Shown here: in pieces, positions 1-64,000 of the stretch
Layout: each line of letters begins with the position of its first letter
Numbering within the stretch: position 1 is the stretch's first letter
DNA from: Proteiniphilum sp. X52
Lineage (GTDB): Bacteria; Bacteroidota; Bacteroidia; Bacteroidales; Dysgonomonadaceae
NCBI RefSeq assembly: GCF_003712195.1
Contig: NZ_RDSD01000001.1
Coordinates: forward strand, 372,001-436,000
Direction: 5' to 3'
DNA length: 64,000 bases
Translations under genes and position numbers: made by a program
Notes under the pieces: model-generated
What the model was told of the DNA's origin: nothing
What the model saw: the letters and a program-made list of their open reading frames with translations, nothing else
The model's database searches: none

Positions 1-377
1 TCCAGATCGGACGGGCCGATACCGTCGATAGGGGAGATGATACCCCCTAAGACATGGTAAAGGCCGCCAAATTGCACTGTTCTCTCAATGGCCATTACCT
101 CCTTTACATTCTCCACCACGCAGATCAAAGAACGGTCTCGGGATTGGTCACTGCAAATATTGCATACCTGGGTATCGGAAATGTTATGACAGACAGCACA
201 ATATTTAATCTCCCGCTTCAATTTCAGCATGGTGCCGGCAAAGTTGGCTACCCTGTCTTCATCCTGACGTAACAGATGAAGTACCAGTCTCAATGCTGAT
301 TTTCTACCAATCCCGGGAAGATTGGCAAATTCATTGACTGCATTTTCGAGTAATACGGATGGATAAGGACTGTTCAT
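1..377 (-). CDS. recR: Recombination mediator RecR, 5' part (gene runs off the left edge)
   Basis: RecR acts with RecO (and RecF in many bacteria) to load RecA on gapped single-stranded DNA during repair. The visible 125 codons start [14 protein letters not shown] and carry the N-terminal helix-hairpin-helix ([17 protein letters not shown]), a four-cysteine zinc motif (CAVC ... CNIC) near residues 57-72, and the start of the Toprim domain (VVENVKEV, then [16 protein letters not shown]). That order is diagnostic of RecR, which is about 200 residues long, so roughly 75 are missing beyond base 1. The start is the ATG at 377-375, just below a good Bacteroidales promoter at 401-432. No frameshift is visible in the part present. 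Confidence 0.95.
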
Positions 378-400
378 TTACCTAACATTTTCGAGTGGCA

Positions 401-432
401 CAAAGATACGATGATTCAATTTATCGGACAAA
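401..432 (-). promoter_or_regulatory. Bacteroidales-type promoter of recR
   Basis: Read on the minus strand, TTTG (432-429) is followed after exactly 20 bases by TATCTTTG (408-401), matching the -33 TTTG / -7 TAnnTTTG consensus of the Bacteroidales housekeeping sigma factor. The recR start codon lies 23 bases below the -7 box, so the 5' leader would be short. Confidence 0.7.
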
Positions 433-619
433 TAACTTTTAAAGAGCGGAAAATAGAATCATCGCGGATTTTTTATTCCGATTTCGTTTTTTGTTAGATA
501 TAAGTTTGTAAATTTGCACTTCTTAATTACAAAGTGATAATTAAAAAAAGTGTATAAAAAGCCCTGCTTTGAGGGAATCGGTCGAGTATCCGGTGAATTT
601 TTATAAACAAAGGATGAAT

Positions 620-1546
620 ATGAAAGTACTTTTGGCAACGAGTAAGCCATTCGCTTTACCTGCTGTGCAGGGGATTCAGCATATTATAGAATGTGCGGGT
701 CATCAGTTCGCGAAGTTAGAGAAGTATGAGGAGGAAAGCCAGTTGCTTGATGCTGTGAAGGACGTGGATGCTTTGATCATACGAAGCGATATTGTCAACC
801 GGAATGTGATGAAAGCTGCCCCCAATCTGAAAATAATTGTCAGGGCCGGGGCAGGATACGATAATGTGGATTTGGAAGCCGCTACCGATTGCGGTATCTG
901 TGTAATGAACACTCCCGGACAGAATGCCAATGCTGTGGCTGAGCTTGTTTTCGGAATGATGATTTATGCCCAACGTAACCATTTCGATGGTTCGGTAGGA
1001 CGTGAGTTGACTCGCCGGCGGCTGGGTTTATATGCTTTCGGGAACGTGGCCAAGATGGTGGCCAAGATAGCGAGAGGCTTCGATATGCCGGTGTATGCTT
1101 TTTCACCTACCCTTACGCATGATGACTTGCGTAAAGAAGGGGAATACGGAGTGATTACCGCATATACTAATAAAGAATTGTTTCAGAATAGCGATTTTGT
1201 TTCTCTCCATATGCCTTTGCTGGAAGAAACACGTTACTGTGTGGATTATTCCCTCTTATCCCTGATGCCGCAAGATGGGCTTCTCATCAATACAGCACGG
1301 AAGGAGTTGGTGGTGGAAGACGATTTGATCCGTATCATGGAAGAACGCCCGGATTTCCAATATGTTACCGATATCAAACCCGATAAACATCAGGAATTTC
1401 TGGAAAAATTCCCGAGACGTTATTTTACTACACCAAAAAAATTGGGTGCGCAAACTATGGATGCCAATAAAAATGCGGGTTTAGCTGCCGCCAATCAGAT
1501 TGTGGCGTACTTCCAGAATGGAGATGAACGTTTCAGGGTAAATTGA
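620..1546 (+). CDS. serA: D-3-phosphoglycerate dehydrogenase-like 2-hydroxyacid dehydrogenase
   Basis: Probably oxidises 3-phosphoglycerate to 3-phosphohydroxypyruvate with NAD, the first step of serine synthesis; serC follows immediately. From MKVLLATSKPFA the protein is 308 residues, without the C-terminal ACT regulatory domain of longer SerA proteins. Visible parts are the substrate-domain motif RAGAGYDNVD, the nucleotide-binding segment GLYAFGNVAK, and the NTAR arginine motif. The usual catalytic histidine (PHxG) is absent: the equivalent stretch reads TPKKLGAQT. I believe Bacteroidales SerA proteins share this, but I cannot check it here. In-frame ATGs at 614 and 620 are both possible; 620 gives the normal N-terminus. 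A TAAATTTG -7 box sits at 509-516. Serine role rests largely on the neighbour. Confidence 0.88.
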   Translation: MKVLLATSKPFALPAVQGIQHIIECAGHQFAKLEKYEEESQLLDAVKDVDALIIRSDIVNRNVMKAAPNLKIIVRAGAGYDNVDLEAATDCGICVMNTPGQNANAVAELVFGMMIYAQRNHFDGSVGRELTRRRLGLYAFGNVAKMVAKIARGFDMPVYAFSPTLTHDDLRKEGEYGVITAYTNKELFQNSDFVSLHMPLLEETRYCVDYSLLSLMPQDGLLINTARKELVVEDDLIRIMEERPDFQYVTDIKPDKHQEFLEKFPRRYFTTPKKLGAQTMDANKNAGLAAANQIVAYFQNGDERFRVN

Positions 1547-1576
1547 GGAATTCTGAGAGTGGAAAAATGACCGGAG

Positions 1577-1637
1577 GGCTCAGTTCCCAGTTCCCAGTTC
1601 CCAGTTCTCAGTTCTCAGTTCTAAGTTCTAAATTCTA
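1577..1637. repeat. Degenerate heptamer repeat, CAGTTCC/CAGTTCT/AAGTTCT
   Basis: About eight head-to-tail units of a 7-base repeat (CAGTTCC, then CAGTTCT, then AAGTTCT) fill the gap between serA and serC. The units change gradually along the array, as expected of slippage followed by point mutation. The same family recurs at 51074-51123, upstream of pyrH. Confidence 0.85.
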
Positions 1638-1663
1638 ATCTCATAATTCAAAAATATAACCGT

Positions 1664-2743
1664 ATGCAGAAGTATAATTTTAATGCCGGTCCGTGCGTGC
1701 TTCCCCGGCCGGCAGTGGAGTCAGCCATTGAAGCGATACGCAATTTCGACAATACCGGAATAGGTATTCTGGAAATTTCGCATCGTACTCCGGGATGGGA
1801 GCGGATCATGAAAGAGACGGCAGATCTGTGGAAGGAATTGCTCAATATTCCTGATAATTATCGGGTGCTTTTGCTTGGCGGAGGTGCCAGCACCCAGTTT
1901 TTTATGGTTCCTGCCAACCTGATGAGGAAGAAAGCAGCTTATCTGCAAACCGGCACCTGGGCTAAAAAGGCCATCAAAGAAGCGAAATTTTACGGTGAGG
2001 TGGAAGTGGTGGCTTCATCAGAAGACAAAAACTACTCCTATATCCCCAAAGAATACACTATTCCGGCAGATGCCGATTATTTCCATATTACCACCAATAA
2101 TACTATTTTCGGTACTGAATTGCATGAAGATATCGATAGTCCGGTTCCATTAGTGGCCGATATGTCGTCCGATATTATGAGCCGTCCGATAGACGTGTCC
2201 AAATACGGTCTTATCTACGGTGGTGCGCAAAAAAACGTGGGCCCGGCAGGTGTGGCTTTCGTGATCGTTCGTGAAGATATTCTCGGTAAGATTGACCGCC
2301 CGCTGCAGACGATGGTTGATTACCGTACACATATCAGCGATTCCGACAAGAATCGTTCCATGTTCAATACCCCTCCGGTATTTCCTATTTTCGTGATGCA
2401 TGAAACACTGAAATGGGTGAAGGAACGGGGAGGTCTGGAAGTGATGCATAAGCTTAACAAGGAGAAAGCGCGGCTCCTCTATGATGAGATAGACCGTAAT
2501 AAACTTTTCGTGGGAACCGCTTCCCAAGAAGACCGTTCTATCATGAACGTCTGCTTTGTGATGAATGAAGAATACAAGGACCAAGAAGCCGCTTTCCTTC
2601 AGTTCGCCATTGAAAGGGGAATGGTGGGCATCAAAGGCCACCGTTCTGTGGGCGGATTCCGCGCTTCTATTTATAATGCCTGTCCCAAAGAGGCGGTGGA
2701 AGCGCTGACCCGCTGTATGCAAGACTTTGAGAAACAGCTCTGA
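1664..2743 (+). CDS. serC: Phosphoserine aminotransferase
   Basis: A PLP enzyme that converts 3-phosphohydroxypyruvate and glutamate to phosphoserine and 2-oxoglutarate, the second step of serine synthesis; it may also serve pyridoxal phosphate synthesis. The 359-residue protein has the family N-terminus [15 protein letters not shown], the phosphate-binding GGGASTQF, the Schiff-base lysine in [12 protein letters not shown] (about residue 191), and the C-terminal substrate motif [15 protein letters not shown]. Length is normal for the class. It lies 117 bases after serA in the same direction, separated by a heptamer repeat and no obvious terminator, so the two genes are probably cotranscribed. 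A strong terminator follows. Confidence 0.96.
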
Positions 2744-2766
2744 TTATCCATTGCAGTTGCTTGTCC

Positions 2767-2799
2767 AGAGCCGCCTCTATCACAGAGTCGGCTCTTTTT
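2767..2799 (+). terminator. Rho-independent terminator after serC
   Basis: AGAGCCG (2767-2773) pairs with CGGCTCT (2789-2795), with a further CTCT/AGAG pairing inside, followed by a run of T. It ends the serA-serC unit 24 bases past the serC stop. Confidence 0.85.
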
Positions 2800-2887
2800 A
2801 AAATTATTTAACCCGATTTTTTTTACGAAACGCATGGTTTGTTACGGAAAATTCGTAGATTTGCATTGTAAATATAGACAAAAAGAT

Positions 2888-3250
2888 ATGGAACGTTTGA
2901 CTCACCAGGAAGAAAATGTGATGTTGCATGTATGGCAACTCAACGAATGTGCAATTAAGGATGTGGTAGACAGGATGGAAGATCCGAAACCGCCGTATAC
3001 CACGGTGGCATCTATCTTCAACAATCTCGAGAATAAAGGATATCTTGCAAAGAGGCGGTTTGGAAACGTGAAGGTATTCAAGCCGGTAATATCGGAATCG
3101 GCCTATAAGAGACATTTTTTGTCAGGGGTCGTGCGGAGTTATTTTGATAACTCGTATAAAGAGTTGGTTTCTTTTTTTGCCAAAGAACAGAAAATTACTG
3201 CGGACGAACTGGAGGAGATTATTCGTCTGATTGAAAAGAAACGGAAGTAA
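2888..3250 (+). CDS. BlaI/MecI/CopY-family transcriptional repressor
   Basis: A 120-residue winged-helix repressor of the BlaI/MecI type. Such proteins bind operators as dimers and are inactivated when a partner M56 protease responds to a signal; that partner gene follows 29 bases downstream. The N-terminus (LTHQEENVMLHVWQ) and the recognition region (PPYTTVASIFNNLENKGYL, about residues 37-55) match the family. The start at 2888 gives the normal N-terminus; an earlier in-frame ATG at 2834 would add 18 untypical residues. A TAGATTTG -7 box at 2856-2863 supports transcription starting just upstream of 2888. In Bacteroidota such pairs are often not beta-lactamase regulators, and no beta-lactamase gene is nearby, so the signal is unknown. 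Confidence 0.9.
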   Translation: MERLTHQEENVMLHVWQLNECAIKDVVDRMEDPKPPYTTVASIFNNLENKGYLAKRRFGNVKVFKPVISESAYKRHFLSGVVRSYFDNSYKELVSFFAKEQKITADELEEIIRLIEKKRK

Positions 3251-3279
3251 GGATTTGTTTCAACCAAATTGCCCATCTC

Positions 3280-4974
3280 ATGTCACTGTTTTTTATATAC
3301 CTGATACAAGTAAATATCGCCCTTGCTTTATTTTATCTCTTGTATATTATTCTTCTTAAGAGGGATACCTTTCTGTGGCTACGGCGATTCTTCTTCCTCT
3401 CGGTGATTGTCTTTTCACTTCTCTATCCTTTTTTTACCATCCCGGGGCTAAGCGACCTATGGACTTCCCTTTTTCCCGCTTTTCAGGAAGCGACTGCCAC
3501 GGTGATGATTGGTGAACCAACTATGGCTATGATAGTGGAAGGAGAGGCTGTCGCACCTGTGGCGATCCCTTGGGAAAAAATCCTTTCCTGGTTTTATATA
3601 GCCGTCACGCTTGCGTTCGTGTTACGGTTCGTATTTCAATTGCTATCTATCCATGGTATATGGGCGAAAAGTGAAAAACAGATTATTTCGGGAATCCCGG
3701 TGTGCCAATTGAAGGAGAATATGACTCCTTTTTCGTTTTTCAGTTTGATTTTTATCCATACCGGAAAGCATTCTGAAACCGAACTCTCTCAAATTTTACT
3801 GCATGAACAAACACATGCGCGCCAATGGCATTCCGTCGATATCATGCTTGTCGAACTGGTGTGCCTGTTATCCTGGTGGAATCCGTTTGTATGGCTACTG
3901 AAGCGGGAAATGGCCATGAATTTGGAATACCTCGCTGATAAAGGCGTACTGAGTGAAGGGGTTGACAGCCGGGAATACCAATATCATCTTTTACGATTGA
4001 CTTATCATGAGACGGCAGTCCGGATAGCAAATAACTTTAATGTGTCACAATTAAAACAACGAATTATGATGATGAATAAAACCAAATCGCCTGCCTTGAA
4101 ACTGGCGAAATACCTGCTGATGCTTCCTTTGGCTTTTTTACTGGTCTTTGCCAATAGTTGTGTGAATCGGGACAAGAAAAGCGGAGAGGATGCGACCACG
4201 GAGAGTGTGGTTACCATACCGGGTTCCACGGATACGCCCGATCTTCTCCCTGATGAAGTGGGAGAAGACAACAGTGAGGTTTTTGTGGTTGTGGAAGAGC
4301 AACCCTCATTTCCCGGGGGAAATGAGGCGATGATGAAGTTCCTGGCTGATAATATCAAATATCCGAAAGAGGCACAGGAAAAAGGCACTGAAGGACGAGT
4401 GATCGTTAACTTTGTCGTCGAAAAAGATGGTCGCCTGAGCGATTTTAATGTTGTGCGCGGTGTGGATCCTTTATTGGACAGTGTAGCTTTGAGGGTATTG
4501 AAAAGCATGCCCAACTGGACTCCCGGTAAACAACGGGGAGAGGTGGTAAGGGTACGGTTTACGTTGCCTGTGGTTTTCAGGTTAAAGGGGAAAGACACCC
4601 AAGATTCCTCTTCCGTTTCAGCATCTTCTGCACCGGTTAAAGAGAGCGCTTCAGATGAAGTGTTTGTGGTGGTGGAGAAACAGCCCGAATTTCCTGGAGG
4701 GCAGGAAGCCCTGATGAAATACCTTTCCGACAATATCAAATATCCCATGGTAGCCCAGGAGAATGGAATCCAAGGACGCGTGATCGTGAATTTTGTGGTC
4801 GAGAAGGACGGCGGCCTGAGTGAGGTGCGGGTTGTCCGCGGTCAGGATCCTGTTCTCGATAAAGAGGCTGTAAGGGTTATAGAGGGTATGCCCAAATGGG
4901 AACCGGGTATGCAGAGGGGAAAGCGGGTGAGAGTACGTTATACGTTGCCGGTGGTCTTCAGTCTTCAGCACTGA
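3280..4974 (+). CDS. M56 (BlaR1/MecR1-like) membrane metallopeptidase with two C-terminal TonB domains
   Basis: Predicted inner-membrane sensor protease of 564 residues that would cleave or inactivate the BlaI-type repressor encoded just upstream. Hydrophobic segments lie near residues 4-25, 35-55, 105-125 and 275-290. The zinc motif HEQTH is at 175-179 between them, followed by the M56-typical segment WWNPFVWLLKREMAMNLEYLAD. Instead of a penicillin-binding sensor domain, the C-terminal half carries two copies of the TonB C-terminal domain (about 336-434 and 461-564), each with FPGG, NIKYP, GRVIVNFVVEKDG and a final LPVVF. The two copies are nearly identical and joined by a Ser-rich linker, which suggests internal duplication. 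Known family members pair M56 with TonB_C; what is transduced here is unknown. Confidence 0.88.
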   Translation: MSLFFIYLIQVNIALALFYLLYIILLKRDTFLWLRRFFFLSVIVFSLLYPFFTIPGLSDLWTSLFPAFQEATATVMIGEPTMAMIVEGEAVAPVAIPWEKILSWFYIAVTLAFVLRFVFQLLSIHGIWAKSEKQIISGIPVCQLKENMTPFSFFSLIFIHTGKHSETELSQILLHEQTHARQWHSVDIMLVELVCLLSWWNPFVWLLKREMAMNLEYLADKGVLSEGVDSREYQYHLLRLTYHETAVRIANNFNVSQLKQRIMMMNKTKSPALKLAKYLLMLPLAFLLVFANSCVNRDKKSGEDATTESVVTIPGSTDTPDLLPDEVGEDNSEVFVVVEEQPSFPGGNEAMMKFLADNIKYPKEAQEKGTEGRVIVNFVVEKDGRLSDFNVVRGVDPLLDSVALRVLKSMPNWTPGKQRGEVVRVRFTLPVVFRLKGKDTQDSSSVSASSAPVKESASDEVFVVVEKQPEFPGGQEALMKYLSDNIKYPMVAQENGIQGRVIVNFVVEKDGGLSEVRVVRGQDPVLDKEAVRVIEGMPKWEPGMQRGKRVRVRYTLPVVFSLQH

Positions 4975-5078
4975 TCAATATTCCGTTGAATAAATGAGGA
5001 GTATATTACGAAAACATGTGGTATAAGGAATGTCTCCGGCAAGGGAGGTTTCTTCTGAGAGTGCAAACACTTTCAATC

Positions 5079-6395
5079 ATGCCCAGATCCATACTTTTCA
5101 GTCTGTTGTTCCTTCATTCGCTGTGGTTATTATCTCAGTCGAATGAATTGCGGGATGCCTTGCGTAACTATCAATATAATGAAGTATTGATGTTGTTGGA
5201 GTCGGAACCATCCACCCGGGAGAATTTGCAACTAAAGGCCCATTGTTATGAAAAGTTGTATAGTTACACTTCCGCACTGAATATTTACAAACTTTTGGTG
5301 GATGAATATCCTGATGATGCCAATCTGGTGATTTCCATGGCGGAATGCGCATCACAGGCGGGGAACTCACCCTTGTCGTTACAATGCTGGATAGTGGCCG
5401 ACAGTTTATCACCGGAAAACCAATTTATTCAGACCCAAAAAGCAATGGCTCTTTACAGGAATGATAATTGGAAACAAGCCATTGAACAGGCGAAAGTGGT
5501 CTTTGAAACAGATTCAGTGCCTCATCTTCTTCGTATGGTGGGTGATGCCTATTTATACAGCTCCGAAGCTGATTCCGCCATCTGGTACTATTGCCAGGCC
5601 ATCGCGAAAAATCCGGCGGATTATCTGGCTGTAAATAAGCTGGGGAATATCTATCTGGGGGCGAAATTTTATGATGCGGCGATCAACCTGACGCGGACAT
5701 ATCTCGAAAATATCAACCCTGGCCAGCCATTAATCGGCCAATTGAACGGAATGGCACACTACTCGGCGGGCAACTATAGGGAAGCGACCCAACGGTTAAA
5801 GGAAAATATCATTCTGGGCGACAGTTCGTACACCACCTGTTATTATCTGGGTATGAGCTTGTATGCCTCCAAATTGTATTATGAAGCAGTTAACTGGCTG
5901 GAAAAAGCATATAATCAGAATAGTACTGATATCAATCTGCTCTATTACTATGGAACCGCTCTTTCCAGGACATATGACCGAAAGAGGGGGATAGAGGTTC
6001 TGACGGAAGGTGTGGAGATGATCGAAAAAATGAACGGGATGTTGTTTGATTTTGACCGATCCTTTGCTGATGCCTATATGCGGTCGAAAAATTACAACAA
6101 AGCCATTCAGTATTTCCAGTCGGCCTATAAGCGGAACCCTGATACGCATTCTCTGCTTTACAATATGGGTTACTGCTATGAGTCGGTGAAAGATTATAAA
6201 AATGCAGTCACCTATTATGAACGTTTTCTAAAGACTGCCCCCGAAGGTTGGGATGCGGACCAAGGGAACCTGGTAGATGGTGGAACCGGAAGTCCAAGTT
6301 CTACCGACCGCCTTTACAGGTATGTGGCCCAACATCTTGAAAGACTCAAAGAGGAGTTGTTTTTCCAGTCACCAGGAAATAGGGGTAAAGAGTAG
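5079..6395 (+). CDS. Exported tetratricopeptide-repeat protein
   Basis: A 438-residue protein with an N-terminal signal peptide (MPRSILFSLLFLHSLWLLSQS) followed by at least eight TPR-like helical repeats to near the end, for example YCQAIAKNPADYLAVNKLG, YYLGMSLYASKLYYEAVNWL and LLYNMGYCYESVKDYKNAV. TPR proteins are protein-interaction scaffolds; nothing here gives an enzymatic role. The ATG at 5079 is chosen because it opens the signal peptide directly; an upstream in-frame ATG at 5016 would bury it. It lies 104 bases after the M56/TonB gene in the same direction with no terminator seen between, so cotranscription with the BlaI/M56 pair is plausible and a periplasmic partnership with the TonB domains is possible but unproven. 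Confidence 0.85.
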   Translation: MPRSILFSLLFLHSLWLLSQSNELRDALRNYQYNEVLMLLESEPSTRENLQLKAHCYEKLYSYTSALNIYKLLVDEYPDDANLVISMAECASQAGNSPLSLQCWIVADSLSPENQFIQTQKAMALYRNDNWKQAIEQAKVVFETDSVPHLLRMVGDAYLYSSEADSAIWYYCQAIAKNPADYLAVNKLGNIYLGAKFYDAAINLTRTYLENINPGQPLIGQLNGMAHYSAGNYREATQRLKENIILGDSSYTTCYYLGMSLYASKLYYEAVNWLEKAYNQNSTDINLLYYYGTALSRTYDRKRGIEVLTEGVEMIEKMNGMLFDFDRSFADAYMRSKNYNKAIQYFQSAYKRNPDTHSLLYNMGYCYESVKDYKNAVTYYERFLKTAPEGWDADQGNLVDGGTGSPSSTDRLYRYVAQHLERLKEELFFQSPGNRGKE

Positions 6396-6426
6396 AGGGC
6401 CAAAGCCCGGGATTCAGTGAGATTAT

Positions 6427-6603
6427 TTATTTTATCATGCCCCCCTCCCCTTGCGGGGCTTGCTCGTGTTCGTTGAAAAAAGAATTATCTAAATTTTCAT
6501 GAATAGTCGTATATCCCATTTTATTTCTGTTGTTAAATAAACAGACAGAGATGGATATTATACCAATTAATATTGCGAAAAAACAGAAAATTTTATTTTT
6601 CAT
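6427..6603 (-). CDS. Small exported peptide (58 residues) beside a beta-propeller lipoprotein
   Basis: An uninterrupted 58-codon frame starting MKNKIFCFFAILIGIISISV, a typical short basic N-terminus and hydrophobic signal segment, followed by a polar tail with a Gly-rich end (QAPQGEGGMIK). It lies 149 bases downstream of the beta-propeller lipoprotein gene on the same strand, and the layout resembles the NVEALA-type peptide on the other side of that gene (signal, short spacer, acidic/Gly-rich tail). A clear NVEALA core is not present, so I do not assign it to that family. The last codons contain a CCCC/GGGG inverted repeat (around 6447-6458). Coding status rests on the signal-like start and context only. 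Confidence 0.55.
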   Translation of the reverse strand: MKNKIFCFFAILIGIISISVCLFNNRNKMGYTTIHENLDNSFFNEHEQAPQGEGGMIK

Positions 6604-6752
6604 ATGACTATAATATTTATTTTCAATGGTGTCATATGGAACTCGCTTTAGTCATGATCTTGTGTGATAATGATTATCATGCTCGTTTCATATATTATAA
6701 CTGGATTCAGTCCTTCAGAGAATTTCTTTTGTGATTTGAAAGAATATTCTTT

Positions 6753-7958
6753 CTACTTAATTTCATACCACAAAATAAAACCATTAAAACGATCACTGTC
6801 TTTTATGTTTTTCAAACCGTTTAATAAGGATTCATCCTTAATAAGTTTCGATGATGTTATCATAGTCTCCCAATCCCTCGGTCCGATATAATAAAGAACA
6901 GATTTATCTTCTTTAATACCATAATTTACAGGGAGTTGATTAATATTGACACGATTAAAAAATAAATCTTCATAAATAGATTCTATTTTTTTTGCAGACG
7001 AATTCCCTTTATCGTATAAGATATTATGGGGTTTGCTCCCTTTGTTCAATCTAAAGAAGATAAAATCGTCCGTATCCATAAAATGATGAATATCAAAATA
7101 TTTGTTCATTCCAAGAATTTTTATCATATCCATAGGATTGTTATTGACGTCTAACCCGGATAAATCGTTCGGGATAAAAAAATTCTTTTCATATCCACTC
7201 AAAACTATATATGGTGTTGGCCGGTTGTTTGAATATTCATATATTGTATCCATAAACAAGTGGGATAATAAGGGTTTATTATCCCATTTCAATAGAAAGG
7301 GTCCGTTATAATTTGTCAGAGCATTATCCCAAGACTTATTACTAAGGGTCGGAATTATAAAGTTATTATCTTCCCCATCCACAGGGAGTATTCTAAATAA
7401 ATATTCTGTATCCTTTTTACTTGGATCGAATTGAGTCAGATATATAGTGTCATTCTCATAAAAAATATATGAGCACATCGGCATATTCGAAGACAGGGAT
7501 ATCGATGATTGGAATATTCCATCTTTAATATTGTATTTGTTGATCTTTTGTGTCTGAATATCTGAGATATAGATACAATTGTTTTTTTTGTCAACAGACA
7601 TATCAAAAGCCCTTAACATCTCGCCGGGGCCTGCCCCTCTTGATCCAATCTTTTTCTTGTAATTCCCCTTTTTGTCAAAAATAAAAACAGCACTGGATAG
7701 TTTATCCAAAATAAATAGTTCTTCATCATGAACCAATATCTTACTTATTTCTCCAATAAGTATTTCATCACTTAATTGAATGACATCAATATTATTGAAG
7801 ATCTGGGATAAGAGTAATGTGTCTTCTTTTTTTATTTCATCTAGATTTATTTCAATATACTCCGAACTAATAGGAACTGAATTGTGATTTTTTTTACATG
7901 ATGCAATTGTAACCAGAACCAATACCAATATAGAAAATGAACAATATTTTTTTTTCAT
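6753..7958 (-). CDS. 6-bladed beta-propeller lipoprotein (BF3164-like)
   Basis: A 401-residue predicted lipoprotein: signal peptide MKKKYCSFSILVLVLVTIASC ends in a lipobox (IASC) with Cys21. The rest is beta-rich with propeller-type repeats, such as LFILDKLSSAVFIFDKKGNY, the following GSRGAGPGEML, and CIYISDIQTQKINKY. The phrase GxGPGE after a charged strand is characteristic of the 6-bladed beta-propeller lipoproteins that are abundant in gut and environmental Bacteroidales. The family's function is unknown; genes of this type very often sit next to NVEALA peptides, as here. The gene begins 33 bases after the NVEALA-type stop codon, beyond a strong stem-loop. Base composition is clearly more AT-rich than flanking genes, which may indicate transfer. 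Confidence 0.85.
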   Translation of the reverse strand: MKKKYCSFSILVLVLVTIASCKKNHNSVPISSEYIEINLDEIKKEDTLLLSQIFNNIDVIQLSDEILIGEISKILVHDEELFILDKLSSAVFIFDKKGNYKKKIGSRGAGPGEMLRAFDMSVDKKNNCIYISDIQTQKINKYNIKDGIFQSSISLSSNMPMCSYIFYENDTIYLTQFDPSKKDTEYLFRILPVDGEDNNFIIPTLSNKSWDNALTNYNGPFLLKWDNKPLLSHLFMDTIYEYSNNRPTPYIVLSGYEKNFFIPNDLSGLDVNNNPMDMIKILGMNKYFDIHHFMDTDDFIFFRLNKGSKPHNILYDKGNSSAKKIESIYEDLFFNRVNINQLPVNYGIKEDKSVLYYIGPRDWETMITSSKLIKDESLLNGLKNIKDSDRFNGFILWYEIK

Positions 7959-7974
7959 AAGTTAGTTGTATATC

Positions 7975-8003
7975 AAGAGGGCTTGTCAATGTCAAGCCCT
8001 CTT
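7975..8003 (-). promoter_or_regulatory. Intercistronic stem-loop between NVEALA-type gene and beta-propeller gene
   Basis: An 11-base perfect inverted repeat (AAGAGGGCTTG at 7975-7985 with CAAGCCCTCTT at 7993-8003, loop of 7) overlaps the NVEALA-type stop codon. On the minus strand no T-run follows, so a full intrinsic terminator is unlikely. It could instead protect the upstream message end or attenuate transcription, which would make the peptide more abundant than the lipoprotein; that is inference. Confidence 0.7.
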
Positions 8004-8252
8004 TGTGATAGATTTATATGTATAATAACCATTATAAAGAGTAGTTTTGTATGAATCTACAAGATATCCTTGACATCCTTCATTCCCACCCCCGGAGCTA
8101 CCTCCACCCCCGGAGGTAGTTGACTGCGCCAATACTTCCACATGCAATTTATTCTCTACTACTCCGTAATCATCCAATGCATGCCTCAGGTTCAGTGTAA
8201 GGGCAAATAGTAAAGTTGCTATGCCCAAAATTGTTAAATAGTTCTTTTTCAT
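7992..8252 (-). CDS. NVEALA-type exported small peptide
   Basis: An 86-residue protein with a signal-like N-terminus (MKKNYLTILGIATLLFALTL), a short spacer, a variant of the NVEALA motif (HVEVLA, residues 37-42), a Gly/Ser-rich linker (residues 44-57) and a Cys-containing tail ending SITKRA. NVEALA-family peptides in Bacteroidales are 70-90 residues, have this order of parts and commonly accompany 6-bladed beta-propeller lipoproteins; their role is not established. The motif here is degenerate, so assignment rests on layout plus context. The gene is first in the minus-strand cluster, about 70 bases below a small CCCGTT/AACGGG stem-loop (8319-8334). Confidence 0.7.
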   Translation of the reverse strand: MKKNYLTILGIATLLFALTLNLRHALDDYGVVENKLHVEVLAQSTTSGGGGSSGGGNEGCQGYLVDSYKTTLYNGYYTYKSITKRA

Positions 8253-8861
8253 TTTATTAATTGTTTAGTTATTAATAATATGGTTAGAATCAATAAATTG
8301 CTTAATAATTACTTTCATCCCGTTTGATAACGGGATTGTCGGAAGATCGACTTTTCATAAAAAGCAAAATCTGTTTTCATGCGGTTATCTTTTTTTGATT
8401 GTTGATTCATCACTCATTATTAGGATAAATATATGATAATCATCCTGTTGTTTCAGTAACTTCTTAATTCTTGTTTCAACGTATCCGTATTATACCACGT
8501 GTACGTGCGTTGGCAGATAGGATAGGGTAATATACTACCACCGCAGACACTCCCAGTATTATGAAATACAAGTAGCGGAAAGAAAAGATAGATGGCCTTT
8601 GTGTTTCCATAAGGAAAAGAATTATGTTTTCATTCTATCGGACCAGCTCGTTTTTGGTTATTACCTATTCTGGTACTATTCGTCTCTCATTGAAATTGTG
8701 ATAAACACTTTTATATCAGTATTTTACTGATAAGATGCAAATATGGGTATTATTTTAAAAAATCAATCACAAATCCCGATAATCCTACAGTGCAGAATTT
8801 CAGGAGTTTTAATAATAACCCCATCATCACTTAAAGGATGGCCACGGTGGCAGATTTTTCA
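8253..8861. other. Gap of about 600 bases upstream of the NVEALA-type gene
   Basis: AT-rich sequence with no gene I can support firmly. It holds a perfect 6-base stem-loop (CCCGTTTGATAACGGG, 8319-8334) and a possible 44-codon minus-strand reading frame (8476-8610). The right part (8611-8861) follows the end of the penicillin-binding protein gene and shows no clear terminator. Confidence 0.5.
8476..8610 (-). CDS. Possible 44-residue membrane peptide
   Basis: ATG at 8610 opens a 44-codon frame beginning METQRPSIFSFRYLYF with a single hydrophobic stretch (IILGVSAVVVYYPIL) and a basic tail. It points the same way as the NVEALA-type cluster, 220 bases upstream of it. A single-pass membrane peptide is possible, but no homologue is recognised, no clear promoter is seen, and an open frame this short occurs by chance. 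It could also be a remnant of a larger gene's start. Confidence 0.25.
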   Translation of the reverse strand: METQRPSIFSFRYLYFIILGVSAVVVYYPILSANARTRGIIRIR

Positions 8862-11258
8862 TTAGTTGAATATGTCGTCAATCCCCTGGCTTTCGATTAC
8901 CGGATCGTTTCGGCGGTAGAAATCGGGAGAATATCGCTGCCTATCATGGCAGGGATCAAAAGCGGCAGGGATATCGAAGACGCCGTCATCGGTGTAATTC
9001 AATTCCTTATCGGAATAGACCTTCTGATAGAAAATACCGTGAATGGGGAGTGCCATACTGGCTCCCTGGCCATAACCCATCTGGTCGAAATGGATAGAGG
9101 GTTCTTCACCTCCCACCCAACAACCTGCTACCAGGCGGGGCGTAAACGACATGAACCAACCATCGGAGTTGTTATTGGTAGTGCCGGTCTTGGCCCCCAT
9201 TTGTCCTTTCAGGTTATAGATGCGGCGTAACCGGCCACCCGTTCCGCCGTCCACGACTCCTTTCAGCATATCAAGCATCTTATAGGAAGTCGATTCACTG
9301 AAGATCTCCTTCATCCGGGGGACGAATGAAGCGACTTCATTTCCATAGGCGTCTTCAATTCGGGTTACCAAAACCGGTTCCACACGGATACCCCTATGGA
9401 TGAAAGCTGAATAAGCGCCCACCATCTCATATACGGAAGCGTCATTTGGTCCTAATGCCAGGGAGACTACCGGGTCGGCAGGTGTCTTTAACCCAAAGGA
9501 TTGGAGCATCCTGGCAAAGGCATAGGGCGAGAATTGGCTCATCAGCCAGGCGGTTACCCAGTTGTCGGAGTTTTGCAACCCCCATTTTATAGATACAAAA
9601 TCACCGCTTGCCGGACGTGTATTTCTCGGTTCCCATGGAATGCCGTTCTCATCCATCAATCTTACCGGCCCGTGGATCATTCCGTCGCAAGGGCTCATCC
9701 CTTCCTCCATTGCCAGCGTGTAGAGATAGGGTTTGATGGTAGAACCGATCTGGCGTTTACCGGTGGCACTGTCATATTTAAAGAATTTGAAGTCAGGGCC
9801 TCCCACATAGGCTTTCACATGTCCCGTCAAGGGATCCATTGCCATGAAGCCGGTCCGCAGGAAATTTTTGTGGTAACGGATGGAATCCCAGGGCGTCATG
9901 AGCGTATCCACTTCCCGGTGTTCCCAGGAAAAGACCTTCATTTCCACCGGTTTCTCCTTGAAGTTACGGATAATCTCCTCTTCGTTGAGGCCGCCTTGTT
10001 TAAGGACTCGGTAACGCTCGCTCTGTCTCACGGACGCCATCATCAGGTTGTCCGCTCTGTCGCTTACCTCACGGGAGTAAGGGGCATAGGCCTTTCCTTT
10101 CTTTTCACGGAAAAACTGACTCTGGAGATAACCTCCCAGGTGCTCTTTCACGGCTGCCTCCGCATGGCGCTGCATCCGGGAATCGAGGGTAGAGTAGATT
10201 TTTAATCCGTCGGTATAAATATTATAGTGAGAACCGTCAGGTTTCTTGTTTTTGTTACACCAGCCGAAAAGCGGGTCTTCTATCCATGCCACCGAATCTT
10301 CCCTGAACTGCTGTCCTTGCCACGATGCGTAATTCTTCCTCTCCGGCTTTCTGGCCATCATTATCCTTGCCAGGTGCTGCCGGTAATAAGGTGCGATAAT
10401 ATCGACGTGGTCCGAACGGTTGAAATCGAGCCGAATGGGAAGCTGTTTCAAAGAGTCAGCTTCCTGTTTAGTGAGGTGGCCGGCTTTCTGCATCTGGGTG
10501 ATCACCACATTCCGGCGGTTCCGGGTTACTTCCGGACGACGTTGGGGATTATAGAGGGAAGAGTTTTTAAGCATCCCAATCAACATGGCCGCTTCTTCAA
10601 TACCCAGCTCTTTGGGTGTTTTGTTGAAATAGGTACGGGCGGCAGATTCAATTCCTACCGCGTTGTAGTTGAAATCATACTTGTTCAGATAGAGGTTAAT
10701 GATTTCGTCTTTTGAGTAAAAGCGTTCCAATTTGGCTGCAATTACCCATTCCACCGGTTTCTGGAAAACACGTTCTATTTTATTATTCGCCCTTGGTGAA
10801 TAGAGTAGTTTCGCCAACTGCTGGGTGATGGTACTACCGCCTCCACTCTCTTCCCTGCTGAGGATAAGTGTCTTGAATATGACCCTTCCCAGACCGATGA
10901 TATCGATGCCGGAATGAGAATAAAAGCGTATATCTTCCGTGGCGACCAGCGCGTTGATGAGATGGGGAGATAGATCGGAGTAATCCACGAATATGCGGTT
11001 ATCATCACTTTGGGAGTAGGTGAAAAGCAATTCATTATCGGTGGAGATTACCTGAGAGGCATATTTGTCGATCGGGTTTTCCAGTTGTTCAATTTTGGGA
11101 ATATAGCCTATGAGTCCCGCGGAAATGAGCAGGAAAAAAAGGATAACGCCTCCCGCCATGATACCGAAAATGCTCCATATGGCTTTGATGATGCCATTCT
11201 TTTGTGATATATCCTTTGTTTTCGGGCTTTTCTTCCGACCCTTTGTTTGTTTACCCAT
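8862..11258 (-). CDS. mrcA: Class A penicillin-binding protein (PBP1A family)
   Basis: Bifunctional peptidoglycan synthase of 798 residues, anchored in the inner membrane by one segment (about 25-53). The glycosyltransferase (GT51) domain shows the catalytic glutamate in ATEDIRFYSHSGID (E108) and the donor-site motif GGGSTITQQLAK (139-150). The transpeptidase domain shows the acylated serine in GSTIK (S506), the SDN motif in NSDNW, and KTGT (K690). All key residues are intact and the length is normal. It stands alone: no neighbour is functionally linked. Candidate -7 boxes TACTTTTG lie at 11314-11307 and 11387-11380 on the minus strand, the nearer one about 48 bases above the start. The symbol follows the usual naming; pbpF or ponA would be equally fair. 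Confidence 0.95.
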   Translation of the reverse strand: MGKQTKGRKKSPKTKDISQKNGIIKAIWSIFGIMAGGVILFFLLISAGLIGYIPKIEQLENPIDKYASQVISTDNELLFTYSQSDDNRIFVDYSDLSPHLINALVATEDIRFYSHSGIDIIGLGRVIFKTLILSREESGGGSTITQQLAKLLYSPRANNKIERVFQKPVEWVIAAKLERFYSKDEIINLYLNKYDFNYNAVGIESAARTYFNKTPKELGIEEAAMLIGMLKNSSLYNPQRRPEVTRNRRNVVITQMQKAGHLTKQEADSLKQLPIRLDFNRSDHVDIIAPYYRQHLARIMMARKPERKNYASWQGQQFREDSVAWIEDPLFGWCNKNKKPDGSHYNIYTDGLKIYSTLDSRMQRHAEAAVKEHLGGYLQSQFFREKKGKAYAPYSREVSDRADNLMMASVRQSERYRVLKQGGLNEEEIIRNFKEKPVEMKVFSWEHREVDTLMTPWDSIRYHKNFLRTGFMAMDPLTGHVKAYVGGPDFKFFKYDSATGKRQIGSTIKPYLYTLAMEEGMSPCDGMIHGPVRLMDENGIPWEPRNTRPASGDFVSIKWGLQNSDNWVTAWLMSQFSPYAFARMLQSFGLKTPADPVVSLALGPNDASVYEMVGAYSAFIHRGIRVEPVLVTRIEDAYGNEVASFVPRMKEIFSESTSYKMLDMLKGVVDGGTGGRLRRIYNLKGQMGAKTGTTNNNSDGWFMSFTPRLVAGCWVGGEEPSIHFDQMGYGQGASMALPIHGIFYQKVYSDKELNYTDDGVFDIPAAFDPCHDRQRYSPDFYRRNDPVIESQGIDDIFN

Positions 11259-11306
11259 ACCTTATCTTATTCTCCCGTATGATTTATAGATGCTGAAAGA
11301 TTGCGA

Positions 11307-11314
11307 CAAAAGTA
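11307..11314 (-). promoter_or_regulatory. -7 box candidate for the penicillin-binding protein gene
   Basis: TACTTTTG on the minus strand fits TAnnTTTG and sits 48 bases above the start codon. No TTTG is found at the right distance upstream. A second identical box lies at 11380-11387, so which one is used is unclear. Confidence 0.4.
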
Positions 11315-11538
11315 ATGAATGTTGAGCGGCAAGGTGAAAATAGATTTTCAGACTTGGCCGAAACGCATCTTACATTCTACAAAAGTACACAAAAGCATTG
11401 GAAACAAGAAGGGAGATCTATTAAAAATAGTTTCAAACGCTTTTCAGTGCTATGCAACCTCACTGTCAGACCGGGGAGTGGGATCCGCCCCGGCTTTCGG
11501 AAGGGAGAATCGGGCGGTTCGTTCACAGGAAAATATCG

Positions 11539-13248
11539 TCAGAAGCGGAAGGTGAATCCACCGGATGCATTGAGTCCCTGTGCCGGATAACCGTACCAGA
11601 TATCATATTTCTGAGAGAGCAGATTATTTACCCTCAGGTTGATCGAAAAGGCATCGTTGATCTGGTAGAGGGCGCCCGCATTGAGGTCGTTGATATTGTC
11701 CATTTGCCTGTTTGAGCCATCGTAGTATGACCATCGGTCTCCGGCAAAGTAATAATTGGCTGTAAGTTTCAGGAAACCGGTAAGGGTGAATGCGGCACGA
11801 AGGTCAGCTTCAAAACCGGGTTTGTTATAAGCTTTGGGGTCTTTGACCTGCGTCTCATCTATAGTGACATAGTCCAGATTATAAAAATTCTTTTTCAGAC
11901 GCAACGAAATGTCGAGGGGAGCCCAGATATTGCTTTGGATCATTCCGCCAATATGAGCATGGGACAAATCGCCATATACAGGCCTGAGCACCTCTTTATG
12001 GGCCCCCGGCACACCTCCGTCGATCACATCCCGGCCGTTCAGTATCAGGAAATGCTCATCATCAGTTTTTTTGAATCCACCGAAGATATCGAACCGGAAT
12101 CCGCTGACTTCGCCGATCTTTGCCCCGGCATCCATATCCACGATGGAGTAGGAGGGATTCACATTCCCATAAGGACGAATGTATCTCGATTCCTGTACCA
12201 TGTCGAGGAAAGTGTTATTGCTGAAACCACCGTGGATATTCGCATACAGCGATGAGTGCTCGGTTACCGCCCATTGGGCCTTTACGTTGGGAGCAACCCG
12301 GGCCTTTGTGCCGTTGGAGTTCTGGAATAATATCTCTGCCCCTAGTTTGGCAAAACTGCTTGAACTTCCGAACGTGACATAAGGAGCCGCGTTTATCAGG
12401 TAGTAATTATTGATGTCATTATTGTAAAATGTTGTAAAAATCTTTCCATCGACACCTAATTTACTTTGTGCGTCGCCGAAAGGTTTATCGAATCCCACCA
12501 TGGCGTTTATCTCATTTCCCTTTATCCCTTCCTGGTCGAGAAGTCCGTCGAATTTTGTGGAGAAGTTGCGGAGATGCACATATCCCCTGTAATTCAACAG
12601 ATCCGTCTCGCGCGACGCGACGCCGACTTTAGCGTCCAACACTCCCAGGCGTTGGTTTTCATCCTCATAGAAAGCCGGGTTGCCGAATCTGTTTCCGTAG
12701 TAGTTGAACAGTGAATGAAGGTAGGAGAGCTCCATATTGATCGTGAGCGCATCGGCCCGGTGCTGATAGCCCAAACCACCTTTATTGTCCATGAAAAAGG
12801 CTTTGTTGGTCTCCGCTTCCACATTTTGCACATATTTTATCTCTCCGTTTGAGGAATTGTGCAGAAAGGAGAAAGTGAGACTGTTCTTGTCATCTTCCAG
12901 GAGACGGTAACCAAATGCCCCATCCAGATTGGCATAATTCCCCGCGTTGAAGGAAAGATACCCCTTTTTCAGGCTGTAAGGAATCTCCGTCATGATACTT
13001 CCCGGCCGGGGTAAGGCTATTTCCAAGGGGGGAGTGGTACGGCCTGCCCAGGTGGAGTAATTGGTATTGGCTTTCTGAACGGAAGGTTCACGGAGGGCCG
13101 GCAGCGAATGGATCTTGTCGGCATCCAGCAGGGTAGGGTTGAAATCCCGTTCCAACTCCATCTGACGCCTCAGCAGAGAATCTGCTGTCTGGGCAAAACT
13201 TCCGGCGGACAACGCCAATGCTGCTATTACGATATATATTTTCTTCAT
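11539..13248 (-). CDS. Outer-membrane beta-barrel protein, TonB-dependent-receptor-like without plug
   Basis: A 569-residue protein with signal peptide MKKIYIVIAALALSAGSFA followed, from about residue 100, by alternating amphipathic strands to a C-terminal phenylalanine (GGFTFRF), the usual signature of an outer-membrane barrel. The last third (FSINLRVNNLLSQKYDIWYG) is very like the end of TonB-dependent receptors, but no plug or TonB box is visible before the barrel. Substrate is unknown. It starts 107 bases downstream of the large TPR gene on the same strand, with no terminator evident, so the pair is probably one operon and the TPR protein may be its periplasmic partner. A role in transport or envelope assembly is inference. 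Confidence 0.75.
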   Translation of the reverse strand: MKKIYIVIAALALSAGSFAQTADSLLRRQMELERDFNPTLLDADKIHSLPALREPSVQKANTNYSTWAGRTTPPLEIALPRPGSIMTEIPYSLKKGYLSFNAGNYANLDGAFGYRLLEDDKNSLTFSFLHNSSNGEIKYVQNVEAETNKAFFMDNKGGLGYQHRADALTINMELSYLHSLFNYYGNRFGNPAFYEDENQRLGVLDAKVGVASRETDLLNYRGYVHLRNFSTKFDGLLDQEGIKGNEINAMVGFDKPFGDAQSKLGVDGKIFTTFYNNDINNYYLINAAPYVTFGSSSSFAKLGAEILFQNSNGTKARVAPNVKAQWAVTEHSSLYANIHGGFSNNTFLDMVQESRYIRPYGNVNPSYSIVDMDAGAKIGEVSGFRFDIFGGFKKTDDEHFLILNGRDVIDGGVPGAHKEVLRPVYGDLSHAHIGGMIQSNIWAPLDISLRLKKNFYNLDYVTIDETQVKDPKAYNKPGFEADLRAAFTLTGFLKLTANYYFAGDRWSYYDGSNRQMDNINDLNAGALYQINDAFSINLRVNNLLSQKYDIWYGYPAQGLNASGGFTFRF

Positions 13249-13260
13249 ACGGATATAAAT

Positions 13261-13300
13261 TTGTCAATGTGCTAATTTGCGAATGTGCCAATTATAGAAG
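13261..13300. repeat. Short AATGTGCC-type degenerate repeat
   Basis: Two to three copies of an AATGTGC-like unit (CAATGTGCTAATTTGCG, GAATGTGCCAAT) between the barrel and TPR genes, followed by AAAAGTGAAAAATTAGG, a unit resembling the repeats at 24.3 and 30.9 kb. Confidence 0.5.
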
Positions 13301-13355
13301 TGAAAAACTAAAAGTGAAAAATTAGGAATATCAAATCATTAAATCATTACATCAA

Positions 13356-16346
13356 CTACTTATTAAGTCTCTGATTGATCATTTGTTGGATATCGGCCTC
13401 ATCTCCTTTATAGTTGGATTTCAGACTTTCCAGGTATTGGCGTGCCTGGAATTCATCGCCTTTGGCAAGATAGGTGTCCGACAGGATAATAAGTGCCCGC
13501 GCCATCCAGTACTGGTGTGGGGTGCCTTTTCGCATGAACTCTTTGACCTGAGCTTCGGCACGATCATATGACTTCCACCGGTAATAGGTGTCGGCAAGGA
13601 TGAACTGTGCTTCCGCCCCGTAGATACTGCGGGTATCATTGGCCACGAACTGGAAATCGGCCATGGCGTTATCCGTTTCATTGACTTGCTGGTACGCTTT
13701 TCCTCTCAAATATCTGGCTTCTGTGATCGTTTCGGGTGAGAGATTATTATTGGAGAGCAAGTCGGTAGCTGCTCTGGCTGCTTCGTGATAACTGCCCAGT
13801 TGCGATTGTGACCGCACAACTCCCATTTGTCCCAACTGCCGGTTGGTGGCATTACGGGCTGAATGAGCCAATCGGGAATAATCGGCAAGCGCCTGGCGGA
13901 AGTTTCCGTTTGCATATTCAGTCCGCGCGGTATAGATCAACGCGTTGTCGAGGAATTTTAGATTGCCGGCGTCGATCACCTTCCGGAAATGCGATAGTGC
14001 CAAATCCTGCTTTTTCCTTTCGTCGGCAATCACTCCGAGATAATAATGGGCATCGCTGTGATATGCTCCATTGGGATAAGATTGGATATATTTTGTCATG
14101 GCCGCCTCGGCATCCGCCCGTTCGCCACGCATATATACACTTTCGGCTGCCAGATAGGTAAGCGAATCCTGTCGTGATGGGGTGATACGCATACCTCCCG
14201 GCAAAGAGTTGGCATATTTTACATAGCTGTCGATATCGTTCATGTCACGATAGACTGTTTCTAACGAGATTAGCGCATTACGCGCATCGTCTGAACCGGG
14301 AAAATGGGCAATCACGTTCTTGTATGCAGCGATACTCTGTTGATAATTACCGATATTGTAGTACAATTGCCCTAATTGGACCCCTCCCTGACTGGCGAGG
14401 GGACTTTTCGGGAAATCATTCACCAGTCGTTGCAGTACCGCGATGGCTTCATTCTCTCTGTTGAGCATCGTGAGTGCGCGACTTTTCTCATAAAGGGCAT
14501 CATCAAAATATTGTGAATTGGGATAGGTGCGCATCAGATTGTCCAATGCCGTGATCTTTCCCTGGTAGTTGCGTTGCAGTCCCATCACAAATGCCCGTTG
14601 ATAGGCGGCATAATCGGCAGAGGATGGGTTGATGTCGGTTGCCTGTGCGTAATAGCGTTCTGCCTCGCTAAAACTGCGGTTAAAGTAGTAGCTGTCGCCT
14701 ATGCGGTTCAGTGCGTCGGCGTATTCCGGCCGATTCCTGGTTTTTTCCGCCGCGATGTATTGCTGAAAAGCATTGACGGCCTGATTATATTGCTGTTGTT
14801 TGAAGAGCGCATACCCCAGATTGTACCATCCCAGAGAGTGATTCTCGTCTGCAGGGGCGGCGTTTTGGGTGAATTGCCGGAAATCATTGGCTGCATTGCT
14901 GTAGTTCCCCATCCGGTAATATGCTTCACCCCGCCAGAAATAGGCGTTATTGCGGGCTTTGGCATCCTGATTGCCCAGACTGATGCTATTGTTAAAATGC
15001 TGTACTGCCTCGTTCATGTTACCGTTGATAAAGGCCTGGGCTCCCAACTGGAAAAGGACCATCTGTTTCGCCTCCAGTATCCGGCGTCCGGGGTTACTGA
15101 TACGGTTGATCGCGTTCAGGGCAGCATTGTAATCTTTGGTAGTCAGGAAAGTCTCAGCCAAAATGTCGTTTACCTGGTCTTTATAGGGCGAATTGGGAAA
15201 TTCCCTGAGAAAGTTCTCGAACAGGGTGATGGATTCGCTGAAGACGGAGAAATTGGTCTCGTGGGCCAGTAAAGCGTAGTTGAACAGGGCCGTTTCACGT
15301 ACCTGTGGGTTGAAATTGCCGCGGGACGCCGCCTCAAAAGCCATTTGGGCCGCTTGTTTCTGATTCAGCCGTAAATAAGTTTGCCCCAGTTGCAATTGTG
15401 CGTTCTGAGTGAGTTCATCGGCTTCTCCCACCGCCTGCTGGAACATCTCTACTGCCCTGCTGTAATTGCCTGTTTCGAAATAGGATAATCCCAGGAAGTA
15501 AGCATCCCCTCTAAGCGGCTTGTCCACGCCGGCAAGGTACTTCTCGTAATGGGGTACTGCCCTGGAGGCTTGTCCCAGCCTGTAATAACCGTTCCCCAGA
15601 ACTCTGTATGCCTCGGTAAGATGTTCACTCGAGGGATATCTGCTTACGAAAGCCTCCGACAACCTGACGGCTTCCTCGACCTTGCCATCGAAGAAAGTAG
15701 CCTGAGCTTTATAAAATGCTACTTCCTCACTGTATTCGGGATGATTTTGTAATCGTTCAAAACGGCGCAACGCCTCCGCATAGTTTCCGTTGGAATATTC
15801 GATGTAACCCAGATAAAAAGTGGCCGCATCCCGGTATTGGCTACTGTTTTGTGAGAGTAGTCCGAAAAGACGGCTGGCATCTTGTTTATTTCCCAATTGC
15901 AATTGGGTATAAGCCGAACGGAAACTGTAATCTTCCTGTTCCGACAGGGTGAGATAATCGAGGTCCGCTTGATTGAACCGCTCTCCTGCTGCATGCCACT
16001 CTTTCTTATCGAAATAGTATGAGCCGATCAGGAAATTGACCTGATGGCGGTGGATGGTTTCAGGATGTGTGTCGAGAAACGCTTCCAGGATATTCCCACT
16101 GTTATTGCTGCCGCGATAGAATGAGGACAGAGCCCTCATGTAGGCGGCCTCCTCTTTCAAATAAGCATCGTCGCTTCCGGCAACGAATTTTCCCAGCAAT
16201 TGTTCCGCGCCTTCCCAATTCCCTTCAAGGAACATCTCTTTCCCACGGTTGAACAGTTGCTCGGGCTGAGCATGGTATACCGTTTTTTGCGCTATGGAAA
16301 CCTGTGCTATAAAGGCAAGGGTAAACAGTAAAATGATTTTCTTCAT
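13356..16346 (-). CDS. Large periplasmic tetratricopeptide-repeat protein (996 residues)
   Basis: Signal peptide MKKIILLFTLAFIAQVSIAQ is followed by a continuous array of TPR and Sel1/YbgF-like helical repeats across nearly the whole 996 residues, for example LFNRGKEMFLEGNWEGAEQL, YFLGLSYFETGNYSRAVEMF, and AYYRMGNYSNAANDFRQF. Such long TPR proteins act as scaffolds. The barrel gene directly downstream suggests a complex at the outer membrane. I recall this TPR-barrel order from other Bacteroidales, but no specific function is established to my knowledge. The start is chosen for the signal peptide. The gene is immediately preceded (8 bases) on the same strand by the broken toxin remnant, which has no evident connection. 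Confidence 0.8.
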   Translation of the reverse strand: MKKIILLFTLAFIAQVSIAQKTVYHAQPEQLFNRGKEMFLEGNWEGAEQLLGKFVAGSDDAYLKEEAAYMRALSSFYRGSNNSGNILEAFLDTHPETIHRHQVNFLIGSYYFDKKEWHAAGERFNQADLDYLTLSEQEDYSFRSAYTQLQLGNKQDASRLFGLLSQNSSQYRDAATFYLGYIEYSNGNYAEALRRFERLQNHPEYSEEVAFYKAQATFFDGKVEEAVRLSEAFVSRYPSSEHLTEAYRVLGNGYYRLGQASRAVPHYEKYLAGVDKPLRGDAYFLGLSYFETGNYSRAVEMFQQAVGEADELTQNAQLQLGQTYLRLNQKQAAQMAFEAASRGNFNPQVRETALFNYALLAHETNFSVFSESITLFENFLREFPNSPYKDQVNDILAETFLTTKDYNAALNAINRISNPGRRILEAKQMVLFQLGAQAFINGNMNEAVQHFNNSISLGNQDAKARNNAYFWRGEAYYRMGNYSNAANDFRQFTQNAAPADENHSLGWYNLGYALFKQQQYNQAVNAFQQYIAAEKTRNRPEYADALNRIGDSYYFNRSFSEAERYYAQATDINPSSADYAAYQRAFVMGLQRNYQGKITALDNLMRTYPNSQYFDDALYEKSRALTMLNRENEAIAVLQRLVNDFPKSPLASQGGVQLGQLYYNIGNYQQSIAAYKNVIAHFPGSDDARNALISLETVYRDMNDIDSYVKYANSLPGGMRITPSRQDSLTYLAAESVYMRGERADAEAAMTKYIQSYPNGAYHSDAHYYLGVIADERKKQDLALSHFRKVIDAGNLKFLDNALIYTARTEYANGNFRQALADYSRLAHSARNATNRQLGQMGVVRSQSQLGSYHEAARAATDLLSNNNLSPETITEARYLRGKAYQQVNETDNAMADFQFVANDTRSIYGAEAQFILADTYYRWKSYDRAEAQVKEFMRKGTPHQYWMARALIILSDTYLAKGDEFQARQYLESLKSNYKGDEADIQQMINQRLNK

Positions 16347-16354
16347 ATTTTAGA

Positions 16355-16669
16355 TTATTTATTCTCACTTGATAACTTTAATAATTTTTGTGGGTTTTGC
16401 CGGTTATCCCAAAATGCCATAATAAGAATTCGGGAGCCTTCAATTTTGTATAAAATGCTATAATGTTTAATAGGCAAAATTCTAATATCGTTAAAATCTG
16501 TCTTTCTCCCGCTAAAAGGTGAACTTTTCAACAAAAAAGTACGTTCTTTTATTGCTATATTCAACTTTATAGAATATTCATTACTCTTGTTTCGATTATT
16601 CCAATACCGAAAAACAAGATTACGTTGTAAAATGGCTGTCTATGTCCAAAAAACTTTTAATGAAGCCAT
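16355..16669 (-). pseudogene. RelE/ParE-family toxin interrupted by an in-frame TAG
   Basis: From an ATG at 16669-16667, overlapping the last codons of the antitoxin gene, the frame reads MASLKVFWT, then TAG (16642-16640), then TAILQRNLVFRYWNNRNKSN and on without further stops to SSENK at 16355. Ignoring the TAG, the product would be about 104 residues with the family's usual features: an early WT..A segment, YWNNRN, SSPFSGRKTDF, HYSILYKIEG and the closing FWDNRQNPQKL. ParE-family toxins block growth by acting on gyrase or mRNA. The amber codon falls at the tenth codon, so a normal start cannot give full-length toxin; re-initiation at a TTG (16564) would lack the first third. I read this as a toxin inactivated by one base change. 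Confidence 0.8.
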
Positions 16670-16878
16670 GCTTTGTCTATCTCTTCCAATTCTTCTTCCG
16701 AAACGATATTACCGTATGCAACATCCTTTTCACTCATTATCAACATCTCTTTTTGTTCCGAAGAAAGGTTTATGATATTTTCTTCGGATTGGGATATGTT
16801 GATAAGCTGTAAATCGGCAAGACTGCGAAGTAGCTCTTCCGCTTTTGGATTTATAATATCTATTTTAACTGTTTTCAT
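16657..16878 (-). CDS. Antitoxin of a ParE-type toxin-antitoxin pair
   Basis: A 73-residue acidic protein (MKTVKIDIINPKAEELLRSL ... EEELEEIDKAWLH). The position directly before, and overlapping, a ParE-like toxin frame and the C-terminal pattern (EKDVAYGNIVSEEELEE then DKAW) match antitoxins that pair with these toxins in Bacteroidota. The antitoxin binds and neutralises the toxin and may repress the operon. Its ATG overlaps the NUDIX stop codon (ATGA), so translation is probably coupled. Because the partner toxin carries a nonsense codon, the antitoxin may now have no target, although it could still act on related toxins such as the one at 35.9 kb; that is speculation. Confidence 0.7.
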   Translation of the reverse strand: MKTVKIDIINPKAEELLRSLADLQLINISQSEENIINLSSEQKEMLIMSEKDVAYGNIVSEEELEEIDKAWLH

Positions 16879-17408
16879 TTTTTGTTCTTTACTCCCAATA
16901 ATAATTTTTCAACCCCTTTACGAATGGACATTAACCCGAAATCAGCCGGATTGATTCTGTTGTATGCAATAAAAAGTAATTCTGAGACATCGTCCTGGGC
17001 AGTTAAATGATTGAATTCTTTTACTCTGCATTTAAAGAATATGTCCACAGTATGTACTTCAAACCCCGAATATAGATAAATATTCGGAATAGAGAACAGA
17101 TATTCGCATGAATTTATCAATAAGCCTGTTTCTTCCTTTATCTCACGAGCTACAGCCTCTTCCGCCGTTTCGTGCATATCAATAAAGCCGCCAGGAAGAT
17201 CCAGTGTGTCTTTTGCCGGATCTTTCGCCCTGCGGGCGACAAGTATTTCCCCTTTGCTGTTTTCAATTACCGCCACCACAGCGGCCGACGAGTTGAAATA
17301 ATATATAAATCCGCAGCCGGAACACTTCTTCGACTTTTCGTTGTGTTCGAGAAAATGTGCTGAACCGCACTTCGGACAAAACCGAAATTGATGCAGAGGA
17401 TGATTCAT
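16875..17408 (-). CDS. NUDIX hydrolase with N-terminal zinc ribbon
   Basis: A 177-residue protein that hydrolyses a nucleoside diphosphate linked to another group; the substrate cannot be read from the sequence. A zinc ribbon lies at the N-terminus (CPKCGSAHF ... CSGCGF, residues 11-36), an arrangement seen in NADH-pyrophosphatase-like NUDIX proteins. The NUDIX box is complete: GGFIDMHETAEEAVAREIKE followed by ETGL. It is the first gene of a tight unit with the antitoxin and broken toxin (ATGA overlap). This coupling of a NUDIX gene to a toxin-antitoxin pair may simply be a chance insertion. Upstream is an AATGTG-type repeat array. Confidence 0.9.
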   Translation of the reverse strand: MNHPLHQFRFCPKCGSAHFLEHNEKSKKCSGCGFIYYFNSSAAVVAVIENSKGEILVARRAKDPAKDTLDLPGGFIDMHETAEEAVAREIKEETGLLINSCEYLFSIPNIYLYSGFEVHTVDIFFKCRVKEFNHLTAQDDVSELLFIAYNRINPADFGLMSIRKGVEKLLLGVKNKK

Positions 17409-17530
17409 ATTAATGTGATTAATGTGACTAATGTGACTAATGTGCCAATGTGCTAATGTGGCAATGTGACAATGTGCTAATGTATCAATGTGCCAATGAG
17501 ACTAATATGACCAATTTGGTAATTAGTAAT
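17408..17530. repeat. AATGTG(A/C)C-type degenerate tandem array
   Basis: About ten units of an 8-9 base repeat (AATGTGACT, AATGTGCC, AATGTGGC, AATGTGAC) run from just upstream of the NUDIX start towards mrp, then grade into AATTGGTAATT-type units. The family recurs at 18672-18745 and weakly at 13261-13300. Confidence 0.85.
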
Positions 17531-17556
17531 TGCTAATTGGTAATTATAAAACGTTC

Positions 17557-18666
17557 TTATTTCCGGGTTACTTCCACGATCTGCGTTTTAGGTTGTTCCC
17601 GGTTTCGTTTATCGACAGCTTCAACCAGATTATCGGCCAGTTGCGAGAAAGCCATGCCTGTAATACTTCCTTCCTGTAACGTTACCGGTTGTCCCTCATC
17701 ACCGCCCTCACGAATAGTTTGTACGATGGGTATCTGACCTAATAAAGCGTATCCTTGCTCTTGCGCCAATCGCTTACATCCTTCTTTTCCGAAGATATAA
17801 TACCTGTTTTCCGGTAATTCGGCAGGGGTGAACCATGCCATGTTTTCCACCAGGCCCAGGATGGGTACGTTTACCTTATCTGCGGCGAACATGCTGATCC
17901 CCTTGCGCGCGTCTGCCAGTGCCACCTCCTGGGGAGTGCTTACGATCACCGCACCGGTAATGGCTAGCGTTTGTACCAGCGTCAGGTGGATATCGCTTGT
18001 CCCCGGCGGAAAATCGATCAGGAAATAATCGAGTTCTCCCCAATCGGCATCGCCGATAAGTTGTTTCAACGCGTTACCTGCCATCGCCCCACGCCAGACT
18101 ACGGCGTCTTCCTTCTTGACGAAGAAACCTATGGAGAGCATTTTTATGCCGTAATTCTGTATGGGGACAATAAGGTCTCGCCCCTCTTTTTTCTCTAATG
18201 CCGGTGAAGCATCTTCTACTCCGAGCATTTTGGGAACCGACGGGCCGAAGATATCGGCATCGAGCAGGCCTACCTTATATCCTTTTTGCGCCAGTGCTAC
18301 CGCCAGGTTGGTACATACGGTGCTTTTCCCCACACCGCCTTTTCCCGATGCCACGGCAATGATATTTTTTACTCCGGCCAACAGGTCGGGGAGTTCCGGG
18401 CGGGGTGCCTGTTTCGATTTCACGGAGATATTTCCCTGTATGTCGATATTTTCGTCGGCATACATCAGGATAGCCTGTTCGGCCATTTTCACGACCGATT
18501 TAATAAACGGGTCATGGGCCTTTTCAGTGATGAGCGAGAAGCTCACTTTCATCCCTTCAATCCGGATGTCGTCGGCTACCATGCCGGCGGAAACAATGTC
18601 CTGTCCCGTTCCCGGGTAACGCACATTTTTCAATGCGTCGATGATGAGTTGCGGGTATATTGCCAT
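17557..18666 (-). CDS. mrp: Mrp/NBP35-family iron-sulfur cluster carrier ATPase
   Basis: A P-loop ATPase of 369 residues that carries or inserts [4Fe-4S] clusters into target proteins in the cytoplasm. The N-terminal part (1-95) is the MIP18/DUF59-like domain (IIDALKNVRYPGTGQDIVSA). The ATPase has the deviant Walker A GKGGVGKSTVCTNLA near residue 110, the switch DADIFGPSVPKMLG, and FLIDFPPGTSD. Length and order are those of bacterial Mrp (ApbC). It lies downstream of trmB in the same direction across a repeat-filled 76-base gap. Confidence 0.93.
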   Translation of the reverse strand: MAIYPQLIIDALKNVRYPGTGQDIVSAGMVADDIRIEGMKVSFSLITEKAHDPFIKSVVKMAEQAILMYADENIDIQGNISVKSKQAPRPELPDLLAGVKNIIAVASGKGGVGKSTVCTNLAVALAQKGYKVGLLDADIFGPSVPKMLGVEDASPALEKKEGRDLIVPIQNYGIKMLSIGFFVKKEDAVVWRGAMAGNALKQLIGDADWGELDYFLIDFPPGTSDIHLTLVQTLAITGAVIVSTPQEVALADARKGISMFAADKVNVPILGLVENMAWFTPAELPENRYYIFGKEGCKRLAQEQGYALLGQIPIVQTIREGGDEGQPVTLQEGSITGMAFSQLADNLVEAVDKRNREQPKTQIVEVTRK

Positions 18667-18671
18667 AATAT

Positions 18672-18745
18672 TAATGTGACTAATTAATTAATGTGCCAAT
18701 GTGACTGATGTGCCAATGTGACTCATTGTCACATTAGTCACATTA
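18672..18745. repeat. AATGTGCC/AATGTGAC repeat with inverted end
   Basis: Five or so AATGTG(A/C)C units between trmB and mrp; the last units reverse direction, so AATGTGAC (18715-18722) faces GTCACATT (18728-18735) and could fold into an 8-base stem with a 5-base loop. No T-run follows on either strand. Confidence 0.75.
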
Positions 18746-19480
18746 AACTCTCGCATCGCGGCCAAAACTGCGATACGCGTCTTTTTCTATTTCCACCTCC
18801 GGTTCTGTCCAACGGTGATTTTTCGGGCAGAGAAAGCGGATATATTTGATGTTTAAACCACGTGAGAGCCACTGTTGTTCATAGAACGTGCGGATTTCGA
18901 GCATATCCTCATTCAGTCCGGAGCGATAGAGGTCGTCGGTATCGAAAAGCACTTCGAGCCGGTTCTCCGTGATCATTGCTTTGGTGTATCGGTAAAGGAA
19001 ATTACTATCTGTTTTCAGATGAATGATACCACCCTCTTTCAGCATCCGGCTGTACTGTTCCATAAACCGGGTGGAGTTGAGCCGCTTGTTGGTCTTCTTC
19101 ATCTGGGGATCGGGAAAAGTGATCCATATTTCCGATACTTCATCCCGTGCGAAGAAGTGCTGGATGAGCTCGATGCGTGTCCGGAGAAAAGCTGCATTTG
19201 TTAACCCTTCTTCCAATGCCTGTGTGGCGCCGGTCCACATTCGCGCACCTTTGATGTCTATCCCGATAAAATTCTTTTCCGGGAATTTACGCGCCAGCCC
19301 GACGGTATATTCCCCTTTGCCGCAACCCAGTTCCAGCACAAGGGGATTATTATTGCCAAAATAGGCCTGCCATTTTCCCTTATATGGAAACCCTTCTTCT
19401 TTCAAGGTTTCAAAGGTGTATTGAAACACGTTTCCGTAAGTGGCCATATCGGCAAATTTGGCCAGTTTGTTCTTTGCCAT
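18743..19480 (-). CDS. trmB: tRNA (guanine-N7)-methyltransferase
   Basis: SAM-dependent enzyme that methylates G46 in the variable loop of tRNAs. The 245-residue protein has the SAM motif [15 protein letters not shown] (about residues 50-64), the TrmB-typical [10 protein letters not shown], and the substrate segment [20 protein letters not shown] followed by LKTDS. All family motifs are intact and the length is usual. The start ([12 protein letters not shown]) lies 25 bases below a TATTTTTG -7 box. It precedes mrp on the same strand; the two have no known functional link. Confidence 0.95.
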
Positions 19481-19504
19481 TGTAAACAGATCAGAAATTC
19501 ATCA

Positions 19505-19512
19505 CAAAAATA
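19505..19512 (-). promoter_or_regulatory. -7 box candidate for trmB
   Basis: TATTTTTG on the minus strand, 25 bases above the trmB start. At the 20-base spacing upstream the sequence is TTCG rather than TTTG. Confidence 0.45.
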
Positions 19513-19564
19513 GGCATTTAACTCTTACCATCCGAAACTTTTTTGGATTATGCCGTTGCATAAG

Positions 19565-19690
19565 GGGAAGAGGAGAGACAATGAAGAGGGAAGAGTGAAG
19601 AGGGAAGAATGAAGAGTGAAGAATGAAAAGTGAAGAGGGAAGAATGAAGAGAGAAGAATGAAGAGTGAAAAAGGGAAAGAGGGACGTGAA
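19565..19690. repeat. Purine-rich GAAGAGTGAAGAATG-type repeat in the trmB-gdhA gap
   Basis: The divergent gap between trmB and gdhA (19481-19905) is filled for about 120 bases by imperfect units of GAAGAGGGAA, GAAGAGTGAA and GAAGAATGAA, an almost pure purine strand. Remaining sequence holds promoter candidates on both sides and some TGAATC-rich filler; no gene is seen. Confidence 0.8.
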
Positions 19691-19865
19691 GAGCGAGATT
19701 GGGATAACGCGGAGAAGGAGAATTTATGCTGAGTTGATAATGTGATAATTAATCGATTGTGAATCCTGAATCTGAAATCCTGAATTGAGAGCCCATTTCG
19801 TGGAATTTGAAATTTTTTCGGAATAATTTATGATCCAAGAAGTGTCAATATTCCAAATTATTCTA

Positions 19866-19873
19866 TACCTTTG
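19866..19873 (+). promoter_or_regulatory. -7 box candidate for gdhA
   Basis: TACCTTTG matches TAnnTTTG and lies 33 bases above the gdhA ATG. No TTTG stands at the expected distance upstream. Confidence 0.5.
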
Positions 19874-19905
19874 TCAGATTGAATTCCTAAATAAACCTTA
19901 TAAAT

Positions 19906-21243
19906 ATGAAAGTGAATGACATTATGACACAACTCGAGGCGAAACACCCGGGTGAGTCTGAGTATCTTCAAGCCGTGAGAGAAGTGTTGATATCGATTGA
20001 AGAGGTATACAACCAACATCCTGAGTTTGAAAAGGCGGGCATAATCGAACGGATAGTGGAACCCGACCGAGTGTTTACTTTCCGAGTCCCATGGGTGGAC
20101 GATAATGGGAAAGTGCATGTGAATATCGGTTATCGGGTACAATTCAATGGCGCAATAGGCCCTTACAAAGGGGGGATTAGGTTCCATTCCTCGGTGACTT
20201 TGTCCACCCTGAAATTTCTGGGATTTGAACAGACTTTTAAAAACGCGTTGACGACTCTTCCGATGGGAGGAGGTAAAGGTGGATCTGATTTCTCCCCCAA
20301 AGGCCGTTCCCAGGCGGAGATCATGCGTTTTTGCCAAGCCTTTGTGATGGAGTTGTGGCGGAATATCGGTCCCGATACCGATGTGCCGGCCGGAGATATT
20401 GGCGTTGGTGGACGTGAAGTGGGCTATATGTTCGGTATGTACAAGAAGTTGGCCCGCGAACATACGGGAACCTTTACAGGAAAGGGAATGTCATTCGGAG
20501 GCTCCCGGCTTCGTCCCGAAGCTACCGGATTTGGAGCACTCTATTTTGTGCAGAGGATGTGTGAAACACATAATATCGATCTGAAAGGAAAGACCGTAGC
20601 TGTTTCCGGTTTCGGAAACGTGGCATGGGGTGCAACGATAAAAGCTACCGAGTTGGGGGCCAAAGTGGTGGCGATATCAGGTCCCGATGGTTATATCTAT
20701 GACCCGGATGGTGTGAATACCCCGGAGAAGATCGACTATATGCTCGAATTGCGTGACTCCGGAAATGATGTGGTGGCGCCTTATGCCGAAGAATTTCCAA
20801 GGTCGACGTTCTATCCCGGAAGGAAACCATGGGAGCTCAAAGTGGACATCGCCTTACCCTGTGCTATTCAGAACGAATTGAACCTGGAAGATGCCAAGCG
20901 GTTGAAAGAGAACGGAGTGTTGCTCGTGGCTGAAGTCTCTAATATGGGTTGTACCGCCGAAGCGGTGGATTTCTTCCTGGAGAATGAGATGCTTTTTGCT
21001 CCCGGGAAAGCGGTCAATGCGGGCGGTGTGGCCTGCTCGGGTCTGGAGATGACGCAAAATGCCATGCATATTTCATGGAACAATGAGGAGGTAGACAAAT
21101 GGCTGCACCAGATCATGAGTGATATTCATGAACAATGTGTGGCGCACGGCAGAAACGGACAATATATCAACTACGTGAAAGGAGCCAACATCGCCGGTTT
21201 CATGAAAGTGGCCGACGCCATGATGGCCCAAGGAGTGATATAG
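19906..21243 (+). CDS. gdhA: NADP-type glutamate dehydrogenase
   Basis: Catalyses reductive amination of 2-oxoglutarate with ammonium to glutamate (or the reverse). The 445-residue protein has the hexameric GDH layout: substrate domain with the catalytic lysine region PMGGGKGGSDF (about residues 122-132) and DVPAGDIGVGGREVG, then the Rossmann domain GKTVAVSGFGNVAWGA (about 228-243). Length and motifs fit the small (NADP- or dual-specific) hexameric class; coenzyme choice cannot be settled by eye. It is a single gene with its own promoter and a strong stem-loop downstream. Confidence 0.96.
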   Translation: MKVNDIMTQLEAKHPGESEYLQAVREVLISIEEVYNQHPEFEKAGIIERIVEPDRVFTFRVPWVDDNGKVHVNIGYRVQFNGAIGPYKGGIRFHSSVTLSTLKFLGFEQTFKNALTTLPMGGGKGGSDFSPKGRSQAEIMRFCQAFVMELWRNIGPDTDVPAGDIGVGGREVGYMFGMYKKLAREHTGTFTGKGMSFGGSRLRPEATGFGALYFVQRMCETHNIDLKGKTVAVSGFGNVAWGATIKATELGAKVVAISGPDGYIYDPDGVNTPEKIDYMLELRDSGNDVVAPYAEEFPRSTFYPGRKPWELKVDIALPCAIQNELNLEDAKRLKENGVLLVAEVSNMGCTAEAVDFFLENEMLFAPGKAVNAGGVACSGLEMTQNAMHISWNNEEVDKWLHQIMSDIHEQCVAHGRNGQYINYVKGANIAGFMKVADAMMAQGVI

Positions 21244-21305
21244 CAACGTGAGAAACGACCGGGATATGGCCTTCCGGGCAGCAACCCGGCCGAAGATTGA
21301 AAAGG

Positions 21306-21341
21306 CAAGGGGCTGCATACCGTTATGGTACGCGCCCCTTG
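21306..21341 (+). terminator. Stem-loop between gdhA and the convergent polysaccharide locus
   Basis: CAAGGGGC (21306-21313) pairs with GCCCCTTG (21334-21341), with a further TACC/GGTA pairing inside. There is no T-run on either side, so termination strength is uncertain. Its place between convergent genes fits a shared end point. Confidence 0.45.
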
Positions 21342-21389
21342 TCCGATTGTTAACCAATCTCTCCACTTCTTCACATGACTTCTTCAATA

Positions 21390-22727
21390 TCACTTCTCTT
21401 CCACTGTCAATACCGCGTTATTTATCCCTCGGGATACATCCACAGCAAATACATAGGTTTTACCAGCCGTTAACGTTTTACCTTCGACAATGCCCAGGTT
21501 GCCGTTATCCCGGCCATTGGTCCCGTTGCCGACAAATACGATGCCGCTTTCGCTGGTAAGCGATTGGCTGCCGAATTCCCCTCCCCAGTCTTTCTGGTGG
21601 AAGAACTTGAAGTTGATTTGCGAGGCATTCACCGTTTCACCGGCCACCAGCGTGAGCTGGTACTTCTTGTTTCCCACGGGAGCCATGCAGAGCGCGTTGG
21701 CTGGTGTCCAGCCCACATGGTTGGAGAGGTAGGAGGGTTTCCCCACCTGATCGCCGATGACCCAAATGGCTCCGGTGCCGTCGGGTTGGAGTGTGGCTAA
21801 GTTGCTGCCAACAAGCGCTTCCACTTTCAGGTAGTTAAGCGGTAGGTTGGCTGTTACCCGGTATCTGCCAGTGAGGGGGACGAAAGTCATCTTGTCTTGG
21901 TCTTGCGCAAAGAAATCGGGGTCTACCCACCAATTGCTCAATCCTTCAAAAGTAATTTCTTCTCCCTGAGCCAGATCAATATCCAACTGGTAATTGTCCT
22001 TGTCGACCATATTCATCTTTTGACCGTTGAGTATCACTTCGAAGAATGGGGATGCTTCAAATGTCCTTGTATTGAATGTGACAGAGTAGGTGCCACCCTC
22101 CGGGCTGACGAACGGAATATTGTTTGAGGTGCCTTCGGCGATGCCTCCTTGTCCATCATCCCATCCAAAAAGAATTTCACGTCCTTTGCCATCCAAGACC
22201 GGGGTTTTTATATATGCGGGTAATTCGGTTGTCGGAAAAGCGGAAGAGGCCGCATACTCATTGGGTTTTCCTGTCGGCACCATGGGATAAGAGGCATCGG
22301 CGGTCACCAGTATGAGATAAGGATAGTGAGCCAGTTTTACCGGAACATCAAAGCTCCGGGAAGCTTTTTTCAGGGTGGTATTCACCAGGACGAACTCGAG
22401 GGTGGCGGTTCCGTCGGGAATATTTTTCCCGTATGGGATTGCTATACTTCCGGCATATTGACCGTTCTCTTTTGTGCGGATAATTGTTTTAGACACTTCC
22501 TCTTCCCCAAAATACAACTTGGCTGTCAAGGTAGACAGGGGCACATCGTCATTGACCGTTACCTCGAACGGCAGGAGGTCTCCAAAATGCACATGGGCAA
22601 ATTGGTCTTCTATCTGCATGGTGGGGTTCCCTTCCTGTTGAGGTTCCGCGACCTCATTGTCGCATGAGGCTAAAGCAAAGGAAACCACGAAGACAAGCAT
22701 CCAATATTTTATTTTTTTCATGTTCAT
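21390..22727 (-). CDS. SusE/SusF-like surface lipoprotein of the polysaccharide locus
   Basis: Predicted 445-residue lipoprotein: the signal MNMKKIKYWMLVFVVSFALASC ends in a lipobox (LASC). The rest is beta-rich and looks like several Ig- or carbohydrate-binding-type domains; the last (LCMAPVGNKKYQLTLVAGE ... INFKFFHQKDWGGEF) has the SusE/SusF-like pattern of domains that bind glycans at the cell surface. It is the last gene of the SusC/SusD/GH30 unit, 15 bases after the GH30 gene, so it is most likely a surface glycan-binding protein. The exact domain family (DUF5121-like is my impression) and the ligand are not certain. Confidence 0.75.
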   Translation of the reverse strand: MNMKKIKYWMLVFVVSFALASCDNEVAEPQQEGNPTMQIEDQFAHVHFGDLLPFEVTVNDDVPLSTLTAKLYFGEEEVSKTIIRTKENGQYAGSIAIPYGKNIPDGTATLEFVLVNTTLKKASRSFDVPVKLAHYPYLILVTADASYPMVPTGKPNEYAASSAFPTTELPAYIKTPVLDGKGREILFGWDDGQGGIAEGTSNNIPFVSPEGGTYSVTFNTRTFEASPFFEVILNGQKMNMVDKDNYQLDIDLAQGEEITFEGLSNWWVDPDFFAQDQDKMTFVPLTGRYRVTANLPLNYLKVEALVGSNLATLQPDGTGAIWVIGDQVGKPSYLSNHVGWTPANALCMAPVGNKKYQLTLVAGETVNASQINFKFFHQKDWGGEFGSQSLTSESGIVFVGNGTNGRDNGNLGIVEGKTLTAGKTYVFAVDVSRGINNAVLTVEEK

Positions 22728-22742
22728 ACGATTATTATGTTT

Positions 22743-24260
22743 TTATTTTTTCCATCGATAAGAGATAACTGATTGGGCAGGTACTTCATAAGCAAAGTGA
22801 TGTGTCCCGTCGTGGAGGGTGACCACCTTATTTACCGCCGTACTGTTGAGTAATACCACCGCATAGGTGCCATCAGGATTTTCAAATGCCGAGTGATAGA
22901 AACCGGGCTCCGAAAAACCGGATGTGCCGATACGTGCCGCTCCGGGCTTTACCACTGATGAGAGATGCCCGACGATATAGTAATGGGAGTTACGGGTGAT
23001 GGTCGCATAGTTGGCGCGGTCGATATCGACAGCGCCATAACAGGTTTGACAGCCACCATCACGATTAGGGCCGCGGTCGGTGTCGAGCATCAGGTTCCAG
23101 ACAATGACGCCTTTGCACCCATTATTGACCGTACCCAGCGCCACTTCCCTCATGTCATCGATCAGTCGGACTTCCAGGTTACGGCCGTCGTTCCATGTGC
23201 CGATGGAGGTTTCGGTAAATACCAATTCCTTGTCCGGACGGGAATTACGGATAAAGTTCAGCTCCTCCTTGTTCCCTCCATAATTATGGTAGGCCGCGCC
23301 GGTAATAAACTCAGCCGCTGCCGCATCTTCATAGATCTTCAGCGGATATTGTCCCTGATCGGCATTTCCCGCCTTGTCGCGGTCGTAATCATAATTATGA
23401 TCATAAATATATATCTTGGTGTTCAATCCTGCTGCTTTCATCTTAGGGCCTAACGCGGTTTTTACAAAATCACGCTGTTCCTGCCATGTCATGTAAAGCG
23501 AAGCGGAATTTCCCCTGTTGAGCGGTTCGTTCTGTGGGGTTACCGAATAGATATTTATTCCCTGTGCTTCGAAAGCCCGGATCCATTTCACCAAGTAATC
23601 GGCATAGTCGGCATAATATGCCGGATTGAGCTGACCGCTTGTCCATGAGTTGAACGGCTGTAAATCAGTGAGGTTGTTCACCTTCATCCATCGGGGAGGA
23701 GTCCATGGCGACCCCATGATTTTTATATCCGGATTGATAGCCAGGATCTCTTTCAGGATGGGGATTACGTAATCGTTCTCTTCCGATGTAAGCGCAAAAT
23801 TCTCCAAACCGGGCGTGTCACAGCAGGTGTATTCACTCAACGAGAAATCGGAACAGCCGATAGATATCCTGATATAGCTTTGCCCCATACCCTCTGTGGT
23901 AGAGAATGTCTCCTTCAAGAAACGGGCGCGGTTCTCCTGTGTCATTCGCATCAGGTTATAACAGGTTGATCCCGTTACAGCCGCCCCGAAACCGTCCATG
24001 GTCTGAAAACGGGTACTTGGTTCCAGTTTCAGGGTTGTCGGCGACATGTTGTCCTTTGTGCTGAAATTGACCGCCTGTTTTTTGAAGTCCTGGGAACGGG
24101 TATGGGTGGTGATATACATCGTTACATCACCTGCTACCGGCGGCTCAGGTGGGGGAATCGCACCCCCGTTATCTTCTTTCTCCACACCGCCGCAGAATGT
24201 GAGACAGCATAATGTCAGCATCAGTAGTGTTGTCATTTTTAAATTAAATAATAGCTTCAT
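22743..24260 (-). CDS. Glycoside hydrolase family 30 enzyme
   Basis: Predicted exported 505-residue retaining glycosidase. After a hydrophobic signal (MKLLFNLKMTTLLMLTLCCL) and a Pro-rich linker comes the GH30 fold: FQTMDGFGAAVTGS near the start of the barrel, the acid/base glutamate in TPQNEP (E245), the nucleophile in VFTETSIG (E350), and the C-terminal beta-side domain ending VPAQSVISYRWKK. Best guess is subfamily 3, endo-beta-1,6-glucanase, because it sits in a SusC/SusD locus like known beta-1,6-glucan loci; beta-glucosylceramidase-type activity is the alternative. The ATG at 24260 is chosen because an earlier in-frame start (24341) would place 27 residues from a low-complexity repeat before the signal peptide. 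Confidence 0.9.
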   Translation of the reverse strand: MKLLFNLKMTTLLMLTLCCLTFCGGVEKEDNGGAIPPPEPPVAGDVTMYITTHTRSQDFKKQAVNFSTKDNMSPTTLKLEPSTRFQTMDGFGAAVTGSTCYNLMRMTQENRARFLKETFSTTEGMGQSYIRISIGCSDFSLSEYTCCDTPGLENFALTSEENDYVIPILKEILAINPDIKIMGSPWTPPRWMKVNNLTDLQPFNSWTSGQLNPAYYADYADYLVKWIRAFEAQGINIYSVTPQNEPLNRGNSASLYMTWQEQRDFVKTALGPKMKAAGLNTKIYIYDHNYDYDRDKAGNADQGQYPLKIYEDAAAAEFITGAAYHNYGGNKEELNFIRNSRPDKELVFTETSIGTWNDGRNLEVRLIDDMREVALGTVNNGCKGVIVWNLMLDTDRGPNRDGGCQTCYGAVDIDRANYATITRNSHYYIVGHLSSVVKPGAARIGTSGFSEPGFYHSAFENPDGTYAVVLLNSTAVNKVVTLHDGTHHFAYEVPAQSVISYRWKK

Positions 24261-24269
24261 TCGATTATA

Positions 24270-24325
24270 TTTTAGAAAGGGAAAAATTAAAAATGAAAAA
24301 TTAAAAGTGAAGAATGAAGAATGAA
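24270..24325. repeat. AAAAATTAAAAATGAAAAATTAAAAGTG-type repeat upstream of GH30
   Basis: Degenerate units of AAAAATTAAAAATG and GAAGAATGAAG just upstream of the GH30 start. The same sequence family fills 30846-30918, between fecR and susC in the same locus. Confidence 0.7.
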
Positions 24326-24454
24326 AATCTAATCTTCGCATTATTCATAAAATTAATCACATTTAACTCCGCTTCATTCCGTTGAACATGGTTTGTCTCA
24401 TTGGCATATCAACTACGCTTCGTTCCGTGGAACGTTGGTTGATTAACGGGCACA

Positions 24455-24486
24455 TTATTATAGGATTACCTTATTATAGGATTACC
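24455..24486. repeat. 16-base perfect tandem duplication over a stop codon
   Basis: TTATTATAGGATTACC occurs twice in direct succession (24455-24470, 24471-24486). The second copy contains the stop codon of the surface lipoprotein gene, so the duplication left the protein end unchanged. It looks recent because the copies are identical. Confidence 0.9.
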
Positions 24487-25874
24487 TTCTCAATATGCAC
24501 TGTGTTGTCATTCAGGTTGACAGTGAACCTGTAGTTGGCGGATTCTATCACCGGATCATCTTCCCCGTTCGGGATATTCCAGTTATTGTTACCCGAAATG
24601 ATTTGTTCGCCGGTAAAGGTAAACCCACCTGCTTGCTTCTCATTTCCCCAACCGGTATTCTCAAACGGTTTGAAACTCGCATAATGGTCGTGGTCACCCG
24701 GCGTATAGAACGTCCCCTGATAGATGCCTTCACCCATGCGGCGCAGAAGTACATAGTTCAACACATTTCCAAATCCCCAATCGGTATGGGTCCTACCTTT
24801 TCCCGGATAAACCGAAGCGATTTTTTCGGAAGTGATATTTGTGGGATATCCTAATCCCCAACCGCAAGCCAGCAGATAATCAGGGTAGGAAGGATTGTTG
24901 ACACCCACGAAGGTATTCTTCCGGACAGTATTGTAATACACTGTGTATTCTCCTGTTTTTCCCAGAAAGGTAACCTTGTTGGCGGCAGGTCGCTCGAAAA
25001 AGTCGGGATTGAAAAGATTCCTTGTTTCGGCCAGTTCCCCGAATACCGAATAGGTCTTCCCATTTTCCAGGTGGATTTGAAGTACTTTGAATGATTCCCC
25101 GTTGATGCCCTGATCCGTGAAAATACTTAAGCCCAGCTCTCCCTCCCCGAGATTGTTCCCAATGGTTGTCACACTGAGACTATAGCTATCGAAGGTCAAT
25201 TCCTTTGTGTAATCAGCCGATGGTGTATATACAAAAGCCGATTCGCCACTCTCGTTGATCATTCCAATCTTACCGTTCACATTGCCATATACATCTCCCG
25301 TGTAATCAATAGTTTTGTCGTTGTGGATTTTCTCCGCTATTTTAAATCGGATGGAGGTGGCGAAAGGGAGTTCTCCCACATGATATTTATTTTTATCGGT
25401 CGCCAAGGGTTCCAGAATGGCTATCTCCCCAATATCCGTGACCAAATAGAGCCGTTGATAAACGGGACGGTTTCCGGTCAGGCCGGTGACCTGGGTCGTT
25501 GCGAATCCTTTCAAAACATTTTGCGCAACCAGATTGACCCGAACTTCCGACTTATCGGCTTGATTGCTCAACAAAGGTACGTGGATCGCTTGGGAAACTT
25601 CGTGTGAATCGCCACCAATGGGTATTTTTCCCGACGTGATAACGCTGTTTCCTGAAACCACCTCATAGGTCAATAGGCTGAGATTGGTTGCCGGATCGGT
25701 GATTTTTGCCGTGAGCGTGATGGAATCGCCGAAAGTAAAACTGGTGGGACTCACCGCCGCTGACTCAAACAGGGGAGTGGACTCCTTCCGGGAGCCATAT
25801 TCATCATCATTGCAAGATATCAGCAATAATGGGATTATCGCGGTGATGGATAATATTTTTTGTATCAAGTTCAT
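24474..25874 (-). CDS. PUL surface lipoprotein, Ig-like N-terminus
   Basis: Predicted 466-residue lipoprotein following SusD: MNLIQKILSITAIIPLLLISC is a signal with lipobox (LISC). An Ig-like first domain (SPTSFTFGDSITLTAKITDP) is followed by beta-rich domains with many aromatic residues (LLACGWGLGYPTNI, HTDWGFGNVLNYVLLRRMGE, ASFKPFENTGWGNEKQ), typical of surface glycan-binding proteins in Bacteroidales loci. My impression is the DUF5016/DUF5125-like type seen beside GH30 enzymes, but I cannot confirm the family. The ATG at 25874 is used since it opens the signal. It starts 50 bases after susD on the same strand. Confidence 0.72.
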   Translation of the reverse strand: MNLIQKILSITAIIPLLLISCNDDEYGSRKESTPLFESAAVSPTSFTFGDSITLTAKITDPATNLSLLTYEVVSGNSVITSGKIPIGGDSHEVSQAIHVPLLSNQADKSEVRVNLVAQNVLKGFATTQVTGLTGNRPVYQRLYLVTDIGEIAILEPLATDKNKYHVGELPFATSIRFKIAEKIHNDKTIDYTGDVYGNVNGKIGMINESGESAFVYTPSADYTKELTFDSYSLSVTTIGNNLGEGELGLSIFTDQGINGESFKVLQIHLENGKTYSVFGELAETRNLFNPDFFERPAANKVTFLGKTGEYTVYYNTVRKNTFVGVNNPSYPDYLLACGWGLGYPTNITSEKIASVYPGKGRTHTDWGFGNVLNYVLLRRMGEGIYQGTFYTPGDHDHYASFKPFENTGWGNEKQAGGFTFTGEQIISGNNNWNIPNGEDDPVIESANYRFTVNLNDNTVHIEKVIL

Positions 25875-25924
25875 ATGATTATTTTTTCTTGTTGGATGAA
25901 ACAATTTTAAAGTCTTTACCCTCT

Positions 25925-27463
25925 TTAATATCCCGGGTTTTGCTCAAGGTTCGGGTTCTGATCCATTACTGCCTGTGGAATAGGTAATATATAGGATAGA
26001 CTCGTATAAGGCATAGCCTGTGACGGACGGCCTTCATCTTTGGCAAATACGGCGTTCATCACCTCCTCCACCTTGTCGAGGCGAACCAGATCGAACCAAC
26101 GTTGACCTTCCAATGCCAATTCAAGACGGCGTTCTTTCAGGTATGCCTGGGTAATGGCTTCTTTACTCGCGGATGCCGATGCGGGCAGATTCGACAAACC
26201 GGCGCGCCGGCGTGTCTGGTTGATGATCTGTGCTGCGCCGTTATAATCGCCTTTGCCGATGAATGCTTCCGCTTTCAACAACAGGATATCAGCATAACGC
26301 AACTTAATGACGCTATTGAAACCACTACGGCATTTATACATGAATGCGTAGTTATTGGCCGGGTAATATACGTTCCAATTGCATTCATAGAATACCACAG
26401 TCTGCTCATACCGTTTATCGCCCGGTTCACTGTTGAAAGTGCGGATAAGGTCGCGCGAGGGAGTGATCCACTTCAGGAAGCTGAAATAGAATGTCCAGTC
26501 ATCCAGTTTACGTCCGAACATCCATGTTACCCAATTCGTGTTTCCCGGGAAAAACTGCGCTTCATAAATGGTTTCCCCGGTGTTGCGCATTTTTGCCTCT
26601 GTGGCTTTATTCTCCTGGGAGGGTGGTGAATTAGGGTCAGTCAATACCACATCGAACATGTCGCCGAAATTATCTATCAGTCCAAACCCGTCGGCAGCCA
26701 ATTCATCAGCATATTTGATCACTTTGTCGTAGTCCCGCAATGGTTTTTCGGCATATACTTTTGCCAGTAAGGCGCGAGCCACCGATTTGGATAGCTGGGT
26801 TTTATCCTGTGGATTGTTATTGGGAGCATATTGCAATGCCTCCAAAAGATCCTCTTCAATCTGATGATAGATGGTCAATGCGTCCGTTTGCCTCGGGAAA
26901 TAGGCCGGGTACACATCTTCGATGGTCTCGGCGGTAATGTCTCCGGCCACAGTTGTAACCAAAGGTAAATTTGCCCATATCCTTACCATATCGAAATAGA
27001 TCATTGCCCTGAGTAATTTTGCTTCCGCCTTGAATTGAGCTCTCTCAGCGGCTGTCAGTGTGTTATCGGCCACACTGTCGACATATACGATCATTTTGTT
27101 TGCCTGGGCTATATTTCCCATATGCATGTTCCAGTCGCGGTTCAGCGTGGTGCTCGATCCTTCGATGGAATTCACTTCAAACGGCGTTGTTTCGTTATTA
27201 GGTGCGCCTGCATAAGCATTGTCGGAATGAGTTTCTGCTAATAGAAGCAAATCCAAGTGCCAGTGCTCCTGTCCATTCTTATACAAATTCAATAATGTTT
27301 GCCGGTGTGATACCACGGCGGCCTTATCCTTAAAGACCACTACGGCGGTGTCCTGTTCCATTCCTTCCGTCACATCGGAGTAGGTGTCCAGCGGATCATA
27401 GTCCAGTGAGCAGGAAGCCAGTAAACAAGCGGTAAGGACAGATAGAATATATTTTGTCTTCAT
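25925..27463 (-). CDS. susD: SusD/RagB-family glycan-binding lipoprotein
   Basis: Outer-surface lipoprotein of 512 residues that forms the lid of the SusC transporter and binds the polysaccharide. Signal MKTKYILSVLTACLLASC ends in a lipobox (LASC). TPR-like helices typical of SusD are visible (EAKLLRAMIYFDMVRIWANL, about 160-180; LLKAEAFIGKGDYNGAAQII, about 400), and the family end LAFEGQRW-type segment appears as ELALEGQRWFDLVRLDKVEE. The last residues ILPIPQAVMDQNPNLEQNPG are the standard SusD C-terminus. It lies 11 bases after susC. Ligand is inferred from the GH30 neighbour. Confidence 0.95.
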   Translation of the reverse strand: MKTKYILSVLTACLLASCSLDYDPLDTYSDVTEGMEQDTAVVVFKDKAAVVSHRQTLLNLYKNGQEHWHLDLLLLAETHSDNAYAGAPNNETTPFEVNSIEGSSTTLNRDWNMHMGNIAQANKMIVYVDSVADNTLTAAERAQFKAEAKLLRAMIYFDMVRIWANLPLVTTVAGDITAETIEDVYPAYFPRQTDALTIYHQIEEDLLEALQYAPNNNPQDKTQLSKSVARALLAKVYAEKPLRDYDKVIKYADELAADGFGLIDNFGDMFDVVLTDPNSPPSQENKATEAKMRNTGETIYEAQFFPGNTNWVTWMFGRKLDDWTFYFSFLKWITPSRDLIRTFNSEPGDKRYEQTVVFYECNWNVYYPANNYAFMYKCRSGFNSVIKLRYADILLLKAEAFIGKGDYNGAAQIINQTRRRAGLSNLPASASASKEAITQAYLKERRLELALEGQRWFDLVRLDKVEEVMNAVFAKDEGRPSQAMPYTSLSYILPIPQAVMDQNPNLEQNPGY

Positions 27464-27474
27464 TTTTTTATGAT

Positions 27475-30400
27475 TTAAAATTCAAGATTCACTCCAAAAA
27501 CAAATGTCCTGCTGTGAGGATATGTACCCCAGTCGATACCCTGTACGGCGCCACTGTTTCCCCATTGATTGACCTCGGGATCCATCCCCTTATACTTTGT
27601 CAGTGTCAGTAGGTTATTGAATGTCACGTAGGGCTGTAAACGGGAGATCCCGGCACGATCCAACAGATTTCCCTTGAAATTATAGGACAATGTCACGTCT
27701 TTCACGCGCAGGTAGCTGCCATCTTCAATAAAGTAGGTTGACGGCTTCATATCGAATCCCGCTTTCGGGATATCTGTGATTTGTCCCGGGGTACGCCAGC
27801 GTCTGAGTACCTCTACCGACTGATTCTTTAAGTCATACATTCCCTGCACATCAGCTTTTGAAGCATTGAATATGTCATTTCCCACAGATCCCTGAAGAAA
27901 GAGCGACAGGTTAAATCCCTTGTAGGAGAATGTATTGGTAAGTCCGAATGTGAAATCGGGATTGGGATCACCTATATATGTCCTGTCGGAAGAAGATATC
28001 CTGCCGTCTTCATTTATATCGCGGTACATCAATTCCCCGGTTTCGGGGTCGACACCGTCGCTGATATATCCGTAGAATCCTCCCAAGGGCCGCCCGGGTT
28101 CATTGCGTACTACGCGTATAAGACGAAGGGCGTCGGTTGTTTCGGCATCGTAATAAATCTGTTGTAAGGCGAGTTTCTCCAGTCTGTTCCTGTTGAAAGA
28201 GATATTGAAATCGGTATTCCAGGTGAATGCGCCGGTCAGGTTGCGTGAGTGAAGGGCAAATTCGAACCCGCGGTTGGTCATTTTCCCCTCGTTCCTTACA
28301 ATGCTATTTGCCGCCGCCGCACCAGAAGGCAATGATACATACATCAACATATCGGTGGTGTATTTGTAATAGTAATCCATTGCGATAGTCAACCTGTCCC
28401 TGAACAGCGTCGCATCGATACCTATATTGGTTTGGGAGGTGGTTTCCCATGTGAGATCACGCGTGCGCAGGTTTTGTTGGGGTATGAGGGGCACCGCGTC
28501 GGCTTTACCTTCTTCGAACCATGGTTCACGAACAATATTGTACCGTTGTAAGTATGCATAGTCGCCCACACCCGATTGGTTACCGGTCTGCCCCCATCCA
28601 CCACGAATCTTCAGGTCGTCGATCCAGGTAAGGTCCTGCATGAAGTTTTCAGATGAAACACGCCATGCGCCGGAAAAAGAGGGGAAATATCCCCACCTGT
28701 GGTCGGGATGGAGTTTAGATGATCCGTCCGCGCGCATATTGAATGTAAAGAGGTACTTGCTGTCGTAATTATAGGAAACCCTTCCGAATCCTGACATGAT
28801 GCCCCATTGTGATGCATTTGAACCGGTGCCGCTATTAGGATCATTTCCCCATGCAATTTTGTTTGCGGCATTCAGCGTGTGGATGGAACCGTCTTTGAAA
28901 TGGGTTCCATGGATATAGTTCTGTGACCATTGGGAATCGGTCCATGACGTGCCTGCCATACCTTCAAAGCCATGTCTGTTGGCCAATGTTGTTTTATAGG
29001 TCAGTACATTGTCGAACACCACCAGCTGATTAGTGCTACGCTTATCTCTTGCATATCCCCAGTCATCCCTGTCAGATCCATGTACGGGAGGTGTAAAGCT
29101 TGTGGCTTTTCCATTCCGGCGATCTAACGTGAATGATGATCTCAATGTCAAATCGGGCATAAAGGTAATAGTCGCGTTTGCGGAGGCGATTAACCGGTTT
29201 TCGTTGGTTTTGTTGTTTTTCCCGTTTTCCAGCGATTCTACAGGGTTAGTGATATTTTGGCCAAAGAAAAGCCGGTTGTATAACCCTGTTGCCTCATCCC
29301 TTACTGCCGCCGCGGTCGGTAAATTAACCACGGACAATACAACACCTCCACGGTTGGAGCCAAGCCCGGTAGTAACGCCATTGCTGGTATTGTCCGAATA
29401 AGCGAGATTCAATCCCATGTGAAGCCAATTGCGTATTTGGCTTTCCACATTGCTGCGCAGATTGAATCGGCGGAAGAAAGCTGAACTAAGTATCCCTCTC
29501 TCATCCAGATAACCTCCAGATACAAAATAACGGATACGTTCATTTCCGTCAGCCAACTGTAGCTGATAATTTTGAGTGATGCCGGTCCCATACACTTCGT
29601 TGAACCAGTCGGTCCTGTCGGTTGTGCCTTCAGGAATGGCACCGGGACGAAGCTCGTCTATTAATTCCTTGTATTGCGCGGCATTTAGCGATTTAATCTG
29701 ATTGGCAACACGGCTTGCGCCATATTGTATATTGGCCGTAATCTTGGCGCCGGCGGTTGCCTGTTTTGTAGTGACCAGTATCACGCCGTTTGCCGCACGT
29801 GATCCGTAAATAGCCGCGGAAGAGGCATCTTTAAGTATCTGTATGTCGGCAATATCGGTAGGTGACAGGAAATTCAGGTTGTCGACGGGCACCCCATCCA
29901 CCACGTATAGCGGATCATTGCTTCCGTTGAAAGAGGTCGTTCCACGTACACGTATCACCATTTCTCCGCCGGGAGCGCCGTTGGGTTGGTATACGTTGAC
30001 TCCGGCAGCCTTTCCCTGGATAGCCTGGCCTGCAGAAACGATGGGCCTTTCGTCCAGACTTTCCGTGGAAATAGAAGACACGGCGGTAGTGACATCACGT
30101 CTCTTTACTGAGCCATAACCGATTACTACTACCTCTTCCAATGTCTTTAAGTCTTCCTGCAATGTGATATGAAAGGTGTTTCGTCCCGCAGTATTGATTT
30201 CCTGCGACAGATAACCGATATAAGAAATAAGGAGTATGGCATTGTTTTCAACATCCAATGTGAAATTACCGTCCATATCGGTAACGGTACCATTCTTTGT
30301 TCCTTTTTCGATGATATTGGCACCTATGACGGGTTCATTGGATTCATCGATAATTGTTCCGGTGATCCGCCTTTGTGTGCTGGCCTCTCGTTCCGGGACA

Positions 30401-30714
30401 ATGATGATATAGTTGTCTTTCAACTGATAGGAAAATCCCGTTCCCGCAAGTATTTGGGCCAGCACATTCTCTATGGGTTGGTTGGAGATGTTCAAATCGA
30501 GATTCTTTTGATTCTTTAACTGCGATTCATTGTAGGCTACGAACATTTTTGACTGCCTTTCAATGGCCTGTAATGCTTCGATAACCGAGATATTGTTTTG
30601 TTTTATGGTTATTGAAACATTCTTCTGAGCAAACAAGAAGGGTGGTGAGGCAATAAAGCAGAAAAAAAAGATAAAAAGTCCTATTTTTGCCTTTTTCATG
30701 TAAGAAATTTTCAT
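27475..30714 (-). CDS. susC: SusC-family TonB-dependent outer-membrane transporter with STN signalling domain
   Basis: A transporter of about 1079 residues that imports oligosaccharides together with SusD. Order of parts: signal peptide (MKKAKIGLFIFFFCFIAS), STN domain (about residues 38-100, ISVIEALQAIERQSKMFVAY and FSYQLKDNYIIIVPE), carboxypeptidase-regulatory-like domain (GTIIDESNEPVIGANI), TonB box and plug (EEVVVIGYGSVKRRDVTTAV; NDPLYVVDGVPVDNL), then the barrel ending FGVNLEF. The STN domain contacts a FecR-type anti-sigma factor, and fecR and an ECF sigma gene lie just upstream, so the transporter probably reports substrate and induces its own locus. The ATG at 30714 is chosen; 30699 is equally possible, while 30762 would precede the signal peptide. 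Confidence 0.95.
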   Translation of the reverse strand: MKISYMKKAKIGLFIFFFCFIASPPFLFAQKNVSITIKQNNISVIEALQAIERQSKMFVAYNESQLKNQKNLDLNISNQPIENVLAQILAGTGFSYQLKDNYIIIVPEREASTQRRITGTIIDESNEPVIGANIIEKGTKNGTVTDMDGNFTLDVENNAILLISYIGYLSQEINTAGRNTFHITLQEDLKTLEEVVVIGYGSVKRRDVTTAVSSISTESLDERPIVSAGQAIQGKAAGVNVYQPNGAPGGEMVIRVRGTTSFNGSNDPLYVVDGVPVDNLNFLSPTDIADIQILKDASSAAIYGSRAANGVILVTTKQATAGAKITANIQYGASRVANQIKSLNAAQYKELIDELRPGAIPEGTTDRTDWFNEVYGTGITQNYQLQLADGNERIRYFVSGGYLDERGILSSAFFRRFNLRSNVESQIRNWLHMGLNLAYSDNTSNGVTTGLGSNRGGVVLSVVNLPTAAAVRDEATGLYNRLFFGQNITNPVESLENGKNNKTNENRLIASANATITFMPDLTLRSSFTLDRRNGKATSFTPPVHGSDRDDWGYARDKRSTNQLVVFDNVLTYKTTLANRHGFEGMAGTSWTDSQWSQNYIHGTHFKDGSIHTLNAANKIAWGNDPNSGTGSNASQWGIMSGFGRVSYNYDSKYLFTFNMRADGSSKLHPDHRWGYFPSFSGAWRVSSENFMQDLTWIDDLKIRGGWGQTGNQSGVGDYAYLQRYNIVREPWFEEGKADAVPLIPQQNLRTRDLTWETTSQTNIGIDATLFRDRLTIAMDYYYKYTTDMLMYVSLPSGAAAANSIVRNEGKMTNRGFEFALHSRNLTGAFTWNTDFNISFNRNRLEKLALQQIYYDAETTDALRLIRVVRNEPGRPLGGFYGYISDGVDPETGELMYRDINEDGRISSSDRTYIGDPNPDFTFGLTNTFSYKGFNLSLFLQGSVGNDIFNASKADVQGMYDLKNQSVEVLRRWRTPGQITDIPKAGFDMKPSTYFIEDGSYLRVKDVTLSYNFKGNLLDRAGISRLQPYVTFNNLLTLTKYKGMDPEVNQWGNSGAVQGIDWGTYPHSRTFVFGVNLEF

Positions 30715-30845
30715 AACTTTAATAGTTCTTAGTGTTAGATTAGAAATTTGACTGATTTTCAAGAGTATAACTCTAACGCTTGTTTCGCCGGAATAGAGGT
30801 GCCACTTTATTCCGGCTTTTTTGATTAGGATGTATCCATATGCAT

Positions 30846-30918
30846 ATAAATTAAAAATTAAGAGTGAAAAATTAAGAATGAAGAATGAAAAATTAAAAAT
30901 TAAAAATTAAGAGTGAAT
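30846..30918. repeat. AATTAAAAATTAAGAGTG-type repeat in the fecR-susC gap
   Basis: Four or five degenerate units of AAAAATTAAGAGTGAA and AAGAATGAAAAATTA in the 286-base gap upstream of susC. An ECF-type promoter for susC is expected here, but I cannot identify it with confidence. Confidence 0.75.
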
Positions 30919-31000
30919 TTTCTTAGGAACTAGGGCAGAAGCAAACTTGTTTGCATTATGCCGAGTGACGACAAAAAATCTACGGAGTGAAAATCGTTTA

Positions 31001-31993
31001 TTATAAAGGTGATAAATAATATTTGTTATCCTCAATCCTGTATTTGATATTGCCTGAAACTTCAACAATGATGTCCATTATCTCCTGTAAGGAAGTGTTT
31101 TCCTTGAAACGGAACGTGTATCTGTCATTTCGCAAGGTGCTGACCGTGTAAACGAATGAATAGGGGTATTTTCGTTCCAGTACGGGGATAATCTCCTCCA
31201 AAGTTGCCGACCGGAAGACAAGTTCACCTCTTTGCCATGCTGTCACATCATCTAAATTGGGACGGCTGATGGTCTCTTCTTTGGTCCGTTTATTATAGGT
31301 AAATTGTTCACTTGGGTTTAATATCAATGATGACTCCATATTATTAAATCTTACTTCCACACTTCCGGAAAATAAAGTAGTGGTAAGAAGGGTTTCATCG
31401 GGATATACTTTCATGCTGAACTCCGTTCCTAAGGCTGTTACCTGAAAATCATTGGATTTAACGATAAAGGGTTGTTCTTCATTTTTTGTTACTTTAAAAT
31501 TCGCTTCTCCAATCAAATACACACTTCTGGTTTCCCCATTGAATTGTGCGGGATATAACAAAGTCGCGGTGGAATTCATCTGTACCTCTGTTCCGTCGGG
31601 CAATGTAAGGTGAGTCATTTCGGCGACCGGCACATATTGTTCGATAAGGTCGGCATTCACCGGTGTTTCATTGGATGTAAAATACAAGGCGGATAATAGA
31701 GCGATCAGTAAAACGGCTGCTGACACCTGCCAGACACGAAGTATCTTGATGTTTACCTTGTGGTGGCGTTGTCTGATCTTTTTACGTACTTCGTCCAGTG
31801 ATCGCTGTGTTTGAGATGAAGTTGCTGCAGGGGTGACTTCCTCTATATTGTCCCACAAGCCTTGTAAGGCTTTTTCTTTTTCTCGGGAGAATTTTTCTCC
31901 GGTAAGCCATCGATGGAATTCGTCCCGTGAGGAGGTTGAAACATCGGTCGTTTTTACAAATAATTCGATAATCTTGTTAAAATAGTTTCCCAT
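31001..31993 (-). CDS. FecR-family anti-sigma factor
   Basis: A 330-residue inner-membrane regulator that holds the neighbouring ECF sigma factor until the SusC-type transporter signals. The cytoplasmic N-terminus (residues 1-85) is followed by one membrane segment (VSAAVLLIALLSALYFTS), the periplasmic FecR domain (HLTLPDGTEVQMNSTATLLY; FKVTKNEEQPFIV), and the C-terminal DUF4974/STN-like region (ATLEEIIPVLERKYPYSFVY ... EIMDIIVEVSGNIKYRIE). All parts are intact. The ATG at 31993 (MGNYFNKIIELF) is preferred; one at 32032 would add 13 residues. It follows the sigma gene by 97 bases and precedes susC. Confidence 0.92.
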   Translation of the reverse strand: MGNYFNKIIELFVKTTDVSTSSRDEFHRWLTGEKFSREKEKALQGLWDNIEEVTPAATSSQTQRSLDEVRKKIRQRHHKVNIKILRVWQVSAAVLLIALLSALYFTSNETPVNADLIEQYVPVAEMTHLTLPDGTEVQMNSTATLLYPAQFNGETRSVYLIGEANFKVTKNEEQPFIVKSNDFQVTALGTEFSMKVYPDETLLTTTLFSGSVEVRFNNMESSLILNPSEQFTYNKRTKEETISRPNLDDVTAWQRGELVFRSATLEEIIPVLERKYPYSFVYTVSTLRNDRYTFRFKENTSLQEIMDIIVEVSGNIKYRIEDNKYYLSPL

Positions 31994-32090
31994 CTCGTAT
32001 CTGCGTCTAATAAAATCGCTTCTGTCAATCAATACGACAACACTCGATTTGCCGATTGTATATTAGATACAATCGAGAAGAGGGGACTAC

Positions 32091-32627
32091 TTAAAATTTT
32101 ATGAAAAAAATTAGAATAAGAATTAGTTTTTTGAGATCTTTCAGCGCCAAATAGATGTGTTGTTCTACTGTTCGCACCGATAAGTCCATTTTTTCGGCGA
32201 TTTCGTGATGGGTTAAATGTCCGAAACGACTCATTTCAAATACCTGCCTGCGTTTCTCAGGCATTTGTTCCAATGTCAATTTCAGTAATAGCTGTAACTC
32301 TTCATGGTATATTTCATTCAGTGGATCTTTGAATTCGGTCATTTCTTCCAATGAATGTAAGTTTATCTGAGAGTATATGTATTTGGATTCTAGGTTTTTC
32401 CGTTTAATGCGATTGAAAACATGATTTTTAACCATTGTATACAAGTAATTCCTCACAAGATTTCCTTCCCATAAATCAGGTTGTTCCCATAATTTCACAA
32501 AGATATCCTGTGCTATGTCTTCAGCTTCCTGTTCCGATTTAAGAAGAATGGCGGCAAACGTCCTGACTTTCGGAAAATACTGAATGAATATTTCTTCAAA
32601 TTCTTTCCTGTATGATTCTGTGTTCAC
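32091..32627 (-). CDS. ECF sigma factor of the polysaccharide locus
   Basis: A 178-residue extracytoplasmic-function sigma factor. Region 2 is visible as AEDIAQDIFVKLWEQPDLW and NYLYTMVKNHVFNRIKRK (about 35-85), and region 4 as LEQMPEKRRQVFEMSRFGHL, then THHEIAEKMDLSVRTVEQHI (about 120-165), the -35-binding helix-turn-helix. It is the first gene of a unit running sigma, FecR, SusC, SusD, lipoprotein, GH30, lipoprotein, all on the minus strand, and it presumably transcribes susC onward when FecR releases it. A TATCTTTG -7 box at 32719-32712 would let the housekeeping sigma factor express it. Confidence 0.94.
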   Translation of the reverse strand: MNTESYRKEFEEIFIQYFPKVRTFAAILLKSEQEAEDIAQDIFVKLWEQPDLWEGNLVRNYLYTMVKNHVFNRIKRKNLESKYIYSQINLHSLEEMTEFKDPLNEIYHEELQLLLKLTLEQMPEKRRQVFEMSRFGHLTHHEIAEKMDLSVRTVEQHIYLALKDLKKLILILIFFIKF

Positions 32628-32711
32628 TTAGTAAAAACCTTCAATTACCTCACTTATCCGCAACCTTATAGTCTTTCATGAGGGTTACATTTTCAAAAAC
32701 ACCTCTCGCCA

Positions 32712-32719
32712 CAAAGATA
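32712..32719 (-). promoter_or_regulatory. -7 box candidate for the ECF sigma/FecR genes
   Basis: TATCTTTG on the minus strand, 85 bases above the sigma factor start. A TTTG at the right spacing is not found. The rest of the 32628-32928 gap holds nothing else I recognise. Confidence 0.45.
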
Positions 32720-32928
32720 ATATTATTCGGTCAGAAATATGTTTCTTTGTCGCTGATCTTTGTATCATCTGTCCATTGATGATGAACTGATCACTCTCAT
32801 CGCTTTATTTTTTATTGTACACTGCTAATGCCATGAGCCGTAGGCGGTGGGCTTTTTCACATAAGTTTCTCCTAGTATATTGAACGGTGATTTTTATCTG
32901 TCCGCGCGGTTTTAAAAAGAAAATCCTG

Positions 32929-32936
32929 TACCTTTG
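32929..32936 (+). promoter_or_regulatory. -7 box candidate for the unknown lipoprotein gene
   Basis: TACCTTTG matches TAnnTTTG. Transcription would begin near 32943, which rules out a start codon at 32934 and favours the TTG at 32964. Confidence 0.5.
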
Positions 32937-32963
32937 CGGCAATATGCCAAAACTTTTGATATT

Positions 32964-34019
32964 TTGATAAATCCATTCATCCGCACTCTGATTTCATCCA
33001 TTATAGGTAGTTTTCTGCTGATCGCGTGCAGCGGGGAAAGATCCGGTTCAAAGACCCTGTCCGGATCAGACCGCATTCCGTTTGAAGAGAACGATGAACA
33101 ACCGGCCGACACACGATCGAGGGAGGAACCGGAAACTGTTGACGAAATGGAATACCGGCAACGGCTCCTGTACAATGCCAACGGCGATACGACCGGACTG
33201 TGGCCGGTGCAGGACCAGCCGCTGCCGCTCAAAGGAGCTATTTTGCCTTACAGGCGTGTAGTGGCATATTACGGGAATCTGTTCTCCAAAAATATGGGTA
33301 TTCTGGGAGAATATCCGCCGCAAGAGGTATGGCGAAGGCTGAACGAAGAAGTGAAAGCATGGGAGCATGTCGACCCGGATACGCCTGTGCAGCCGGCCAT
33401 CCATTACATAGCCGTGGTAGCTCAGGGTTCGCCCTGGAGCGACGGGAAATACCGTTATCGAATGCCCGAGGCGCAGATCGATTCCGCGTTGGCCATCGCC
33501 GAAATGGGCAACGCCATCCTATTCCTCGATATTCAGGTGGCATTGAGTACTGTGGAAGAAGAAGTGCCGCTACTGGAGAGATATTTGAAAATGCCGCATG
33601 TGCATCTGGGCGTCGATCCCGAGTTTTCGATGAAAGACGGCACCCCGCCCGGAAAGAAAATCGGCACGTATGATGCCGGAGACATTAATTTCTGCACGGA
33701 ATACCTTGCGAAACTGGTGCGGGAATACGATCTTCCTCCCAAGATACTGGTCGTACACCGTTTCACCCGGGGAATGGTGACGAACTACCAGGATATCGTT
33801 CTCAGGCCAGAGGTGCAAATCGTCGTCGATATGGACGGCTGGGGAGGCCCTCAGTTAAAATACGATACGTACCGGCAGTACCTCTACAAGGAACCCGTAC
33901 AGTTTACAGGTTTTAAACTTTTTTACAAGAACGATGTAAAACATCCGCCGCATCGGATGCTTACTCCCCCCGAGATCATGAAGTTAACACCTCACCCCCT
34001 CTATATACAGTATCAGTAA
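32964..34019 (+). CDS. Lipoprotein of unknown function with a TIM-barrel-like body
   Basis: A predicted 351-residue lipoprotein. With a TTG start at 32964 it begins MINPFIRTLISSIIGSFLLI followed by the lipobox Cys in LIAC; no ATG is available in this frame before the lipobox, and the TTG at 32934 lies inside the -7 box. After an acidic, disordered stretch (to about residue 65) the body shows conserved-looking segments: RRVVAYYGNLFSKNMGILGE, AVVAQGSPWSDGKYRYRM, AILFLDIQVALS, HLGVDPEFSMKDG, and IVVDMDGWGGPQ. Alternating strand and helix plus these acidic turns suggest a barrel like a glycoside hydrolase, but I do not recognise the family with certainty. It is monocistronic as far as I can see and richer in G+C than the AT-rich neighbours. 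Confidence 0.7.
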   Translation: MINPFIRTLISSIIGSFLLIACSGERSGSKTLSGSDRIPFEENDEQPADTRSREEPETVDEMEYRQRLLYNANGDTTGLWPVQDQPLPLKGAILPYRRVVAYYGNLFSKNMGILGEYPPQEVWRRLNEEVKAWEHVDPDTPVQPAIHYIAVVAQGSPWSDGKYRYRMPEAQIDSALAIAEMGNAILFLDIQVALSTVEEEVPLLERYLKMPHVHLGVDPEFSMKDGTPPGKKIGTYDAGDINFCTEYLAKLVREYDLPPKILVVHRFTRGMVTNYQDIVLRPEVQIVVDMDGWGGPQLKYDTYRQYLYKEPVQFTGFKLFYKNDVKHPPHRMLTPPEIMKLTPHPLYIQYQ

Positions 34020-34180
34020 ACGAACTACGTACGGCAAGGGGGTATGGCGGCCGGAAGAACAACTCTCACGCTTCCTCCTTGCTCCACCTGTGCTAAAACG
34101 GTAAATTTCAGGTTTATTGAACCAATTCCGGTGCCGTTTGTTTGATTTATATTGGTTTATTATCAACATTCATTCAAACT

Positions 34181-35239
34181 ATGGCACATTCTACTATAAT
34201 ACAGCTGTTGGGAGACCAAAGTGATTATCTCCTGAACCATGTGAGTAAAACCGTTGAGAAGTCAATGATTCATCCTACCGGGCCGGATGTTATTGAAAGG
34301 TTATGGATTGATTCAGACAGGAATATTCCGACTTTGAATAACCTCCAGCGTCTGTTTGGGCATGGACGTCTGGCGAACACCGGCTATCTGTCCATATTGC
34401 CTGTCGATCAGGGAATTGAACATACGGCAGGTGCTTCTTTTGCTCCCAATCCTATTTATTTTGCTCCGGAAAATATTGTGAAACTGGCGCTTGAAGCCGA
34501 TTGTAATGCTGTGGCATCCACTTTCGGCGTGCTGGCTTCCGTAGCCAGAAAATATGCGCACAAGATTCCTTTCGTGGTTAAAATGAATCACAATGAACTG
34601 TTGACTTATCCGAATTCCTATAACCAGGTACTTTTCGGTACCGTAAAGGAGGCATGGAATTTGGGTGCTGCCGCGGTAGGGGCTACTATTTATTTCGGAT
34701 CGGAAGAGAGTCGCCGTCAAATTGTGGAAGTGGCGGAAGCATTTGAATACGCGCATGAGTTGGGGATGGGCACTATCCTGTGGTGTTATTTGCGTAATAA
34801 CGCTTTTAAGAAAGAGGGAGTGGATTATCATAGCGCGGCCGACCTCACCGGTCAGGCCGATCATCTCGGTGTGACGATCAAGGCGGATATCATCAAGCAA
34901 AAGTTGCCGACCAATGATGGAGGATTCAGGGCGATAGGTTTTGGAAAAACCAATCCCGGCATGTATGACCAATTGAGTTCCGAGCACCCGATAGACCTTT
35001 GCCGGTATCAGGTGATCAATGGCTATATGGGGCGGATAGGATTGATCAACTCAGGAGGGGAATCACGTGGCGAGAGCGATCTGGCAGAGGCGGTTTATAC
35101 CGCGGTGGTGAACAAACGCGCCGGAGGAATAGGGCTTATCGCAGGTCGTAAAGCTTTCCAGAAACCGATGGAAGACGGTGTGGAGCTGATCCATGCTATC
35201 CAGGATGTTTATCTCGACAACGAGATCACCCTGGCGTAG
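34181..35239 (+). CDS. fbaB: Class I fructose-bisphosphate aldolase
   Basis: Cleaves fructose-1,6-bisphosphate (or condenses the two triose phosphates) through a Schiff-base lysine. The 352-residue protein starts [15 protein letters not shown] and shows the DhnA/FbaB-type barrel: [20 protein letters not shown], the lysine strand [27 protein letters not shown], and [13 protein letters not shown] near the phosphate site, then [12 protein letters not shown]. This is the archaeal-type class I group found in many Bacteroidales. The ATG at 34181 is used; an earlier in-frame ATG at 34142 adds an untypical leader. A clear terminator follows, so it is a single-gene unit. Confidence 0.93.
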
Positions 35240-35287
35240 CGGATGGTGATCACCTCTCATCCTAAGATGGATAGAGACCGTATAACA

Positions 35288-35329
35288 AAGAACACGGATA
35301 ACCGATTGAGTTGTCCGTGTTCTTGTTTT
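35288..35329 (+). terminator. Rho-independent terminator after fbaB
   Basis: AAGAACACGGA (35288-35298) pairs with TCCGTGTTCTT (35314-35324) and is followed by GTTTT. An 11-base perfect stem 49 bases past the stop codon. Confidence 0.85.
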
Positions 35330-35398
35330 CGTGTGCCGTACATGATTACAAACTTGGAGGGGCAAGTCCACTACGGAGCGCCATCCACCTTTCAAACA

Positions 35399-35699
35399 TT
35401 ATGTCGTCGTGGAAGTATCGGCCACAGCTGCCAGATTATCGCCCCGGTAGGTATGAGAAGCATCTGATGCTTTGTATTTGCCATGAGTAACCAGATTAGC
35501 GGTCGACTTAGGGTTGAATGTCTTCGTTTTCTGGAAACCAGACCATCATACTTCCCTCCTTCCGGTTATTCCAGGCATAATAAGGTAAAAGTACCAGGCT
35601 AATCTCTCTGTTTCCTTCCGGAGTCTTTTCCCAGGCGGAAATAACCAACCCTCTTTGCTTTTTACAGGTATTGGCTGATGGATACCCAAAATACGTTTT
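35399..35699 (-). pseudogene. Frameshifted remnant of a GH127-like (DUF1680) enzyme C-terminal region
   Basis: The 669-base gap between fbaB and the toxin pair (35240-35908) contains a decayed gene end. From 35699 the minus strand reads KTYFGYPSANTCKKQ, then GLVISAWEKTPEGNREISLV and LLPYYAWNNRKEGSMMVWFP to a stop at 35508. One base over, the frame continues NPKSTANLVTHGKYKASD and ASHTYRGDNLAAVAD to a stop at 35399. PYYAWxNR...MxVW is the closing motif of beta-L-arabinofuranosidase (GH127/DUF1680) proteins, and a following ASH.Y.GDNL segment is also usual in longer members, so both pieces appear to come from one gene broken by a +1 frameshift and cut at both ends. The catalytic domain is absent. 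Assignment rests on motif recall. Confidence 0.6.
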
Positions 35700-35908
35700 T
35701 TAATAAAAATTCGCTTTCATCAGACTATTTCTCCCAACGGCATAATCCAAGGTAAACTTGTCTTCTGCTCGTACTGCTTAACGAAATAGTTGTTTTTGTT
35801 TAAAATTTAACAAAAAAAGAGATCGTTGGAATGATTTAAGATTGTAAATTTTTGAAGAAAACAATCAGGGTAGAAGGAGAAGATTTCAACCGGTATTTAC
35901 TTGAAAAT

Positions 35909-36223
35909 TTATTTTGTAGCATTCTTTTTGTCAATCCTATTTTCGGGGTTCTGACGATTATCCCAAAATGATAGTATGTGGATTTCAGATTCAATAATTT
36001 CATAGAAGATCAGATAAACCTTCATTACGATAACACGGGTTCTCTTGTCTTCCGAAAGTCTTCCTATAAACTCGTTTTCCGAAAGAGCATCCATTATTTG
36101 TTTGATCTGGTCTAAAAGCCTGAGACTGTATTTGGTGTTTCCATTCCTTAAGTTGTGGAAGATCAATGTGTTTTTAAGTTCATAATCCGCTTGCTTAGAC
36201 CATATTATTGTTCTTTTAACCAT
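35909..36223 (-). CDS. RelE/ParE-family toxin
   Basis: A 104-residue toxin of the ParE/RelE fold (MVKRTIIWSKQADYELKNTL ... EFIGRLSEDKRTRVIVMKVY ... LIFYEIIESEIHILSFWDNRQNP). The early W-S-xx-A segment, the central R-xx-x-V strand and the end FWDNRQNPENR are typical. The start codon lies inside the antitoxin gene (19-base overlap), the usual antitoxin-first layout, so translation is probably coupled. Unlike the toxin at 16.4 kb, no stop interrupts it. The cellular target (gyrase for ParE, ribosome-bound mRNA for RelE) cannot be read from sequence. Its neighbours are gene remnants, consistent with a mobile or selfish pair. Confidence 0.88.
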   Translation of the reverse strand: MVKRTIIWSKQADYELKNTLIFHNLRNGNTKYSLRLLDQIKQIMDALSENEFIGRLSEDKRTRVIVMKVYLIFYEIIESEIHILSFWDNRQNPENRIDKKNATK

Positions 36224-36441
36224 GTCGTCATTTCTTCCATTACTTGCTCGTGAGATTTATAGTAACCCTTTGCAATATCCTCCCGTCCGGCTTCAATTGC
36301 CTGTTTTTGAGCTTTGTTTAACTCATATAACTCTTGCTCGGAACTATCAAAAATTGTCTGTAATGCTTTTAGAAAAGTTTCATTGTTTGAACTTTTGATG
36401 CGGGAAATCAGATTTTTTTTTAAGTATGAAGTACTGTTCAT
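36205..36441 (-). CDS. Antitoxin partner of the ParE-type toxin
   Basis: A 78-residue protein (MNSTSYLKKNLISRIKSSNN ... YKSHEQVMEEMTTWLKEQ). The C-terminal tail of the form SHEQVMEEMxxWLKE, preceding an overlapping ParE frame, is characteristic of antitoxins in Bacteroidota type II pairs; the tail wraps the toxin. It is preceded by an unusually good ribosome-binding site for this phylum (AAAGGAGG, about 8-15 bases above the ATG) and a TATATTTG -7 box at 36471-36464, so the pair has its own promoter. Antitoxins of this sort usually repress that promoter; no operator is evident by eye. Confidence 0.82.
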   Translation of the reverse strand: MNSTSYLKKNLISRIKSSNNETFLKALQTIFDSSEQELYELNKAQKQAIEAGREDIAKGYYKSHEQVMEEMTTWLKEQ

Positions 36442-36493
36442 ATAATAATCCTCCTTTCAGTTACAAATATATGAATAAATTGTGAGGAAGAGG

Positions 36494-36766
36494 TCATAAA
36501 TAATCGGATAAATTGTGAATGGTGATCTCCTCCGCATCCTCTTTCAAGATAAGCTCATCCTCTACGGTTACGTGCAACTGAAAAGGGAGAACATCCCGCA
36601 TCTCTTCTTGCGCAGTGAGGGGTGTGGTGTCTTCCTTGTTAGTTCGGTTAATATCTATAAGCCTGTTTCTTAACGATCTCAAAAGATAAGACTTCAGGTT
36701 ATTTATTTCATTCAAAGAGGAATGTTGCTCTTTCAGTACTCTTGTAAGCAAATTGTCAATAGGTGT
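36494..36766 (-). pseudogene. Fragment of an ECF sigma factor
   Basis: A 90-codon frame between a TAG (36767-36769) and a TAA at its end, without a good start codon (only TTG at 36751). The product reads LKEQHSSLNEINNLKSYLLR then SLRNRLIDINRTNKEDTT, which is the second half of sigma-70 region 2, followed by an inter-domain linker ending ELILKEDAEE, and stops where region 4 should begin. Region 1 and early region 2, and the whole DNA-binding region 4, are missing. It is therefore a remnant, possibly of a sigma/anti-sigma pair once linked to the degraded enzyme gene nearby. It cannot act as a sigma factor. Confidence 0.7.
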
Positions 36767-36929
36767 CTATTAATCAGTGTTATATTACTGATAGTCAAAC
36801 GAATAATTATTTGAAAAAAGACCCACAGTGGATCGAATGGATGTGCAAAATAATGAAAAAATAAAAGAGTAATAAAATATATTCAAGGAAAACAAAAAAT
36901 AAATCTTTTCCGGTACAAAATAAATTGCG

Positions 36930-36937
36930 TAAATTTG
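36930..36937 (+). promoter_or_regulatory. -7 box candidate for the AddB-like gene
   Basis: TAAATTTG, with TTTT (not TTTG) at the 20-base spacing upstream (36906-36909). It lies 67 bases above the start of the nuclease gene. Confidence 0.5.
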
Positions 36938-37003
36938 TACATGAAAGGAGATTTATCGTATGGGTAATAATAAAGTAATAGCCACTATTGAGTATAACCT
37001 TAT

Positions 37004-40000
37004 ATGACCCCATTCCTGTATAAAATAGCGGAACTCTTTTACGCGCAATACGGCAATGACCTGTATCGGCATACCTTTGTCTTTCCGAACCGCCGTGCCG
37101 GTTTCTTCTTCCAGAAGTACCTCGCGGAAATTGCCGGTAAGCCGCTTTTTTCCCCTTCTATAATAACTATTCAGGAACTTTTCATGTCCATGTCTTCCTA
37201 CCGGCTTGCCGACAAAATTGAAATGCTGGTGATGCTCTACGATCATTTTGGAAAGATCAGTGGTTCCGGCGAGTCGTTTGATGACTTCCTCTACTGGGGG
37301 GAGATGTTGCTGAACGATTTTAATGATGTGGACAAGTATATGGCGGATGCTAGGCAACTATTCCGCAACGTGCATGATTTCAGGTCGATGGATGATGATT
37401 TGACCCATCTTACAGAAAAGCAGAAAGATGCCATCCGACGTTTTTGGACTCATTTTATGCCGGTCGGGGAGAGCGAGACCAAGAAAAAGTTTCAGGAGAC
37501 ATGGCAAATATTGTATCAACTCTACACCACTTTCCGCACGGAGCTACAACAAAAAGGACTTGCCTATGAAGGCATGATGTTCCGTGAGGTGGCCCAAAGT
37601 GCCCGGTCGGGGGAATTGGATGTTAGGAAAAATGTAACGAATTGGCAGGGAACGGAGAAGCCGGCCGGCAAGGTCGAAGGATTCGGAAAACAGGATCATT
37701 CGTTCGAATCTGGAGAACAACGGAATCCTGATCAGGACGGCTGGCAGCCGGGATGTTATATATTTGTAGGATTGAATGCCCTTACGCCTGCGGAGACGGT
37801 GTTGCTTGAACACTTGAAACATCGGGGGATTGCCGATTTCTACTGGGATTATGAGTCACCGCAGGTTCAAGACAGTCAGAACCGCGCATCTTTATGGGTA
37901 AAAGAAAACCTGCGGAGGTTTCCTTCCCGGTTTATACTACAGGATAGTGATGGAGCCGGCATTTCATCTCAACCTGTTGGCGGAAATTTTTCGGAAGATA
38001 GAGGCGGAGAGTCAGCAAGGGTTGATTTGGAAGAGGTGGGTGAAAGAAATAAGCAGGGGGAGGCGAAAACACATATAGAAGCAATCGGTATTCCCTCCGG
38101 GGTAGGACAGGCGAAACATGTCGCGCAAATTCTTTCGCGATTGATCGAGTCCGGCAATATTCCCAATCCGGATGAGGCGATCAACACTGCCATAGTGCTG
38201 CCGGATGAACGGCTTTTGTTGCCGGTACTCTATTCCATTCCCGAGGAGATCGGAAAGATAAACGTCACTATGGGGTATGGACTCTCTTATTCCTCGATTG
38301 CGGCGCTGATGGAACATATTGCCGGTTTACAGCGTAATATACGGGAATCCGCCGGAGAAAAGATGTTTTATCACCGGAATGTGTTATCGATACTGAATCA
38401 TCCGTTGGTGTGTATATCGGCCAAAGAGGAGGTGGAAGCGCTAAAAACATATATCCTTGCCAATAACCGGATTGTCGTCTCGGAAGGGGAATTTCCGCCC
38501 CATCCCCTCTTCCGGCTGATCTTTCGTCCCTTGACCGGGTGGCATGATATTTTCGAATACATAAAAAATATCCTCACTTTTATCTATGGCATCCTGACGG
38601 ATGAAAAGCATCATAAGGAAGAAACCGGGGACACTACGCGGCCGGTAGATCTGGAACGGGAGTTTATCGTACAGTATCATAAAACCGTGACCCGTTTGCA
38701 GGACAGGCTTCAGAATGCGAGAAACATGTCGCTGGAGACCTGTTTCCGTCTGTTGAAAAAACTGGCACATTCCATCACTGTGGCATTCAGCGGTGAACCC
38801 CTTTCGGGCTTGCAGGTGATGGGTGTGCTGGAAACACGTGTGATCGACTTTGAAAACCTCATCATCCTTTCGATGAATGAAGGCGTTTTCCCCTTGAAAG
38901 ATCCGGTCAACTCTTTTATCCCTTTCACATTGCGGAAAGGATTCGGTCTTCCCGTATACGAACATCAGGACGGTACCTATGCATATCATTTTTATCGCAT
39001 GATCAGCCGTGCGAAGAGGGTGTTTATGCTCTATGATACACGCGCGGAAGAGATGCAGACGGGCGAAGTGAGCCGTTATTTTTATCAGTTGAAGTATCTT
39101 TATCCCGATTATTTCAATATTTCGGAGCGAGTGGTGGCTTACGATGTGGCCGCGCCCGAAATATTACCGGTCTCGGTCAGCAAAACGCCGGAAGTATTAC
39201 GGAAGTTGGATGCATTCAGAAAGGGAGGGGAGTCGTTTCTGTCGGCCTCGCTCATCAACAACTACATCAATTGTCCCCTGCAATTTTACTTTACGGCGGT
39301 GGAAGGCCTCTACCAAGAAGATGAAGTGCGGGAGTCGGTAGAGTCTGACCTGTTCGGCTCGATCTTCCACAAGTTGATGGAGACGATCTATAGCCGTTAT
39401 AAAGCCAAAACGGTTACGCCTGACGTGCTGACAGCGATTGCCAAAGATGATGCTTTGCTGACGAGGCTGCTCGAAGAGGCATTCGCGGAGTATTATTTCA
39501 AACAGAAGGATGAGCCCCGGCCGTTACTGGGACAGCACTATCTGATCGGGGAGATTCTCCGGAGCTATGTGAAACAAACCTTGGAAACGGACAAGCAGTT
39601 CACGCCCTTTGAATTTGTGGCGGCGGAATACCGTTTCGGGCAGGGGAGGCCGTACCGTGTGAACGCTGAACTCTGGGTGAATTTCAAGGGGATTATAGAC
39701 CGGATCGACAGGGTGGGGGATAGTTATCGTATCATCGACTATAAGACTGGAACGGGAATGACTGATTTCAAGCAGATCGCCGACCTGTTTGACGGATCAA
39801 AACCGAACCGGCCCTACCAGATCCTGCAGGTGTTTGTGTACGCATTGTTTTACGCACAGGAATATCCTGACGCGCGACTATCGCCGGCCATTTATTACCT
39901 TCGTTCCATTTTTGGTGATCCATCACCGGCTGTCACCTGTAATAAACGTCCTATATCTGACATCTCGGTTTTTATGGACGAGTTTCTCCCGTTATTCCAC

Positions 40001-40102
40001 AATTGCCTTGAGGAGATTTTCAATCCCGACATCCCGTTTGCCCAAACAAAAAATACCAAAAACTGCCAATGGTGCGCTTTTAAGGAGCTTTGTAGTCGAT
40101 GA
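37004..40102 (+). CDS. PD-(D/E)XK nuclease-family protein, AddB/RexB-like
   Basis: A 1032-residue protein of the AddB type, the nuclease/inactivated-helicase partner in double-strand break resection complexes. The N-terminus (YRHTFVFPNRRAGFFFQKYL) replaces a helicase P-loop, as usual in the Bacteroidota form. The C-terminal nuclease domain shows NCPLQFYF (about residue 755), FGSIFHKLMETIYS, the core IIDYKTG (about 911), and the cysteine cluster CQWCAFKELC at the end (about 1020-1030), which with the first cysteine would hold an Fe-S cluster. No addA-like helicase gene is present in this window. Residues 190-360 are low in conserved motifs and look like a lineage-specific insertion. The end overlaps the convergent HAD gene by 23 bases. 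Confidence 0.88.
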   Translation: MTPFLYKIAELFYAQYGNDLYRHTFVFPNRRAGFFFQKYLAEIAGKPLFSPSIITIQELFMSMSSYRLADKIEMLVMLYDHFGKISGSGESFDDFLYWGEMLLNDFNDVDKYMADARQLFRNVHDFRSMDDDLTHLTEKQKDAIRRFWTHFMPVGESETKKKFQETWQILYQLYTTFRTELQQKGLAYEGMMFREVAQSARSGELDVRKNVTNWQGTEKPAGKVEGFGKQDHSFESGEQRNPDQDGWQPGCYIFVGLNALTPAETVLLEHLKHRGIADFYWDYESPQVQDSQNRASLWVKENLRRFPSRFILQDSDGAGISSQPVGGNFSEDRGGESARVDLEEVGERNKQGEAKTHIEAIGIPSGVGQAKHVAQILSRLIESGNIPNPDEAINTAIVLPDERLLLPVLYSIPEEIGKINVTMGYGLSYSSIAALMEHIAGLQRNIRESAGEKMFYHRNVLSILNHPLVCISAKEEVEALKTYILANNRIVVSEGEFPPHPLFRLIFRPLTGWHDIFEYIKNILTFIYGILTDEKHHKEETGDTTRPVDLEREFIVQYHKTVTRLQDRLQNARNMSLETCFRLLKKLAHSITVAFSGEPLSGLQVMGVLETRVIDFENLIILSMNEGVFPLKDPVNSFIPFTLRKGFGLPVYEHQDGTYAYHFYRMISRAKRVFMLYDTRAEEMQTGEVSRYFYQLKYLYPDYFNISERVVAYDVAAPEILPVSVSKTPEVLRKLDAFRKGGESFLSASLINNYINCPLQFYFTAVEGLYQEDEVRESVESDLFGSIFHKLMETIYSRYKAKTVTPDVLTAIAKDDALLTRLLEEAFAEYYFKQKDEPRPLLGQHYLIGEILRSYVKQTLETDKQFTPFEFVAAEYRFGQGRPYRVNAELWVNFKGIIDRIDRVGDSYRIIDYKTGTGMTDFKQIADLFDGSKPNRPYQILQVFVYALFYAQEYPDARLSPAIYYLRSIFGDPSPAVTCNKRPISDISVFMDEFLPLFHNCLEEIFNPDIPFAQTKNTKNCQWCAFKELCSR

Positions 40103-40742
40103 GGGGGTGGAGATCGGAAAAACTGTTGATCACCCAATCCGCTCCGGCATCCTGTAAGGTTGCAGCGCCAAATGAAGTCGTCAATCCGGCTACCCCGCAT
40201 CCGGCCGCTTTTCCGGCGAGTATCCCATTGATGGAATCTTCAATAATGAGGGTCGATCTGTGATCAGCCCCTAAATTATCCAATGCCAGAAGATAAGGCT
40301 CCGGATTGGGTTTATGTTTTTGGGTATCCTCCTCCGTGATGACAATATCGAAAAAAGAAGTCAGATTCAATAGCTTGTCCACTTTTCGCACTGTGAAAAG
40401 CGAGGAGGAGGTAACCAGTCCGGCCTGTAGTTTTATGGATTTTACTTTTTGAATAAAATCAGTGAAACCTTCCACATACTTCAACTCTTTCAACAGACCT
40501 TCAAAAAAAGCATTTTTCTCTTCCAGCAGCTCTTCCATGGAATGAGTGTTGTCCATGTTTTCATATACATGCCGAAAGAATGACTCATCCGATCTCCCCA
40601 CATAATCGGTTAGAAACGATTGTGAATATTCGATGCCATGCCGTTCCAAAGTGAGGCCCATAGCCCGGAGGTGTAGTTTTTCCGAATCAATCACAACACC
40701 ATCCATATCAAATAAAATAGTCTTTAACGCTAACTTCTGCAT
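40080..40742 (-). CDS. HAD-family phosphatase (beta-phosphoglucomutase-like)
   Basis: A 220-residue HAD hydrolase. Motif I is FDMDGVVIDSEKLH (catalytic Asp12 and Asp14), motif II is TSSS at about residue 115, motif III includes the lysine in KHKPNPEPYLLALDNL, and motif IV is IIEDSINGILAGKAAGC. The cap segment and motifs fit the phosphoglucomutase/phosphatase-like subgroup, so it dephosphorylates or isomerises a small phosphate ester; the substrate is not deducible. It stands alone and ends in a 23-base convergent overlap with the AddB-like gene. Confidence 0.92.
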   Translation of the reverse strand: MQKLALKTILFDMDGVVIDSEKLHLRAMGLTLERHGIEYSQSFLTDYVGRSDESFFRHVYENMDNTHSMEELLEEKNAFFEGLLKELKYVEGFTDFIQKVKSIKLQAGLVTSSSLFTVRKVDKLLNLTSFFDIVITEEDTQKHKPNPEPYLLALDNLGADHRSTLIIEDSINGILAGKAAGCGVAGLTTSFGAATLQDAGADWVINSFSDLHPLIDYKAP

Positions 40743-40897
40743 AATGAATGAACCACCACACAGGTTATTTGTTCATTGGGCTTGACCTTCGGGAGCAAAA
40801 ATGGTCTCTTTTGCGTTCAGTTCACGCTATTTTCCGGTGATGACGTTGTCCTTATCCGTTCCTCTTCCATCAATATCATGGATGAATAGCCGAAAAA

Positions 40898-43408
40898 TTA
40901 TTGTTGATTTTTACGTTTTACTGTATTATACGCGAGGAGGAGAGCCGTGAGCAACATGATGAGCAGCGCCGCGTAGGCGATGCTGTCTGTCACCTTGATG
41001 CTTTTCGGATCGAAACGGAATTCGACTGTGTGTTGTCCCGCCGGAATAGGGAGTGCCCGCAGGGTGTAGTTGGCCCGCAGCATCTCTGCCGGCTGTCCGT
41101 CGATAGTGATCTGCCATCCCTTGGGATAATAAATTTCTGAGAACAAAGCCAGTTCATCTTTTTTTGCATCTACAGCATAGGTCACATAATCTGAGTCGTA
41201 GTCGGTGAGTTGAATGGTTGACGCCGAGTCGGCCGGCGTGGGTCGGAAGCCGGCGAGGATTGGCTCATATTTTTTATCGGCTACTGCCTCTTTCCGGAGG
41301 TCGATGGCTCCCAATGCGTCGATTTCTTCATCGGCGTTCTCCACAAAACGTATACCATCCACAAACCACGCGTTCCCCATGGCATACGGATTCTCCAGAG
41401 GAACAGCGGTGCCATCCTGTGCGGGCATAATGACCCATTTCGCATTCAGCATATTCAACACTTTGAACCTGTCGGCATTCAATGAATCCATTTCGCCTTG
41501 TGCCTGGATAATTCCTTGTTGTAAAGCCATCATTTCGGATCTGAGATGTATGTCTATCAGATCCTGGTAACGACGCAGTTTTGCGGCATGATACCCCCCG
41601 ATCACTTTATGGTGGTAGGGTGTGACGCCGTCGTCAAAGGTACTGGTTGCCATATTCAACACACGGTAATATTGGGTGGTATCCTGCAGGATATACTGGT
41701 CGGCAGGTGATGGGGCAAATAGTTGTTGTTGGTTGCTTTCCGGCACGAAATCACTATCTTTCAAGTAGCGTTTGTTCACCCCCCACATATCCACTAAACA
41801 AAGCAGTAAAATGGCTGCTACCGTCCATTCTGCTTTTAACTTTTTATGGATGAACAGCCAAACAAGAACTCCTCCGATGGCAACAATAAAAAAGCTGCGC
41901 CAGGCATCCGCCGTAAAGATGGCCACACGCATGTCGGTCAGGTTGGCGATCACCGCTTGGATATGCGCGGGTGGCAGTGATTGTAATGCCTGCATTTCCT
42001 GTCCGGAGATAAAGGAAGAGAAGAAGAGTTTTGGCGCGACGGCAAACAATAAAGCCATTCCACCGGTTACCCCAAGGCTGATATAGAGTTGTTTCATATT
42101 GTTTTTCAGCATTTCCGGCTTTTGAACCAGTTCCTTCACTGCCAGTACGGCCAGCAGCGGAATACAGAATTCGGCCACCACAAGGATGGAGGAGACTGCC
42201 CGGAATTTATTGTACATTGGTACCCAATCAATAAAAAAATCGGTCAATCCCATGAAATTCTTTCCCCAGGAGAGCAGGATAGAGAAGAGGGTCCCGGCCA
42301 ACAGGGCCCATTTCAATGGCCCTTTCACAATGAAAAGCCCCCATACGAAGAGCGCCAACACAAAGGCGCCCACATAGACCGGTCCTGCTGTAAAGGGTTG
42401 TTCCCCCCAGTACTGTCCGATCTGTTGATAGAGTGGTTGATATTCCGGGCGCGCTTTACTCATTGCCTTTTCATTTTCGGCAATTCTAGCGGCGGAAGTT
42501 CCACCTTTGGTATTAGGTACCAGCAATGTCCATGTTTCGCCTATACCATAGCTCCAGGCGGTGATATAATCACGTTCCAGCCCATTGCCGGTTTTATTCT
42601 CTTCTCCATGATGGGCTAATTCTGATTTACCCCGCATGGTTTCTTTCGAATATTCGTAAGTGTGGTAAAGGTTACTTCCGTTGGCCGCCACGCCGATGAT
42701 CCCCGCTGCAAGCAGCACCGCTGTCGATCTCAAGAAACCGGGCAACTCTTTTTTTTGAATGGCTTCTATAAAAAAAGCAGCCGCTATAAAAAGCATGACA
42801 AACAAAAAGTAGTAGGTCATTTGCGGGTGGTTTGACGATATCTGGAAGGCGACGAAGAGCATGAAGACCAGTCCGCCCTGAAGATATCTCTTCCGGTAGA
42901 TATAGATCATTCCAGCTATGGTAGGCGGGATATAGGCAAGGGTGACGAATTTCCAGATATGTCCTGCCGCGATAAGGATAAAGAAATAGGATGAAAAGGC
43001 CCATATAACGGCGCCCAATGCACTAACCAGAGGAGATGCTTTCAAGGCCCGCATCAGGATGTAAAACCCGAGCAGCATAATAAATACCAGGCCGACATAA
43101 TTCGGCAGGAAAAGAGAATAGGCTTTTTTGACCGCATCCTGCGGCTTGGAGGAGTCGTAAGTGGGACTCATCTGATAGGAAGGCATTCCGCTGAACATGG
43201 AGAGGTTCCACCTTGTACGTTTCCCATCGTGGCGTTCCATGTAATCGCGTTGTTCCTTTCCCTGCCCGATGGCAGCCAAGGAGTCGCTTTGTGCTATTAC
43301 ACGTCCCTCTGTCACGGGCGATGCGAAATAGATGAATGAGACCAGGATGAATCCTGCGATCACGATTGTATCGGGCAATATTTTCTTGAAATTGAAAGAT
43401 TGTTTCAT
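40898..43408 (-). CDS. YfhO-family multi-spanning membrane protein
   Basis: An 836-residue inner-membrane protein with about a dozen hydrophobic segments between residues 13 and 535 (for example IAGFILVSFIYFASPV, YVGLVFIMLLGFYILM, AVIWAFSSYFFILIAAGHIW), a soluble stretch, and a last segment (SIAYAALLIMLLTALLLAYN) at the end. The soluble part carries the YfhO ending LFSEIYYPKGWQITIDGQP and PAGQHTVEFRFDPKS. YfhO proteins resemble GT-C glycosyltransferases or transferase helpers and have been linked to glycosylation of cell-wall polymers in Firmicutes; the role in Bacteroidota is not established. A TAAATTTG -7 box at 43449-43442 lies 34 bases above the start. Confidence 0.9.
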   Translation of the reverse strand: MKQSFNFKKILPDTIVIAGFILVSFIYFASPVTEGRVIAQSDSLAAIGQGKEQRDYMERHDGKRTRWNLSMFSGMPSYQMSPTYDSSKPQDAVKKAYSLFLPNYVGLVFIMLLGFYILMRALKASPLVSALGAVIWAFSSYFFILIAAGHIWKFVTLAYIPPTIAGMIYIYRKRYLQGGLVFMLFVAFQISSNHPQMTYYFLFVMLFIAAAFFIEAIQKKELPGFLRSTAVLLAAGIIGVAANGSNLYHTYEYSKETMRGKSELAHHGEENKTGNGLERDYITAWSYGIGETWTLLVPNTKGGTSAARIAENEKAMSKARPEYQPLYQQIGQYWGEQPFTAGPVYVGAFVLALFVWGLFIVKGPLKWALLAGTLFSILLSWGKNFMGLTDFFIDWVPMYNKFRAVSSILVVAEFCIPLLAVLAVKELVQKPEMLKNNMKQLYISLGVTGGMALLFAVAPKLFFSSFISGQEMQALQSLPPAHIQAVIANLTDMRVAIFTADAWRSFFIVAIGGVLVWLFIHKKLKAEWTVAAILLLCLVDMWGVNKRYLKDSDFVPESNQQQLFAPSPADQYILQDTTQYYRVLNMATSTFDDGVTPYHHKVIGGYHAAKLRRYQDLIDIHLRSEMMALQQGIIQAQGEMDSLNADRFKVLNMLNAKWVIMPAQDGTAVPLENPYAMGNAWFVDGIRFVENADEEIDALGAIDLRKEAVADKKYEPILAGFRPTPADSASTIQLTDYDSDYVTYAVDAKKDELALFSEIYYPKGWQITIDGQPAEMLRANYTLRALPIPAGQHTVEFRFDPKSIKVTDSIAYAALLIMLLTALLLAYNTVKRKNQQ

Positions 43409-43441
43409 AGGATTAACCGTTGCAGTTTACTGTTTGAACCG

Positions 43442-43449
43442 CAAATTTA
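43442..43449 (-). promoter_or_regulatory. -7 box candidate for the YfhO gene
   Basis: TAAATTTG on the minus strand, 34 bases above the ATG; no TTTG at the expected spacing. Confidence 0.45.
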
Positions 43450-43528
43450 ACAGATTATTCCGTGAAAGCGTTGTTTTTGGTCAATTCTTTTGGAAGATGC
43501 GGGGATCAAGCGGGATATGGCCGACAAA

Positions 43529-43557
43529 AAAGAGGGAACCTTTTTAGGCCCCCTCTT
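43529..43557 (-). terminator. Terminator after the outer-membrane protein gene
   Basis: AAGAGGG(..)CCT and AGG(..)CCCTCTT form an 11- to 12-base stem (43530-43541 with 43546-43556, two mismatches). On the minus strand it is followed by TTTTTTG, so it ends transcription of the gene whose stop is at 43579. Confidence 0.75.
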
Positions 43558-43578
43558 GCATGGATATTAAAACTGTTT

Positions 43579-44112
43579 TTAAAAACGCTTTCCTATGGAA
43601 ATGCCAAGCCGGGGATAACCCACATAGTCGGTGTCGGAATACCGTACACCACCCACATAAAGTTCTCCCACCCAGTTGTTCTGTGAGAGGTATTTCCATC
43701 CTATGGCCAGCCCGAATCCGGCCAGCACTTCGGATCTCATATCATAGAAACGCTCATTTGTCGACACTATAGCCCCATTCGCTTCAATGAAAAAACCAGC
43801 TCCATATTTTTGCAGGTTCTTCGCATTTCCTCCGAAGAACCAACGGACATAAGGAATCACTGCAAAGTCCACAGGATATCTTCCCTGATCCAATGCCGCG
43901 CCCAACGATCCTCCCAGGCTGAAATCGGCGCTTAAGATACGCTCATAAGAAATCTCGGGGAAAGAAGAGAAAATGGTGGTTGGCAGGTTTAACTTTATTT
44001 CATTCCGTGGAAGATCTCTCGATACTTTCCATCCCATCACCCGATGTGTCTTTTGGGAAAAAGCAGTAAAGCTGACCAGCAACGCGATAGCAAGAGTAAA
44101 TAGATGTTTCAT
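43579..44112 (-). CDS. Small outer-membrane beta-barrel protein
   Basis: A 177-residue protein with signal peptide MKHLFTLAIALLVSFTAFSQ and then about eight amphipathic strands (IFSSFPEISYERILSADFSL, VDFAVIPYVRWFF, GAGFFIEANGAIVS, SEVLAGFGLAIGWKYL) ending GKRF, as in small OmpA/OmpW-like barrels of Bacteroidota. No ligand or enzymatic motif is seen. It appears to be a single-gene unit: a terminator follows, and it is separated from metG by 114 bases with no shared features. Confidence 0.78.
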   Translation of the reverse strand: MKHLFTLAIALLVSFTAFSQKTHRVMGWKVSRDLPRNEIKLNLPTTIFSSFPEISYERILSADFSLGGSLGAALDQGRYPVDFAVIPYVRWFFGGNAKNLQKYGAGFFIEANGAIVSTNERFYDMRSEVLAGFGLAIGWKYLSQNNWVGELYVGGVRYSDTDYVGYPRLGISIGKRF

Positions 44113-44226
44113 ATTTGATTATTTTATTTTTAAAAAGCACCCTATCTTTTATGAAGATGCAAATAGAGCAAAAAAGTTACCTGGTCATCATTAAAATAAC
44201 CAAATACTCAGTTAAAATAATCAAAA

Positions 44227-46269
44227 TCACACCACCTGGCTACCCGGTTGCACATCTCTCGTGGGAGCGACTAAGGCGAGACTTCCGTCAGATTTTTCAG
44301 CCGAAAGGATCATCCCCTCGGAGAGCAGGCCTCTCATTTTTCTTGGTTCGAGATTGGCAATGAAACACACCTGTTTACCGATCAATTCTTCAGGATTGGG
44401 GTAGTAGGCGGCAATACCGGAGAGGATCGTCCGTTTCTTCAGCCCATCGTCGAGAAGGAACCGGAGAAGTTTATCTGTCTTGGGCACTTTTTCACATTCC
44501 AGCACCGTGCCCACACGGATATCCAGCTTTTCAAACATGTCGAACTGGATGGTTTCTTTTATTGGATGCGTCTTGTGCTCACCCGCCTCGTTGGCTTTCT
44601 TTGTGTCGAGCAACTTCTGAACCTGTTTTTCAATTACCTCATCTTCCATTTTTTCAAACAGCAATGCGGAATTTCCCAAAGGGTGTCCTTCCGGAAGGAG
44701 ATTGAAGTTGCCTAAATCATTCCATTCCAGATTTTCGGTGTTGATAAATGTCTTGATCTTTGCCGATGAGAAAGGGAGGAACGGTTCAAAGACAATGGCG
44801 AGGTTGGCCGTGATCTGCAGCGCGATATTGAGGATGGTGGCCGTCCGTTTCATGTCGGTTTTGGCTATCTTCCACGGTTCAGAGTCCGCCAGGTATTTAT
44901 TCCCAAGGCGAGCGAGATTCATCGCTTCTTTTTGTGCTTCCCTGAAATGGAAATTATCGAGATTGTGCTCAACAGCGGCCTTTACCTTTCCGGCTTCGGC
45001 AATCGTTTCACGATCATATTCGGTCAGTTCTCCCGGTACGGGCACTCTATTGTCGAAATACTTCTGTGTAAGTACCAATGCGCGGTTTACAAAGTTACCC
45101 AGCACGGCTACCAGTTCATTATTGTTACGTGCCTGAAAATCTTTCCAGGTGAAATCGTTGTCTTTGGTTTCCGGGGCGTTGGCCGTGAGCAGGTAGCGGA
45201 GGACATCCTGTTTGCCGGGGAACTCTTCCAGATACTCATGCAACCATACCGCCCAGTTGCGTGAGGTGGAGATTTTGTCATTTTCCAGGTTGAGGAACTC
45301 GTTGGCCGGCACGTTTTCCGGCAGAATGAAAGAGCCTTCCGCTTTCAGCATGGCGGGGAAGACAATGCAGTGGAACACAATATTGTCTTTGCCGATGAAA
45401 TGCACCAGTTTGGTCTCTTCATCTTTCCACCATTTCTCCCAGGTGTCGGGCAACAATTCTTTGGTGTTGGAGATATATCCGATGGGAGCGTCAAACCATA
45501 CATACAGCACTTTTCCCTGGGCACCTTCCACCGGGACCGGCACGCCCCAGTCAAGGTCGCGGCTCACGGCTCGCGGTTGTAATCCTAAGTCGAGCCACGA
45601 TTTGCACTGGCCGTACACGTTTGTCTTCCATTCCTTATGATCCTCGAGAATCCATTGGCGCAGCCATGCTTCATGTTTATCCAGGGGCAGGTACCAATGT
45701 TTGGTCTTTCGCATCACAGGCTGGCTGCCGCTAAGCGTTGATTTCGGGTCGATCAGGTCAGAGGGACTGAGTGAAGTGCCGCACTGTTCGCACTGGTCGC
45801 CGTAGGCTTTTGGATTACCGCAGTGGGGACAGGTGCCGGTGATATAACGGTCGGCGAGAAACTGTCCGGCCTCTTCATCGTAATATTGCTCACTCTCCTG
45901 CTCGGAGAATTCACCCTTGTCGTACAAGGCACGAAAAAAATCGGATGCTGTTTTCTTGTGGATATCCGAGGTGGTGCGTGAATAGATGTCGAATGTAATG
46001 CCAAACTCCTCGAACGATTTTTTGATCAGCCTATGGTAGCGATCTACGATATCCTGGGGAGTGACTCCCTCGTTGCGGGCCTTGATGGTGATAGGAATTC
46101 CATGTTCGTCGGAACCGCCGATAAAAAGTACCTCTTCCCCTTTCAGGCGCAAGTACCGGGCATAGATATCGGCGGGGACATACACCCCGGCCAGATGTCC
46201 GATATGTACCGGACCGTTCGCATACGGCAGTGCCGAGGTAATGAGCGTGCGTTTAAATTGTTTTGACAT
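44227..46269 (-). CDS. metG: Methionyl-tRNA synthetase
   Basis: Charges tRNA-Met. The 680-residue protein is the long form: class I HIGH motif in [14 protein letters not shown] (about residues 15-28), a zinc knuckle ([18 protein letters not shown], about 146-163), the KMSKS equivalent as KISTS (in [15 protein letters not shown]), the anticodon-binding helical domain, and a C-terminal tRNA-binding (EMAP/Trbp111-like) domain, [17 protein letters not shown] to the end. The KISTS spelling is accepted in this family. A consensus promoter lies at 46354-46385. No T-box-like leader is seen, as expected outside Firmicutes. Confidence 0.97.
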
Positions 46270-46353
46270 ATTCGAATTTCAAATTACGGACTGTGTGCTG
46301 ATGCTTCGAAACAACGTTTTCACATAGACAAACACCCCTTTCATTAGAGCCTG

Positions 46354-46385
46354 CAAATATAGTGAAAGCTGAGTGATAAGCCAAA
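46354..46385 (-). promoter_or_regulatory. Bacteroidales-type promoter of metG
   Basis: On the minus strand TTTG (46385-46382) precedes TATATTTG (46361-46354) by exactly 20 bases, matching the housekeeping consensus. The leader to metG would be about 78 bases. Confidence 0.7.
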
Positions 46386-46591
46386 CGATGAACAGTTTGC
46401 AAATAGAGTTATTCATTTAAAAAATCAAACAGTGAGTCCCCTCCGAAAAGTCTTTTTTACCCAAATTTCCCTCAAAACGGCGATTGATTATCAATGGATT
46501 ACAAGCCCGCGGGATCGGTTTTTGAGGTTTTCGGAGCAGACTCAACATTCACTTAAAAAAGATTCCCGCGCCCTGTTTATATAAACTTTAT

Positions 46592-46599
46592 TATCTTTG
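46592..46599 (+). promoter_or_regulatory. -7 box candidate for the Gfo/Idh/MocA gene
   Basis: TATCTTTG, about 158 bases above the oxidoreductase start. The 487-base divergent gap 46270-46756 otherwise shows only the metG promoter and no gene. Confidence 0.4.
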
Positions 46600-46756
46600 C
46601 TTTTACTTTTTGTGTTCTTTCTTTTCTATTGCAGTCCTGAGGTGTTGACGTGAACATGATGGCAACCCATAATTGTCCGACGGATAGTTTGTACGGATCG
46701 AAACAGACAAGATATATGGAAACAGAGCAAATATGAATTTTAAATGATACTTTATC

Positions 46757-48130
46757 ATGGACAGACGAAATTTTTTAAAGAAATCCGCCATTTCAGCCAC
46801 AGGGTTAAGCCTGGCGCCGTTGATGGGAAGATCCTATTCTTCTGTTTTCGGTCAGTCCGCCGCCGGCAATAAAATCAAAGTGGGCCTGATTGGCTGCCGC
46901 AATCAGGGGTGGAGTAATCTGAAAGCTTTTCTTCAGTATCCCGGAGTGGAGTGTATCTCCATGTGCGACGTGGATGATGAGTGGCTCTATCAACGGGCAG
47001 CCGATTTAGAGAAGTTGACGGGTAAAAAACCGCCACAGTTGGTGAAGGACTGGCGAAGGGTAATCGATAACAAAGATGTGGATATGGTGATCATCGGAAC
47101 CCCCGACCATTGGCACTGTCTCCAGTTAATTGCCGCTTGCGAAGCAGGCAAGGATGTGTATGTGGAAAAGCCCCTGGCTAATACTATCGAGGAGTGCGAC
47201 CTGATGGTAAAAGCTGCGCGGAAGTATAACCGTATCGTGCAGGTGGGACAGTGGCAACGCAGCGATCCACACTGGGACGAAGCGGCTGCATATGTGCATC
47301 GCGGAGAATTGGGGCGAATCAGAACTGTAAAAGTATGGGCCTATCAGACCAGCAAGTGGACATTGCCGGTAGTTCCCGATTCGGCGCCACCGGCCGGTGT
47401 GGATTACGACATGTGGTTGGGTCCGGCACCCAAGCGCACATTTAACCAGAACAGATTCCATTATAATTTTCGTTTCTTCTGGGATTATGCCGGCGGCTTG
47501 ATGGCCGATTGGGGGGTACATCTGCTCGATTACGCGATGAAAGGCATGCGTGTGGGATTACCTTCGTATGTCTATGGTGCCGGAGGAAAGTATGGTTATC
47601 CCGATGATGCGATGGAAACACCCGACACGCTGATGGTGACTTATAAATATCCCGATTTCAATATCATCTGGGACCATGCTTGCGGAATAGGCGCGGGGTT
47701 GTTCGGCCTGCGGGAAGGAGTTGCCTTTTTCGGTGAAAATGGTACGCTGATACTTACCCGTCAGGGATGGGAAGTAGTCCCCGAGCAGGCTATCAATAGC
47801 CGTACATTCCCTTATTGTTACCCCTGCGATGATGAGAGGAAACCCAACACCCTCCGGATGGAAGCCGTGGAAAAAAGAACCGGTACGGGCAAAGGCCTTT
47901 ACCTCCATGCGGGCAATATGCTTGACTGTATGCGCACGCGTGAGTTACCCAATGCCGATATCGCCATCGGCGCGGAAGTGGCTACCCTGAGCCACATGGC
48001 CAATATCTCCTGTCGGGTGGGAACTGCACTCAACTGGGATGACAAAGCCGGGAAATTTACGGGCAACGACGAAGCCAACAGGTTAATCAAAGCCCATTAC
48101 CGCGCTCCCTGGAAATTACCGAAAGTTTAA
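46757..48130 (+). CDS. Tat-exported Gfo/Idh/MocA-family oxidoreductase
   Basis: A 457-residue NAD(P)-dependent oxidoreductase carrying a twin-arginine leader (MDRRNFLKKSAISATGLSLA), so the folded protein with its cofactor is sent to the periplasm. The Rossmann motif is KVGLIGCRNQGWSNL (about residues 41-55), with the family signatures TPDHWHC (about 115-121) and VEKPLANT (about 135-142), and the C-terminal domain segment FFWDYAGGLMADWGVHLLDY. Proteins of this type act on sugars or their derivatives, some as retaining glycosidases (GH109-like) through a redox mechanism; substrate is unknown. It is a single gene with a strong terminator. Confidence 0.92.
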   Translation: MDRRNFLKKSAISATGLSLAPLMGRSYSSVFGQSAAGNKIKVGLIGCRNQGWSNLKAFLQYPGVECISMCDVDDEWLYQRAADLEKLTGKKPPQLVKDWRRVIDNKDVDMVIIGTPDHWHCLQLIAACEAGKDVYVEKPLANTIEECDLMVKAARKYNRIVQVGQWQRSDPHWDEAAAYVHRGELGRIRTVKVWAYQTSKWTLPVVPDSAPPAGVDYDMWLGPAPKRTFNQNRFHYNFRFFWDYAGGLMADWGVHLLDYAMKGMRVGLPSYVYGAGGKYGYPDDAMETPDTLMVTYKYPDFNIIWDHACGIGAGLFGLREGVAFFGENGTLILTRQGWEVVPEQAINSRTFPYCYPCDDERKPNTLRMEAVEKRTGTGKGLYLHAGNMLDCMRTRELPNADIAIGAEVATLSHMANISCRVGTALNWDDKAGKFTGNDEANRLIKAHYRAPWKLPKV

Positions 48131-48170
48131 TCATTTCTTGGGCTATATGGGTCAGGTCGGTCAAATTAAA

Positions 48171-48213
48171 AAAACCGCTCCCAAAGTATAATCACTTTTG
48201 GAGCGGTTTTTTT
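48171..48213 (+). terminator. Rho-independent terminator after the oxidoreductase gene
   Basis: AAAACCGCTCC (48171-48181) pairs with GGAGCGGTTTT, with further AAAAG/CTTTT pairing inside, and is flanked by A-run and T-run, so it can work in both directions (also for tadA from the right). Confidence 0.88.
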
Positions 48214-48371
48214 AAAGTATGAAGATATTGTAGGACTTATATACCCATTCGGTGGACGCAACCCCAGCATTAGCAAATATTGACAGTCGGCTATCGGTCT
48301 CGGTTTCGGAACAACAGCGCGGAGAAGCGGTAAAAGTCTGTTGCCAGGATTAGTCTTTGAGTTATTTCCTG

Positions 48372-48809
48372 TTATTTCCTGAAACGGGCGAAAAAAAGTT
48401 TCATCAGATCGGCACAATCATCGGCCAGAATACCGGAAGTGACGGTTGTTCTGGGATGGAGCAGGTAAGGGGAAATCTGTGAGTAACCCCGTTTTTCATC
48501 CGACGCTCCATACACTATACGTGATATCTGCGCCCATCGCAGCGCGCCGGCGCACATCGGACACGGCTCCACCGTCACATAGAGGGTACAATCGGTCAGG
48601 TACTTTCCTCCCAACACATTGGCGGCGGCAGTAATTGCCTGCATCTCGGCATGAGCTGTTACATCATTCAACGTTTCTGTCAGATTATGTGCGCGGGTAA
48701 TGATGCGGTCGTTCGCCACGACTATCGCACCTACGGGAACCTCTTCGTTTTCGAAAGCCCGGTGCGCTTCCCGCAAGGCTTGCTGCATAAAATATTGATC
48801 GTCCAGCAT
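48372..48809 (-). CDS. tadA: tRNA-specific adenosine deaminase-like nucleoside deaminase
   Basis: Zinc deaminase of 145 residues; TadA converts A34 to inosine in tRNA-Arg(ACG). The active site is complete: HAEMQAI with the catalytic glutamate (about residue 53), and PCPMCAGAL (about 83-91) supplying the two zinc cysteines. N-terminus FMQQALREAHRAFENEEVPV is typical. Some relatives are guanine deaminases, but the motifs (VPVGAIVV, ARWAQI-like LRWAQISRIVYGA) favour TadA. The ATG at 48809 is used; an upstream one at 48833 lies inside a repeat-like TACCAATTACC tract. Confidence 0.9.
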   Translation of the reverse strand: MLDDQYFMQQALREAHRAFENEEVPVGAIVVANDRIITRAHNLTETLNDVTAHAEMQAITAAANVLGGKYLTDCTLYVTVEPCPMCAGALRWAQISRIVYGASDEKRGYSQISPYLLHPRTTVTSGILADDCADLMKLFFARFRK

Positions 48810-48817
48810 CAGTTTGA

Positions 48818-48880
48818 AATTACCAATTACCAATTACCAATTACCAATTATTAATTATCAGTTACCAATTATCAATTAAG
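48818..48880. repeat. CCAATTA tandem repeat
   Basis: Five direct copies of ACCAATT (7-base period), then degenerate ATTAATTATCAGTTACCAATTATC, just upstream of tadA. Related units end the array near 17500-17540. Confidence 0.85.
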
Positions 48881-48950
48881 GGTTCGAGAAGCAAAAATCT
48901 TGAATCTGAAATCAACAAATCGTCACATTACCAAATCATCCCATCGAAAT

Positions 48951-49175
48951 TCATCTCCTCATTTCATTCTCTTCGAACAGCGTGGGATAATCCTGCTCCA
49001 TATTTTTCAGCACATGGTTGAGAACAGTTTCGCGAAACCACCGGGAACGGTTGGTGATCTTGTACTTCTTCAGATAAAAATGGATCAGGCTGTATTCCTC
49101 ATCGCTGAGCATGAATACGGCCTTTTTCGTGCGAGGCTTTGTCTTGCCCTGCGGTTTGTATTGCTTTGTTCTCAT
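48951..49175 (-). CDS. Small basic protein, possibly ribbon-helix-helix type
   Basis: A 74-residue, lysine- and arginine-rich protein (MRTKQYKPQGKTKPRTKKAV ... FMLSDEEYSLIHFYLKKYKI ... NRSRWFRETVLNHVLKNM). A short strand followed by two helices with the phrase NRSRWFRE resembles ribbon-helix-helix DNA-binding proteins such as small repressors and mobilisation accessory proteins, so DNA binding is a reasonable guess. No mobilisation genes are nearby. I recall similar orphans in other Bacteroidales but cannot name a family. The ATG at 49175 is the first usable start. It is divergent from yraN, 168 bases away. Confidence 0.6.
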   Translation of the reverse strand: MRTKQYKPQGKTKPRTKKAVFMLSDEEYSLIHFYLKKYKITNRSRWFRETVLNHVLKNMEQDYPTLFEENEMRR

Positions 49176-49343
49176 CAAATAGCCATTGAAATTTCTGCTT
49201 CATAGAAAACGGAGAGACTCAACAAAAAATATCCGCTTTTCCTTTGCAGATGCAAAAAAACAAAATATTTTCGCCAAAAAGAAGAGTTTACGGTGTAAAT
49301 TTGTATTTTTACGAAGTTTATCAGTTGTATTGTCAAAAAAGAG

Positions 49344-49706
49344 ATGGCCGAACACAATGAGTTGGGAAGGAAGGGCGAGGAAGCGGCGATAGCCTGTCTT
49401 AAAAAGAAGGGACACCATATTGTGGCGCGAAACTGGTCTTTCTCCGGTTACGAAATTGATATAGTATCGGAACATGAAGGATTTATCGTGTTTGTGGAGG
49501 TGAAAACCCGCACTTCGGCTCAGTGGGGCGATCCGGTCGATGCCGTCACTGAACAGCGCATGCGACGTATGATACGGGCTGCCAGTCATTATCTGAAAAT
49601 ACACCATATCGATAAACCGGCCCGCTTCGATATTGTTGCCGTAATAGGAAATGAAACGTTTTTCGAACTGGAACATATTGAAGATGCGTTTTTGCCCTTT
49701 TTGTGA
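49344..49706 (+). CDS. yraN: YraN/UPF0102-family protein (nuclease-like fold)
   Basis: A 120-residue protein of the UPF0102 family, which has an endonuclease-like (PD-(D/E)XK) fold but no proven function. Family signatures are GRKGEEAAIACLKKKGHHIV (about 7-26), ARNWSFSGYEIDIVSEHEG, and FVEVKTRT (about 50-57), where E and K would be nuclease core residues. Length is typical. The MmcQ-like gene follows in the same direction 67 bases on. Confidence 0.92.
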   Translation: MAEHNELGRKGEEAAIACLKKKGHHIVARNWSFSGYEIDIVSEHEGFIVFVEVKTRTSAQWGDPVDAVTEQRMRRMIRAASHYLKIHHIDKPARFDIVAVIGNETFFELEHIEDAFLPFL

Positions 49707-49773
49707 AACATGGCTTTGGAAGGTTATAGTAAGGCAGAACAGTTTTAATTTTAAAACGGCAATCCAACGGGAT

Positions 49774-50157
49774 ATGAATATCGAGGAACTTTTTGATTAT
49801 TGTCAGTCCATTCGGGGAGCGGAGGCAACTACTCCCTTTGATGAGGAAACCATTGTGATGAAGGTGATGGGGAAGATGTTCGCGTTGATACCCACGGATG
49901 CGGACAGGTTCAGTGTCAGTCTCAAATGCGACCCGGGAAAAGCCATTGTATTGCGAGAAAAGTATGTATGCGTGGAAGGGGCCTATCATATGAACAAAAC
50001 CTATTGGAATACTATTTATTTAGACGGGGATATGCCCGATGATGAACTCAAGGAATGGATCGATCATTCTGTGGAGGAGGTTATAAAGAAATTGCCCAAA
50101 AAACAGCGACAGCAATATTTTGGTTATGCAATACGGGCAGAAGACAAGCTTGCTTGA
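49774..50157 (+). CDS. MmcQ/YjbR-family protein
   Basis: A 127-residue protein of the MmcQ/YjbR family, a small fold related to DNA-binding CyaY-like domains; no firm function is known. Recognised from MNIEELFDYCQSIRGAEATT, the central VMGKMFALIPTDA, SLKCDPGKAIVLREK and the C-terminal MNKTYWNTIYLDGDMPDDEL followed by WIDHS. The ATG at 49774 opens the family N-terminus; earlier in-frame starts overlap yraN. It is likely cotranscribed with yraN. Confidence 0.9.
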   Translation: MNIEELFDYCQSIRGAEATTPFDEETIVMKVMGKMFALIPTDADRFSVSLKCDPGKAIVLREKYVCVEGAYHMNKTYWNTIYLDGDMPDDELKEWIDHSVEEVIKKLPKKQRQQYFGYAIRAEDKLA

Positions 50158-50238
50158 ATGTTCTCGATAAGCGAACAGAGAGGAAAAACAAGTTTTTACT
50201 CTGTGGAGCGTTATCTCGTCAAGTGAGAGCAGGGCAAA

Positions 50239-50246
50239 TAATTTTG
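50239..50246 (+). promoter_or_regulatory. -7 box candidate for birA
   Basis: TAATTTTG, 70 bases above the birA start. Confidence 0.4.
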
Positions 50247-50316
50247 ATTTGCTCCATGCGGAACTGAAAATTAAGGAGCGAAGACGACTCAAAATATTTA
50301 ACTATTGTGAATATTT

Positions 50317-51072
50317 ATGGAACAATTAAGTAAAGAGCGACGGATAATCCGGGTAGAAGCGACGGAATCGACAAACCTCTATTTAAAGCAACTCCTCAGG
50401 GAGGAACAGTTGGAAGAGGGTTCAATGGTTATAGCCGATTTTCAGACCGTGGGACGGGGACAGATGGGGAATTCCTGGTTTTCGTCGAAAGGCGAAAATC
50501 TGCTGTTCAGCCTCCTTATTTATCCCCGGGATGTACGGGCCAATGAACAGTTCATTATTTCCCGTATAGCATCATTGGCTGTCAAAAATACGCTCGACCG
50601 GTTTGCGGACGATATTCGTATCAAATGGCCGAACGACATCTACTGGAAAGAGCGGAAAATCGCAGGGATACTGATAGAGAACGATATAGAAGAGAAACAT
50701 ATCACAAATTCTGTGATTGGGATCGGTGTCAATGTTAACGAGAAACTGTTTCCGCCTGATCTCCCTAATCCTGTTTCTCTCCGGCAGATTACCGGCTCAA
50801 TACAAGATAGGGACTATATCCTCGACATTTTTCAGAGGGAGTTTTTTTTACTCTATCGTGATTTTCAGAAAGGTGACATCAAGGCTATTGAAGACGAGTA
50901 TATGCTCGATCTCTACCGCGCGAAGGGTTATTATTGGTATGAAGATAAAAACGGACGCTTTATGGCCGAGATCGATGAAGTGCTTCCCTCCGGTCATCTG
51001 GTGCTGAAAACAATGGATACCGACGAGGTGCGTACCTACGCGTTCAAAGAGGTTGCTTTTGTGGATGAATGA
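50317..51072 (+). CDS. birA: Biotin-[acetyl-CoA-carboxylase] ligase
   Basis: Activates biotin with ATP and attaches it to carrier domains of carboxylases. The 251-residue protein lacks the N-terminal helix-turn-helix of E. coli BirA, so it should be a ligase only, not a repressor. Motifs: the biotin/ATP loop appears as GRGQMGNSWFSS (usually GRGRxGR), then IKWPNDIYWKERKIAGILIE (about 108-127, with the catalytic lysine), GIGVNVNE, and a C-terminal SH3-like piece. The altered GRG loop is worth noting but NSW variants occur. A heptamer repeat follows before pyrH. Confidence 0.93.
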   Translation: MEQLSKERRIIRVEATESTNLYLKQLLREEQLEEGSMVIADFQTVGRGQMGNSWFSSKGENLLFSLLIYPRDVRANEQFIISRIASLAVKNTLDRFADDIRIKWPNDIYWKERKIAGILIENDIEEKHITNSVIGIGVNVNEKLFPPDLPNPVSLRQITGSIQDRDYILDIFQREFFLLYRDFQKGDIKAIEDEYMLDLYRAKGYYWYEDKNGRFMAEIDEVLPSGHLVLKTMDTDEVRTYAFKEVAFVDE

Positions 51073-51073
51073 A

Positions 51074-51123
51074 GGTGGTTCCCAGTTCTAAGTTCTAAGT
51101 TCTCAGTTCTAAGTTCCCAGTTC
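51074..51123. repeat. Degenerate heptamer repeat, CAGTTCT/AAGTTCT/CAGTTCC
   Basis: Seven head-to-tail 7-base units between birA and pyrH, of the same family as 1577-1637 some 50 kb away, in the same orientation relative to the neighbouring genes. Confidence 0.85.
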
Positions 51124-51141
51124 TTTAATATTAATATAAAT

Positions 51142-51849
51142 ATGCAATTTAACAGGATTTTACTCAAGCTCAGCGGAGAGTCGCTGATGGGGGATAAACA
51201 GTACGGGATTGATGAAAGACGTCTACAGGAATATGCCGAACAGATACATGAGGTGGCACAGACAGGGGTACAAATAGGGGTCGTGATTGGCGGAGGGAAT
51301 ATTTTCCGGGGCTTGAGTGGCGCTACCAAAGGGTTCGACCGGGTAAAGGGTGACCAGATGGGGATGTTGGCTACCGTGATCAACAGTCTCGCGCTAAGTT
51401 CGGCGCTCATCGCTGTGGGACAGAGAAACCGTGTTTTCACCTCAGTCCGTATGGAACCGGTAGGTGAACTTTATTCCAAATGGAAAGCCATTGAATCGTT
51501 GGAAAGAGGGGAGATCGCGATCCTTGCGGCCGGTACCGGAAACCCTTTCTTTACCACCGATACTGCTTCCGCGCTTCGGGGAATTGAGATCGAGGCCGAC
51601 GCCATGTTCAAGGGTACGCGGGTCGACGGTGTCTATACGGCTGATCCGGAGAAAGATCCTTCCGCTACCAAATTCCAGACAATCACTTTCGATGAAGTCT
51701 ACAGCCGTGGCCTTAAAGTAATGGACCTGACCGCTACCACCCTGTGTAAGGAGAATAACCTTCCTATTGTCGTGTTCGATATGGACAGTTACGGTAACCT
51801 GAAAAAAGTGATTGAAGGCGAAGATATCGGGACGTTGGTGCATGTCTAG
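51142..51849 (+). CDS. pyrH: UMP kinase
   Basis: Phosphorylates UMP to UDP with ATP, an essential step of pyrimidine synthesis; bacterial PyrH is a hexamer of the amino-acid kinase fold. The 235-residue protein starts MQFNRILLKLSGESLMG, has the GGGNIFRG phosphate loop (about residues 50-57), GDQMGMLATVINSLAL, AAGTGNPFFTTDTASALRG and VDGVYTADPEKDP. All key segments are intact. frr follows 137 bases downstream with its own -7 box, the common pyrH-frr order. Confidence 0.97.
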   Translation: MQFNRILLKLSGESLMGDKQYGIDERRLQEYAEQIHEVAQTGVQIGVVIGGGNIFRGLSGATKGFDRVKGDQMGMLATVINSLALSSALIAVGQRNRVFTSVRMEPVGELYSKWKAIESLERGEIAILAAGTGNPFFTTDTASALRGIEIEADAMFKGTRVDGVYTADPEKDPSATKFQTITFDEVYSRGLKVMDLTATTLCKENNLPIVVFDMDSYGNLKKVIEGEDIGTLVHV

Positions 51850-51938
51850 TCCGGCGCTTGGACAGTGCCAATAACGCTGTTTCCTGTTTGTCAGGCTATG
51901 TATCTGCTGAAAATAGGAGATGATTAGAATTTTTTCAC

Positions 51939-51946
51939 TATTTTTG
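51939..51946 (+). promoter_or_regulatory. -7 box candidate for frr
   Basis: TATTTTTG, 41 bases above the frr start codon. Confidence 0.45.
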
Positions 51947-51986
51947 CCCAAAACTTGAAGTCAACTAAATTTATTGAAAGATACAT

Positions 51987-52544
51987 ATGGAAACAACGAC
52001 AATCAGAAAAGAAGCCGAAGAGAAGATGCAGATGACCATCGAATTCCTGGATGAGACATTCTCACGTATTCGTGCAGGCCGTGCCAATGCCCGTATTCTG
52101 GATGGTATACGTGTGGAATATTATGGTAGTCTTGTCCCGTTGTCGAATGTGGCAACGGTGACCACCCCCGATGCAAAGACCATTATGGTGCAGCCCTGGG
52201 AAAAAGCGATGTTGAAAGTAGTGGAAAAAGCCATTCAGGACTCTGACGTGGGTATCACACCCGAAAATAACGGTGAGGTGATCCGTTTAGGCATACCGCC
52301 ACTTACGGAAGAACGTCGCCGGCAACTGGTAAAGCAAACCAAGCAAGAGGCGGAGGAGGCAAAGATCAGTATCCGCAATGCGCGCCGTGAGGGGATCGAT
52401 GAAGTGAAGAAGGCTGTCAAAGAAGGTTTGGCTGAGGATATAGGAAAAGACGGCGAGAACGAATTACAGAAACTTCATGATAAATATATCAAGAAAGTGG
52501 ATGAGATGTTCGCTGAAAAAGAGAAGGAGATACTTACCGTTTAA
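51987..52544 (+). CDS. frr: Ribosome recycling factor
   Basis: With EF-G splits the ribosome after termination. The 185-residue protein has the family signatures [14 protein letters not shown] (about 27-40), the [19 protein letters not shown] segment, and [20 protein letters not shown] (about 105-124). Length is normal. Its stop overlaps the first base of the rsgA start (TAATG), so the two are translationally coupled. Confidence 0.97.
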
Positions 52545-53506
52545 TGGCAAAAAGAGGTGAGGAAAGCAATGGGACAGGGTTGCAGGGACTGGTCGTGAGG
52601 AATACCGGGAATGCCTATTTGGTGCGTGATGATCACGGCAACGATATCATTGGCATAGCAAAAGGAAACTTGAGACTCAAAGGGATCAGGAGCACAAGTC
52701 CTATTGTGGTGGGCGACCGGGTCTTCATGACACTGAATCCCGACGGCACCGCTTTTATCACCGATATAGCCGAACGGAGGAATTATATCGTCCGCAAAGC
52801 CTCCAATCTGTCCAAACACGCACATATATTGGCAGCCAATATAGATCTGGCATTTCTTTGCATCACAGTGAGTTATCCTGAAACGACAACCGTCTTTATC
52901 GATCGTTTCCTGACCACTGCCGAAGCCTATTCGGTGCCTGTTTGTCTTATTTTCAATAAGATTGATTTGTATGATGACCAGGAAAATGAATACCTGGACG
53001 CATTGATACACCTTTATTCTTCGATCGGTTACCGGTGTTTGAAAATCTCGACAGTGACCGGCGAAGGGAAAGAGCGGTTAGAGGCGCTTGCCGAAGGGAA
53101 AATTGTTTTACTGGCGGGACACTCGGGAGTGGGAAAATCGAGTATCGTCAATCTGTTAGTGGGAGATCAGGCACAGCAAGTGAGAGAGATATCCCTTTAC
53201 CATCATAAAGGGACGCATACCACTACTTTCTCTGAGATGATCGAATGGAAGCACGGAGGGTTCCTGATCGATACTCCGGGTATCAAAGGATTCGGCACAA
53301 TCGATATGATCCGGGCCGAGGTGTCACACTATTTCCCTGAGATATTCAAAATCTCGAAAAACTGCAAATATAACAACTGTCTGCATCTCAATGAACCGGG
53401 ATGTGCTGTATTGGAAGCGGTGGAAAATCATCATATCAGTGAAAGCCGCTATAACTCATACCTGAATATACTGGAAGACATCGAGGAAGGAAAATATCGG
53501 TTATGA
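52544..53506 (+). CDS. rsgA: Small ribosomal subunit biogenesis GTPase RsgA
   Basis: Circularly permuted GTPase that tests maturation of the 30S subunit. The 320-residue protein shows an OB-fold N-terminus (VRNTGNAYLVRDDHG), the G4 motif FNKIDL (about residue 145) before the P-loop GHSGVGKSSIVNLL (about 190), G3 as DTPGIKGFG, and the zinc tail CKYNNCLHLNEPGC (about 280-293). This permuted order is diagnostic. It is fused by overlap to frr upstream and to cls downstream (ATGA). Confidence 0.96.
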   Translation: MAKRGEESNGTGLQGLVVRNTGNAYLVRDDHGNDIIGIAKGNLRLKGIRSTSPIVVGDRVFMTLNPDGTAFITDIAERRNYIVRKASNLSKHAHILAANIDLAFLCITVSYPETTTVFIDRFLTTAEAYSVPVCLIFNKIDLYDDQENEYLDALIHLYSSIGYRCLKISTVTGEGKERLEALAEGKIVLLAGHSGVGKSSIVNLLVGDQAQQVREISLYHHKGTHTTTFSEMIEWKHGGFLIDTPGIKGFGTIDMIRAEVSHYFPEIFKISKNCKYNNCLHLNEPGCAVLEAVENHHISESRYNSYLNILEDIEEGKYRL

Positions 53507-54933
53507 CTATACAGCTGAATAACGCACTGCTTATCATCATTGAGATACTTTACCTGCTCACCGTGGCAAGTATCGTAGTGGTGGTGATTTCGGAAAACAG
53601 GAATCCCATCAAAACCGTGGCATGGATACTGGCCGTGGTTTTCCTGCCCTTCATCGGTATTATCTGGTACGCCTTCTTCGGACAGGATGCCACAAAAAAA
53701 CAAGTGATTTCCAGACGGATGTACAGCAAACTGAAAAAGCGTCCGCTCGACGGGATGGAGACTGTGGTGGAACACACTTTCCCCGAAGGGTATGCCAACC
53801 TCATCAATCTGCTGCAAAACATGGATTATACTCCTTTATTGGGAGGAAATGATGTGAAGCTGTTCACCTGCGGCGAGGAAAAATTCCAACATCTTTTTGC
53901 CGATATCGAGAAGGCGGAAAAACATATCCATATAGAGTATTACGTGTTGCTCGATGACGAACTGGGTTTGAGACTCCAGCAAGCGCTTATCAGTAAGGCC
54001 AGGGAAGGAGTGGAGATACGGGTCATCTACGACAGTTTCGGATCACGGAAAGTAAAGAAGAAGTTTTTTGAAGATTTCCGAAAAGCGGGAATCGAAACCG
54101 AGCCTTTTTTAAAGTTGAATCTCTCGGCGTTTACTTCGAGGCTCAATTACCGGACACACCGTAAGATAGTGGTTATCGACGGGCGGATAGGTTATGTGGG
54201 GGGAATGAACATTGCCGACCGTTACCTGAAAGGGTTTCACTGGGGCTGCTGGCGCGATACCCATGCCCGGATCGAAGGCAAGGGAGTACAGGGATTGCAG
54301 TCGGTCTTTCTGATCGATTGGTATTTTGTGTCACAAACGCTGATCACCTCACGCGACTATTTTCCCATACTGGGAAATGATGGGGGGTGCCCCATGCAGA
54401 TAGTGAACAGCGGCCCTCTGAGTGGAGTGAACGAGATCTCGCACGGGATTATGCAGGCTATTTATGATGCCCGTGAATCGATCTTTATCCAGACCCCCTA
54501 TTTCCTGCCCCCCGAGGCCATGGCGGACGCGTTGCAGGCCGCCGCTATCAGGGGGGTCGATGTGAGGGTGATGATGTCGAAACGATCGGATGTGCCACTG
54601 GTGCAGAAGGCTTCCAACTCCTATATCAGGGATATGTTGAGGGCCGGAGTGAAAGTATATATGTATCACAAAGGATTCCTGCATTCCAAGATGATGGTGT
54701 TCGACGGTTCACTTACTTTGGTCGGATCAGCCAATTTCGACTCGCGCAGCTTCGAGCAGAATTTTGAAGTAGAGGCTTTTATCTATGATAAAAAATTAGG
54801 GATGCGGGCAGACAGTATTTTTGTGGAAGACCAGCGCTTTTCAGAGCTGGTCTCTATGAGGGAATGGTCTAAACGTCCTGTTTCGAAGCGCTTTGTGGAG
54901 TCGTTGATGCGGCTTTTCGCCCCTTTGATGTGA
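53503..54933 (+). CDS. cls: Cardiolipin synthase
   Basis: Phospholipase D-superfamily membrane enzyme of 476 residues that joins two phosphatidylglycerols to cardiolipin. Two N-terminal membrane helices (ALLIIIEILYLLTVASIVVV; TVAWILAVVFLPFIGIIWYA) precede two HKD sites: HRKIVVIDG (about residue 220) and HSKMMVFDGSLTLVGSANF (about 400). The start overlaps the rsgA stop by four bases, so it belongs to the frr-rsgA unit. Confidence 0.94.
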   Translation: MTIQLNNALLIIIEILYLLTVASIVVVVISENRNPIKTVAWILAVVFLPFIGIIWYAFFGQDATKKQVISRRMYSKLKKRPLDGMETVVEHTFPEGYANLINLLQNMDYTPLLGGNDVKLFTCGEEKFQHLFADIEKAEKHIHIEYYVLLDDELGLRLQQALISKAREGVEIRVIYDSFGSRKVKKKFFEDFRKAGIETEPFLKLNLSAFTSRLNYRTHRKIVVIDGRIGYVGGMNIADRYLKGFHWGCWRDTHARIEGKGVQGLQSVFLIDWYFVSQTLITSRDYFPILGNDGGCPMQIVNSGPLSGVNEISHGIMQAIYDARESIFIQTPYFLPPEAMADALQAAAIRGVDVRVMMSKRSDVPLVQKASNSYIRDMLRAGVKVYMYHKGFLHSKMMVFDGSLTLVGSANFDSRSFEQNFEVEAFIYDKKLGMRADSIFVEDQRFSELVSMREWSKRPVSKRFVESLMRLFAPLM

Positions 54934-54962
54934 CGGGCGTCAGGAGTTAAATTGAAGATTAT

Positions 54963-55502
54963 ATGGAACGGATTTTTATTATAGGTTATATGGGTTCCGG
55001 CAAAACCACCATAGGGAAGCGTCTGGCCAGGTTATTTTCACTCTCGTTTGTCGATCTCGATGCCTATATCGAGAACAAGTATCGAAAGACTGTTCCGGCT
55101 CTTTTTGCGGAAAAAGGAGAAGCGGGTTTCCGAAAGATAGAGAACCAGTCGCTCCGGGAGGTCGCTGAGTTTGAAGATGTGGTGATTTCCACGGGAGGAG
55201 GAACACCCTGTTTTTTCGATAATATGGAGATAATGAATCGTGCCGGTCTCACCATTTATCTTGAGGCTCACCCCGAAGATCTTGCCAATCATCTGCTGGT
55301 GTCGAAAACCGTGCGGCCACTCATTGCCGGAAAGTCGAGGGAAGAGCTTATTCCTTTTATTACGGAGCATTTGGCCCGCAGGGAATGTCATTACCGGAAA
55401 GCGCAAATCGTTTACCCTATAGACCGCATGATCACAAAAGAGGAGGTCCATTTGACGGTGCATGGAATTAAAGAACAATTAGAAAGGAGGAACGCGGAAT
55501 GA
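54963..55502 (+). CDS. aroK: Shikimate kinase
   Basis: Phosphorylates shikimate in the route to chorismate and aromatic amino acids. The 179-residue protein has Walker A GYMGSGKTTIGKRLA (about residues 8-22), the shikimate-binding DLDAYIE (about 35-41), and VISTGGGTPCF (about 75-85), with RPLIAGKSREEL in the lid. It is 29 bases downstream of cls and overlaps the following gene by four bases. Confidence 0.95.
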   Translation: MERIFIIGYMGSGKTTIGKRLARLFSLSFVDLDAYIENKYRKTVPALFAEKGEAGFRKIENQSLREVAEFEDVVISTGGGTPCFFDNMEIMNRAGLTIYLEAHPEDLANHLLVSKTVRPLIAGKSREELIPFITEHLARRECHYRKAQIVYPIDRMITKEEVHLTVHGIKEQLERRNAE

Positions 55503-56707
55503 TGTACGATTCCCACAGAAGCACTTCGTTTGTCGTGCGTGAATTGCTGCAAAAGGTGGAAAAGCAGAGAACGTCTCTGGTGATCGGGATTCCCCGGGAA
55601 GACCGGAAACATGAAAAACGGGTGCCGTTGACACCGGAAACCGTGTCATTGCTGGTGGAATCGGGCTACAGGGTGCTGCTTGAAGCCGGGGCGGGGATGA
55701 CCATCAATTATACCGACAGCTATTATGCCGAATCGGGTGCGCAGATAGTCGAGACTCGTGAAGAGGTTTTTCAGGCCGACCTGATCCTGAAGATATTGCC
55801 TCCTACAATGGAAGAGGTGATTATGATGCGGCCGCGTGCTACTGTTTTTTCGTTTCTCCATATCCATAAGTTATCCCTTTCTTTGTTGGAGTTGATGTCT
55901 GAGAAGAAGATCAACGCGTTGGCTTATGAACTTTTGTACGACAATACGGGCATCTCACCCTTTGTGACATCCATATCCGAGATCGAAGGTACTTATTCCA
56001 TTACTCTGGCGGCGGAACTCTTGAGCAATGCCCACGGTGGAAAAGGCATTTTACTGGGAGGTGTCCCCGGCATATCGCCTTCCGAGGTAGTCGTTATCGG
56101 CGCAGGTGTGGCAGGTACTATGGCTGCCCGCGCGGCGTTGGGCATGGGAGCATCGGTAAAGGTGTTCGACAACGACATCATGAAGCTGCGCACTATTCGT
56201 CATGAGCTGGGCAATTTGGTGTTTACTTCCACGCTCCAGCCCAATGTGTTGAGGAACGTGTTTCGTTCTGCCGATGTGGTGATCGGTGCCATGCAGTATA
56301 TCAATAAAACCCATTTTTACCGCATTTCCAATGACCTGATCAGGGAGATGAAGCAGGGGGCTGTGATCATCGATGTGCGGATGGCACAGGGAGGATGCTT
56401 CGAAACCACCATGGAAGCCTGCCTGCCCGGTCATCCCGCTGTTTTTGAGAAATTCGGCGTGTTGCATTTCTGTGAGATGAGTCTTAGTTCGCGTGTGGCC
56501 CGTACCGCTTCCATCGCCTTGAGCAATATCTTCGTGTCGATGTTTTCCGCCATGGCCGACTGTGGCGGGATCGACCATTTTGCCCGGTTCGACCGCGGAT
56601 TTGCCGGCGGTTTCTATCTTTATGCCGGAAAAATGGTCAACAGTTATGTAGGCAACCACTTCAATATTCCCGTAACCGATATCGGACTGTTTTTGCCGGG
56701 GTATTGA
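55499..56707 (+). CDS. ald: Alanine dehydrogenase-family protein
   Basis: Interconverts alanine and pyruvate plus ammonium with NAD, if the family assignment holds. The 402-residue protein has an N-terminal leader of about 25 residues before GIPREDRKHEKRVPLTPET, the motif YAESGAQIVETREEVFQADL, and the NAD-binding VVVIGAGVAGTMAARAALGM (about residues 198-217) followed by VKVFDNDIMKLR. It is longer at the N-terminus than E. coli-type alanine dehydrogenase. The start overlaps aroK (ATGA). PntA-like transhydrogenase subunits share the fold but lack this active-site order; alanine dehydrogenase is preferred. Confidence 0.88.
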   Translation: MMYDSHRSTSFVVRELLQKVEKQRTSLVIGIPREDRKHEKRVPLTPETVSLLVESGYRVLLEAGAGMTINYTDSYYAESGAQIVETREEVFQADLILKILPPTMEEVIMMRPRATVFSFLHIHKLSLSLLELMSEKKINALAYELLYDNTGISPFVTSISEIEGTYSITLAAELLSNAHGGKGILLGGVPGISPSEVVVIGAGVAGTMAARAALGMGASVKVFDNDIMKLRTIRHELGNLVFTSTLQPNVLRNVFRSADVVIGAMQYINKTHFYRISNDLIREMKQGAVIIDVRMAQGGCFETTMEACLPGHPAVFEKFGVLHFCEMSLSSRVARTASIALSNIFVSMFSAMADCGGIDHFARFDRGFAGGFYLYAGKMVNSYVGNHFNIPVTDIGLFLPGY

Positions 56708-56713
56708 AATATT

Positions 56714-58093
56714 TCATTCACTACAGGATGGCCGAAACCTTTTCTGCAGTATCAGATACCAGGTGAACAGGATGATCCCTTTGAATAGGGAAGTGATGGT
56801 CAGCGCCCACCATACGCCGGTCACCCCCATGCGGGTGCCCAATATCAAGGCAATCGGTATACGCAATGTGTTGAACACAATGCTGATGATGGCGGGTGGG
56901 GTAGTCCTGCCCAAGCCGTTGAACATGCCTTGGGTGGTGATCTCCAGCATCATGAAAACCTGGGAGATCCCTATGATCAACAGATACTCGCCCCCGGCTT
57001 CGTATGCCGCTTTTTCGGGCACGAAAACCGAGAAGATCCCTTCTCCGTATAACACAAATGCCAGGGTTACTGCAATTCCCAATGCTCCCATCATCATCAA
57101 AGTGTGACGGAAAGCCCTGTTGGCACGGTGTATCTTGTGCGCGGCGAAATTCTGCGCCACAAAGCTGCCGAGGGCGGTGGAAAAGCCGGTGGAGGTGTTC
57201 CAGGTGATCCCCTCGATCTGTCCCCCGGTGGTCTGGCTGGTGATACCCAGATGCCCCCCGTATAGCGATGCGATGCGGGCCAGATTCATATTGATAAATG
57301 CGAAATAGGTATTCATGGCGGCCACCGGCAGTCCCAGCTTCAGGATATTGAGCGTGTACCTTCTGCGTGGGCGGATCAGGAATGGGAATTTTCCCAGCAA
57401 TCCGTTCTTCTTTTTCAGGTGCCGGACGAACAAGAGGAGTACCACGCTCTGAGACACGATGGTAGCCAGTGCCGCGCCTTTTACTCCCATAGCGGGAATA
57501 GGCCCCGCCCCGAAGATCAGAAGCGGATCCAGCGCGATATTTAAAACAAGGCCGGTAGCGTTGAAATAAAAAGGGATATCACTCCGCCCGGAACCGATAT
57601 AGATGCCGGAGAAGTTGAGAATCAGGAACATGACAGGAATCCCCAGGGAGATGATCTGCAGATATCCGGTCGCTTCCACTCCTATCTCCTGTTCCAGTTT
57701 GTAAAATGATATATATGGGTGGGGAAAAAGAAGGAAAAATAAACCGAAGAGAAACCCTAACAGTATGGCGATGGTGGTAGTATGCGAAGCATAGAGTGAC
57801 GCTTGGTCTAACCGCCGGGCGCCGATGGACTGTCCGATAGAGATTTCGGCAGCCACCTTGGAAGTAAGCGCGACCGAGTTCATCATCCACATAAGCATCC
57901 CCACGGCACCCACGGCTGCGACCGACTTGCTGCCCAGCCGTCCTATCCAGACGATATCCACCAGATTGTAGGCCATCTGGATAAAACTCATCGCCATCAA
58001 CGGGAGGGCTAACGTGAGCAACTGCCGGAAAATGCCTCCCCGGGTAAGATCGCGCACTGCAGATGTTTGAAAAGATTGAGATTCCACCGGCAA
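56714..58093 (-). CDS. MATE-family multidrug efflux transporter
   Basis: A 459-residue inner-membrane antiporter with twelve predicted helices, probably exporting drugs or metabolites against Na+ or H+. Typical phrases are LTLALPLMAMSFIQMAYNLV then DIVWIGRLGSKSVAAVGA (residues 25-65), NFSGIYIGSGRSDIPF, and TTQGMFNGLGRTTPPAIIS (about 385-403). Helix spacing matches the two six-helix halves of MATE proteins. Substrate unknown. It converges on the ald gene with a gap of six bases. Confidence 0.93.
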   Translation of the reverse strand: MPVESQSFQTSAVRDLTRGGIFRQLLTLALPLMAMSFIQMAYNLVDIVWIGRLGSKSVAAVGAVGMLMWMMNSVALTSKVAAEISIGQSIGARRLDQASLYASHTTTIAILLGFLFGLFFLLFPHPYISFYKLEQEIGVEATGYLQIISLGIPVMFLILNFSGIYIGSGRSDIPFYFNATGLVLNIALDPLLIFGAGPIPAMGVKGAALATIVSQSVVLLLFVRHLKKKNGLLGKFPFLIRPRRRYTLNILKLGLPVAAMNTYFAFINMNLARIASLYGGHLGITSQTTGGQIEGITWNTSTGFSTALGSFVAQNFAAHKIHRANRAFRHTLMMMGALGIAVTLAFVLYGEGIFSVFVPEKAAYEAGGEYLLIIGISQVFMMLEITTQGMFNGLGRTTPPAIISIVFNTLRIPIALILGTRMGVTGVWWALTITSLFKGIILFTWYLILQKRFRPSCSE

Positions 58094-58235
58094 CCCTCTT
58101 TATTAAAAAAGGAAGTAACCTGTGATGTTACTCCCTCAAATTTCTTTTGTGGTTCACTCTCTTAGGCTCCGCTTTTAGATAAGAGAAAGAGGAGATTCTC
58201 CGGTGTGCCGGAATAAATTCCCCTCTCCTCTTCGG

Positions 58236-58308
58236 AGCGGAAGACGGGACTCAAACCCGCGACCCTCAGCTTGGAAGGCTAATGCTCTATCAACTGAGCT
58301 ACTTCCGC
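58236..58308 (-). tRNA. tRNA-Gly (anticodon TCC)
   Basis: A 73-base cloverleaf on the minus strand: acceptor GCGGAAG pairs with CTTCCGC, D-arm AGCTCAGTTGATAGAGC, anticodon loop CTTCCAA (TCC), and T-loop GGTTTGAGTC. CCA is not encoded. It decodes GGA and GGG. Confidence 0.95.
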
Positions 58309-58396
58309 AACATTGATTTGATGATTTCCTGATGGGTGGATTTGTGGATGAAACCAACTCATCATCCAATTATCCCATCATCACATCAAACTCGGG

Positions 58397-58479
58397 TGGG
58401 CAGTGATGGATTCGAACCACCGAAGGCGTAAGCCAGCTGAGTTACAGTCAGCCCCATTTGGCCACTCTGGTAACTGCCC
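58397..58479 (-). tRNA. tRNA-Tyr (anticodon GTA)
   Basis: An 83-base cloverleaf with a long variable arm on the minus strand: acceptor GGGCAGT pairs with ACTGCCC, anticodon loop CTGTAAC (GTA), T-loop GGTTCGAATCC. Lies 88 bases upstream of the tRNA-Gly gene in the same direction, so the two probably form one transcript. Confidence 0.95.
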
Positions 58480-58490
58480 TTTTGGGAATG

Positions 58491-58498
58491 CAAAGATA
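58491..58498 (-). promoter_or_regulatory. -7 box candidate for the two tRNA genes
   Basis: TATCTTTG on the minus strand, 12 bases above the tRNA-Tyr 5' end and overlapping the space behind ribH. No TTTG at the right distance. Confidence 0.5.
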
Positions 58499-58504
58499 CA
58501 ATAT

Positions 58505-58996
58505 TTATTTGTATCTTGTTTGAAGTTCCATCATTTTTAACGCGGTGATGGCCGCTTCGTCGCCTTTATTACCGTGCCTGCCGCCGGCCCGGGCTTGCGC
58601 CTGGTCGAGCGTGAGAGTTGTCAGTAGCCCGAAAATTACCGGCACATCGTACCTGAGGTTGAGATGAGTGGCGCCTTCTGTCACACTGTCACAGACAAAT
58701 GTGAAGTGTGGTGTTTCCCCCTGAATGACACACCCCAGCATGATAACGCTGTCAATCTCCGCTTTCTCGATCATCACCTTGGTGGCGTAGGTCAGTTCAA
58801 AACTACCGGGCACATGTTCAATGATTATGTCATCGGCCGACACACCGAACTTCAGCAATGTATTGGTTGCCCCCTTCAGCAAACTATGGGTGACAGACGA
58901 ATTCCAGTCGGATACCACAATGCCTACCCGTTTTCCTTTCCCCTCGGGAACCGCCGTCGGATCGTATGACGAGAGATTACTCAATGCTGTTGCCAT
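58505..58996 (-). CDS. ribH: 6,7-dimethyl-8-ribityllumazine synthase
   Basis: Makes the lumazine precursor of riboflavin. The 163-residue protein has the family signatures VSDWNSSVTHSLLKGA (about 30-45), the phosphate-binding HVPGSFELTYATK (about 62-74), GCVIQGETPHFTFVCDS (catalytic His at about 99), PVIFGLLTTLTLDQA and AGGRHGNKGDEAAI. All are intact. It follows the TPR membrane protein gene by six bases on the same strand, an order common in Bacteroidales. Confidence 0.96.
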   Translation of the reverse strand: MATALSNLSSYDPTAVPEGKGKRVGIVVSDWNSSVTHSLLKGATNTLLKFGVSADDIIIEHVPGSFELTYATKVMIEKAEIDSVIMLGCVIQGETPHFTFVCDSVTEGATHLNLRYDVPVIFGLLTTLTLDQAQARAGGRHGNKGDEAAITALKMMELQTRYK

Positions 58997-59002
58997 GACT
59001 GC

Positions 59003-59707
59003 TTAGTTATTTTCTTTCAGAAAAAGAGCCTGCTGGATAAACTTGTCCGCCTCACGCGATTCCGGAGAGTTGAGATAGGTCTCCTTGACCTGTGTGAAAA
59101 TCTCAATTGCCTTGTCGTAGTCGGCTTTGCTCAAATATGCTTCGCCAGCCTTTTTATAATAGATGGGGCTGAGCATTTCGTTGTTGGCGTCTTTGGCTGC
59201 CTTGAGAAAGTTATTTATAGCTTGATCTGTCTGACCCATGTTCATATATACGTCGCCTATGGCACCGGTGACGGCCGGAGTGATCAGCAAATCTCCTCCT
59301 TTGAATTTTTTCAGGTGTTCAAGTGCTTTCTCATTATTGCCCATCCGGCTGTAAGAGATGCCTGCATAGGCGCGCGCAAGATCGGCCGTTTTGGTCCCTT
59401 TATAACGATCTATGATGGATTCAAATCCTATGTAATCGTTGCCGTTCCCGAAGAGAGCCAGTGAATCGTCTCCATTCTGAAAATAGCGTTCTCCTTTAAA
59501 GAGGGCGGCTTGTGCTTTCTCGGTGCGGGGTGTTTTGAGTAAATAGTGATAGGCGAGAAAAGCACCTACAAGGGCAATTACAATCAGCAATCCTGTGACA
59601 ATGATTTTCTGATTTTTTTCGAGAAATTGTTCGGAAGTAGTAAGTGCCTCCCCGATATTTTCGAAATTCTTTTCGGCTTTCGACTCTTTTGTTTTTTTAG
59701 CAGACAT
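59003..59707 (-). CDS. TPR-containing, single-pass membrane protein (YfgM-like)
   Basis: A 234-residue protein with an acidic/basic cytoplasmic start (MSAKKTKESKAEKNFENIGE), one membrane helix (IIVTGLLIVIALVGAFLAYH, about 35-54), and five TPR-like repeats (YAGISYSRMGNNEKALEHLK; GAIGDVYMNMGQTDQAINNF; KAGEAYLSKADYDKAIEIF). The layout resembles YfgM, an SecYEG-associated helper, but the function here is not established. The ATG at 59707 is preferred because the in-frame codons above it are AT-rich and lack family features. It is translationally close to ribH (six bases). Confidence 0.88.
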   Translation of the reverse strand: MSAKKTKESKAEKNFENIGEALTTSEQFLEKNQKIIVTGLLIVIALVGAFLAYHYLLKTPRTEKAQAALFKGERYFQNGDDSLALFGNGNDYIGFESIIDRYKGTKTADLARAYAGISYSRMGNNEKALEHLKKFKGGDLLITPAVTGAIGDVYMNMGQTDQAINNFLKAAKDANNEMLSPIYYKKAGEAYLSKADYDKAIEIFTQVKETYLNSPESREADKFIQQALFLKENN

Positions 59708-59950
59708 ATTTCTTTGAAAAAATGTTACGTTTTTATTTTTCGAGATGCAAAAGTACAGTTTTTTAAGTGATAAATAAAATTTCAGCACCTGTTTTTTACA
59801 AAAATGAGCGGTTGCTTTAATCTTTTTCGTAGGTTTGTAGTCTGATGAAGATGGAAAGGTGGAAAAGGGGTAATGGTGGATGCGATAATTGGTCATTCAA
59901 TGGGCAAATTGCCACATTAGGTTTTTCTTGACTCTTAAAAAGAATTTGAT

Positions 59951-60493
59951 ATGAAGAAATATATATTGATTGTAAGTCTGTTCATGATGGGCCTGTCGCG
60001 GATGGAGGGACAGGTGGATGGCGGTTTTAATACTGTTCCGGTGGTGAACGGCAAGGTGGTTTTTGAACAGTTTATTCTCACCGATCAGGGACTTTCGGCT
60101 AATCAGAAATATGCCACCCTGCAAAAATGGGTGAAAGATAAGTATAGCGGCAGTCCATTGGTGTCGAGTGTTCGTTTTGATGATAAAAACCAATCCGCGA
60201 CGGTAAGTGCGAAAACCGAGCTGACGGGCGTGCCGGGGAATACTGTGATGAATTACCGGTTCGACCTCTCCGTAGCCAATGCCGGGTGCGTATTGGTGGT
60301 AAGAGATATCACCTATCAAAGTGCGCCAAAGCAGGGGACATCTTCTTTTCCTAAGACCATCACTGCTGAACAGACCATTACCGACCAGGCAGTGGGTGCT
60401 CCCGGTGAAGAGGGGCAAATAAGAAACAGCACGCGAAAGGCTACCCTCTCGTTTCTGAATAGTTTATATAAAGAGGTGTCGGGGCTGTTTTAA
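59951..60493 (+). CDS. DUF4468-family exported protein
   Basis: A 180-residue exported protein of the DUF4468 family, widespread in Bacteroidales and of unknown function. Signal peptide MKKYILIVSLFMMGLSRMEGQ is followed by VVNGKVVFEQFILTDQGLSA, the helix YATLQKWVKDKYSG, and the beta-rich middle (SVRFDDKNQSATVSAKTEL; NYRFDLSVANAGCVLVVRDI), typical of the domain. No enzymatic motif is apparent. A possible leader promoter is not obvious. It ends 219 bases before rpmB, which has its own promoter. Confidence 0.85.
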   Translation: MKKYILIVSLFMMGLSRMEGQVDGGFNTVPVVNGKVVFEQFILTDQGLSANQKYATLQKWVKDKYSGSPLVSSVRFDDKNQSATVSAKTELTGVPGNTVMNYRFDLSVANAGCVLVVRDITYQSAPKQGTSSFPKTITAEQTITDQAVGAPGEEGQIRNSTRKATLSFLNSLYKEVSGLF

Positions 60494-60580
60494 TAAAATC
60501 CCTGCAGTCATACAATTGGACGTGATCGATTTATCGCCGGGTAGATTCCAATAGCAAGTGCAAATTAATTTGCGGAAAAC

Positions 60581-60612
60581 TTTGGTAATTCGAAATTATA
60601 TGATTAATTTTG
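60581..60612 (+). promoter_or_regulatory. Bacteroidales-type promoter of the rpmB operon
   Basis: TTTG (60581-60584), 20 bases, then TAATTTTG (60605-60612), a full match to the housekeeping consensus. The leader to rpmB is about 95 bases. Confidence 0.75.
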
Positions 60613-60712
60613 CGCCCTGATTTACCGGAAAATGGGGTTTCGGTGAAGTGCTGTGGGTGTGATCCATGGATATAAATGTTGGTGATTAATAAAGTAAACA
60701 CAGTATATAGTA

Positions 60713-60952
60713 ATGTCTAAGATTTGTCAAATAACAGGAAAAAGAGCAATGGTTGGCAACAACGTTTCCCACTCCAACCGGAAAACGAAACGTAAGTTCA
60801 AAGTCAACTTGTTCAGAAAAAAATTCTATTGGGTGGAAGAAGATTGCTGGATCAGCCTCAATATATCGGCATCCGGTTTGCGCACCATCAATAAGATCGG
60901 TTTGGATGCAGCCTTGAAAAAAGCCGCTGCAAATGGATATTTAAACGCTTAA
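60713..60952 (+). CDS. rpmB: 50S ribosomal protein L28
   Basis: A 79-residue ribosomal protein: [33 protein letters not shown] and [16 protein letters not shown] are characteristic of L28. First gene of the rpmB-rpmG-DUF4295 operon, with a consensus promoter 100 bases above and a strong terminator after the third gene. Confidence 0.98.
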
Positions 60953-60971
60953 CGACAGGGAGGAAGCAGCA

Positions 60972-61160
60972 ATGGCAAAAAAAGTAAAGGGAAACAGGAT
61001 ACAAGTGATCCTCGAATGCACTGAGCATAAGGAAAGCGGTATGCCTGGCACTTCGAGATATATCACTACAAAGAACAGAAAGAATACCACAGAGCGGTTG
61101 GAATTGAAAAAATACAATCCCATCCTTAAACGAATGACTGTTCATAAAGAAATCAAGTAA
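60972..61160 (+). CDS. rpmG: 50S ribosomal protein L33
   Basis: A 62-residue ribosomal protein with the L33 features VILECTEH and [20 protein letters not shown], then [14 protein letters not shown]. It lacks the zinc-binding CxxC pairs, so it is the zinc-free type. It is 19 bases after rpmB. Confidence 0.97.
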
Positions 61161-61173
61161 AACAAGATAGACT

Positions 61174-61335
61174 ATGGCAAAGAAAGCAGTGGCGGGATTC
61201 CGTGACAAAAATACAACTACCGGGCGTAGTCATACCAAAGTGATCAAAATGGTAAAATCGCCCAAGACCGGCGCGTACAGTTTTAAAGAAGAGATGATCC
61301 TGAACGACCAGGTGAAAGATTATTTTTCAAAATAA
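61174..61335 (+). CDS. DUF4295-family small protein
   Basis: A 53-residue basic protein (MAKKAVAGFRDKNTTTGR ... KVIKMVKSPKTGAYSFKEEM ... VKDYFSK) encoded 13 bases after rpmG. This little gene is conserved behind rpmG in Bacteroidota and is probably ribosome-associated, but that is inference from its operon and composition. It ends just before the operon terminator. Confidence 0.92.
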   Translation: MAKKAVAGFRDKNTTTGRSHTKVIKMVKSPKTGAYSFKEEMILNDQVKDYFSK

Positions 61336-61432
61336 ATCTGTTCCATTCAGACTTTTTACTCTGCTCGCCCAAGTAGATGAGTTTATTTGTTGTGGGAGCG
61401 GCTGAAAAGATTTGGTTAAAAATATATAAAAG

Positions 61433-61464
61433 CTTCCCTGTGCTCAAACGCGGGGAAGTTTTTT
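61433..61464 (+). terminator. Terminator of the rpmB-rpmG-DUF4295 operon
   Basis: CTTCCCTGTG (61433-61442) pairs with CGCGGGGAAG (61449-61458), two G-T pairs, followed by TTTTTT. Confidence 0.88.
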
Positions 61465-61477
61465 ATTGACTATTTCG

Positions 61478-61485
61478 TAGCTTTG
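61478..61485 (+). promoter_or_regulatory. -7 box candidate for ftsY
   Basis: TAGCTTTG lies 68 bases above the ftsY ATG and just beyond the preceding terminator, so ftsY-rimO is a new unit. Confidence 0.45.
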
Positions 61486-61552
61486 CAGATTGTGCGGGTT
61501 GCCTGCCATTCCGCACAGATGCAAAAATCAAAGGTATCATAATAATTGTTCT

Positions 61553-62506
61553 ATGGGCTTTTTTGATAAATTCACAAAAGGGAAAAAAGAGACACTGGAT
61601 AAAGGTCTCGAGAAGACAAAGGAGAGCTTTTTTTCGAAGATCACTCGTGCCGTGGCCGGTAAGTCGAAGGTCGATGATGATCTGCTCGACAACCTGGAGG
61701 AGATACTGGTTAGCTCCGATGTGGGTGTGGATACTACCCTCAAAATTATCGAGCGTATTGAAGCGCGTGTAGCCCGGGATAAATATGTGGGGACAGATGA
61801 GTTGACCGCTATGCTCCGTGATGAGATAGCCCTGCTCCTGACCGAAAATAACAGCGACGACCTGTCGGAATTCACCCTTCCCACAGGGAAAAAGCCTTAT
61901 GTGATCATGGTGGTGGGTGTGAATGGCGTGGGAAAAACAACCACCATCGGAAAACTCGCTTATCAGTTCAAGCAAAAAGGATACGCTGTTTATCTGGGAG
62001 CGGCCGATACGTTCCGTGCGGCCGCGGTAGAACAACTCGGCATCTGGGGTGAACGGGTAGGTGTGCCGGTGATCAAGCAAAAAATGGGTTCCGATCCCGC
62101 TTCTGTGGCCTTTGACGCGGTCAGCTCGGCCAAAGCGCATGATGCCGATGTGGTAATCATAGATACCGCCGGCCGCCTGCATAACAAGGTTAACCTGATG
62201 AACGAGCTGACCAAGATAAAAAATGTGATGGGGAAGATCGTTCCCGGGGCTCCCGATGAAGTACTTCTCGTCCTTGACGGCTCTACCGGACAAAACGCTT
62301 TTGAACAGGCCAAGCAGTTTACAGCGGCGACAGAAGTGACCGCTCTTGCCATCACCAAACTCGACGGAACTGCCAAGGGGGGGGTGGTGATCGGTATCTC
62401 CGACCAGTTCAGGATACCGGTAAAGTATATTGGCCTGGGTGAAGGAATAGAGGATCTGCAAGTGTTCCGCAGGCGCGAATTTGTGGATTCCCTGTTTGGT
62501 GAGTGA
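61553..62506 (+). CDS. ftsY: Signal recognition particle receptor FtsY
   Basis: SRP receptor GTPase that docks ribosomes at the membrane. The 317-residue protein lacks the long acidic domain of E. coli FtsY, as in other Bacteroidota. The N-domain helices (residues 1-100) are followed by the G-domain: GVNGVGKTTTIGKLA (about 122-136), DTFRAAAVEQL, IIDTAGRLHNK, ITKLDGTAKGGVV and the closing GLGEGIEDLQVF. The ATG at 61553 (MGFFDKFTKGKK) opens the usual basic N-terminus; an in-frame ATG at 61490 lies close to the promoter and adds untypical residues. rimO follows 15 bases on. Confidence 0.97.
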   Translation: MGFFDKFTKGKKETLDKGLEKTKESFFSKITRAVAGKSKVDDDLLDNLEEILVSSDVGVDTTLKIIERIEARVARDKYVGTDELTAMLRDEIALLLTENNSDDLSEFTLPTGKKPYVIMVVGVNGVGKTTTIGKLAYQFKQKGYAVYLGAADTFRAAAVEQLGIWGERVGVPVIKQKMGSDPASVAFDAVSSAKAHDADVVIIDTAGRLHNKVNLMNELTKIKNVMGKIVPGAPDEVLLVLDGSTGQNAFEQAKQFTAATEVTALAITKLDGTAKGGVVIGISDQFRIPVKYIGLGEGIEDLQVFRRREFVDSLFGE

Positions 62507-62521
62507 TGAATAGGAGAATAT

Positions 62522-63820
62522 ATGGTGAATAACAAGATAGATGTCGTTACGCTGGGTTGTTCAAAGAATCTTGTCGATTCGGAATTGCTGATGAGGCAAC
62601 TCATTGCCAACGGGTATACTGTGGAACATGATCCTGAAACACCTCGCGGCGATATTGCCGTGATCAATACCTGTGGATTTATCGGCGATGCGAAAGAGGA
62701 ATCGATCAATATGATCCTTTCTTTTGCCGAAGCCAAAAAACGGAACAAACTCAAAAAACTGTTCGTGATGGGTTGCCTTTCGGAACGCTACAGGGAAGAA
62801 TTGTTGGAAGAGATACCCGAAGTGGACGGGTTTTACGGTAAATTCGACTGGAAAAGCCTTATTACTGATCTGGGTAAATCCTATTATAAGGAGTGGGAGT
62901 TCGACCGGTCATTGTCGACTCCGTCCCATTATGCCTATGTGAAAATAGCGGAAGGATGCGACAGGACCTGTGCATACTGCTCCATCCCGTTGATCACCGG
63001 AAAATACAGGTCTCGCCCCATCGAAGAGGTCGAGGAAGAGATCCGGCGATTCGTGGGCAAAGGAGTGAAAGAATTCCAGTTTATCGCGCAGGATTTAACC
63101 TATTACGGCCTTGACCTGTACCGACAGATGAAATTGCCCGAACTGGTAGAACGTGTCTCAGATATGGAAGGCGTGGAATGGATCCGTCTTCATTATGCCT
63201 ATCCCACTCATTTTCCAACCGACCTGTTACGGGTGATACGCGAACGCGACAATGTGTGCAACTATCTTGACATTGCCCTACAGCATATCAGCGACCATAT
63301 GCTGAAAACCATGCGACGCAATATTACCAGGCAACAGACGATTGAGCTGATTCAACGTTTTCGTGAAGAAGTGCCGGGTATCCATCTGCGTACTACCATG
63401 ATGGTGGGACATCCCGGAGAAACCGAACAGGATTACCTGGAACTACTTGAATTCGTCGAAAAGACCCGGTTCGAACGGCTTGGCGCTTTTCCCTATTCGC
63501 ACGAGGAAGATACGCATAGTTACAGGCATTATTCCGATGACGTGCCTGCGGAGGTGAAACAGGAAAGGATGCACAAGCTGATGCAACTGCAGGAGGGGAT
63601 CGCCCTGTCGGTGAATGAAGCGAAAGTGGGGGAGACCCTGAAAGTGATCGTCGACCGGGAAGATCCCGAGTATTACGTCGGTCGAACCGAATTTGACTCG
63701 CCGGAAGTGGATGGGGAGGTGTTGATCGATAAGTCGAGAGTATTGGAGATTGGCCGGTTCTGCCATGTGAAAATCAATGCTGCCATGCCTTTCGACTTGA
63801 TGGGAACGGTGAGTGTTTGA
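62522..63820 (+). CDS. rimO: Ribosomal protein uS12 methylthiotransferase RimO
   Basis: Radical-SAM enzyme that adds a methylthio group to an aspartate of ribosomal protein S12. The 432-residue protein has the UPF0004 N-domain with its first cluster ligands (VTLGCSKNLVDSELLM, NTCGFI, MGCLSERYR), the radical-SAM motif CDRTCAYCSIP (CxxxCxxC, about residues 142-152), and the C-terminal TRAM domain (VIVDREDPEYYVGRTEFDSP). FGYSHE-like phrase GAFPYSHEEDT favours RimO over MiaB. It is in an operon with ftsY. Confidence 0.96.
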   Translation: MVNNKIDVVTLGCSKNLVDSELLMRQLIANGYTVEHDPETPRGDIAVINTCGFIGDAKEESINMILSFAEAKKRNKLKKLFVMGCLSERYREELLEEIPEVDGFYGKFDWKSLITDLGKSYYKEWEFDRSLSTPSHYAYVKIAEGCDRTCAYCSIPLITGKYRSRPIEEVEEEIRRFVGKGVKEFQFIAQDLTYYGLDLYRQMKLPELVERVSDMEGVEWIRLHYAYPTHFPTDLLRVIRERDNVCNYLDIALQHISDHMLKTMRRNITRQQTIELIQRFREEVPGIHLRTTMMVGHPGETEQDYLELLEFVEKTRFERLGAFPYSHEEDTHSYRHYSDDVPAEVKQERMHKLMQLQEGIALSVNEAKVGETLKVIVDREDPEYYVGRTEFDSPEVDGEVLIDKSRVLEIGRFCHVKINAAMPFDLMGTVSV

Positions 63821-63877
63821 TTTTCGAATAGTTGAATTTTGAATCTGGAAATTTGATTACACAATACCTTGGTTGAT

Positions 63878-64000
63878 ATGACTCATGAAGATTTTATTGC
63901 TGAAGTGGCGAGACGGCTTGAATGGCCGGAAGAAAAGATATCCGGCGTCATTGAAACGATACTGGAGGTGGTGAGCACAGAATTGAAGATGAACAATCCT
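63878..64000 (+). CDS. HU/IHF-like DNA-binding protein, 5' part
   Basis: The first 41 codons of a gene that runs off the right edge: MTHEDFIAEVARRLEWPEEK, then ISGVIETILEVVSTELKMNN. The helical start (FIxxVAxRL ... V..ILE.V...L) fits the dimerising helices of HU/IHF-family histone-like proteins, which follow rimO in many Bacteroidales. The DNA-binding arms are beyond the window, so the assignment rests on this segment and on gene order. Confidence 0.75.
   Translation, partial: MTHEDFIAEVARRLEWPEEKISGVIETILEVVSTELKMNNP

Follow-up and report, generated by a model that had tools for sequence, protein, structure and literature searches.

Three open reading frames lie in a row on the minus strand at positions 6427-6603, 6753-7958 and 7992-8252 of the window, as we call the whole stretch of 64,000 nucleotides from Proteiniphilum sp. 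X52 that was analysed, and the question that they raise is whether they work together as a unit. The original prediction, which had described this row correctly, saw in it a compact three-part module formed by an 86-residue peptide of the NVEALA type, a beta-propeller lipoprotein and an additional exported peptide of 58 residues. It also considered the three genes to be AT-rich, and this holds for the module as a whole, which has a GC content of 31.7% against 45.9% for the window (among 311 equally sized windows, a value as low occurs only once, in a window that overlaps the module); the 86-residue frame, with 39.5% GC, is less extreme than the other two. Rfam and tRNA scans gave no feature at the module. 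The comparisons described below were made mainly with G001, a genome of the same genus and the only relative with an orthologous propeller.

The three reading frames of the window

The central frame (6753-7958, minus strand) is intact and encodes a 401-residue protein whose hydrophobic N-terminal stretch ends at Cys21, a residue that is invariant across 36 aligned propellers; the protein is thus a predicted lipoprotein. It matches the Pfam family DUF5128 '6-bladed beta-propeller' (PF17170) with 109.6 bits (gathering cut-off 22.9), in agreement with the expected six-bladed propeller with an N-terminal cysteine. Its assignment as BF3164-like had to be replaced by DUF5128, given that no match to TolB_like (BF3164-like, PF15869) was obtained at E≤1. 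BF3164 is reportedly named in a 2007 paper on signature proteins. The AlphaFold model is mainly beta (pLDDT 73.3, pTM 0.76), and its best Foldseek match is PDB 4raa (E 1.3e-17), the protein BF0058 of Bacteroides fragilis, which has the same family and fold. Since 4raa carries no description beyond that of a putative exported protein, it offers no function to transfer. Foldseek also revealed similarity to BtuG (8ptf, 8ptd, 8blw), a lipoprotein propeller of Bacteroides that captures vitamin B12 and provides a precedent for a ligand-capturing surface propeller. In contrast to what is proposed here, BtuG reportedly binds cobalamin together with BtuB, and none of the listed neighbour families (25 of 35 families in one of the lists) is a TonB-dependent receptor. 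The propeller is 98% identical to its G001 orthologue; G000 and G001 differ by 7 nonsynonymous and 3 synonymous codons (dN 0.0072, dS 0.0130), and these 10 codon changes are a weak indication that constraint is slight, with little sign of purifying selection.

The 58-residue frame (6427-6603, minus strand) had been taken for the gene of an extra exported peptide. Within its first 44 residues, 43 are identical to the start of a 191-residue protein encoded beside the G001 propeller (L025:589-1164), and its last 14 codons have no match to that gene; DNA identity to G001 is 96.5% over positions 6472-6613, after which the match ends. By this alignment the frame is the truncated 5' end of a CxxC gene, 44 native codons followed by 14 unrelated ones, and not an independent small gene, and the short form is not conserved beside the propeller of G001. 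The CxxC motif is present in the 191-residue protein and in the four relatives checked (L067, L052, L142 and L140). The 191-residue protein is weakly similar to neighbours at L067, L052 and L142 and to a DUF1573 protein of L140 (E 2e-05 in a single comparison), and it did not match the DUF1573/redoxin profile built in this work (R profile), for which reason 'thioredoxin-like' is taken only as a lead.

The 86-residue frame (7992-8252, minus strand), with the propeller gene directly downstream on the same strand, has a counterpart of 133 residues in G001. Relative to this counterpart, the window carries a deletion of 125 bp inside the gene at 8019/8020, and its Gly/Ser linker is shorter by 36 bp. 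The peptide retains the leader and the shortened linker, and most of the C-terminal cysteine core is gone: three of the four cysteines found in G001 are lost, and the single one left differs from the even counts of four other HVEVLA cores (4, 2, 6 and 4). The peptide had been described as carrying a degenerate NVEALA core; the motif HVEVLA is indeed present at residues 37-42, after the hydrophobic stretch, it is invariant in three HVEVLA peptides, and it fits the form [NH]VE[AV]LA in which we describe the leader motif. The truncated peptide, P0003, gave no match to Pfam NVEALA (PF14055, cut-off 27 bits) at E≤1; ten matches above this cut-off exist in the same genome, all of them elsewhere. By hhalign, HVEVLA and NVEALA align weakly (probability 17%, E 0.0014). 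Both are short peptides with a hydrophobic N-terminus, the sequence x-V-E-x-L-A about 35-40 residues in, a propeller gene downstream and, in the fuller HVEVLA relatives, an even number of cysteines; the window family differs in the HVEVLA motif, a long Gly/Ser linker and the linkage to a PMT-like glycosyltransferase, besides the truncation of the window copy. Related HVEVLA loci with full-length peptides were found in three genomes of two genera, and the peptide precedes the propeller in all six HVEVLA loci, with one protease gene between them in two. HVEVLA peptides are probably divergent relatives of the NVEALA peptide/propeller systems.

Flanking remnants and the history of the locus

The disturbed stretch extends beyond the three frames, to approximately position 8830. 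At 8327-8610 (minus strand) a tblastn search with the PMT-like protein of L141 identified the remnant of a gene for a PMT-like membrane glycosyltransferase of 467 residues, of which residues 1-32 and 404-456 are recognisable and the interior is deleted; it includes a 44-residue open reading frame at 8476-8610. The full-length copy at L032:8951-10354 reaches 19.6 bits with PMT_2, below the Pfam cut-off of 26.1. A remnant of a GtrA-like gene was recognised at the DNA level at 8757-8830 (minus strand), given that the blastn alignment of L110 with L111 breaks at window position 8757, where G001 has a GtrA frame, and approximately 370 bp are missing relative to G001; the GtrA match was obtained for L111, on the G001 side, and none was found at the protein level in the window itself.

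A module of two short exported peptides and a propeller, in which the short forms would be the real genes, is supported by the fact that the three frames are open and ordered on one strand, and that the propeller is full length. We rejected it as very improbable, since both small genes are truncated, the adjoining PMT and GtrA genes are broken as well, and the propeller shows the weak constraint mentioned above. It could also be argued that an intact locus or a tandem array was collapsed to a chimera by short-read assembly: in G001 related units occur on two short contigs (5,867 and 3,317 bp), the second of them with identical ends of 90 bp, a gap of 100 N lies close to the same site, and the leader region of the window is a mosaic, with 73 of 93 bp identical to G001 amid otherwise near-identical DNA. 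Nevertheless, the window is located inside a contig of 596,701 bp, the separate lesions in different genes would each require a collapse of their own, and G001 has lesions of its own, a shortened S26 remnant and an internally deleted PMT gene, which together make an artefact improbable.

The best explanation overall, which we regard as fairly likely, is that positions 6427-8830 are the relic of an HVEVLA locus, whose intact relatives would work as proposed below. This degraded stretch is flanked by the PBP1A gene on one side and a TPR gene on the other. Of the 33 genomes with a match, 30 were examined for the genes that follow PBP1A, and in G004 and G038 the TPR gene comes directly after it. 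The DNA identity between G000 and G001 is 99.2% over the propeller stretch (1,336 bp) against 91.5% in the PBP1A flank, on the basis of which the locus was probably exchanged horizontally. Fuller related loci contain the PMT-like glycosyltransferase, the exported HVEVLA peptide, the DUF5128 propeller lipoprotein and CxxC thiol proteins, to which locus C19, of G000 and G001, adds an S26 signal peptidase and a set of polyprenyl-sugar genes. At the window locus a full-length product could come only from the propeller gene, the peptide half of the pair being apparently gone, and taken alone this locus is a relic of modest interest.

Peptide and propeller genes in NVEALA loci

A search of 123 genomes from one family of the order gave NVEALA matches in 51 of them, the highest number in a single genome being 23. 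In 67 NVEALA loci, mostly from Bacteroidales and not independent (some share a genome, and the peptides of L045 and L046 are the same), a propeller gene was present in 62 and immediately downstream in 54, so that the sequence of a small exported peptide and then a propeller lipoprotein, as originally suggested, is a conserved arrangement. The search profiles derive from clusters of the test loci themselves; as a control, 17 stretches of 20 kb were taken from two genomes of the genus to which the window belongs, and these 340 kb contained no propeller. The commonest NVEALA partners belong to TolB_like (PF15869), which matched 40 of 60 downstream genes and, as stated, not the window propeller.

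After dropping the loci that lacked a start codon by the rule used (L053, L062 and L103) or the motif (L067), and two that ran off the contig, 61 peptides were left. Their leader is almost free of cysteines and their core is variable, with N-V-E-A-L-A invariant at the leader-core junction in alignment A1. The number of cysteines in the core is even in 52 of the 61 peptides, odd in 8 and zero in one; it is even in 35 of 40 after redundancy filtering, and a second set, which overlaps in part with the first, gave 107 of 118. By the Q-rule of Bacteroidetes, Gln is favoured after the signal peptidase I cut. Of 149 cores, only 39 have Gln next to ALA, whereas 132 keep Glu at core position 3, from which it follows that the cut may lie elsewhere. 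An S26 gene was linked in 14 of the 67 loci and not found in 53, and a regulator with a predicted periplasmic domain was linked in 25 and not found in 42, figures to be read bearing in mind that many loci end at contig ends. The motifs SMEPT and KR are present in both S26 proteins examined in full, and KR in 11 of 15 cluster members; among the regulators, 21 of 26 have at least two predicted membrane segments and 18 of 27 carry Trans_reg_C.

The similarity of the cores was compared with that of the adjacent propellers. In set 1, with 53 pairs after the identical duplicate L046 was dropped, all seven core-similar pairs have similar propellers. The similarity threshold of 0.28 was set with the results of set 1 in view and then used for set 2 without change. 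Set 2 shares some genomes with set 1; it kept 89 of 102 entries once repeated cores, cores already present in set 1 and propeller frames shorter than 250 residues were dropped. In set 2, similar propellers were found in 100 of 127 core-similar inter-genome pairs, as compared with 9 of 3,084 core-dissimilar pairs, and 12 of 13 core families, all except one, are matched to a propeller type. One core family of 21 members supplies 94 of the 127 core-similar pairs and also 26 of the 27 pairs with unlike propellers. Over all set-1 pairs a Mantel-type partial rank correlation was weak (0.097, a value reached in 13 of 2,000 permutations), since the cores of most pairs are unrelated and the signal resides in the core-similar ones. 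The similarity of the leaders, which share a reading frame with the cores, is not linked to that of the propellers (0.309 vs 0.311), and taxonomic relatedness as the sole cause of the matching was rejected given that leaders are not more alike. This co-segregation, observed in sequences alone, points to matched peptide-propeller pairs and lends strong support to the earlier idea of the propeller as partner of the peptide, which it would presumably bind.

Proposed working of the intact systems

We consider it rather unlikely that peptide and propeller are mere neighbours inherited in one transferred block, with no physical partnership. In core-similar pairs the R genes, too, have a somewhat higher similarity (0.58 vs 0.47), which indicates some whole-locus co-inheritance, and in set 1 the pair L092/L100 also resembles each other in the second propeller and the R gene; against this explanation, leaders do not follow the propellers, and in three of four comparable set-1 pairs another propeller from the locus shows only background similarity. 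A less doubtful, though still tentative, possibility is that the intact systems mediate contact-independent antagonism, the cores being antibacterial and the adjacent propeller the cognate immunity protein. Toxin-immunity pairs likewise combine a shared leader with diverse cores and a matched partner gene, occur several times in a genome and decay frequently, and any additional propellers might be explained as orphan immunity genes. The cores are acidic, however (mean net charge -1.85, with a charge of at least +3 in only one of 149), which sets them apart from typical cationic antimicrobial peptides, and the linked regulators with a predicted periplasmic domain also speak against antagonism. 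The bacteroidetocins, class IIa-like bacteriocins of Bacteroidetes, are likewise small exported peptides; they have double-glycine leaders, in which GG (or GA/GS) marks the junction with the core, and they are not known to be accompanied by an adjacent propeller. In contrast, the NVEALA leader ends in ALA, and P0003 has HVEVLAQS.

For the intact peptide/propeller systems we propose that Sec would insert the peptide through its hydrophobic N-terminal stretch, and that the dedicated S26 peptidase, where present, would cut after the A-L-A or V-L-A motif and free an acidic core of about 30-80 residues, which the even cysteine count suggests to be disulfide-bridged. The linked thioredoxin-like/DUF1573 lipoproteins would handle the disulfides, and the adjacent propeller lipoprotein, which co-segregates with the core, would be its specific partner. 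In part of the loci the linked regulator, predicted to have its winged helix in the cytoplasm and another domain in the periplasm, would span the membrane and couple the system to transcription.

The pairing of NVEALA peptides with propellers was not described among the papers listed in searches of open-access full texts; NVEALA is mentioned in none of 5.39 million such texts, and PF14055 gave only matches that, judged by their titles, are unrelated (four on malaria parasites and one on enzyme prediction); within that literature the suggestion of an undescribed system stands. We see about an even chance that the NVEALA/HVEVLA peptides and their propellers constitute a combinatorially diversified recognition system of Bacteroidales and their kin, in which a common leader exports many disulfide-bridged cores, each read by its own propeller, together with linked S26 maturation peptidases and membrane-spanning transcription regulators; it would serve Gram-negative lock-and-key peptide communication or the distinction of self from non-self, and the glycosyltransferases of the HVEVLA loci may decorate the Gly/Ser linker. 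These results suggest that the NVEALA family is half of a matched-pair system and not a loose set of small proteins. The pairing is widespread in gut-type bacteria and apparently unstudied, and if the pairs bind, it would offer a testable route to kin sensing or fighting and a role for many uncharacterised propeller lipoproteins.

The window locus and its G001 counterpart

In Proteiniphilum sp. X52 (genome size 4.43 Mb; the window is G000:C14:372001-436000), three minus-strand ORFs lie between a TPR gene (5016-6395, plus strand) and a PBP1A gene (8862-11258, minus strand): a 58-aa ORF (6427-6603), a 401-aa propeller ORF (6753-7958) and an 86-aa ORF with the divergent motif HVEVLA (7992-8252). 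All three are present as originally predicted, and their AT-richness was also confirmed (GC 31.7% vs 45.9% window-wide; none of 311 windows of module length had GC as low outside the module). Neither small ORF has a credible match in Pfam or NCBIfam. Pfam places the 401-aa protein among the DUF5128 propellers (109.6 bits); it has a signal-like N-terminus ending at Cys21, and its AlphaFold model (pLDDT 73.3, pTM 0.76) has as top Foldseek match 4raa, the B. fragilis protein BF0058 (E 1.3e-17). Among 39 genomes of the genus, own included, an orthologue was found in G001 only (98% identity); the remaining proteins that pass E<=1e-20 share 25-29% identity.

The G001 orthologue is carried by a 3,317-bp contig (L025) whose DNA is 99.2% identical to the window over 6686-8020. 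On the 3' side of the propeller L025 has a gene for 191 aa; in the window 44 of these residues are left (43 identical), followed by unrelated sequence, so that the ORF taken for a second small exported peptide is not a peptide gene. On the 5' side L025 encodes a 133-aa HVEVLA peptide; the window copy lacks 125 bp inside the gene, has a Gly/Ser linker 36 bp shorter and a more diverged leader (73/93 bp identical), and retains one core cysteine vs four in G001. Farther upstream, a PMT-like protein is represented by its residues 1-32 and 404-456; its full-length form (467 aa) is encoded elsewhere in the same genome (L032, G000:C19:36000-48000). A GtrA gene that is open in G001 is present here by its first part, recognisable at the DNA level only. 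Judged from these alignments both small genes are truncated, and the proposed three-gene module, real in its coordinates, is best read as a relic of a fuller locus. The G001 copy is itself decaying: its PMT gene has lost an internal part, and after its 191-aa gene comes a shortened remnant of an S26 gene. The ends of L025 (1-90 and 3228-3317) are an identical 90 bp from the PMT-like gene, which suggests tandem or multicopy units at this G001 locus. The two propellers differ by seven nonsynonymous and three synonymous codons (dN 0.0072, dS 0.0130); these changes are too few to prove neutrality, but give no sign of strong constraint.

In two other genomes (G004 and G038) the TPR gene begins ~80-110 bp after the PBP1A stop with no module between, and these look like empty sites. 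A weaker TPR match (36-47%) directly follows PBP1A in seven more of 30 loci; the remaining loci show different neighbours, or none within the 1.5 kb examined. A comparison of G000 with G001 gives 91.5% identity for the PBP1A flank and 99.2% for the propeller stretch; the paralogous C19 locus, with HVEVLA and polyprenyl-sugar genes, is 99.5% identical over the 12 kb compared (L032 vs L141, G001:C19:34000-50000). That both are far more alike than the flank suggests recent exchange of both; the C19 locus was probably exchanged recently between the two species.

Elsewhere in the window, a BlaI-like repressor (Penicillinase_R) precedes a BlaR1-like M56 peptidase that contains two TonB_C stretches (2834-4974), possibly a cell-wall sensing set near the PBP1A gene, and a 996-aa TPR protein (13356-16346) has a sub-threshold match to T9SS PorW/SprE (118.3 bits, cut-off 250).

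Fuller HVEVLA loci and NVEALA loci at large

Of 101 genomes of the family, three gave matches to the HVEVLA profile, six in all: the window copy and another at G000:C19, three in G001, and one in G076, a genome of another genus. The propeller directly follows the peptide in four loci (window, L025, L140, L142) and is separated from it by one protease gene in two (L032, L141). L140 has the order PMT-like, HVEVLA, propeller, DUF1573 lipoprotein with CxxC; L141, PMT-like, HVEVLA, aspartyl protease, propeller, Alg9-like glycosyltransferase, UbiA, FAD oxidoreductase, SDR, HAD, S26, GtrA, which L032 shares over the stretch compared; and L142, HVEVLA-like, propeller, small thiol-type proteins, PMT-like and Alg9-like, the last two named from sequence resemblance only and the PMT-like protein being without a Pfam match. 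Core cysteines number four in L025, two in L032, six in L140 and four in L142. The consecutive genes at L141 1417-7599 (GtrA, S26 signal peptidase, HAD, SDR, FAD oxidoreductase, UbiA, Alg9-like glycosyltransferase) adjoin the exported peptide and resemble a polyprenyl-phosphate sugar pathway of arabinose type; conjecturally, the glycosyltransferases of these loci would decorate the Gly/Ser linker.

A profile search of genome contigs gave 67 NVEALA loci, mainly from Bacteroides, Phocaeicola, Parabacteroides, Proteiniphilum and Petrimonas, with a minor share from Paludibacter, Prevotellaceae and Parapedobacter. A next ORF of >=100 aa is present in 62, on the same strand in 60; of these 60, 40 match Pfam TolB_like and 24 match DUF5128, counts that overlap. 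With profiles built in this analysis, a propeller was found in 62/67 loci, as the next gene in 54, and none in 340 kb of control DNA. Also linked are DUF1573/redoxin lipoproteins (34/67 loci) and regulators (25/67), each with one gene in the control, and transglutaminase (17/67), S26 (14/67) and Wzy_C (9/67), each with 0. The regulators are predicted to be membrane-spanning, with at least two predicted segments in 21/26 members, the first two ~150-200 residues apart; 18/27 match Trans_reg_C. Two NVEALA contigs, L046 and L059, are filed as Firmicutes and Clostridia metagenome bins; at least L046 is probably mis-binned, because its peptide is the same as on the Bacteroidales contig L045.

In the X52 genome, a same-strand propeller follows 9/10 NVEALA matches over the cut-off, the tenth being at a contig end, and several of its NVEALA genes are decayed. 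Interrupted or truncated copies lie at L029 10887-11075 and 13818-13973, L033 11299-11502, L034 1246-1368 and L035 7971-8132; open propeller ORFs adjoin at least four of them.

Peptide cores and their propellers

Leader and core contrast in cysteine content, with 7 in 2,254 leader residues vs 238 in 2,631 core residues. In 61 complete peptides the core count is even and non-zero in 52, odd in 8 and zero in one; after a 40% identity filter 35/40 cores have an even count and five an odd one (binomial 7e-7). A second set of 40 stretches, some from genomes common with the first, gave 124 candidates, with a same-strand ORF within 800 bp in 117 and a propeller in 102; its 118 distinct cores are even in 107, odd in 10 and without cysteine in one. 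Disulfide bonding would be the natural reading of the even counts.

Core types co-segregate with propeller types. Pairs were called core-similar at a score >=0.28, a threshold from set 1 (53 pairs) kept for set 2. In set 1 all seven core-similar pairs have similar propellers (0.16-0.56), and 1.3% of 1,378 pairs reach 0.16; the seven lack independence, as three of them form a triangle. The observed propeller likeness was matched in 0/20,000 permutations; leaders were unremarkable (2,277/20,000). In 3/4 comparable pairs, a different propeller from the same locus showed background similarity. Set 2 holds 89 pairs from 29 genomes, with no core identical to set 1, and inter-genome pairs were counted: propellers are similar in 100/127 at core similarity >=0.28, 45/148 at 0.2-0.28, 17/398 at 0.15-0.2 and 9/3,084 below 0.15, with leader similarity of 0.309 in the highest bin vs 0.311 in the lowest. 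One core family, with 21 members, supplies 94 of these 127, and 68 of the 94 are matched; in the other families 32/33 matched. Matched propellers occur in 12/13 core families, and in 10 of the 11 that span more than one genome, some families consisting of nearly identical copies from related species. The DUF1573/redoxin genes, taken as a control, were only mildly more alike in core-similar pairs (0.58 vs 0.47). This co-segregation is the strongest evidence here that peptide and propeller may work together.

Proposed working of the system

The peptide would be exported by Sec, and a linked S26 enzyme would cut after the NVEALA/HVEVLA motif; sites of the form A-x-A or V-x-A suit signal peptidase I. 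Gln directly follows the motif in 6/6 HVEVLA peptides and in only 39/149 NVEALA cores. Under the Bacteroidetes Q-rule, Gln would be expected after the cut (PMC5837995, PMC10653852). The thiol lipoproteins would handle disulfides, and the adjacent propeller would be the binding partner of the core. A serious rival to signalling is that the propeller is an immunity protein; we favour a system that would signal rather than kill, given the acidity of the cores (mean net charge -1.85; +3 or more in 1/149) and the linked regulators.

As a search word, NVEALA returned no paper in the open full-text literature; the matches for PF14055 are unrelated by title, that for BF3164 is a 2007 paper, and the peptide-propeller pairing is undescribed in the titles and abstract openings of the matches listed. 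A table of the iron-dependent stimulon of B. thetaiotaomicron includes BT0662 (O-antigen ligase family) and BT0664 (6-bladed beta-propeller) (PMC10434189), which resembles the Wzy_C-propeller linkage of NVEALA loci. The family behind the window relic is a promising and apparently unstudied matched-pair system.
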